Shown here one piece after another: positions 1-33,069 of a stretch of DNA of 33,069 nucleotides. A program made the translations under genes and the position numbers. The notes beneath the pieces were generated by a model, which saw only the letters and a list, made by a program, of their open reading frames with translations, ran no database searches and was not told the origin of the DNA. Origin of the DNA: Leuconostoc inhae KCTC 3774 (lineage in GTDB: Bacteria > Bacillota > Bacilli > Lactobacillales > Lactobacillaceae); assembly GCA_000166735.2 (NCBI GenBank), contig AEMJ01000551.1:1-33069 (forward strand), written 5' to 3'. The first letter of the stretch is position 1, and every line of letters begins with the position of its first letter.

Positions 1-1248
1 GGGTTTCTTGTAACTGGTTAATATCTTGATACTCATCAACTAATATTTCAATAAATTGTCCATTAACTGTTTTTCGCGTTGGTTCATCAGCTAATATTTG
101 CAATGCTAATGCACCTAAATCCGGAAAATCAACCAGCTTATTTTCCCGCTTAGATTGTGCAAAGGTCACACGAAAAGTTTGTGTGACGACAATTAGTGTG
201 CGCACTAATTCGTCCGTTGCGCGTTGTATTTTTTGCCAATTTGCTTGATCAAATCTAAAAAATGAGTCTATTAGTTGGTTTAAATCAGATTTAGAGCCGA
301 CAATTTTATTTTTAATCGCAGTCACCTGAGCCAAAATAGACAGCATGTCTGGTTCGTCTTTTATCCCCTTACTTGCCCGAGTTTCAATACTTACCTTTGG
401 CATTTGAATTACTTTTTCACGTAAGTTATCCCATGTCGTACCCATCAAATCTGACTGAATGTGCTGCAAGTAGTCAACAATAGTCATGAACCCTGCTTGT
501 GTTTTTTAAACTCGGGTATGCCTTCAACTAAAGATTGCGCTGACGTTGCTGAACTTAAAAGGTGTTTAATCATGTCAGATATTATTGGCAATATGTCATT
601 TTGATATATAGTTGACTGCGTGATATCACTAATTTTTGATATGTCATTATCATTTAAATGTTGCAACCACGCATCACCGTCTGGTCGTGCTTCTGCAAAA
701 TCTGCCAATTTTAAAACAATTTGTTTCAATTGCGTATCATCACTTGGGCTACTGAAATTAGTGACCAGCGCTAAAAAATCTGCATGATTTTCGTGAGACT
801 CTTCATAAAATGACGCAAATACTTCGTCTAACACATCTTGGCGTAATAAGTCGCGTTCCGCAGTATCTGAAAGTAATCGAAACTGTGGATCTAAACCAAT
901 CACATGATAATAATTTTCAATTAAACGCAAGGCATAGGCATCTATTGTTGAAATATTAGCCGCTGGTAGTAACAACAACTGTTCTTGTAAGAAACGTTTC
1001 ATCTGGCTATCAGCCGTTTTCATTCGTTTTTCAAGTGCTGCTTCCAAACGTTCTCGCATTTCTTTAGCAGCTGCATTAGTAAATGTCACAATTAAAAAAT
1101 TTTCAACACTAGTCCCAGACAAAATTTTTTGAATGAGACGCTCAATTAAAACAGTTGTTTTACCAGAACCAGCTGAGGCTGCGACTAAAATATTATGCCC
1201 TGTTTCTTCAACTGCACGTTGCTGATTAATTGTAAATGTTGTCGCCAT
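1..1248 (-). pseudogene. rexA: RexA/AddA helicase-nuclease subunit A, N-terminal part, frameshifted and cut by the window edge
   Basis: This is the UvrD-type helicase subunit of the AddAB/RexAB double-strand-break nuclease, acting on chromosomal DNA ends with RexB. The N-terminus shows the Q-motif region ([11 protein letters not shown]) and a Walker [11 protein letters not shown], followed by [13 protein letters not shown] (helicase motif Ia). The first frame stops at 484. The protein then continues in another frame to the window edge, with VDFPDLGALALQIL and the Walker B-like ILVDEYQDINQLQE. One extra A in the A6 run (T6 on plus, 502-507) joins the two frames without a stop. ATG 1248 is preferred over ATG 1254 because the GGAGG at 1258-1262 then sits 9 nt away. 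The gene overlaps the 3' end of rexB, as in an operon. The remaining two thirds lie outside the window. Confidence 0.9.
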
Positions 1249-4200
1249 TATCATCTGCCTCCTGTAAAATTTTTAAAATATTGGCCTTGCCTTTAGGTGC
1301 TTCTGGTCGATAAGTATCACCTAATGATCGATCAAACCGTAAAATATCACCATATGGTGTGTACTGTAAACTTGCTGCCGTAGGTTTTAAAGGAAAAAGG
1401 CCTGCCAATATTCTCTCTCCGGCAAACATAATATTATCAGTATTACGTTTTAATAATAATGCAAAATCCTGCGCAGCTACAAAATCACTATTGGCGTAAA
1501 GTTCCCCATCATTTTTCTTCTTGAGTTGGTAAAATTGTGAGATATTACTGTCAGATAAATTATCTAAACTATCAATATAATCTTCTTCTGAAACAAATAG
1601 GCCGCGATATTTAAAAATATCTGGTCTCACTTGCCCATCTAAAAGGGCACTAACATCACCTTTAAAATCTGATATCAGTCGCTTTTGTGGGGCTATTTGT
1701 GCAAAAAACGCCCCGCCAATGGCTTCAACACCAAGTGCTTCAGCATTCATTTGCGCTGCCTGCCAATAAGTTAATAATTGCATTTGTAGCCCATCAAATG
1801 CTTGCCCCCAATCAAATTGTTTTCCACTAGACTTATAATCAATAATTGTACCAAATACTTGTGTGTTATCTTGAATATCAAAACGATCAATTTTACCACG
1901 CACTTGCATATTAATTTGTCCCCGAGAAAATTTTAAAGCTGGTAACGCATTTTTATCCGGAAAGCCAAACAATTTTTCGACAGCACTAGGTCGCGCAATA
2001 TTAACACGAGCAGCACGCTGTAAATTAGTTAACAATGTCTCACTCACTTTTTGCAAATAATCTCTTATGGCACGCATTTTACCATTCTCTTGTAGCAAGT
2101 TATACTCTGGTAACATGAGTTGGGAAGCCAATTCTTGCTGTAATAACATCATCAAGGCTGATGTTTTAATATCTCGTAAGCTAATATTTTCTTGAATTAA
2201 GCGCTGTAATACAGCTTCAAGCACTGCATGATAAAGTGTCCCTGTTTGGGCCACGTTCAACTCATTAGTCGCACGTTCTTTTAATTTCAAACCATATTGC
2301 AGAAAATAGCCTAAGGGATTATTATAATAACTTTCTAACTGAGATATGGAAACGTTTAATTGTTCACCAAATAGCGCCTGTACAAATTCCGGCTTTAAAG
2401 TCTGAATCGTATTGCGATAGTTTGGCGCTTGTAAAACACGCATCAAACGCTCTTTTTGTTGCTGACTAATAGCATTTTGAACTGCTTTAAAAGCTGCCGT
2501 TGCTTGTTGTGTTGGTATAATTTTAACTAATTCAGACAACGTTGCTCGAGGTGTACCAATATAATGCTTCAACAAATCAACACTGCTAGATGGTACATTA
2601 CTAATTTTTTAATCGTAATATCAAAAGTATCAATTAATCTTTTGAAAAAAGGCGATATTTCCGATATTTTACCAGTTGCATCTAATATGGGATATGAGAA
2701 TGTGACCCCACTTGTTGTCGTCGCCAAAGCACCATAAAATAGTAGGTTTTCTTCTGCCATTTGTTGTTGTGCTGTATTTTGTAAATACTTTGTTGTGCCA
2801 GCTTCTTGCAAAGCTGGTTGTACAATTAATCTTTCAGCATCATTAATTAACGCAGTTGTTTTTGTTTGTGCTGGTAAATTTGTACGTGTACCACCAATAA
2901 AAAAAGTTGTTTATAATGATTGCTTTGAACAATACCTGCTTCAGATATTGTCAACTGGTCCAAATTATTAGGAATTCCAGAAAATTTTGCCCCAGAAAAG
3001 CCAGCATTCAATACTTCTTTAAATATTGTCAGGTCAAATGTTTGATCGCCATTGATTGCTACAATATCATCAAGTGTTTGAATAAATAGTTGCCAAACCT
3101 GTTCCCCTTGACGTGAACGCGTTAATTCACCTGCCGCAAGTAAGACATCACGTTGTTCTAAAATAGCACTATCAACATGGTATTTTTCTAGCCACAGTAC
3201 CAAATTTGTGGCTGCTTGTCGCATTGTTTTTGCTTGATCCAATTGTCGCTGTAAATCATCAAATGCTGACAATATAAATCGACGCATTGTTTCAATTCGT
3301 CGATTGACTATACTGTCATCTGAAGTAATTGTTGCATCATCCTCGTCTACTGAATCAACAACTGTGAATAGTTCAAATGGTTTATCTAAATTACGCCAAG
3401 TTGTTTCATAGGGTCGATTTGCGTAAAGATAATTGTCAAAATAACCCATCACATCGAAAAATTCTGTTTCAGAAACTAATGCATCATCCAAGTATGGACG
3501 TAATAAACTTGTTTTCAAAATAGCCATCACATTTTGGTATTGAAACCTATCTTTTTGCGGTAATAACAAATTCAATAGTAACTCAACCAATGGATGATTA
3601 GCCATTGGTTGATCATTATCAAGAAAGTAAGGCAAGTCAAATTGTGACATCACTTCTGGTATATGTGCAGTATACGGTGTTAAATCACGCGCCAGAATTA
3701 AAATATCACGTAAACGCAGTTCAGGTTCACTAACGAGTAACTGTCGAACGCGTCGCGCAACTTCTTGTATTTCAACAATTGTATTTTCAGCAGCAAATGT
3801 CTGTAAGTTAACATGATCTTTGTCACCATTAAAAGCGCGGTATTCACCTAAACTTTCCCAAGCCAATAACACTTGTTTTGTTGTTTGGCTTAGATGACGT
3901 AACTGTTTTGGCGCGTTGATCTGCACTTTTTGCTCAAATATTTGAGCAGTATGTATGAGCTGTTGCGCTGTATACATCGGTTTATTAAAGACATCGCCAT
4001 CTTGTTGTTTTCCTAATCTATCAGCCTGCCCTAAAAGTGCAATTGATACTGGATATTTTGCAATCAATTGCGTGATCACCTGCATCTCAGCACTCGTAAA
4101 ACCATTAAAACCATCAAAATAAAATGCCACATTTTTTAGTGATGATCCCGCTAACTGCATAGCAAAAAAAGGCAAAACTTCTTGAGCAGTTATGTATTCC

Positions 4201-4760
4201 TGCCCTATTTTTCTATCTAAGGCATCGGCAACAATTGCTAAATCACGTAACTTGCTGCCAAGTGTTTGGTGTAAAAAAGTGGCATCATTACTCGTATCGT
4301 TTAAAATTTGCAATAAATCTTGTGGCGTAATATGACTGGCACGTAACTCTACTAACTGTTTGACTAGTGCTGATATGAAGCCACTTTTAGATTGCATACG
4401 TGCAAAAATAGGTAATTGTCCTGCATAGTCCCGCAATATATCTGATACCATAATAAATAAACCAGTATTTTGTATGATATTTGGCTGTATATCAGGCGAA
4501 TTTTTTAACAACGCCCACGCCAATCGTGATAATGAGTATACTTGTAATCGACTTTGTGCGTATAATTCTTTTTTAGGATTTTGACCATTTATTATTGCAA
4601 ATTGTTTTAGAACATCAACCTCACTATCAAACTTAACATGATTTGGTACGATATAATAAACCGTTAGCGTTTTATCTTGTTGCATTTTCGTCTGTACATC
4701 TTGTAATAAGGCATGACGTAAATCAGTGCGTGCATGATTCATATAAATTGTTAGTGCCAT
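1226..4760 (-). pseudogene. rexB: RexB/AddB exonuclease subunit, frameshifted twice
   Basis: Partner subunit of RexA in the AddAB-type recombination nuclease. Three consecutive frames (4760-2847, 2811-2569, 2575-1226) make one protein of about 1178 aa when one A is added to each of two runs: T7 on minus (A7 on plus, 2899-2905) and A6 on minus (T6 on plus, 2605-2610). Joined, they give FFIGGTRTNLPA and KKISNVPSSSVDLL across the breaks, both typical of the family. The C-terminal RecB-like nuclease domain carries GKIDRFD and IIDYKSS. The N-terminus (MALTIYMNHARTDLRHAL) lacks the Walker A seen in Bacillus AddB. The segment QLESYYNNPLGYFLQYG lacks the cysteine that begins the AddB iron-sulfur site. 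Both features fit the lactic-acid-bacterial RexB subtype. A GAGGG lies 4 nt before the ATG. Confidence 0.92.
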
Positions 4761-4826
4761 TTGACCCTCTTTTCATACGTACCCGAAAACGAATATGTTA
4801 TCTCACATATCAGTTATTCTTTCTAT

Positions 4827-4835
4827 ATTTTATCA
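4827..4835 (-). promoter_or_regulatory. Likely extended -10 promoter of rexBA
   Basis: On the minus strand TGA-TAAAAT forms an extended -10 element about 65 nt upstream of the rexB ATG, just after the terminator of the upstream gene. No convincing -35 is visible. Confidence 0.4.
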
Positions 4836-4837
4836 CA

Positions 4838-4868
4838 CAAAAAGACACACAAATATTTGCGTGTCTTT
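4838..4868 (-). terminator. Rho-independent terminator after the DUF402 gene
   Basis: A 14-bp stem, AAAGACACGCAAAT paired with ATTTGTGTGTCTTT (one G-U pair), runs into T5 on the minus strand, starting a few nt after the DUF402 stop codon. It separates that gene from rexBA. Confidence 0.8.
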
Positions 4869-4872
4869 CCTT

Positions 4873-5442
4873 TCAACGACGATCTTTAAGCCGCTGCTGC
4901 ATCAAATGTTGATATCTTGCATACCACACATCAATATAACCTTGTGAAAAAGGTCCTGTGCCGTCATTAATCCAGTCCACTAAAATTTTGACATGTGCTT
5001 TCAAAATTTGATCGATTTCTGGTGGGTAATGCCATTTTTTACTATGAGCAGCATATTCATCTGCATCAAGTAAATGCTTTTCCCCATCTGGAAAAACTTT
5101 AACATCTAAATCGTAATCAATATATTTTAGCGCCTCTTTGTCTAGCACATAAGGAGATGCTAAATTACAGTAGTACGACACACCGTTATCACGTATCATT
5201 GCAATAATATTAAACCAATACTTCTTATGAAAATAAACAATCGCCGGTTCTCTAGTCACCCAGCGACGGCCATCATCTTCCGTTACTAAAGTATGATCAT
5301 TTAATCCAATAATAGCATTTTCACTGGTTTTCAAAACCATGGTATCGCGCCAAGTTCGATGCAACGAGCCGTCATGCTTGTAACTTTTGATCGTGATGAA
5401 ATCACCCTCGCGTGGCCCGCGATTCGACTTATCAAAGCTCAT
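4873..5442 (-). CDS. DUF402 nucleoside tri-/diphosphate phosphatase (Ntdp-like)
   Basis: An intact protein of 189 aa that matches the DUF402 family along its whole length. Recognisable blocks are [19 protein letters not shown] near the N-terminus, [30 protein letters not shown] and [12 protein letters not shown]. The family has cytosolic nucleoside tri- and diphosphatase activity in staphylococci (Ntdp). The conserved Asp/Glu cluster around [15 protein letters not shown] is where the metal is expected to bind; this is family knowledge, not something the sequence proves. Its own promoter lies upstream and a strong terminator follows, so it is probably monocistronic, although read-through from recX is possible. 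Confidence 0.88.
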
Positions 5443-5479
5443 GATCGTACCTACTCTTCTGACACCGAATTTCTATTTA

Positions 5480-5488
5480 ATTGTATCA
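5480..5488 (-). promoter_or_regulatory. Extended -10 promoter of the DUF402 gene
   Basis: TGA-TACAAT on the minus strand, 38 nt before the DUF402 ATG. The as-read end of the preceding small gene (5486) would overlap this promoter. The frame-corrected end (5511) would not, which supports the corrected reading. Confidence 0.5.
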
Positions 5489-5782
5489 AATTTCACGATC
5501 AAATGATAGACTACAAGTCATTGCGATGATTATTGCTACGCACAAAATGTTGCGTGTTTGTTTTTTGGTTAGATTTTTTAGCAGAGATAAGCTGTTTTTT
5601 AATTGCATAATAATTAATTTTAAATTCGGAAATTGATTTTTTAATGTCTTGATTTGTTGCTCCATATAACTATCGGTTCTGCCTGCTTTTTGCAAACGTT
5701 GTAACTCTTGTGATATTTTATCCGCTTGTTGCTCTGCCACTGAAAGTTTTGTTTGTATGACTTTTGAATCATAAATCTGCAT
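5486..5782 (-). CDS. Small coiled-coil protein of unknown function, C-terminus probably frameshifted
   Basis: 98 aa as read. I do not recognise a family. Residues 5-50 are heptad-like and rich in Gln, Lys and Leu (KLSVAEQQADKISQELQRLQ), suggesting a coiled coil. The as-read tail is hydrophobic (NILCVAIIIAMTCSL) and looks out of frame. Adding one A to the A6 run (T6 on plus, 5637-5642) gives instead KSISEFKINYYAIKKQLI and a polar tail, SNNHRNDL, ending at 5511. That makes 90 aa and leaves the DUF402 promoter free. The ATG follows the recX stop by 2 nt, so the two genes are co-transcribed. An apparent membrane segment at the C-terminus should not be trusted. Confidence 0.6.
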   Translation of the reverse strand: MQIYDSKVIQTKLSVAEQQADKISQELQRLQKAGRTDSYMEQQIKTLKNQFPNLKLIIMQLKNSLSLLKNLTKKQTRNILCVAIIIAMTCSLSFDREI

Positions 5783-5784
5783 GA

Positions 5785-6582
5785 TTAAGACTCACTTTCA
5801 AGTGCTAACATGATGGTATCAATAACCTCACGACTATAACCTTTGGTATAAAGATGGCTTTTTGTCTTATACTGTCGTTGACTCAATGGCTCATTTCGAT
5901 AACGATGCCAGAGCTTTTCGGCTTGTCTTTTAACATTATCTAACTCAGTTGTATCATCATTTCCAACATCGAGTTCTGATACCACAGTTTGACCAATATC
6001 AAACGAAAATCCTTTATTGGCTAAAGCTTGGATAATTTTTTGTTGCTTGGCACGTGTGGATTCACGTTTGTAAGTATTAGCAAATTTAATCGCCATTTTT
6101 TGAGCAATTTCAATTTGCTCTTCATAAGTGTAAGATGCAAGTGCCTTCTCAATATCGTCTTCTAATATCCCAGCCTGCTGCAAATCCATTTTTATAGTAT
6201 TGGGTCCTTTGGGACTAATTAATTTCTTTGTTGACACATAGTGCATAGCATAATTAGCATCATCAAGATAGCCTAATTCTTTTAATTGCGCAACCACCTG
6301 TACCTGTATATCTTCAGAAACTGCTTTTTCAGTTAATTTTTGTTTCACTTGTTTAATTGTCCGTAAAGCATGACCCAAGTAGTTTATTGCTGTATTAAAC
6401 GCTTTAGCAACTTCATCGTCATGCTTGATTTGTTCAATCAACGTATCATCAAGCTCACGACCCTTTGCTAAGCCATATTTAATTAATACACTTTCAGACA
6501 CACCAAATGCAAATTGTTTGTCTAAATCAATGCTGTAACGTCCGAGCTTTTTTTGTGTCGCAATTTTCGTAATTGTTTTCAT
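5785..6582 (-). CDS. recX: Recombination regulator RecX
   Basis: An intact 265-aa RecX, the protein that binds RecA filaments and limits recombinase activity in the cytosol. It shows the tandem three-helix repeats of the family: ALRTIKQVKQKLTEK, LKELGYLDDANYAMHYV (the conserved GYLDD..Y motif), KGPNTIKMDLQQAGI and, near the end, KSHLYTKGYSREVIDTIM. The length is usual for the long Firmicute form. A TACAAT -10 box lies exactly 6 nt before the ATG and there is no Shine-Dalgarno sequence, so the mRNA may be leaderless. The small coiled-coil gene follows directly. Confidence 0.9.
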   Translation of the reverse strand: MKTITKIATQKKLGRYSIDLDKQFAFGVSESVLIKYGLAKGRELDDTLIEQIKHDDEVAKAFNTAINYLGHALRTIKQVKQKLTEKAVSEDIQVQVVAQLKELGYLDDANYAMHYVSTKKLISPKGPNTIKMDLQQAGILEDDIEKALASYTYEEQIEIAQKMAIKFANTYKRESTRAKQQKIIQALANKGFSFDIGQTVVSELDVGNDDTTELDNVKRQAEKLWHRYRNEPLSQRQYKTKSHLYTKGYSREVIDTIMLALESES

Positions 6583-6588
6583 ATGTCT

Positions 6589-6594
6589 ATTGTA
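6589..6594 (-). promoter_or_regulatory. -10 box of recX, placed for a leaderless transcript
   Basis: TACAAT on the minus strand followed by 6 nt (AGACAT) and then the recX ATG. Transcription starting about 7 nt after the -10 would begin at the start codon. No good -35 is seen. Confidence 0.45.
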
Positions 6595-6859
6595 CGCAAA
6601 AAAAGACCAAAGTGCTTATTTTGTTAGTAACACACGTACTAAATTGACGCACACATCGTAAAAATTTTGGATTAAAAACGCTAATTTGACATTTACTAAT
6701 TTGATTATTCAAAGTTGAGAAAAATATGCTATAAGTTTTTTACTAATCATAGTTAGTTCTAGTGCAGTAACACTTCCAGCGTCATGGTGATCTTATTAGA
6801 TTCATATTTTTAAAACAGTTGCTATCATCTTTAATCTTGTCAATCCATCAAAATAAAAG

Positions 6860-6887
6860 CACAAAAAAAGTGGATTTCGCCACTGTT
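6860..6887 (-). terminator. Rho-independent terminator of the lysine operon
   Basis: On the minus strand AGTGG-CGAAAT-CCACT is followed by T7, about 65 nt past the dapB stop. Confidence 0.75.
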
Positions 6888-6952
6888 AAATTAATGCTCT
6901 GCAAATAGTCAAGTGTTTGTTGACAAAGCAGTATAGATAGATTTTTTGACTA

Positions 6953-7678
6953 CTATAAAACATTTTCTAATCCAATTTTTAAATCATTTATTTTTTCAAC
7001 ACCAGCTAATGAACGCAAAACGCCTGGTACAAAAGCCAATCGGCTCGTTGTGCTTTGTGTTAATGTTAATTGTTCATCAATACCACCAAAATAAACACTT
7101 TGTTGTGCGATATACCCTGGTAAGCGTAGCGCATGAACAGGAATATCTGACACGCGCTGCCCACGTGCTTCACCATCACTTGTTTTTTGTGCTGCATTAA
7201 TCCGTTCGTTTGCAATCAATTTAGCAGTTTGTACAGCAGTTCCTGATGGGGCATCAATTTTTTTAGGATTATGCGTCTCAACAATTTCTACATCAGGAAA
7301 ATATTTTGCAGCTTGTTGTGCAAATTGCATTAACAATACAGCGGAAAGGCTGAAGTTGGGCACAATTAAAATACCATGTTCTGATTGCTCACGTAATTGT
7401 GTCACTTGCTCTTCAGTCAAACCAGTGGCGCCAATAACAATTGCCATATTATGCTTTATAGCCCACTGCGCATTTTCAAATACAGTCGCTGGTGTACTAA
7501 CATCTAAAAAAATATCTGCTGGTTCAATTATTTGATCACGTGATGTCCAAACAGGATACTGACTTTCATGGTGATGGCCGCTTAAAATACCGACAATTTC
7601 ATAATCAGTTGCTGCCAAGCCTTCTTGAATGGCCAAACCCAATTTACCAAAGCCACCAGCCAAAATTATTTTTGTCAT
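6953..7678 (-). CDS. dapB: 4-hydroxy-tetrahydrodipicolinate reductase
   Basis: DapB reduces hydroxy-tetrahydrodipicolinate to tetrahydrodipicolinate with NAD(P)H in the DAP/lysine pathway. At 241 aa it has the usual length. The N-terminal Rossmann motif reads GGFGKLG. Later come GATGLTEEQ, IVPNFSLSAVLLMQF and the active-site block ETHNPKKIDAPSGTA. This keeps the catalytic His and Lys (first H and second K) although the usual second His is Asn. GEARGQR follows. The ATG overlaps the frame-corrected stop of dapA (ATGA), showing tight coupling. It is the last gene of the operon. Confidence 0.93.
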   Translation of the reverse strand: MTKIILAGGFGKLGLAIQEGLAATDYEIVGILSGHHHESQYPVWTSRDQIIEPADIFLDVSTPATVFENAQWAIKHNMAIVIGATGLTEEQVTQLREQSEHGILIVPNFSLSAVLLMQFAQQAAKYFPDVEIVETHNPKKIDAPSGTAVQTAKLIANERINAAQKTSDGEARGQRVSDIPVHALRLPGYIAQQSVYFGGIDEQLTLTQSTTSRLAFVPGVLRSLAGVEKINDLKIGLENVL

Positions 7679-7699
7679 GAATTAGTCTCCAAAAGTCCA

Positions 7700-8554
7700 T
7701 CAAGCGTTTTCTTTTCTTGTTCTGTCAATGGCAAAATTGGTAATCTTGCAATATTTTTTACCAAACCTTTTTTCACTTAATTTTGCTTTGACCGGTGATG
7801 GTGATGGGAACGCAAACAAAGCGTTCATGCGTGGTGTTAGGTAACGCTGTATGCGGCCGGCTTCACGCCAATTATTAGTATTCATTGCAGCAAATAAATC
7901 AGTCATTTCCTTACCATATAGGTGTGATGCAACTGAAATAGTTCCGGCACCACCTTGGGCATAAGCAGCTAGTGTTTGTGCATCCTCACCTGTATAAACA
8001 GCAAAGTTTTCTGCTTGTGTGTGTTCAATTTCAGCACCTATAAATTCCGCTGAAGTTGTTTCTTTAATTGCATTAATATTCTTGTGTTGTGCTAACTTTA
8101 CAACACTGTCAACAGTAAGTCCTACTGCAGAACGACCCGGAATATTATATAGCATCACTGGTTTATTAGATGCATCTGCTATTGCTGTAAAATGTGCTAT
8201 CATACCACTCTGACTTGGTTTATTATAATACGGTGTCACAGCTAGAATACCATCAATATGAGTAATAGCACTCAATTCACGCGCATTTTTGACAGACTCT
8301 GCTGTATTGTTTGTTCCAGCATTAGCTATCAATAGCACCTTATCGCCAACATAATCCGCAATGTATTGCGTCAATGCTAACTTTTCTGTGTGTGTCAATG
8401 TCGGTGATTCACCAGTTGTTCCAGCAATAACCAGACCTTGCGTGCCATGAGATAATAAATAATCAATCACCTTTTTTAAAGCTGAATAGTCAATTTCATT
8501 TGCTTCATCAAAAGGCGTAATAATAGCCGTAATTAAATTAATGTTCTCATACAT
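7700..8554 (-). CDS. dapA: 4-hydroxy-tetrahydrodipicolinate synthase, C-terminus altered by a frameshift
   Basis: DapA condenses pyruvate with aspartate semialdehyde, the first committed step to DAP. A class I aldolase TIM barrel is clear: GTTGESPTL (binding loop), the catalytic Tyr in YNIPGRSAVG, the Schiff-base Lys in NAIKETTSAEF and YTGEDAQTLA. The last 30 residues as read (RFGKKYCKITNF...) are not family-like. Removing one A from the A6 run (T6 on plus, 7768-7773) gives GLVKNIARLPILPLT and a stop at 7675 overlapping the dapB start, for 292 aa. This is one of only two apparent one-base gains in the window. Confidence 0.92.
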   Translation of the reverse strand: MYENINLITAIITPFDEANEIDYSALKKVIDYLLSHGTQGLVIAGTTGESPTLTHTEKLALTQYIADYVGDKVLLIANAGTNNTAESVKNARELSAITHIDGILAVTPYYNKPSQSGMIAHFTAIADASNKPVMLYNIPGRSAVGLTVDSVVKLAQHKNINAIKETTSAEFIGAEIEHTQAENFAVYTGEDAQTLAAYAQGGAGTISVASHLYGKEMTDLFAAMNTNNWREAGRIQRYLTPRMNALFAFPSPSPVKAKLSEKRFGKKYCKITNFAIDRTRKENA

Positions 8555-8605
8555 CGCTTTTTCCTCTTAATTATATTTATTTGCTTAATTGCACTAATAG
8601 CTGGT

Positions 8606-9757
8606 CTACTGGTTCATTCGCCATTCAATAAAATCTCTTAACGCTGTAAAACCAGGTAATAAGGCAGCTTCATCTATATTTAGCTTAGGACTGTGTAACG
8701 CATGATTATCATTGACACCTAACCATAACATGACTCCTGGAATTTGTTGTAACAAGTAACCAAAATCTTCCCCAGTCATCGCTGGCTGTGCCAATTCAAA
8801 AGCAATATCGTCACGTAGTTGCATGAAATCAATTAATTGATTTGCTAACTCTGGATTATTTTCAACTGGTAAGTAACTACCGCTTTCTAGCACAACATCA
8901 ATTGTTATATCATTAGATAACGCAACACCTGCTGCAATTTGACGAATACGGGTTAGCATAATATCCAAGTCAGTGCGCGTCATACTACGGACGGTGCCTT
9001 CTAAGTGGATATTATCTGGAATCACGTTGTTAGCTTTTCCACCATTAATAACCCCAATGCTAACCACACCACCTTTAATCGGATCAACTGAACGAGAAAC
9101 AACAGTCTGTAGCTGCATAATTAATTCCGCAGCCGCAACAATAGGATCCTTAACCAAATGTGGATAAGCCGCGTGCCCACCTTGACCATGAATGTCAATT
9201 ACCAATTCAGCAGTGCCAGCAAATAAAGTGCCAACTAGTGTGCTCAATGTTCCTGCTGGTAGATCTGGTTGATCATGAATGCCATAAAACTCATCTGGAC
9301 GCCATTCGTCTTCAAAAAGTCCTAAATCATAAGCCAGTTTGCCACCACTCTTTGCCTCTTCAGCCGGTTGAAAGAAAACAATAAAATTATCCTTGGGCTG
9401 GTGTTGACTAAAGTATTGCACCATTCCCAAAGCCAAACTCATATGCACATCGTGGCCACAAGCATGCATGACTCCGGCATGAATTGACTGAAATGGCAGA
9501 TCTGTTTGTTCTGCGATTGGTAAGGCATCAATATCTGAACGATAACCAATTGTTCGTTTTGGGTCACTACCTTCAAAACGTACCAAAATGGCGGTTGGTA
9601 ATTCTGCTACTGTACGAATAGTCATCGTATCATTTTGCCAATTTGTTATTTTGTCCATTAAATAAGCATGCGTTTGGAATTCAACCAACGCCAGCTCAGG
9701 AATTAAATGCAAATCCCGACGATATTGTTGTAAATTTTCAAAAGTTATTTCAGTCAT
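8606..9757 (-). CDS. N-acetyldiaminopimelate deacetylase (M20 family)
   Basis: This M20D amidohydrolase removes acetate from N-acetyl-LL-diaminopimelate, giving LL-DAP in the acetylated branch of lysine synthesis. Signature blocks are RRDLHLIPELALVE, the metal site ACGHDVHM, FQPAEEAKSGGK, GIHDQPDLPAGTLS (a form typical of the DAP deacetylases), HGQGGHAAYPH and AMTGEDFGYLL. 383 aa is a normal length. It lies between dapD and dapA in the operon, which fixes the substrate better than sequence alone. The ATG overlaps the frame-corrected dapD stop (TAATG). No break is seen. Confidence 0.9.
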   Translation of the reverse strand: MTEITFENLQQYRRDLHLIPELALVEFQTHAYLMDKITNWQNDTMTIRTVAELPTAILVRFEGSDPKRTIGYRSDIDALPIAEQTDLPFQSIHAGVMHACGHDVHMSLALGMVQYFSQHQPKDNFIVFFQPAEEAKSGGKLAYDLGLFEDEWRPDEFYGIHDQPDLPAGTLSTLVGTLFAGTAELVIDIHGQGGHAAYPHLVKDPIVAAAELIMQLQTVVSRSVDPIKGGVVSIGVINGGKANNVIPDNIHLEGTVRSMTRTDLDIMLTRIRQIAAGVALSNDITIDVVLESGSYLPVENNPELANQLIDFMQLRDDIAFELAQPAMTGEDFGYLLQQIPGVMLWLGVNDNHALHSPKLNIDEAALLPGFTALRDFIEWRMNQ

Positions 9758-9779
9758 TATAATCCTCGTAAAGCGTCAA

Positions 9780-10463
9780 TCAAGGCAGTCTTTTGCTGTG
9801 TTTTTGAATCAATTTTTTAATCACTTTGGCTGGCACACCAGCCACAACAGTATTGGCCGGCACATCTTTTGTTACAATGGCACCTGCTGCAACGACCGCG
9901 CCATCCCCCACTTGAACGCCCTCTATGACCACAGCATTAGCGCCAACCAAGACATTATTACCGATACGAACGGGTTGCGCAGAGGCTGGTTCGATAACCC
10001 CTGCCAAAACAGCGCCCGCACCAATATGTGAATTCGTGCCAACAATTGCACGACCACCAAGTATTGCACCCATATCAATCATCGTGCTAGCGCCAATTTC
10101 AGCACCAATATTAATGACTGCTCCAAGCATAATAACAGCATTATCTCCAATTTCAACTTGTTCACGAATAATAGCACCGGGTTCAATACGCGCATTAATG
10201 TGCAACTTATCTAGCAGAGGTACAGCCGAGTTGCGTGACTCATTTTCAATATAAACACTCTCACTAGGTAGACTAGCAATTAGGGGTTGTACGTCAGACC
10301 AATCACCAATCAATTGACCAAATGAAACGCCACCAAATTGTTGCACATTGGCTGGGATTTCACCATCTAAAACACCCTTATAAGTAACTTTTACCGGTGT
10401 CACCTTTTTAGCATTGGCAATAAAATCAATTAATCGTTGCGCGTCATTTTGAATTTCTGTCAT
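9780..10463 (-). CDS. dapD: Tetrahydrodipicolinate N-acetyltransferase
   Basis: This acyltransferase acetylates tetrahydrodipicolinate with acetyl-CoA at the start of the acetylated DAP branch. The N-terminal domain ([16 protein letters not shown]) is followed by a left-handed beta-helix of hexapeptide repeats ([34 protein letters not shown]), and the protein reads into [10 protein letters not shown]. The last residues as read (HSKRLP) look shifted. One A added to the A5 run (T5 on plus, 9801-9805) extends it to [16 protein letters not shown], stopping at 9757 on the next gene's ATG and giving 235 aa. The family is often called DapH in other Firmicutes. Confidence 0.92.
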
Positions 10464-10517
10464 GAGTCCTTAGTTTCCCTTTGTTTGTTTTAGTTTTACT
10501 GCCCTATAAACAGCGTA

Positions 10518-11813
10518 TTACTTACCGTTTTTTAACATATAATCATGATCCAAAGCTATTAAATGTGCATATGATTCACGTGCAATAACTACTTGATGTT
10601 TGCCATTTTCAACAAATACAACAGCTGGTCTTGGATTACGGTTATAGTTTGACGCCATAGCATATCCATAAGCACCAGTTGCCAAAACAGATAAAATATC
10701 GCCAGGTTTGGTTTTCGGTAACGCTTGTTGCCATACTAGCACATCCCCTGATTCACAATACTTACCTGCCACACGCACAACCTCTTGGGTTGATGCGTTA
10801 GGGTTATTGGCTAAGATTGCGTCGTAATTTGCCTGATAAAGCGCTGGCCGAATATTATCCCCCATACCCCCGTCAACTGCTAAGTAGTGACGTAAGTCAG
10901 GAATATCCTTCCGTGAACCAATCGTATAAAGCGTTTGGCCTGCTGGCCCGACAATTGAGCGACCTGGTTCAATCCAAATTTCTGGCATTTTCCAATCATA
11001 CTCGGCTGCTTTACTCTTCAATGTACGGATAATAGCGTCTGCATACTCGCTTTCAGGTAACGGTTCATCTTCTGACGTGTAACGAATACCAAAACCACCA
11101 CCAACATTGATAACTTCTGGTTGAAATCCCCAACTTTTTGCCGTCTCTGCTAATAGTGCAGCATTTTTTTCAAAACCAGTCACATCAAAAATTTGTGATC
11201 CAATATGTGCATGAAGGCCACGTAAATTAAAATTTTCATTCTGTCTAGCAATGTCATAAGCTGTCTTAGCTTGTCCTGTTAACAAATCAAATCCAAATTT
11301 AGAATCTTGTTGACCCGTACTAATGAATTCATGTGTATGCGCCGATATGCCTGGTGAAATTCGCAATAATATATCTTGTTTCACACCATTTTGAGTAGTA
11401 ATTTCTGACAATAGTTGTAATTCCAAGAAATTATCGACAATAATTGTTCCGACACCCTCGGTAACTGCCATGGTGAGTTCATCCCAACTTTTATTGTTGC
11501 CATTAAAACTTAGATGTTTAGGATCAAATCCAGCTGCTAATGCCGTGTAAAGTTCACCACCAGAAACAATATCAGCATGGATTCCTTCTTGCTGGGCCAC
11601 TTGATAAATGGCTTTGGAAGCAAATGCCTTAGACGCGTAACTCACGACATAAGGAACATCTTCTTTTTCAAAAATAGCTTTAAAATCACGCATAGTTTGA
11701 CGAATTTTAGTAACATCGTATACATATAATGGTGTCCCATAAGTTTTTGCTAAATCAATTGCGTCAACCTCACCAATTGTCAAATGTTGTGCCGTGTTTA
11801 TTGGGTAGCTCAT
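10518..11813 (-). CDS. lysA: Diaminopimelate decarboxylase
   Basis: LysA decarboxylates meso-DAP to lysine, the last step of the pathway, using PLP. At 431 aa it is intact. It shows the PLP lysine in SYASKAF, HAHIGSQI, the phosphate-binding GGGFGIRY, EPGRSIVG, and KYCESGDVL with the active-site Cys of the family. It is the first gene of the operon and lies directly downstream of the lysine riboswitch. AGGAG 7 nt before the ATG sets the start. A final-step gene under lysine control together with dapD, the deacetylase, dapA and dapB makes a near-complete lysine branch. Aspartokinase, asd, the aminotransferase and dapF must be elsewhere. Confidence 0.95.
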   Translation of the reverse strand: MSYPINTAQHLTIGEVDAIDLAKTYGTPLYVYDVTKIRQTMRDFKAIFEKEDVPYVVSYASKAFASKAIYQVAQQEGIHADIVSGGELYTALAAGFDPKHLSFNGNNKSWDELTMAVTEGVGTIIVDNFLELQLLSEITTQNGVKQDILLRISPGISAHTHEFISTGQQDSKFGFDLLTGQAKTAYDIARQNENFNLRGLHAHIGSQIFDVTGFEKNAALLAETAKSWGFQPEVINVGGGFGIRYTSEDEPLPESEYADAIIRTLKSKAAEYDWKMPEIWIEPGRSIVGPAGQTLYTIGSRKDIPDLRHYLAVDGGMGDNIRPALYQANYDAILANNPNASTQEVVRVAGKYCESGDVLVWQQALPKTKPGDILSVLATGAYGYAMASNYNRNPRPAVVFVENGKHQVVIARESYAHLIALDHDYMLKNGK

Positions 11814-11880
11814 ATACTCTCCTAAGTTCTATTTGTGCAAACAATTGTACACAAACTAACAATTCCCCTTTATTTCACAT

Positions 11881-11924
11881 AAAAAGCCCTTTGTTCGAGA
11901 CTAGGTCACGGACAAAAGGCTTTT
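11881..11924 (-). terminator. Conditional terminator of the lysine riboswitch
   Basis: On the minus strand AAAAGCCTTTTGT pairs with ACAAAGGGCTTTT and runs into a T5 tract. It lies between the aptamer and lysA, the usual expression platform of Gram-positive L-boxes. Confidence 0.85.
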
Positions 11925-11932
11925 GTGTTTAG

Positions 11933-12110
11933 CAATTTTGACTGTTTCCATAGCTCACCGTTATTTCTAACGACAGTCTAATAGTTATTAGCTATTAGCC
12001 CAACAAATATCTCTTTTGAAGACGATTCATTTCGGCGATATCCCCTTTTACTTGATTAACCTGTGATAACAGGTTAACCAAGCGACTCATGTCAATCGCG
12101 ACCTCTATGT
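11933..12110 (-). ncRNA. Lysine riboswitch (L-box) aptamer
   Basis: The minus strand carries the conserved L-box blocks in order. ATAGAGGTCGCG is the 5' part of P1/P2. ATGAGTCG and a P2 hairpin follow (TTAACCTGTTATCACAGGTTAA). Then come AAAGGGGATATCGCCGAAAT, TTGGGC, an inverted TAATAG pair, GACTGTCGTTAGAAATAACG, GGTGAGCTATGG and the closing AACAGT. Lysine binding is expected to favour the downstream terminator and switch off the lysA-dapB operon. It was recognised by eye from consensus blocks; covariance-model scoring was not run. Confidence 0.92.
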
Positions 12111-12135
12111 GAAATTAATTTTTTATATTGTAGTA

Positions 12136-12164
12136 ATCATAACTTATTGCGTAAAAAATGTCAA
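12136..12164 (-). promoter_or_regulatory. Promoter of the lysine operon
   Basis: Consensus -35 TTGACA (12159-12164), 17-nt spacer and -10 TATGAT (12136-12141) on the minus strand, ending about 25 nt before the riboswitch. Confidence 0.9.
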
Positions 12165-12173
12165 ACCTTTAAT

Positions 12174-12507
12174 CTAGTATTCTGTATCAATAAAAGTTAG
12201 ACCAAGTTCTTTACCGTACTGTCGAATGGTTGATTCTGCCAAATTCATTTCAAAGGACAAATCAATGTAACTCGTCATGCCAGCATTAAACAATGCAGCT
12301 ACTTGAATTTTACGTTCATCTTTACCAATAGCAGACTCGGTTGCAAGCGCCCGAAGGCCATGTCCCACAACCTCATTTTCAGGCGCACTGTCTGGCTTTT
12401 ATCTCGTTTTCACGATCACGGTAGGCCTGTGCAGCAGATTTAACGTCAAGCATCGTCACTTCAACCTCATCATTTAACTCAGCTTGTTTTTTAAATTGAT
12501 AGTTCAT
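12174..12507 (-). pseudogene. Small HTH-like protein of unknown function downstream of nadV, frameshifted
   Basis: I do not recognise a family. As read, an ATG at 12507 with GAGG 8 nt upstream opens a 42-codon frame that stops early. A second frame continues to 12174. Removing one A from the A4 run (T4 on plus, 12397-12400) joins them to 110 aa: an acidic, helical N-terminus (AELNDEVEVTMLDVKSAAQ), a hinge (PDSAPENEVVGHG) and a C-terminal segment with a helix-turn-helix look (LSFEMNLAESTIRQYGKELG). It starts 9 nt after the nadV stop and is the last gene of that operon. No terminator follows before the lysine promoter. A DNA-binding or NadV-associated role is only a guess from position and the HTH-like segment. 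Confidence 0.5.
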
Positions 12508-12516
12508 GTCAATACC

Positions 12517-13891
12517 TCAAAAAAGTGTTCGATTAATGACATCATTGCCATTAACAGATAGTATCTTACCGTTTTCATATACTGTCTGTAATAAGTCTTG
12601 ACCAGGATCATTTTGAGAAACGGTCACAATGTCCTTATCACGTAAAACAACCTTAAGCAGTCCAGCTTTTGATGTTTTTGCAGCATCAGTTTTAGGCTTT
12701 TTTGGATGTTAATTTTCTCACCGGCGGCATTCTCAGCATAAGCTGCTTTAATCGCAAATCTTTCAGTGTCTCGGGTAAACCCTTCTTGTAGCAAACCACC
12801 ACCTGAACCAACAACTAAATTATCTACTGACCAGCCGGCTTGCATAATTGCTTCATAAAGTGACACAATTGTGTCTGCTTTCATGCCATCTCCCTGAATC
12901 ACGCCAACATTATGCTGCAATACCTTATAGCCTTTATCATTAATTGTGGTGCCAAAAATATCCCCTAATAACGATAATACCTGTAAATCAATCGTTTCTG
13001 GCTCACCAGAGTCAGGGCGTAAAACAATTCGTCCGGCGCGTTTAATGATGCGGTCTTTAATTTCTGAGGAGCCAATAACTTTTTTAATAAAATTCAATGC
13101 ATCATATGAATCAATCACAATCGACAAAATAGCACTATCAGGTGCACGATCCAATTGCGCATTAACGTAGTCAAACTCTCCTTGACCTGCACCATAAGCA
13201 GTTGCGACTGAATGTTCAGTCGCCCACACTGACAAAGCACGTCCAGAAACACCATAAACATCTTTAAAATATTGTGAAGCAGCCATGTTATCGGATCCTT
13301 GGAAATGTAATAAGTGCGCAGAACCACCACGTTTACCTGATTCAAGCGAGGTCGCCCCACGTAAGCCAAAATCATTAACAGCTAGTGTTATGCCAGCTAC
13401 TGTGCCTGACTTTTCAAACAAAGGTCGCAAGCGTTTTTTATATACAAAGAGTTAGTGGCAATTGTCGTTGGATACCAAACATGCATGAGCACGACTTCTA
13501 ACGCATTTAAACTCGTTGCAAACCAGTCAGCTGTTGATTCAATTGTGAATAGCGCATTACCGGTTGGCACCTCAAGCCCTTCAGGCAATGCTTTAATTTT
13601 AACCGGAAAATAACCTAAATCGCGCACTTTTTCCCAGACTACACGATTAAAATAAGCTGATGTATTAAACGTCAGCTTAGATACTTGCTCGGCTTCATCA
13701 ATCATAGCGTCTGTGATTGGCTGATGAAAATAATCATGTAAAATCATAGACATACCAAACCAACTGACTGTATCAAAACGCCCACCAGTACGTGCTTCAC
13801 CGTAAGAGTAGAGTTTTGTAATATTTGTTGGATACTGTAAATGGTGTGTTAACTTGTAGGCATCTGTTGCCAGAATCAAATTTTCCGTCAT
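12517..13891 (-). pseudogene. nadV: Nicotinamide phosphoribosyltransferase (NAMPT/NadV), frameshifted twice
   Basis: NadV joins nicotinamide with PRPP to make NMN, allowing NAD synthesis from nicotinamide in one step. The pieces show TDAYKLTHHLQYP and YSYGEARTGGRF near the start. Later come GLRGATSLES, QGSDNMAA, SVWATEHSVATAYG, IVLRPDSGEPE, NVGVIQGDG and VGSGGGLLQ, all core NAMPT motifs including the PRPP and nicotinamide site regions. Adding one A to each of two A6 runs (T6 on plus, 13434-13439 and 12698-12703) gives one 458-aa protein of normal length, ending ENGKILSVNGNDVINRTLF. The ATG overlaps the stop of the upstream regulator (TAATG) and has GGAG nearby. Confidence 0.92.
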
Positions 13892-14435
13892 TAACTTATC
13901 TCCGGTAAGTCCGTTGTAATTATTGTTTGCGTTACATCTGTGAAGTGATCTTCATTTATACGTAACAACCGCCAATCATATTCCTTATCATCATCAAATT
14001 CATCAATATAGGGCTCAAACTCACCTTCTGTTTGTAAGATTAAATAACCGGCAAACGCAGTGACAAAATCCATACTAGACGTGACCACTCGTGTTAATTG
14101 ACCTTGATTAAAGAAACCAATAGCCAGCTTATCACCTTGCCATTTTCCTTCAAATGCCCACTTGAGCGTGATCCAGTCAGAAGTTGTGATACCAAGATTC
14201 ATTAAATAATCCACTGACAAACGAATGTGTATTGGATGCTTTTCTGATTGTGTTTCAATGCCTTGTGCATCAAGTTGGCTAGAGAAGATACCAACTAGCG
14301 CTTCTAATTCACCAACTGTTGGCATATTTTCTTCATTCTCAAACGATTTAATTAAGGCCAAATCAATGTCCAAAGCATCGCTAATTTCTTCGGCAGATAT
14401 GCCAGTTAATTGTTGTAGTTTTTTAAATTATTCAT
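13891..14435 (-). pseudogene. XRE-type HTH protein, probable regulator of the nadV operon, frameshifted near its start
   Basis: As read the first ATG (14435) gives only nine codons. One A added to the A6 run (T6 on plus, 14419-14424) opens a 181-aa protein beginning MNNLKKLQQLTGISAEEISD. The N-terminal 50 residues fit an XRE/Cro-type HTH (LTGISAEEISDALDIDLALI, then MPTVGELEALVGIF). The remaining 120 residues form an acidic domain I do not recognise (SDWITLKWAFEGKW, YIDEFDDDKEYDW). Its stop overlaps nadV's ATG, so the two are translationally coupled, which suggests control of or by the nicotinamide salvage enzyme. A TATAAT lies exactly 6 nt before the ATG with no Shine-Dalgarno, so the mRNA may be leaderless. 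Confidence 0.7.
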
Positions 14436-14441
14436 AATTTC

Positions 14442-14447
14442 ATTATA
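14442..14447 (-). promoter_or_regulatory. -10 box of the nadV operon, leaderless spacing
   Basis: Perfect TATAAT on the minus strand, followed by GAAATT and the ATG of the regulator. It abuts the dedA terminator. The -35 is poor (CTGCCT at 18 nt). Confidence 0.5.
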
Positions 14448-15150
14448 CTAAAAAAGCCACCTCAAAGGCAGCCTTATTTTTTGATTTTGTTATTTTTTTA
14501 GCACGTTGGCTAATAACTACCGAACGAATGATTCCAATAATTGTTGGCAACAGTGTGATTAATGCAATTCCTAAAATAATCACTGAAAAATGTGCGCTGA
14601 CAAAAGGGATATTACCAAATAAATAACCTGCCCCTGTTGCAATCAGGCTCCATGAAAAAGCGGCGATAACATTATTTCTTAAAAAATGACTATATGGAAA
14701 CTGACTAATACCAGCCACAAAAGGAATAAATGTCCGTACGATGGGCATATACCGCCCAATGATAATCGCTGCTGCCCCACGTTTTTCAAAGAAAGCCTCT
14801 GCTTCATGAATATGATTTTCCTTGATAAAACGACCAACTATTGGATGTCTAATAAGCTTGTAGCCACCTGTACGGCCAATCCAAAAATTCAAGGAATCAC
14901 CTGTTACTGCAGCAATGAAGAACAGGAGCATAAATACCCAATGATTTAACCCAGCATGTAGACCAGCTGGTGTTGCCGCAACTGCGCCAGCAGCAAAAAG
15001 TAATGAGTCACCAGGTAAAAATGGCATGATGACAATCCCTGTCTCTATAAAAATAATGGCAAATAAAATGAGGTAAGTCCATGGTCCAAATTGCGTCACC
15101 AGACTAGCGATGTGCGCATCAATATGGAGGATGAAATCTATTAAAAACAT
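14443..15150 (-). CDS. DedA-family membrane protein
   Basis: A multi-span inner membrane protein of the DedA/SNARE-associated family, members of which act in membrane lipid carrier recycling and membrane potential maintenance. Seen here: IIFIETGIVIMPFLPGDSLL near the N-terminus, GDSLNFWIGRTGG, FFEKRGAAAIIIGRYMPIVRTF and PFVAGISQFPY, all family hallmarks, then two C-terminal hydrophobic spans. The frame is open to 15237, but a promoter-like TTGACA/TAATCT lies over that ATG. The family N-terminus (FLIDFILHIDAHI) fits the ATG at 15150, though no good Shine-Dalgarno is seen. The tail NKAAFEVAFLV overlaps the terminator. One extra A in the A6 run at 14477-14482 would end the protein at KITKSKK, ahead of the hairpin. 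Confidence 0.88.
   Translation of the reverse strand: MFLIDFILHIDAHIASLVTQFGPWTYLILFAIIFIETGIVIMPFLPGDSLLFAAGAVAATPAGLHAGLNHWVFMLLFFIAAVTGDSLNFWIGRTGGYKLIRHPIVGRFIKENHIHEAEAFFEKRGAAAIIIGRYMPIVRTFIPFVAGISQFPYSHFLRNNVIAAFSWSLIATGAGYLFGNIPFVSAHFSVIILGIALITLLPTIIGIIRSVVISQRAKKITKSKNKAAFEVAFLV
14450..14475 (-). terminator. Rho-independent terminator of dedA
   Basis: AAGGCTGCC-TTTGA-GGTGGCTTT on the minus strand (9 bp with three G-U pairs), followed by T6. As read it lies inside the last codons of dedA, which suggests the true dedA stop is earlier. Confidence 0.7.
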
Positions 15151-15220
15151 ATGATTGATGTATTTCGTCAAACCAAACAAGGTTTGCGAGACACGTTCCC
15201 CTAACTTAATTTTTTGAATA

Positions 15221-15249
15221 AGATTAGTGTACCACAATTTTTATGTCAA
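15221..15249 (-). promoter_or_regulatory. Probable promoter of dedA
   Basis: TTGACA (15244-15249), 17-nt spacer and a weak -10 TAATCT on the minus strand. Confidence 0.5.
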
Positions 15250-15302
15250 ACATAATATACAAACGACACAATGACTTTTAAATACATGATAAAATAAGTT
15301 CT

Positions 15303-15317
15303 AGACAAAATTTGTCT
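15303..15317. promoter_or_regulatory. 15-bp palindrome in the dedA / deoxyribosyltransferase intergenic region
   Basis: AGACAAA-A-TTTGTCT, a perfect 7-bp inverted repeat about the central base. It lies between divergent promoters, upstream of the probable plus-strand promoter (TTACAA / TATATT near 15337-15367). It may be an operator. Confidence 0.4.
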
Positions 15318-15394
15318 GTTTAGCGATATTACAACACTTACAAAATAATCTGTTGTACAGTTATATTATGTTGAAAATTAAAGGAGAACACATT

Positions 15395-15930
15395 ATGAAC
15401 GAAACAAAGTTGATTGCCGACCTCGAAGAAATCAATCGTCATGTTGACAATGACAAAAAGCTACCTGGAGCTAAAACATTTATTTGGCAGCGGGCTGGTT
15501 CTCAGATACACAAGAAGTATTACTGAAAGATGCTTTTATTCAGCTCAGTGCTAATCCAACAATTGCACACATTCACGTGCCCCTGTTGCATCAATATGGC
15601 GGTATGGCATTAGGTGATGCTAATAGCGAACCAGATTTTGAATGGGGGGCTATGACCTATAAAGCAGACATCAAAGCAATTGACAATTCCGATCTCACTG
15701 TTGCGATTTTTGAGGCAGAAGATGCCGACACAGGTACAGCAATGGAATTAGGTTACTCGGTAGCTTCAAACACGCCGGTTGTGTCAGTATTTTCTGGAAA
15801 TATAGATCAACATCCAATTAACCTCATGCTATCCTTTGGTACAGATGCTCACGTCACATCGACTGCTGAATTAGCAAATTATGACTTCTTTGATATTACA
15901 CCCAATAAATATATGGGAAAGCTCATTTAA
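15395..15930 (+). pseudogene. Nucleoside 2-deoxyribosyltransferase family protein, frameshifted
   Basis: The family transfers 2-deoxyribosyl between bases through a covalent intermediate on a Glu. AGGAG lies 8 nt before ATG 15395. The first frame stops after 43 codons, and the main domain is in another frame. One base added near 15471-15483 gives YLAAGWFS, the family's first beta strand and loop, and a 178-aa protein. Further on are HIHVPLLHQYGG, the Asp/Tyr region FEWGAMTYKADI, and the catalytic Glu in GTAMELGYSVA followed by PVVSVF. The adjacent pnuC on the same strand raises the possibility that the substrate is nicotinamide riboside or a related N-riboside instead of a deoxynucleoside; this is inference. 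Confidence 0.82.
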
Positions 15931-15957
15931 TTTAACAATTCCTGATAAAAAGAAAGG

Positions 15958-16023
15958 TGCCAAGCCGCTCTCTCAAAGTACTGTCAAGTTGCAGAAACCA
16001 TCCAGAGTGCCTTAATTTTGGCA
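15958..16023 (+). ncRNA. Structured leader RNA of pnuC, candidate NAD+-II (pnuC-motif) riboswitch
   Basis: An outer 6-bp helix TGCCAA (15958-15963) with TTGGCA (16018-16023) encloses an inner helix CGCTCT (15966-15971) with AGAGTG (16004-16009). The loop is rich in unpaired A (CTGTCAAGTTGCAGAAACC). It ends 11 nt before the pnuC ATG, a position suited to translational control. Known pnuC-associated riboswitches in Lactobacillales sense NAD+. I identify this one by position and structure only, and have not matched it to a consensus. Confidence 0.5.
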
Positions 16024-16034
16024 AACGTAAACTC

Positions 16035-16850
16035 ATGCAAAACACTTCATCTAAACAAATTTCTCACTGGCAACTGATCAACCCACTTTGGTACGCTGAA
16101 CAATTCAAGGGTTGGACACGATTATCTTACACACTACTAAGTATTGGACTACTAATCATTGCCTATACCAGTTTTGGTATGGGTGCCCCAATTAGTGGTA
16201 TGACTTTTGCCACATTTTTTGCAGCAGCATTTGGTTGGACAACTGTCCTCGGTCTAAAAGAGGCAAAGCCTATGAATGGCCTTTTTGGTCTTTTATCGGC
16301 CGCTATTTATATTTATGTTGCTTGGTTACACAGTAATCCTGCTGACGCGGTATTACAATTAACCTATGTTATTTTATTAGACATACCTGTCTTGGTCATG
16401 CCGTCTTGGGTTAAAGATACTGACAAACATGTCCGCTTTATTCACGAAACAGATATTCGTGGCGAAAAACATGGTAAATCATTTTGGTACACTGTTATTG
16501 GTATCGTGGCTGTGGTCGCTTTCGTGGCCGCTTACTTATTTGAAACGCAAGTACTCCATACACCACGCCCAATATCAGATTCATTAGTATTAGGTACTGG
16601 TTTAGTCGGTGCTGTCTTAACAACTTTTCGTTTTTCTGAAAGCTGGTTTGCTTGGCTACTGCAAGGTATTATGCAAATCGCCTTGTGGGGATTTACTGTT
16701 GCAGCCGGAGGCGCACTCGGCGCCTCTGCCTTGGTTATTTTAGTTACCTACCTCATGTACTTTGCAAATGATGTCCTAGCTATTGTCCAATCATCATGGT
16801 TTCATCATAAAGAAATCACGGTACAACTAGCACAACGACATGTCAAGTAA
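16035..16850 (+). CDS. pnuC: PnuC-family nicotinamide riboside transporter
   Basis: PnuC proteins import nicotinamide riboside by facilitated diffusion, trapped by phosphorylation inside. The protein (271 aa from ATG 16035) has about seven hydrophobic spans and family features: WYAEQFKGWTRLSY, FGWTTVLGLKEAKPMNGLFG, ILLDIPVLVMPSW and a C-terminal TTFRFSESWFAWLLQG with the conserved Trp-rich helix. The frame is open back to a GTG at 15957, but that part is the structured leader and reads as non-membrane sequence. No Shine-Dalgarno precedes 16035, so the start is uncertain or the leader itself controls access. It probably forms an operon with the deoxyribosyltransferase. Confidence 0.88.
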   Translation: MQNTSSKQISHWQLINPLWYAEQFKGWTRLSYTLLSIGLLIIAYTSFGMGAPISGMTFATFFAAAFGWTTVLGLKEAKPMNGLFGLLSAAIYIYVAWLHSNPADAVLQLTYVILLDIPVLVMPSWVKDTDKHVRFIHETDIRGEKHGKSFWYTVIGIVAVVAFVAAYLFETQVLHTPRPISDSLVLGTGLVGAVLTTFRFSESWFAWLLQGIMQIALWGFTVAAGGALGASALVILVTYLMYFANDVLAIVQSSWFHHKEITVQLAQRHVK

Positions 16851-16880
16851 AATACCTTGACATTGTTTTTAACAAACCTA

Positions 16881-16909
16881 TTGACAAAAGTGTTAAATTT
16901 CGGTAAACT
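16881..16909 (+). promoter_or_regulatory. Promoter of rpmF
   Basis: TTGACA (16881-16886), 17-nt spacer and TAAACT (16904-16909), about 40 nt before the rpmF ATG. Confidence 0.8.
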
Positions 16910-16948
16910 TGACTAGTTGATAAATTGAAACGAAAGGAGGTGCCATTT

Positions 16949-17122
16949 ATGGCTACCCCATCAAACAAGAACTCAAAGTCTCACAAGCGTAACCGCCGCG
17001 GACACATTGGTTTGAATGTTCCTAACATTATGTTGGATCAAACAACTGGTGAGTACCGTGTAGCTCACCGTGTCTCACCTTCTGGTGTTTATAACGGCAA
17101 GCAAGTTATAGAAAAGAAGTAA
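16949..17122 (+). CDS. rpmF: Ribosomal protein bL32
   Basis: A 57-aa basic protein of the large ribosomal subunit. The start ATG 16949 follows a perfect AAAGGAGG at 9 nt; the upstream in-frame ATG at 16925 has none. The N-terminus ([11 protein letters not shown]) and the segment [20 protein letters not shown] fit bL32. There are no cysteines, so this is the zinc-free (C-minus) form. The start MATPSNKN differs from the usual MAVPxRRTSK. It has its own promoter and a strong terminator, so it is monocistronic. Confidence 0.93.
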
Positions 17123-17131
17123 TCACACATG

Positions 17132-17163
17132 AAAACCTGTACCATTGTGGCACAGGTTTTTTG
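17132..17163 (+). terminator. Terminator of rpmF
   Basis: AAAACCTGT paired with ACAGGTTTT (9 bp), followed by further T residues, 10 nt past the stop. Confidence 0.85.
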
Positions 17164-17178
17164 TTTGCAATTTTGTGG

Positions 17179-17184
17179 TAAAAT
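17179..17184 (+). promoter_or_regulatory. Extended -10 of cutC with leaderless spacing
   Basis: TGG-TAAAAT followed by GGTTAC and then the ATG, with no Shine-Dalgarno. The gap is 6 nt, as in recX and the nadV-operon regulator. Confidence 0.55.
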
Positions 17185-17190
17185 GGTTAC

Positions 17191-17826
17191 ATGACAATTA
17201 CAATTAGAGAAGCAGCGGTCGATTCTGTCGAAACTGCCAAACAAATGCGTCAAAAAGGCGCTAATCGTATTGAACTAAATAGTCGGTTAGACTTAGGCGG
17301 ACTCACACCAGACACGCGCACAATCATTGATACCCTGATTGCCATTGATGATGTGCCAGTCGTTATCATGGTGCGTCCTCGTGATGGTGATTTCGCCTAT
17401 TCTGACATTGAATTGCAACAAATGCGAGATAGCTTACAACAAATTGCTGATCTTGGTGGTCAATTTGTAACATTTGGTGTTGTTCGTGACGGTCTTTTAG
17501 ACAAAGAAGCCATGTCCGAATTAATTATACATGCCACTGAATTAAATTTACAAGTTATTATGCACATGGCATTTGATGCTATTAATCATGATCAACAGCA
17601 ACAGGCTATGTATTGGTTATCAGACCACAGCGTACATCGCATTTTAACACATGGTGGTGACCTTACCACACCAATTATGGCTTTATTGCCACATTTACAA
17701 GTGCTTGTAAACGCAGCCCCAGCAAACTTAACAATATTGCCTGGTGGTGGTATTACAGTTGCTAATTCACAAGCTATTGCTGATACACTCGGTGTAACCG
17801 AAGTGCACGGATCTAACATTGTTTAA
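17191..17826 (+). CDS. cutC: CutC family protein
   Basis: A 211-aa TIM-barrel protein of the CutC family, historically linked to copper homeostasis; its biochemical role is not settled. Family motifs are all present: REAAVDSVETAKQ, NRIELNSRLDLGGLTP, VMVRPRDGDF-like IMVRPRDGDFAY, FVTFGVVRDG, HMAFDAI, RILTHGGD, ILPGGGI and VHGSNIV. The length is normal for the short Lactobacillales form. An extended -10 sits 6 nt before the ATG. A terminator follows. Confidence 0.9.
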   Translation: MTITIREAAVDSVETAKQMRQKGANRIELNSRLDLGGLTPDTRTIIDTLIAIDDVPVVIMVRPRDGDFAYSDIELQQMRDSLQQIADLGGQFVTFGVVRDGLLDKEAMSELIIHATELNLQVIMHMAFDAINHDQQQQAMYWLSDHSVHRILTHGGDLTTPIMALLPHLQVLVNAAPANLTILPGGGITVANSQAIADTLGVTEVHGSNIV

Positions 17827-17835
17827 TTTTGAAAC

Positions 17836-17868
17836 GGTCTCTTTAACAATATAGTTAAAGGCTTTTTT
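17836..17868 (+). terminator. Terminator of cutC
   Basis: CTTTAAC-AATATA-GTTAAAG with a short extension (GTCT/GGCT), followed by T6. Confidence 0.75.
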
Positions 17869-17940
17869 AATAAGCAGATTGAATTATAGGTTATTGATTC
17901 CGCGTTACGATACAATAGAATAATAAGCGAGGTACTATAT

Positions 17941-19637
17941 ATGCCATTAGATGGCCTTTTCACACATGCACTGGTGCATGAACTTAATGAACTAATCGTT
18001 GGTGGTCGTATCACAAAAGTGCATCAGCCTTATCCAAACGAAATTGTCCTGGTTGTACGCAATAACAGTGTTAACTACCCTGTTCTTTTAAGTGCACATC
18101 CGACTTATGCACGAACACAAATTACACACATTCCATATGAAAATCCACAAACTGCACCTAATTTTGTCATGTTCTTACGACGTTATTTAGAGGGTGCAAA
18201 ACTACAAAAAATTGAACAAGTAGAAAACGATCGCATCATCAACTTCTACGTCAATGCACGTAATGAATTAGGAGATATCCAACAAATTCGTTTAACTCTT
18301 GAAATGATGGGACGTCATTCGAATTTGTTTTTAATTCGTGAGACTGATTCTCGTATTTTAGAACTTATCAAACACGTACCAGCAGATCAAAACCGTGTGC
18401 GCTCATTAATGCCTGGTGCTACGTACGTGTTACCGCCAGCTCAAAATCTCAAGAATCCGTTTATCACCGGGGCCTTAGAAACATTGGCACCGATGATTTT
18501 GGATACACCTTTTGATGACTGGGCCAAGTTTATTCAATCTACATACCAAGGATTTGGGCGCGATTCCGCTCAGGTTTTGGCCCAAACCATTAATCAAGAT
18601 GGCGATCATTTAGCACACGCTAAAAATTGGTTGGCACGTTTTAATGATTTAAAGCCGACACTTTTCACTGCTGAGAATGGTACATTAAGTTATGCTGCTT
18701 TTGACTGGTTGCAAGATTATGCTACTAGTGAACATTTCCCTACACTTGGCGATATGCTAGATGCTTACTATATTGGTAAAGCAGAACGTGAACGTGTAAA
18801 TCAACAAGCCGGTTCACTAGTCCGCGTTGTTAAAAATGAACTCAAAAAAATAATTCAAAACGAAAAAAGTTGCTAGGAACACTTGATGATGCAACAAACG
18901 CTGATGACCTTAAAGTCATGGGAGATTTGTTGATTACATACCCTCATCTCGTCCAAAAAGGCATGACGTCAATTGAGATTGAAAATTACTATGATAACAA
19001 TCGTTTACTTAAAATCACATTAGATCCTAAATTAAATGGCTTGAAGAATGCTGAAAAATATTTCACCAAATATCGTAAATTACGAACAGCTGTGGCCTAT
19101 GTGAACGAACAAGTGACCTTGACAGATGCCGAAATTGATTATTTTAATAACATTGTTGCACAACTTGATGTTGCTTCGCCAAAAGACGTTGAAGATATTC
19201 GTTTGGAATTAACCAACGGTGGTTATATTCGTGCTAATAAAAAGAACAAACAAAAACCAAAAGTTTCAAAACCAGATAAATTTGAAAGTTCAGACGGTAC
19301 ATTAATTGAAGTCGGTAAAAATAATTTACAAAACGAACGTCTATCACTAAAACAAGCTGATCGTCGTGATATTTGGCTCCATGTTCAGAAAATACCTGGT
19401 TCTCATGTTATTATTCACTCAGCAAATCCTTCAGATGAGACACTAGTTGAAGCCGCAAAGCTAGCTGGTTACTTTAGTAAAGCACGTGACTCTGCCAATA
19501 TTCCAGTTGATTATTTACCAGCCGGTAAATTGCGTAAGCCTAATGGTTCAAAACCTGGTTTTGTCATTTTTGAAGGACAACAAACCATGTATGTGACACC
19601 AGACGCAAGTTTAGTCTCTCGTTTAAAGATTAAATAA
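17941..19637 (+). pseudogene. rqcH: NFACT protein RqcH / fibronectin-binding protein FbpA homologue, frameshifted
   Basis: RqcH binds stalled 50S-peptidyl-tRNA and directs C-terminal alanine tailing in bacterial ribosome quality control; homologues were first named FbpA. The NFACT-N domain is seen (MPLDGLFTHALVHELNEL, FVMFLRRYLEGAKL with the conserved Arg pair, LTLEMMGRHSNLFLI). A coiled-coil middle follows (KNAEKYFTKYRKLRTAVAYV), then NFACT-R (RRDIWLHVQKIPGSHVII). The first frame ends at 18876 and the second covers the rest. One A added to the A6 run 18863-18868 joins them as NEKKLLGTLDDATNADDL, for 565 aa, the usual length. Confidence 0.92.
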
Positions 19638-19685
19638 TGTCACCCTGATTTTTTCGACGCTTATTTTATTCTTATTTAGAAAAAT

Positions 19686-19727
19686 AAGGGCCTCACACAA
19701 TTATATGCTAACTGTGTGAGGCCCTTT
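19686..19727. terminator. Bidirectional terminator between rqcH and the M20 gene
   Basis: AAGGGCCTCACACA paired with TGTGTGAGGCCCTT (14 bp perfect), flanked by A and T runs so that it serves both converging genes. Confidence 0.85.
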
Positions 19728-19732
19728 GTCAC

Positions 19733-20977
19733 TTATTTCAAATATTGACGTACAACTGATTCATAAATATCTATAAATGAGTGATACATACCGGCATCAA
19801 CGAATTCATCAACTTGGTGTGCTGTAATGTTTCCTGGTCCAAAAATAACAACTTCCATATTTGGATTAGCCTTAATAAACTGTGAAGCATCAGTACCACC
19901 AGAAACACCAATAAAGGGTAATGATTGGTGTATTAGCTTTTCGCCAATTTCCTTTGTGATTTGACTTAATCTACCATTCGGATTAGAGTAAACAGGCTGA
20001 TTTTCAAAATTAATCGTCAAACTCAGCTCAGCTTTTCCACTAGCATTTATCTCGTTAATGATTTTTTCAACTTCTGATACTATTTTTTCATGGGGTACCT
20101 CTGGAATTGTCCTCACAAAGACACCCATTGTTGCACTACCAGGTACGGTATTGGGTTGTTCTCCACCAGCTATTTGTGTCACAACCGGTGTCGTTTTGCC
20201 CAGTAATTTGTTTTGAATTTTAGAGATATCGTTAAATAGTTCTTGTTGCTTATTATAAAATGTTAACAAAGCGTCAATGGCATTGACGCCAAGTTCAGGC
20301 ATTGAACTATGTGCCGTAATACCTTGACTCGTAATACGATAAGAAATTGCACCTTTGTGTGCAATTTCTAAAAAATGTTGCTCAGCTGTTTTGTTCTTCT
20401 CACTGATATCATGTATGTTTTCTGCCATGACAATGCCAGGCAACGATTGTGCTGCCGGTAGTGATTTAATATAGTCCAGCTGTATGCCACTGGGTTCACC
20501 AATTAATAATGCATCAATCTGATTGGCCAATCCAGCTTCAACCATTTGCTTGGCACCTAGTTCACCAGTTTCTTCACCAACAGTTGCATATAATTTAAAC
20601 GTACCATTTAATAAATGCTCGTTTCTCTTTAACCGAATCATCGCTAACACACCAGCTGCTAAGCCTGATTTCATGTCAGTGATTCCTCTGCCAAATATTT
20701 TATCGTCAATTTTAATGCCACTTAATGGGTCTGTTTGCCAACGCGTCTTATCCCCCAAAGCAACTGTATCTTCATGCCCATCAAAAGCCAAAATTGGACC
20801 ATGTCCATTCCCAATTTCAGCAATAAGACCTGCTCGTCCATCGTCAAATCCAATTATTTCATTGGTAATATCATGCTCATCAAATAACTTTTTTAAATAT
20901 CTAGCAATCGCCACTTCATTTTTTCCAGCAGTATTAATTCGAACGAGATCCTGCAAAACTAATTCATCATTATCCAT
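19733..20977 (-). CDS. ArgE/DapE-family M20 deacylase or peptidase
   Basis: A two-zinc M20 hydrolase of 414 aa. Metal and catalytic motifs are intact: GHEDTV (ligand His and catalytic Asp), GRGITDMKSG (bridging Asp), VGEETGELGA (catalytic Glu pair), LIGEPSG, ITAHSSMPELG in the lid domain, SGGTDASQF and GNITAHQVDEFV (last His ligand). The ATG at 20977, with GGAGG 9 nt upstream, is preferred over the open frame to 21031. Family members remove acyl groups from ornithine or DAP, or act on dipeptides. The lysine operon already has its own deacetylase and the arginine genes nearby are a separate operon, so the substrate is open. Confidence 0.85.
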   Translation of the reverse strand: MDNDELVLQDLVRINTAGKNEVAIARYLKKLFDEHDITNEIIGFDDGRAGLIAEIGNGHGPILAFDGHEDTVALGDKTRWQTDPLSGIKIDDKIFGRGITDMKSGLAAGVLAMIRLKRNEHLLNGTFKLYATVGEETGELGAKQMVEAGLANQIDALLIGEPSGIQLDYIKSLPAAQSLPGIVMAENIHDISEKNKTAEQHFLEIAHKGAISYRITSQGITAHSSMPELGVNAIDALLTFYNKQQELFNDISKIQNKLLGKTTPVVTQIAGGEQPNTVPGSATMGVFVRTIPEVPHEKIVSEVEKIINEINASGKAELSLTINFENQPVYSNPNGRLSQITKEIGEKLIHQSLPFIGVSGGTDASQFIKANPNMEVVIFGPGNITAHQVDEFVDAGMYHSFIDIYESVVRQYLK

Positions 20978-21108
20978 AACATGATACCTCCAATTTATTC
21001 TAGTACAATAATAACATAACTCATAAGTCATTACTGGTGTATTATTGAAAAATGTGTATGGTAATCATGTCTTGTTTGATTAAAATTGCCATTTATTTCA
21101 GTTTCTTA

Positions 21109-21138
21109 TTGACAAACTAGCTTCGTTTCTGTTACATT
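21109..21138 (+). promoter_or_regulatory. Promoter of the MFS gene
   Basis: TTGACA (21109-21114), 18-nt spacer and TACATT (21133-21138). It implies a leader of roughly 110 nt. Confidence 0.65.
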
Positions 21139-21185
21139 TATTTAAGTTGTTTCGTACAGATAGCACAGATTAAATTCGTGCCGAC

Positions 21186-21235
21186 AAAAGAGGCGTGACA
21201 TTATCATTTTTTGATAATGTCACACCTCTTTTTAT
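21186..21235 (+). terminator. Attenuator-like terminator in the MFS leader
   Basis: A 21-nt arm (AAAAGAGGCGTGACATTATC plus A) pairs with its complement across a 5-nt T loop with one C-A mismatch, then TTTTTATTT. It lies after the promoter and 11 nt before the AAGGAG of the MFS gene, so it would end most transcripts unless relieved. Confidence 0.75.
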
Positions 21236-21256
21236 TTATTTAAGGAGAAAATCACA

Positions 21257-22594
21257 ATGAACACAAAAAATTGGCGTGTTATTCCAGCGGTTATCGCTGC
21301 AGGTATTCTAAGTTTTAGCGGTGTTTTAATTGAAACCTCAATGAACGTTACCTTTCCTAAGCTGATGTCTGAGTTCAGTACGAATGCCAACGGCGTACAA
21401 TGGGTAACCACCGGTTATTTGCTGGCAATTGCCATCATTGTACCAATTTCAGCATTTTTAATTCGCAATTTTTCAACTAAAAAATTATTTGTTTTATCAA
21501 ATTTTTTGTTTCTCTTTGGTACAGTTCTGGACAGCTTTTCTCCTTCACTCGCACTACTGTTAGTTGGCCGTATATTGCAAGGAATTGGAACAGGTATTGC
21601 TTTACCTTTAATGTTTCATATTATTTTAACCAAATCGCCAATTAAAAGTCGCGGCATGATGATGGGAATTGGCAGTATGATCACATCCCTTGCACCAGCA
21701 ATTGGCCCAACATATGGCGGTGTTTTACTGAATACATTGGGTTGGCGATCAATATTCTGGTTTTTAATTATTTTAATTCTCATTTCTTTAGTCATTGGAC
21801 TAAACAGTATACCATCCGAAAAAGAACAACGGACAGAAAAATTCCCTTTCAAAACATTTATCTTTTTGGGACTTGGTTTAAGTTTTGTGCTATTATCAAT
21901 TGAAAAAATGTCACTTTTAATGGCAATCGTTGGTATTTTTTCACTCGTTATTTTTTATATCATTAATCAAAAGCAAAAGTTATTACAGCTCACACTATTT
22001 CAAAACAGTCGCTTCAATTTTTATATGTATGGCTTTTTAGCTTATCAGGCTATTTTGTTAGGCTTATCGTTCATTTTACCAAATTATTTACAATTGAATT
22101 TACACGTGAGTGCAGCTGCTGCGGGCGCATTTATGTTTCCAGGAGCGCTTATTAGTGCAGTTTTAGCCCCTATATCTGGTTCAATGTTGGATAGAATTGG
22201 TCAGTATCGTCCCATTCTATTGGGTCTCATTGTATCGACAGTTGCGCTATGCCTCATGTTCTTTTATTTCCCCACCCTTAATTTTTGGACGTTAATGTTG
22301 AGCCATATGCTATTGATGGTTGGTATTGGTTTATCATATGCTAACTTGATGACTGTAACGTTGGCAACATTACCTGCAAATGAAACAGCTGATGGTAATA
22401 GTATTTTAAACACGACACAACAATTTGTTGGCGCAACGGCAACAGCTATAGTGGCCCAAGTCATTACAACTGCCATGCATAAAAATCCAGTAAATGGTAT
22501 GATAATCGGTTCCAAACAAGGTATTGGTGGTTTAACTATTTTAATTATGATATCACTTATCTTGTTCATTACTGTTAATAAACGTCGCAAATAA
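21257..22594 (+). CDS. MFS drug:H+ antiporter-like exporter (DHA2/EmrB-QacA type)
   Basis: A 445-aa integral membrane protein with 12-14 hydrophobic spans. It begins with an ETSMNVTFPKL segment (family D1-like motif) and VQWVTTGYLLAIA. It carries VGRILQGIGTG, the antiporter motif C-like APAIGPTYGGVLL, the cytoplasmic loop after GWRSIFW, and a C-half MFPGALISAVLAPISGSMLDRIG. AAGGAG lies 10 nt before the ATG. The family exports drugs or toxic metabolites with proton exchange; the substrate cannot be told. The attenuator-like leader suggests induction by a small molecule or by translation stress. Confidence 0.88.
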   Translation: MNTKNWRVIPAVIAAGILSFSGVLIETSMNVTFPKLMSEFSTNANGVQWVTTGYLLAIAIIVPISAFLIRNFSTKKLFVLSNFLFLFGTVLDSFSPSLALLLVGRILQGIGTGIALPLMFHIILTKSPIKSRGMMMGIGSMITSLAPAIGPTYGGVLLNTLGWRSIFWFLIILILISLVIGLNSIPSEKEQRTEKFPFKTFIFLGLGLSFVLLSIEKMSLLMAIVGIFSLVIFYIINQKQKLLQLTLFQNSRFNFYMYGFLAYQAILLGLSFILPNYLQLNLHVSAAAAGAFMFPGALISAVLAPISGSMLDRIGQYRPILLGLIVSTVALCLMFFYFPTLNFWTLMLSHMLLMVGIGLSYANLMTVTLATLPANETADGNSILNTTQQFVGATATAIVAQVITTAMHKNPVNGMIIGSKQGIGGLTILIMISLILFITVNKRRK

Positions 22595-22647
22595 ATCGCT
22601 ATCATCATTCCTATGCTCAAACAATGCATCATCAAAAATCAATGATC

Positions 22648-22683
22648 GATAAAAAAGATGACCAAAAGGTCATCTTTTTTATC
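22648..22683. terminator. Bidirectional terminator between the MFS gene and argF
   Basis: GATAAAAAAGATGACC paired with GGTCATCTTTTTTATC across AAAA (16 bp perfect). Confidence 0.9.
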
Positions 22684-23694
22684 ATATTTCTGGTATAAAC
22701 AAATTGCCTAATGTTGCTGCCATTACCGCTTTAATCGTATGCAATCTATTTTCTGCTTGTTCAAATTGATGTGCATAGGCTGCATGAAATACTTCGTCTG
22801 TAATTTCCATCTCTGAAATGCCAAATTTATCATAGATTTCCTGTGACATTGTGGTATTTAAATCATGAAACGCTGGTAAATCATGTAGCACAATAACGTC
22901 ATCATTATGAGTCATTGCTACTAACTGCGTGTTAATTTGATAAGGTGTCAATAGTTTAATACGCGCTTCAAATGTTTCCTCTTCACCCATAGAAGCCCAG
23001 ACATCTGTATAAAGTACATCAACCCCAGCAACACCTTTGGCAACATCATCAGTCACCAAAAGATTTGCGCCAGACACGGCTGCTTTTTGCGCCGCCAATG
23101 ACTGAATCTCTGCTGTTGGCTGTAAACTTTTAGGCGCAACAATATGTATATTAACACCCAAAATGGCACCAGTAACCAGTAAAGAGTTAGCCACGTTATT
23201 TCGACCATCTCCCATATAGGCTAATGTCACGCCTTCTAATCGTTTAAACTGTTCTTTAATGGTTAGAAAATCGGCCAACATTTGTGTTGGATGCCATTCA
23301 TCTGTTAGGCCATTCCAAACCGGCACACCAGAATATTTTGCCAATCCTTCAACCACATTTTGTGAAAAGCCACGATATTCAATGCCATCATACATACGTC
23401 CAAATACTTTTGCTGTGTCTTCTAATGACTCTTTTTTACCAAATTGAATATCATTTTTACCTAAAAATTCAGCATGAGCACCCAAATCATGAGCAGCTAC
23501 GGTAAAACTTGAACGGGTTCGTGTTGATGATTTTTCAAAAAGTAACGCAATATTTTTACCTTGAAGATAATGATGTTGTATATTATGTTGCTTTAAATAT
23601 TTAAAATGCGCCGCTAAATCAATTAGTGTTTCTAATTCTTTTTTGTAAAATCACTTTCCTTCAAAAATGATTTTCCTTGAAAATGTGAACTCAT
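22682..23694 (-). pseudogene. argF: Ornithine carbamoyltransferase, frameshifted near its start
   Basis: ArgF makes citrulline from ornithine and carbamoyl phosphate. A start ATG at 23694, with GGAGG 6 nt away, opens [19 protein letters not shown] and then stops. One A added to the A6 run (T6 on plus, 23639-23644) continues through the carbamoyl-phosphate motif [12 protein letters not shown] into the long frame. That frame shows [11 protein letters not shown]-like [14 protein letters not shown], the HPTQ motif in [31 protein letters not shown] and the HDLPAFHD loop (usually HCLPA). This gives 337 aa, the normal length. The gene is last in the argGHF operon. In the family HCLP motif the Cys binds ornithine; here it reads HDLP. 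Confidence 0.92.
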
Positions 23695-25077
23695 TAACGT
23701 GCCTCCAATTTTTTTCATGTCGTGCAATTTCTTTTTTGACATTTTCAACTGCAGTACCGCCAATAGACGTGCGCCGATTAACTGCCGTTTCTGATTGTAA
23801 AACAGCATAAATATCAGCTTCAATTTGCGGTGCCGCTGCTTGTAAAGTGGCAAGTGGTGTCTTTTGTAAAGGTGTGTGTGTTTGCAAACCTTGTAATACA
23901 AGTTGGCCGACAATAGCATGTGCTTCACGAAAAGGCACACCCTTAGTGGCTAAATAATCTGCTAACTCTGTGGCATTGGAAAAATCATCTTGTGTACTGG
24001 CTAACATACGTTCTTTATGAACTTTTAAACCACCTAACATGCCAGTAAATATTTTGATGGAAGCAATCACTGTATCCATCACGTCGAATACCTGTTCCTT
24101 ATCTTCTTGCATATCTTTATTATATGCAAGCGGCAATGACTTCATTGTCGTCAATAAAGCCATTAAAGCGCCATAAGTTCGTCCCGTTTTACCACGAACA
24201 AGTTCCGCAAAATCAGCGTTTTTCTTTTGAGGCATAATCGATGAGCCCGTCGAAAAGTCGTCTGATAATTCAATGTAGTTGAATTCATATGTCGACCAGA
24301 GAATCAATTCTTCAGCCATTCGTGATAAATGCATCATCAAAATTGCTGCGTTTGACAAAAACTCTAAAGCAAAATCACGATCTGACACCGCATCTAGTGA
24401 GTTATGATAAATATCGCCAAATCCTAATTCATCTGCAACAAATTCACGATCAATAGGAAAAGTGGTTCCCGCCAGAGCTGCTGCCCCTAAAGGTAAAATA
24501 TCAGTATGTAACTGATTAAATTCAAAACGATCATAATCTCTTTGGAACATGTCACAATAGGCTAATAAATAATGACCATATGTTATCGGCTGCGCGTGTT
24601 GCAAATGCGTGTAGCCAGACATAATTGTCCCAGCGTGCGTAGTTGCTAGTGTTAGTAATTCTTTTTGTAGCTCAGTTATTGCGTCAAGTACATGTGGCAA
24701 ACGATGTTTAACCCACAAATGAAAATCAGTTGCAACTTGGTCATTTCGTGAGCGCGCTGTATGTAGCTTTCCAGCAACTGCACCAATTTTTCAGTCAACA
24801 AAGATTCCATATTCATATGGATATCTTCATTTTTGACATCAAATGTTAATTTCCCAGCGATTAAATCTTGTTGCAATGCTTTTAAACCAGCAACAATTTG
24901 ATCTGATTCGTTAAAAGCAATAATATTTTGTTGCCCCAACATTTTAGCATGAGCAATTGATCCTTCAAGATCCTCTGCTGCCATTTGTTGATCAAAATGA
25001 ATTGATGCCCCAAACTCATCTACCCATTCAGCCGCTTTAGCAGTAAAACGACCACCCCACAATTTCGTTGTTGCCAT
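23694..25077 (-). pseudogene. argH: Argininosuccinate lyase, frameshifted
   Basis: ArgH splits argininosuccinate to arginine and fumarate. The N-terminal frame ([33 protein letters not shown]) runs to about 24787. One A added to the A5 run (T5 on plus, 24787-24791) restores [16 protein letters not shown] and leads into the main frame with [11 protein letters not shown] and the catalytic loop [13 protein letters not shown] second run (T7 on plus, 23709-23715) with one more base ends the protein at HEKKLEAR with TAATG overlapping argF. As read it runs on to 23651. The restored protein is 461 aa, typical of the family. Confidence 0.93.
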
Positions 25078-25116
25078 AGTTAACTCTCCCTTATGTACGG
25101 CGAAAACGCCTTTACT

Positions 25117-26343
25117 TTACTTAATTTTATTCTTCTTATCAACTGAATGAACATGGTTAACTTGCTCATAAACAGTATTGCTTAGAGTCCATAATTTAAT
25201 AAAGCCAACCGCTGCTTCTTGATCAAACGATGAGGCACTCGTATACGTTGCTAAGTCTTCATCATACAATGAATTATGTTCAGATTGACGCGCAACAGCA
25301 ACGGCATTGCCCTTGAACATTTTCATTTTTACAATACCATTAACATTCTTCTGTGTTTCATCTATAAATGCCATTAAACTATCAAACAAGGGTGATACCC
25401 ATTTAGCTTCATACACTAAATTAGCTAATTGCTGTTCTATCATTGGCTTAAAATGAGCAACATCACGCTCTAAAGTCAAGTCTTCTAGATCCTTATGGGC
25501 TGTCATCAGTACGGCTGCAGCAGGTGCTTCATAAATTTCACGTGACTTAATACCAACTAAACGGTTTTCAATATGATCAATTCGACCAATACCATGAGAT
25601 CCAGCAAGTTCATTTAGTTTGATAATCAAATCAGCTAATGGCATATCAACACCATCAAGTGCAACTGGTACACCAGCGGCAAACGTCACATCAATAAATT
25701 CAGCTTCATCTGGTGTTTTTTCGATTGGCGTTGTTAAAGCATAGGCACCTTCTGGTGCCTGATTCCAAGGATTTTCCAAAATGCCAGCTTCATTAGCGCG
25801 ACCCCAAAGATTTTCATCGATAGAATAAGGTGATTCCAAGCCAACTGGTACGGGCACATCATGTTCAGCAGCATAGGCAATTTCTTCTTCACGAGACCAC
25901 TGAAATTCACGAATGGGTGCTTCAATTTTCATATCTGGATCCAAGGCATGAATTGCTGCCTCAAAACGCACTTGGTCATTACCATGACCTGTTGAACCGT
26001 GGGCAATGGCAACAGCGTCATTTTCATGCGCAATATCAACAAGTTTTTTAATAATCAATGGTCGTGATAATGCTGATACCATTGGATATTCACCTTCATA
26101 CAACATGTTAGCTTTAATTACTGGTGCCACATACTGATCAGCAAATTCTGCCTGTGCATCAATCACGATTGACTGACTAGCACCAACTTGTAGTGCTTTA
26201 GCTTGAATCATGTCCATATCTTTGCCATGTTGACCAACATTCAACACAACAGCAATAATTTCATAACCTTTACCTTTTAACCAAGGAATTGCCACCGATG
26301 TATCTAAACCGCCTGAATATGCTAATACTAATTTTTCTGTCAT
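25117..26343 (-). CDS. argG: Argininosuccinate synthase
   Basis: ArgG joins citrulline and aspartate with ATP. Intact at 408 aa. It has the ATP PP-loop [15 protein letters not shown], the [14 protein letters not shown] motif, [10 protein letters not shown], the EENLWG-like [31 protein letters not shown] and EAPAAAVL. First gene of argGHF, with GGAGG 7 nt before the ATG. A promoter overlapped by an ARG-box-like site lies just upstream. The 39-nt gap to argH contains a small GGCG-TTTT-CGCC hairpin. Confidence 0.95.
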
Positions 26344-26374
26344 TTTTTATCCTCCGTATTTATGCTATGTATTT

Positions 26375-26403
26375 ATATTACCGCTTAATGTTTATTTATT
26401 CAA
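26375..26403 (-). promoter_or_regulatory. argG promoter with overlapping ARG-box-like operator
   Basis: TTGAAT (26398-26403), 17-nt spacer and TAATAT (26375-26380) on the minus strand. TGAATAAATAAACA (26389-26402) matches 11 of 14 positions of the ArgR/AhrC half-site pair TGAATAATTATTCA and covers the -35, consistent with arginine repression. Confidence 0.65.
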
Positions 26404-26465
26404 TACTTTACTGACTATATACATCAAAACAGTGTATATGTATTGTTTATATGTATATTTCTGCA

Positions 26466-26490
26466 AATAAAAACAAGTATCTCTACTTGC
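26466..26490 (-). terminator. Terminator of the LCP gene
   Basis: CAAGTA-GAGA-TACTTG followed by TTTTTATTT on the minus strand, starting about 8 nt after the stop. Confidence 0.75.
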
Positions 26491-26497
26491 TGGTTTA

Positions 26498-27487
26498 CTA
26501 TTCTGCCATTTGTTCTGAAATAGCATCATGCACACGATCAATTTCTGTTTGACTCATCATTTCTACTGAACCCAAAGCACCCATACTTTGTGTGGTACCA
26601 CGCATCTGATCTTGTTTAATATTCCCAAGAGCTGAACGGTAACTTAATGCTAAATTCTTCATCGATGATGTTGATACATCCGTCTGAACATTATTTGATA
26701 ATGTGTTTAATAATGAATCATTAAACAAACTACCAACACTTGCTGAATTTTTCAATACGCCTCGGAGAATAAGTTGTTGCCGCAGTTGACGACCATAATC
26801 GCCATTGGGGTCTTCATGTCGCATACGTGAAAAAGCTAATGCTTCATTCCCATCCATATGATATGTTTGGTTGGCTGTGAATGAATACTGGCTTTTAGAG
26901 TCTGCTTGCGTATCATCCCCCTCAGTTGTGAAGGTCAATGGTGACGTCACGTCAACACCACCAACAGCATCAACCATTTTAACCAAACCGCCCATGTTAA
27001 CTAAAATATAACCGCCATTGATTTTAATGTTTAATAGGTTTTCAACTGCTGCCATGGCAGAGTCAGCTGTCCCATAAGCATAAGCCGCATTAATTTTCAT
27101 TTGTTCCCCATTGACAGTAACTAACGTGTCACGTGCAATAGACGTCATTGTAGTCACATTAGTTTTTGGGTTAACCGTCATAACAATCATCGTATCTGTA
27201 CGGCCTTTATAGTCACGACCTAATTCACCGGTATCTGTTCCTAATAGTAAATAAGATACTGGTTTTTTATTAGCCGTTATTTTATCAGCTTTTTTGGTCG
27301 TTTGCGATGGATTTTGTATTTTTGTAATCGTTCGGTTCATGTTGTAGTAAGCATAACCACCCGTACCTAATCCAATTAACACTAATAAGCCAACAATTAA
27401 CAAAATTGTATGAAGGATTCTGTGCCGTTTTTTTGGCCTATTTTGTTTACCCTTATTAGTCGATCGCATTTGCTCACGTGTTGGCAT
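26498..27487 (-). CDS. LytR-CpsA-Psr family cell-wall glycopolymer ligase
   Basis: LCP enzymes transfer teichoic acid or other glycopolymers from a lipid carrier to peptidoglycan on the outer face of the membrane. The protein has 329 aa: a basic cytosolic N-terminus, one membrane span at about residues 25-49 (ILLIVGLLVLIGLGTGGYA), and then the LCP domain. Its pyrophosphate/Arg motifs are LLLGTDTGELG, GRTDTMIVMTVNP, SIARDTLV, NAAYAYG, DAVGGVDV, and the Arg-rich FSRMRHEDPNGDYGRQ. It follows mgtE by 69 nt. GGAG lies 10 nt before the ATG and an extended -10 (TGT-TAAAAT) is in the gap. Confidence 0.92.
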   Translation of the reverse strand: MPTREQMRSTNKGKQNRPKKRHRILHTILLIVGLLVLIGLGTGGYAYYNMNRTITKIQNPSQTTKKADKITANKKPVSYLLLGTDTGELGRDYKGRTDTMIVMTVNPKTNVTTMTSIARDTLVTVNGEQMKINAAYAYGTADSAMAAVENLLNIKINGGYILVNMGGLVKMVDAVGGVDVTSPLTFTTEGDDTQADSKSQYSFTANQTYHMDGNEALAFSRMRHEDPNGDYGRQLRQQLILRGVLKNSASVGSLFNDSLLNTLSNNVQTDVSTSSMKNLALSYRSALGNIKQDQMRGTTQSMGALGSVEMMSQTEIDRVHDAISEQMAE

Positions 27488-27556
27488 AATTATCTACTCC
27501 TATAATAGTTTTATCATTTATTTTAACATAACAAAGATTAACTTCTGATTAAAAAC

Positions 27557-28921
27557 TCAACGCCCAACAAAATGAGAAATAAACAACTGTGCGACATTGA
27601 AATAAATCAAAACAGAAGTTAAATCAGATAATGTTGTAATAAATGGCCCACTGGCAACAGCTGGATCAAATCCCATTTTATCAATTAAAACCGGAATTAA
27701 ATAACCGGCTAAATTAGCTACTATAATGGCCATGGTCATTGCAAGTCCAACTGCAAATCCCAGTATACTATTGTGTTTCCATATTGCCACAATAACAAAA
27801 ACAGAGAATCCAGTCGCCATACCAACAATGATGCCAGCCAGAATTTCACTAAAAAAGTTTTTCCAACCACTATTGTCACTACCAACCGCAATACGACGAA
27901 CCGCCAAAGCAAGTGCTTGCGTACCGGCATTTCCGGCAGTTCCAGTAATGAGTGAAATAAAGGCCGCTAAGATTGAAGCCTGCCGCACGAGTTGATCATA
28001 TGAACTAATCAGTGTTGCTGTTGCCATACCAAGTACAAGTAAAGCAATTAGCCATGGTATGCGCTTAATAGCAGAATGCCATGGCGTATCATTAATTTGA
28101 CTCACGTTAACGGCAGCCAAACCAGAATAATCTTCAACGGCCTCTTCGTCAATAACATCAACAATATCATCAACAGTAATAACACCTAACAAACGGTTCT
28201 CATCATCGGTTACAGGAATTGAGAGAAAATTATAATCAGCCACAATTTGAGCGACATCTTCTTGATCGTCACCTGCTTTAACACTAATAATACGATCATT
28301 TGTAATTTCAGAAACTGCTAAATTATCTGGATGCGTTAACAAATCACGAAGTGAAATAACACCAGCCAAACGTTCTTGCAAATCTAATACGTAAACATAA
28401 CTAATAGATTCTGCTGCTAGCGCTTGTTTTTTAACCAAACGCATAACTTCATCAACATGCAGCTCCTCTTCTACTGCTAAATATTCAGTAGACATTAAGG
28501 AACCAGCTGTTTGTTCATCGTAATCAATCAATTTACGAACAGTATCAGCTTCAGATTTTGACATTAAGCTCAGATATGTTGCAACAAGCCTTGCTGGCAT
28601 TTCTTGCAATAAATCAGCTTCATTATCGGCATACATTTCCTGCAAAACAAGCACACCACGTTGTGGCGGTAATTCTTGCAAAAGCTTGACAATATCTACT
28701 TCATCAATATCTAAATTATCAAACACACGCGCTAAAATATCAATAGATAGTAATCGCCATGCAACTGAGCGAAATTGTTCTGGTAAATCGGCATACACCT
28801 GTGCCATTTCAAAATCGTGTAATGATTCAAAACTTTCAATAAATTCAGTATCTTGACCTGAATGTAGAAGATCAGATAAAAATTGGATGGTTTGATAGCG
28901 TTGTTCAATTTGCTCTGCCAT
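27557..28921 (-). CDS. mgtE: Magnesium transporter MgtE
   Basis: A gated Mg2+ channel of the inner membrane. From ATG 28921 (GTGGGG just upstream) it is 454 aa; the frame is open to 28960. It shows an N-terminal alpha-solenoid domain (LQELPPQRGVLVLQEMYADN, MPARLVATYLSLM). The CBS pair is EQTAGSLMSTEYL...DEVMRLV, with VTDDENRLLGVITVDDIVDVI in the second CBS. A plug helix and five membrane spans follow, with the pore motifs GTAGNAGTQALALAVRR and the final DPAVASGPFITTLSDL. Metal sensing is expected in the CBS/N domains. A strong promoter and a long inverted repeat precede it. Confidence 0.94.
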   Translation of the reverse strand: MAEQIEQRYQTIQFLSDLLHSGQDTEFIESFESLHDFEMAQVYADLPEQFRSVAWRLLSIDILARVFDNLDIDEVDIVKLLQELPPQRGVLVLQEMYADNEADLLQEMPARLVATYLSLMSKSEADTVRKLIDYDEQTAGSLMSTEYLAVEEELHVDEVMRLVKKQALAAESISYVYVLDLQERLAGVISLRDLLTHPDNLAVSEITNDRIISVKAGDDQEDVAQIVADYNFLSIPVTDDENRLLGVITVDDIVDVIDEEAVEDYSGLAAVNVSQINDTPWHSAIKRIPWLIALLVLGMATATLISSYDQLVRQASILAAFISLITGTAGNAGTQALALAVRRIAVGSDNSGWKNFFSEILAGIIVGMATGFSVFVIVAIWKHNSILGFAVGLAMTMAIIVANLAGYLIPVLIDKMGFDPAVASGPFITTLSDLTSVLIYFNVAQLFISHFVGR

Positions 28922-28943
28922 AATTACCCCACTTGTTTTGACA

Positions 28944-28993
28944 TTATAATTTCTGGACAAATAGGTGCCTGCTTATTTGTCCAGAAATTATAA
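28944..28993. repeat. 20-bp perfect inverted repeat upstream of mgtE
   Basis: Arms 28944-28963 (TTATAATTTCTGGACAAATA) and 28974-28993 are exact reverse complements around a 10-nt loop. No T run follows on either strand, so it is not a normal terminator. The right arm contains the -10 of the mgtE promoter, so the hairpin would form at the very 5' end of the mgtE mRNA, or act as a DNA operator. Confidence 0.8.
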
Positions 28994-29016
28994 AAAATGC
29001 TCACCAATTATGTCAA
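28987..29016 (-). promoter_or_regulatory. Promoter of mgtE
   Basis: TTGACA (29011-29016, overlapping the stop of the pseudouridine synthase gene), 18-nt spacer and TATAAT (28987-28992) on the minus strand. Confidence 0.75.
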
Positions 29017-29913
29017 ATCGTGTAAGCCTTTTAAATCTTCTGGTAATGTTGTGTTAAATTCTCGATCAGCTTCGATAAAAGGATCATAGAATTTCATATG
29101 ATACGCATGTAAAGCCTGCCGTTTTAAACCATACCATCGTGGTCCACCATACAAGTTATCGCCAACTAATGGGTGCCCTATATTTTGAAAGTGAACACGG
29201 ATTTGGTGTGTCCGACCAGTATGTAATTGCACTTTGACGCGTGTCATCGGTTGCACACCACCGTCATCATAACGGCGCTCCACCCAATACTCTGTACGCG
29301 ATGGCTTCCCATCATCTCGTACTTCGCGTTTAATAAAATCATCATCCATACGCCCAATAGGTGCATGAATATCACCATGATCTTCTGATAAAATACCACT
29401 GACGTAAGCCACATAGAATTTTTCAACCGTATGCTCTTGCAACTGCTGATCCATCACTGCGTGAGCAAAACGGTGCTTAGCTAATAATACAATGCCAGAT
29501 GTATCGCGATCTAATCGTGTCACAACGTGTGGTACTAAATCCTCGGCATTTATCTCTTCTAGGTGCCCTTTTACTTGGTTGACTAGCGTGTGTAATCTGT
29601 CAGCGTGTCCAGGCACTGTTGTGAGACCATAAGGCTTATCAACAACCAACCAATGCTCATTTTCAAAAATAATAGTCAAAGGGTTATAATCTGCCACAAC
29701 AAGATCGTTGCTCTTTTCTGTTGGCATAATAATGGTCACTTGATCGCCATCATCTAAATAGTCAGAGGTGTATACCTGCTTGTCATTTTTTAAAATCGCG
29801 CCACCATTATGTTTCATTTGACTAAACATACGATGTGAGACGCCATGTGCCTGTAAAAATGTTCGTACCTTACGCTGTTCACTGCCAGAATATGTCCATG
29901 TAAATTGCATCAC
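29008..29913 (-). CDS. RluA-family 23S rRNA pseudouridine synthase
   Basis: Converts uridine to pseudouridine in 23S rRNA (RluD-like). At 301 aa it is intact. An S4-like N-terminus (RKVRTFLQAHGVSHRMFSQM) precedes the catalytic domain with DKPYGLTTVPGH, the catalytic Asp in HVVTRLDRDTSGIVLLAK, GKPSRTEYWV, and the conserved TGRTHQIRVHFQNIGHPLVG. The neighbours NAD kinase and relQ give the Firmicute order yjbM-yjbN-yjbO. No Shine-Dalgarno stands next to the ATG. An AAGGGAAG lies beyond an 8-bp hairpin further upstream. Confidence 0.93.
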   Translation of the reverse strand: MMQFTWTYSGSEQRKVRTFLQAHGVSHRMFSQMKHNGGAILKNDKQVYTSDYLDDGDQVTIIMPTEKSNDLVVADYNPLTIIFENEHWLVVDKPYGLTTVPGHADRLHTLVNQVKGHLEEINAEDLVPHVVTRLDRDTSGIVLLAKHRFAHAVMDQQLQEHTVEKFYVAYVSGILSEDHGDIHAPIGRMDDDFIKREVRDDGKPSRTEYWVERRYDDGGVQPMTRVKVQLHTGRTHQIRVHFQNIGHPLVGDNLYGGPRWYGLKRQALHAYHMKFYDPFIEADREFNTTLPEDLKGLHDLT

Positions 29914-29921
29914 TATGTCGT

Positions 29922-29947
29922 GCGTTTAACGATAAATTATTAAACGC
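29922..29947 (-). promoter_or_regulatory. Hairpin between a distant Shine-Dalgarno and the pseudouridine synthase start
   Basis: GCGTTTAA paired with TTAAACGC (8 bp, 10-nt loop). AAGGGAAG runs directly into its 5' arm on the minus strand, and the ATG is about 8-11 nt beyond its 3' end. Folding would bring the purine-rich sequence near the start. Confidence 0.4.
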
Positions 29948-29995
29948 TTCCCTTCATTATTTTAAAACGGCTGGCATCAAGAATGTCCGAGTACG

Positions 29996-30790
29996 TCATT
30001 CGATATCACTAATAAATGCACGATGCACACGTTGCCAAAAATCAACATGCCGATATGCTGCAAAATGCACTTGTTTATCGGCCACACGAAACCGTAATTC
30101 TGTAATACTTTTAACTTTAATATCACTTTGATCATACATGACCAAAAAATGGTCACTTTTTGGTTTCATAATAATTTCTTGACCTTGTGGTACTATCAAT
30201 GGTGAACCCAAAGTCCGAAACACACGATTATTAATAGATGCAATTTCAGACATTTGGATAGCAGATAGACTAGGATGTAATACTGCACCGCCATTTGCCT
30301 TGTTATAGGCAGTTGAACCCGTCGGTGTTGCAACAGAAATGCCATCACCCCGAAAACGTTCAAAAATTTGATTACCTAAATAAATATCAGCAACCAGCGT
30401 ACCAGTTGGTTGCTTAATAGCTGCTTCGTTTAAAGCCAAAAAATGATAGTGCTCGCCACTGTCATAAACAACGGTCATATCTAATAGTGGGTAGCTCACG
30501 CTTTGACTGTTGTCATTTACGAGACTATTAACCAACTCATCAAGTTCTGTGCTCAGCCAATCAGTATAAAACCCAAGATGTCCAGTATGTAGACCCACAA
30601 ATCTTATATGATCAACTTGATCAACATAATGCTGAAAAGCACCCAAAAGTGTGCCATCACCACCAACAGTGACAACAATATCTGGTTCATTATTATCAAT
30701 TATAATATTATTTTTTTTTAGAGCCAGCGTTAATTTTTTTGTAATTGCTTGCGAACTCACAGCATTGTTATTAAAAATTGCTATTTTCAT
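29996..30790 (-). CDS. nadK: NAD kinase
   Basis: Phosphorylates NAD to NADP in the cytosol. 264 aa and intact. The GGDGTLLGAFQ motif has the catalytic Asp. GLHTGHLGFYTDW and LNEAAIK (NE motif) follow, with FRGDGISVATPTGSTAYNK as the glycine-rich NAD site. Translation is coupled to relQ by an ATGA overlap at 30787-30790. With nadV and pnuC in the same window it forms the last step of the nicotinamide-to-NADP route, though it sits in the stringent-response operon as in other Firmicutes. Confidence 0.95.
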   Translation of the reverse strand: MKIAIFNNNAVSSQAITKKLTLALKKNNIIIDNNEPDIVVTVGGDGTLLGAFQHYVDQVDHIRFVGLHTGHLGFYTDWLSTELDELVNSLVNDNSQSVSYPLLDMTVVYDSGEHYHFLALNEAAIKQPTGTLVADIYLGNQIFERFRGDGISVATPTGSTAYNKANGGAVLHPSLSAIQMSEIASINNRVFRTLGSPLIVPQGQEIIMKPKSDHFLVMYDQSDIKVKSITELRFRVADKQVHFAAYRHVDFWQRVHRAFISDIE

Positions 30791-31364
30791 TCTGATGCCC
30801 GAATCTCACTGACTCTTTGATCCCATTCAAAATTATCATCAGCTAAGATTGTTAGCTGCTCGACCATAGGTGCTGGCAAGTTATCCCCATGTTTATAGCG
30901 TAAATCATGTTCAATTGTTGCCCATACATTCATAGCAATTGTGCGTACTTGAATTTCGGCAAGTACTTTACGTTCACCACTATACATTTGAACAGGATAT
31001 TCAATGACAATATGGTATGATCGATACCCTGATGGCTTAGCATTGGTGACATAATCACGTTCTTCTAATATTTGAAAATCTGTTCTGCTACGCAATAATT
31101 CAACAACTGTATAAACGTCTTCGACGTATTTTGTCATAATACGCACGCCAGCAATGTCTTGCAAATCTAAGGACAAACGCGCCTCATCCAAATGACGACG
31201 TACGATTTTTTCTTCAATTGACTCCTGTGTCTTCACACGACCTGTAACGAATTCGATGGGTGAATTTTTACCGTCTTTTTCGAACTGATCACGTAAACCA
31301 CGTAATTTAATTTTAATTCTGTTACCGTCTGCTGGTACGGAACGAAAAACCTATCCCAATCCAT
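30787..31364 (-). pseudogene. relQ: Small alarmone synthetase RelQ (GTP pyrophosphokinase), frameshifted
   Basis: RelQ makes (p)ppGpp from ATP and GDP/GTP without a hydrolase domain. ATG 31364 with AGAGG upstream opens MDWDRFFVPYQQTVTELK and then stops. One A added to the A4 run (T4 on plus, 31311-31314) gives KLRGLRDQFEKDG, SPIEFVTGRVK and the long frame. That frame shows DIAGVRIMTKYVEDV, YVTNAKPSGYRSYHIVIEYP (the GTP-binding G-loop region) and AEIQVRTIAMNVWATIEHDLRYK, the synthetase motifs with the catalytic EIQVRT. The restored protein is 192 aa. A 38-bp near-palindrome lies between it and its promoter region. Confidence 0.92.
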
Positions 31365-31383
31365 GCCGACACCTCTTTCTAGA

Positions 31384-31421
31384 TATCATTGCGATATGGT
31401 CTTGACCATACGACAATGATA
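31384..31421. repeat. 38-bp near-perfect palindrome in the relQ leader
   Basis: TATCATTG-CGA-TATGGTC-TT-GACCATA-CGA-CAATGATA: two pairing blocks (8 and 7 bp) per arm, interrupted by one symmetric 3-nt mismatch block, with 2 bp at the centre. The compact centre favours a DNA operator over an RNA hairpin, though the transcript could also fold. Confidence 0.75.
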
Positions 31422-31460
31422 CATGTGTGTATTAATGTTCAAAAATAAAATATTTTTAAG

Positions 31461-31487
31461 TCGTTATAAACAACGTGCGTATAACGA
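31461..31487. repeat. Inverted repeat in the relQ / spxH intergenic region
   Basis: TCGTTATA (31461-31468) and TATAACGA (31480-31487), 8 bp exact with an 11-nt spacer, upstream of the relQ palindrome and of the spxH promoter. Confidence 0.6.
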
Positions 31488-31543
31488 TCTAATATCATAC
31501 GCTTAATTTTAACACATATTTGGTGTTGATTTGAGCATATCAG

Positions 31544-31572
31544 TCGACAAGTAATCATTTTGCGGGTAGAAT
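31544..31572 (+). promoter_or_regulatory. Promoter of spxH
   Basis: TCGACA (31544-31549), 17-nt spacer and TAGAAT (31567-31572), about 50 nt before the ATG; GGAG precedes the start. Confidence 0.65.
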
Positions 31573-31623
31573 TACAATTTGGATATTAAAAAACCTATCA
31601 AGCAAACATAACGGAGACCAATC

Positions 31624-32228
31624 ATGATTGATATTTATCATTTTTCAAAACCACTTTCAACACATTGCCTAACAACGGAACAATGTTTAACAAACATCAC
31701 CAGCGACATCGCGCAACACGCGCATTTACATTTCGTCCCACTCATCAACATGGATTTCATCGCAAATTTAGAAAATCATGCACTGAATCCTTCAAAAATC
31801 ATCGTATTTCCGATAGTTCCGACATACTTTTTAATGTTATTTTAGACTTTAAAGCTGCTCAACTTGAAGGTAATAAAAAGCACGCAACTTTTTGGTTCAA
31901 TTACAACATGAATTACTCATTAATCAAAAACTTATACAAGCACACTTGTTGCTCAACTTCTGGATAAAATTGGTATCAATCGTGCTAATTTTTAATTAAT
32001 CGCGCTAATAACGAAACAATTTCAGCGATTATTAAAGATCAAAAATTTGCCGAAAAAATCATGCAAAAAAAATGTGCAACCATTGCATTGACCTTTTCCA
32101 AAGAAAACGAAACCCAAGTATTAACTGATTTTTCTGTTAATGATCTAGTACTCGAATTTGCACCACACCTAACGCCAACAGTTGATACAGACCGTCTATT
32201 ACAGAGCCTAAAATCTTATGCTTATTAA
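31624..32228 (+). pseudogene. spxH: SpxH/YjbH-like DsbA-family ClpXP adaptor, broken by four frameshifts
   Basis: SpxH delivers the stress regulator Spx to ClpXP. The pieces are MIDIYHFSKPLSTHCLTTEQ, HLHFVPLINMDF, then ILFNVILDFKAAQLEGNKK (the family's DYKAAQLQGKKK block) and a C-terminal part KFAEKIMQKKCATIALTF. Four single-base additions restore one frame of about 202 aa: A5 at 31794-31798, T5 at 31889-31893, near 31937-31941, and T5 at 31989-31993. It ends LLQSLKSYAY. Divergence from relQ is the conserved Firmicute order, which supports the family call. It is the most damaged gene in the window and may be a real pseudogene. Confidence 0.75.
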
Positions 32229-32272
32229 CAATAAGCGTTTATACTTAACATATTTATGCCATGGAGGTCAAC

Positions 32273-32986
32273 GTGCTATCACAAATGATGATTAGCGAAT
32301 TAACCGGTTATGCGACAAAATTTCAGAATCACACGATTGCTTATCCAAAAATACTGGCTGCCCTATCAACATTACAGGCCCTTAAAAGAAAGCAACTGCC
32401 CTTGATGCCGTTGCCTTCACTTGCTTTTAGTGAGTCACAAATTCTAAAAGATTTACGGCTCATGCCAGTTGATGACTTGCTCTCTGAATTTCGGCAAACC
32501 TTGATTACTGATTTTGGTATTTGGCACCTACCCAATCAACGTTGGATAATCGATTTACATCATTTCATTGCGGGTCGACGAGTACTTGAGATCATGTGCG
32601 GTAATGCCATTATGACATATGCACTAAGGGCAATGGGTGATAACATTATCGCAACCGACAATTTTGCCTGGCAAGGTCAAGATATACAAACGCCTAAACC
32701 TTGGACCCAAGTAACCCAAATGTCCGGGCTAACAGCAATTAATACCTTTCCATTTGATGTCGTTATAATGAGTTGGGCCCCAGATACCGATACTAGTGAT
32801 GTCACCATTTTATCAGCGCTTCGTGAGAAGCAATTCACCGGTGACTTCATTGTTATTGGTGAAAAAAATCAAGCCACTAATTCAAAAAAATTTTGGCAAA
32901 TTGCTGACCTTACCATCTCAAAAACTTTAAATCAGCATCATCAACAATTTGATTTCATTCATGATCAAGTTTTTATAGTTAAATGA
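32273..32986 (+). CDS. SAM-dependent methyltransferase-like protein of unknown function
   Basis: Probably 237 aa from GTG 32273, because GGAGG sits 5 nt before it; the in-frame ATG at 32261 overlaps that GGAGG. A Rossmann-type motif I is visible (RRVLEIMCGNAIMTYALRAM), followed by an acidic strand-2 end (NIIATDNFAW), and later FDVVIMSWAPD, resembling the motif IV region of methyltransferases. The N-terminal 90 residues are helical and unfamiliar. I cannot name a substrate. It follows the broken spxH by 44 nt on the same strand and is probably co-transcribed. A strong terminator follows. Confidence 0.6.
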   Translation: MLSQMMISELTGYATKFQNHTIAYPKILAALSTLQALKRKQLPLMPLPSLAFSESQILKDLRLMPVDDLLSEFRQTLITDFGIWHLPNQRWIIDLHHFIAGRRVLEIMCGNAIMTYALRAMGDNIIATDNFAWQGQDIQTPKPWTQVTQMSGLTAINTFPFDVVIMSWAPDTDTSDVTILSALREKQFTGDFIVIGEKNQATNSKKFWQIADLTISKTLNQHHQQFDFIHDQVFIVK

Positions 32987-32991
32987 TCAAC

Positions 32992-33041
32992 GAAAAGGCT
33001 TCAAAGCTGCTAGAAAAATCTAACAGCTTTGAAGCCTTTTC
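32992..33041. terminator. Terminator after the methyltransferase-like gene
   Basis: An 18-bp perfect stem (GAAAAGGCTTCAAAGCTG and its complement) topped by TAGA/TCTA. A-rich and T-rich ends allow use from both strands. Confidence 0.85.
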
Positions 33042-33069
33042 TTGTGTCATTTTTTAATATGTCATCAAA

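Follow-up and report, generated by a model that had tools for sequence, protein, structure and literature searches.

The PnuC-family transporter gene of Leuconostoc inhae KCTC 3774 is preceded by a conserved leader that is best read as a structure-bridged, split ribosome-binding site and possible switch, a reading to which we give a probability of roughly 0.7 on comparison of related sequences. The only good Shine-Dalgarno (SD) sequence lies far upstream of the AUG, and a conserved helix, P1, separates the two. At a linear distance of 44–78 nt the SD would be too far from the start codon to be used with it by one ribosome; P1 would loop out the intervening RNA and bring the SD to about 11 nt from the AUG.

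Architecture of the leader and spacing of the proposed ribosome-binding site

The window, i.e. the whole stretch of 33,069 nucleotides that was analysed, is of a Leuconostoc-type genome. Including its SD the leader covers positions 15951–16034, and it fills the gap between the stop codon of ntd and the ATG of the transporter gene at 16035. The features of the locus are the following:

15395..15930, + strand: ntd, nucleoside 2-deoxyribosyltransferase gene, directly upstream (PF05014, E 2e-15 on 15484-15930)
15951..15957, + strand: AGAAAGG Shine-Dalgarno sequence, 77 nt from the AUG in the linear sequence, complementary to the 16S tail GGATCACCTCCTTTCT
15958..15964, + strand: 5' strand of helix P1 (7 bp), pairing with 16017-16023
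15966..15971, + strand: 5' strand of helix P2, CGCUCU, pairing with 16004-16009, invariant in 8 species
15972..16003, + strand: inner domain, an internal loop CUCAAAG...ACCAnnC around P3, nearly invariant in 8 species
15981-15983 / 15992-15994, + strand: P3, a small hairpin within P2
16004..16009, + strand: 3' strand of helix P2, AGAGUG
16010..16013, + strand: CCUU, mimic of the anti-SD, invariant in 8 leaders (CCU in 12 of 12)
16017..16023, + strand: 3' strand of helix P1 (P1'), covarying with the 5' strand
16024..16034, + strand: tail to the AUG, 11 nt, its length mostly kept and its letters free
16035..16850, + strand: PnuC-family transporter gene (PF04973, E 6.5e-22; TIGR01528, 73 bits; tree)
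16949..17122, + strand: rpmF, named by eye from the sequence, with an ordinary SD; used as a spacing yardstick

The 16S tail is present once in the window's genome and four times in the complete genome of the same species. The ntd gene is frameshifted in the draft window, and intact copies are found in that complete genome and in related species. Elsewhere in the window a lysine riboswitch (RF00168, 93.9 bits) at 11943-12115 on the minus strand precedes lysA (10518-11813, TIGR01048) and is ordinary. A nicotinate/nicotinamide phosphoribosyltransferase gene at 12624-13891 on the minus strand is frameshifted in the draft assembly, being read as two overlapping frames.

The original prediction, made from the letters of the window alone, described two nested helices that end 11 nt before an ATG without SD. 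Both helices were located as P1 and P2, with P3 inside, and the comparison of related leaders backs P1, whose 3' end at 16023 indeed leaves 11 nt to the ATG at 16035. The sequence GTTGCAGAAACC, taken at that time for a single A-rich internal segment, actually comprises the P3 loop, followed by the 3' strand of P3 and then the internal loop. The AGAAAGG at 15951-15957, central to the element, sits just outside the range 15958..16034 to which that description was confined.

Start-site prediction and leader searches usually seek an SD at most about 15 nt away from the start codon. The predicted lack of a good nearby SD holds for all 12 distinct leaders that were compared within the genus: over the 22 nt that precede the AUG the best score is 6–9, and the sole good SD lies upstream at a linear spacing of 73–78 nt (8 leaders) or 44–46 nt (4 leaders). 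With P1 and its contents looped out (33 or 64–67 nt), 10 of the 12 leaders have the last G of the SD at 11 nt from the AUG, the two others having 6 nt (L008) and 13 nt (L011). The bridged SD scores 17–22, including one or two tail bases where these pair, against the local 6–9. As yardsticks, the SD of ntd scores 17 at a register of 10, and that of rpmF scores 28 at a register of 11. For a broader yardstick 27 of the 36 open reading frames of the window were entered and 26 scored; 21 have a strong SD, at 8–12 nt in 16 of the 21, in a distribution that is biased towards strong SDs because each start was picked as the in-frame candidate with the strongest SD at 6–18 nt.

The split geometry was also searched for by the site's own measures, and on both strands of the window it occurs at one site, the leader itself. 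The background amounts to 0.1 per mononucleotide-shuffled strand (30 shuffles) and to one occurrence in 335,754 strand-bases of other loci. Since a good local SD is missing and P1 bridges the distance to 11 nt, the register of rpmF and ntd, the arrangement points to a split, structure-bridged ribosome-binding site, which the ribosome would use in its bridged form.

The folding energy of the leader is ordinary, and the case for a structured leader therefore rests on comparison. A segment of 130 nt gives z = +0.26, with 115 of 200 shuffles folding equally well or better, and the 66-nt core gives z = -0.98, the cores of the other 11 distinct leaders ranging from -0.7 to -3.0. In the window's own minimum-energy fold two of the P1 pairs are shifted onto CCUU.

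Conservation and distribution of the leader in Leuconostoc

Of 19 genomes of the genus, 13 have the transporter gene (E <= 1e-20). The window's species is present twice among these, and the comparison thus covers 12 distinct leaders of one genus. The leaders fall into two groups. In group 1 (L001-L008) the genes are 84–100% identical and the leaders form a 90-column alignment; in group 2 (L009-L012) the genes are 58–59% identical and the alignment is shorter. All 12 leaders have the order (A)GAAAGG-U-P1-C-hairpin-CCU(U/A)..AU-P1'-tail-AUG in common. GAAAGG is present in each of them and AGAAAGG in 10, L004 and L011 having GAAAGG. At the place of the inner domain of group 1, the four leaders of group 2 have a plain hairpin.

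Alignment of related leaders, proposed earlier as a check for covariation, bears out P1. When G-U is counted, P1 is paired in all 84 cells of the 12 leaders, and compensatory changes on both sides are observed at pairs 3–6 and, in a single leader, also at pair 2. In the group-1 alignment 99.4% of the cells of all four helices are paired. Six cells carry changes on both sides, a count that, like the covariation score, exceeds all 500 shuffles; such changes fall on three pairs (9 of 500 shuffles as high), and further pair types are not above the shuffles (494 of 500 as high), figures that ignore relatedness, the changes in P1 representing few events. P2 and the possible pseudoknot described below do not vary among the eight group-1 leaders, and hence covariation backs neither of them.

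The core of the group-1 leaders is far more conserved than the adjacent gene at its four-fold degenerate sites, 6% of which (of 85) are invariant in the eight species. In the same species columns 17–30 of the leader are invariant throughout (14 of 14) and columns 45–69 in 21 of 25 cases. Only 1 of the 11 tail columns (77–87) is invariant. These two invariant blocks might constitute a binding site in the DNA, and the leader would then be a DNA operator or another DNA-level signal; the compensatory changes in P1 and the near-fixed bridged distance to the AUG make this explanation very improbable.

Covariance models link the two groups modestly. A group-1 model given five loci scores 27.1 bits (E 3.9e-5) on L009 and 21.6 bits (E 0.0012) on L011, and in the same search a chance place in L098 scores 19.9 bits. 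On the whole genomes of the genus the group-1 model does not report the group-2 leaders, and the reverse search by the group-2 model gives a single group-1 leader with a chance-level score. The two groups are probably related, as judged from architecture and locus more than from model scores.

The element tracks the transporter gene. Strong matches to the group-1 model occur in 9, and to the group-2 model in 4, of the 19 genus genomes, at one place each and always in the transporter leader, i.e. in all 13 genomes with the gene and in none of the 6 without it; eight further matches to the group-1 model in the genus have E values of 0.56–7.2. Four genomes lack the transporter gene and have an orthologue of ntd; in the three of these that were read, rpmF follows ntd directly and the leader is absent. 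In the group-1 genomes ntd adjoins the transporter gene in 9 of 9 cases (read from coordinates), and it is absent from this place in group 2.

Beyond the genus leaders, the 397 genomes of the family yielded four weak model matches, searches over 40 genomes having stricter filters by which weak matches are lost. L041 and L042 lie antisense to long open reading frames and were treated as chance matches. So were L096 and L097 (group-2 model, E 0.06–0.07), which were inspected as sequence only, and L098, one more weak match of the group-1 model in 246 genomes of the order, also antisense to a long open reading frame. The exact core pattern is found in 6 genome contigs, all from Leuconostoc (gelidum, inhae, miyukkimchii, rapi, carnosum and citreum), a set without the group-1 leaders of genome G007 and of the window's species, and no match to it was found in viral contigs. 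A tblastn search for ntd beside the transporter gene outside the genus, covering 36 loci with 1.5-kb flanks, returned only L031, which belongs to the window's species. In the literature that was searched no description of the element was found.

Many of the leaders outside the genus (L013-L018, L049-L065), read by eye and not counted, show an ordinary SD. In two of them, L053 (around 1417-1461) and L055 (around 1413-1455), which precede transporter relatives in another genus of the family, an SD-like GAAGGGG is followed by a hairpin (GCTGGGC/GCCTAGC and GCTAGGC/GCCTAGT, respectively) and by 15 or 14 nt to the ATG, an arrangement that is perhaps a second split ribosome-binding site. In L009, L010 and L012, and likewise in L011, a short open reading frame with its own SD (e.g. 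MIQNNKRVIESNIVFIHSDW, translated by eye) lies upstream of the group-2 leader, its ATG being about 160 nt before that of the gene in L009, L010 and L012; it may be either a leader peptide or the remnant of a lost gene.

Possible regulation and alternative explanations

In group 1 the nearly invariant inner domain and the CCUU, which resembles an anti-SD, together suggest a switch. CCUU could pair with AAGG at 15954-15957 across P1, leaving short loops (U and AAU) of a size that an H-type pseudoknot tolerates. In the ON state P1 would be formed with the SD free; in the OFF state CCUU would pair with AAGG in an H-type pseudoknot stacked on P1, and the SD would be hidden. The inner domain between P2 and P3, nearly invariant in the eight species, would be the sensor, and a small molecule or a protein would tip the balance. 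The CUCAAAG...ACCAnnC domain may be aptamer-like or protein-binding. A deoxynucleoside or a nucleobase may be guessed as the small molecule because of the neighbouring ntd. As group 2 is devoid of the inner domain, sensing cannot be general; the function common to all would be bridging, with sensing either gained or lost. The leader may thus, as a tentative proposal that falls short of probable, be a riboswitch platform of a new kind, with a sensing domain inside a split ribosome-binding site, in which the same RNA builds the site (P1) and can hide it (CCUU-SD) and which, perhaps responding to a deoxynucleoside or nucleobase, controls a Leuconostoc transporter of the nucleoside type.

A protein might instead bind the invariant inner domain and repress or activate translation, comparable to S15 and T4 gp32 on their pseudoknots, a mechanism that is compatible with the bridge. 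The invariance of the RNA domain in eight species favours it, and pseudoknot operators provide a precedent in the part of PMC3014915 consulted; we consider it rather unlikely.

The gene family name and the TIGR01528 score of the window gene (73 bits, cut-off 42) would suit a new riboswitch distinct from NAD+-II, with NAD+ or nicotinamide riboside as its ligand. However, the other PnuC-like protein of the genus outscores it (127 and 134 bits in the two tested) and groups with the PnuCs associated with NAD+-II riboswitches, which the window gene does not. In the phylogenetic tree, calculated without L022-L027, whose matches are weak, short or of a second copy, and without L031 of the window's species, the 12 leader-bearing transporter proteins constitute one clade (100/99). 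A 100/99 branch separates the side of the window gene from that of two NAD+-II-associated PnuCs and six PnuC-like rows, five of the genus and one of the family. In addition, the window gene has G at the N/D position of WxxWxxxN/D and other clade members have S; N or D at this position we take to be a sign of a PnuC of the nicotinamide riboside type. The pattern used for this motif misread L049-L052, L054 and L067; the alignment showed just two of these, L049 and L067. The co-directional neighbour, moreover, is ntd and not an NAD gene. A riboswitch of this kind therefore appears improbable. PnuN is a predicted deoxynucleoside transporter in the part of PMC7749635 consulted, which cites Rodionov and Gelfand (2005). 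The adjacency of ntd in group 1 suggests that the window gene encodes a carrier of the deoxynucleoside type, putatively PnuN-like by its context.

A transcription attenuator or terminator after ntd would fit the position of the leader between two co-directional genes. No terminator-like site is found in the leader and no T-run after P1', and three species with ntd and without the transporter gene lack the element, such that this function is highly improbable.

The original prediction saw in the structured leader before pnuC a candidate member of the NAD+-II riboswitch class. A conserved, probably cis-acting leader in front of a PnuC-family gene was confirmed, whereas membership of the class was rejected. 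The downstream gene family, the structured leader and the possibility, common to both, of a pseudoknot that pairs with the SD had spoken for it, as had the nicotinate/nicotinamide phosphoribosyltransferase gene, which lies about 2.1–3.3 kb away on the opposite strand and is the only link to NAD seen nearby. The NAD+-II (pnuC) motif has been reported from Streptococcus in two papers, Haemophilus influenzae being also named in the part of PMC10085692 consulted. Among 246 Lactobacillales genomes, 11 contained its pattern; they belong to a single genus, presumably Streptococcus. A model built from four leaders of that genus and run with filters off scored 92–96 bits on these four and gave no match on any of the 12 leaders. 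Its best match in the window (12.6 bits) lies at another place, and the best elsewhere in the genus (22.5 bits, L010 1296-1338) lies outside the leader. The topology differs as well: in NAD+-II the SD is located 3' of the aptamer beside the AUG, on the opposite side from the 5' SD of the studied leader. The A5 strand and the AAAAGGAGA that follow P1 in NAD+-II were not found, the window having AACGTAAACTC after P1' and the NAD+-II leaders AAAAACAAAAGGAGA. With class model, topology, SD position and PnuC clade all against it, membership is extremely improbable.

In the whole window the lysine riboswitch described above is the sole Rfam 15 match to reach its gathering score; with E relaxed to 10, a search of 241 bases gave four implausible matches. 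This check is uninformative, since three real NAD+-II loci are also without a match. These loci, L066, L067 and L076, carry real NAD+-II leaders that remain unmatched at the gathering score, and the validated class therefore appears to be missing from Rfam 15. The gene downstream of the L066 leader is, as judged by eye, not pnuC.

Finally, translation might start at a GTG at 15957, with the leader encoding an N-terminal extension, since the frame is open in the window and 5 of 12 leaders (L001, L003, L009, L010 and L012) have the GTG in an open frame with the gene; this is extremely improbable, as the GTG overlaps the SD itself and is absent or out of frame in the other 7, of which 5 have a stop in the frame of the gene within the leader. 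These stops, and the fact that no in-frame start is common to the 12 leaders, make a coding leader unlikely, although an ATG in frame follows the SD by 14 nt in L012 and in-frame GTGs lie further on in L011.

Comparison with known systems

The structure-bridged, split ribosome-binding site would provide a comparative case in a cellular gene, in which the spacing is kept mostly to the base across 44–78 nt by covarying pairs. It suggests that ribosome sites can be built by selection in three dimensions; the leader is also a cheap system that can be tested directly. Should the inner domain act as a sensor, the switch design would be one without a match in Rfam 15. As a caution, the PnuC-family clade of the window gene should not be read as that of a nicotinamide riboside transporter.

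With the NAD+-II riboswitches the leader shares a PnuC-family gene, a translational type of organization and a possible pseudoknot with the SD. It differs from them in having the SD 5' of the structured domain and not beside the AUG, in the absence of a model match and in the clade of its gene. The pseudoknot operators of T4 gene 32 and E. coli rpsO, as treated in the part of PMC3014915 consulted, are alike in principle, with control of initiation by a pseudoknot; the putative pseudoknot of the leader, in contrast, would contain the SD itself.

The closest parallels in design are found in phage T4. According to the same part of PMC3014915, structure shortens the distance between SD and AUG from 27 to 11 nt in gene 25 and from 22 to 5 nt in gene 38. 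In both cases, as in the leader, an intervening structure would cut an overlong spacing, here from 73–78 or 44–46 nt to mostly 11 nt. Unlike these phage genes, the gene studied here is cellular, and its leader would loop out 33 or 64–67 nt. The leader adds to the T4 arrangement a nearly invariant inner domain (in eight species) and a CCU(U) that resembles an anti-SD; the likeness drawn is one of design.
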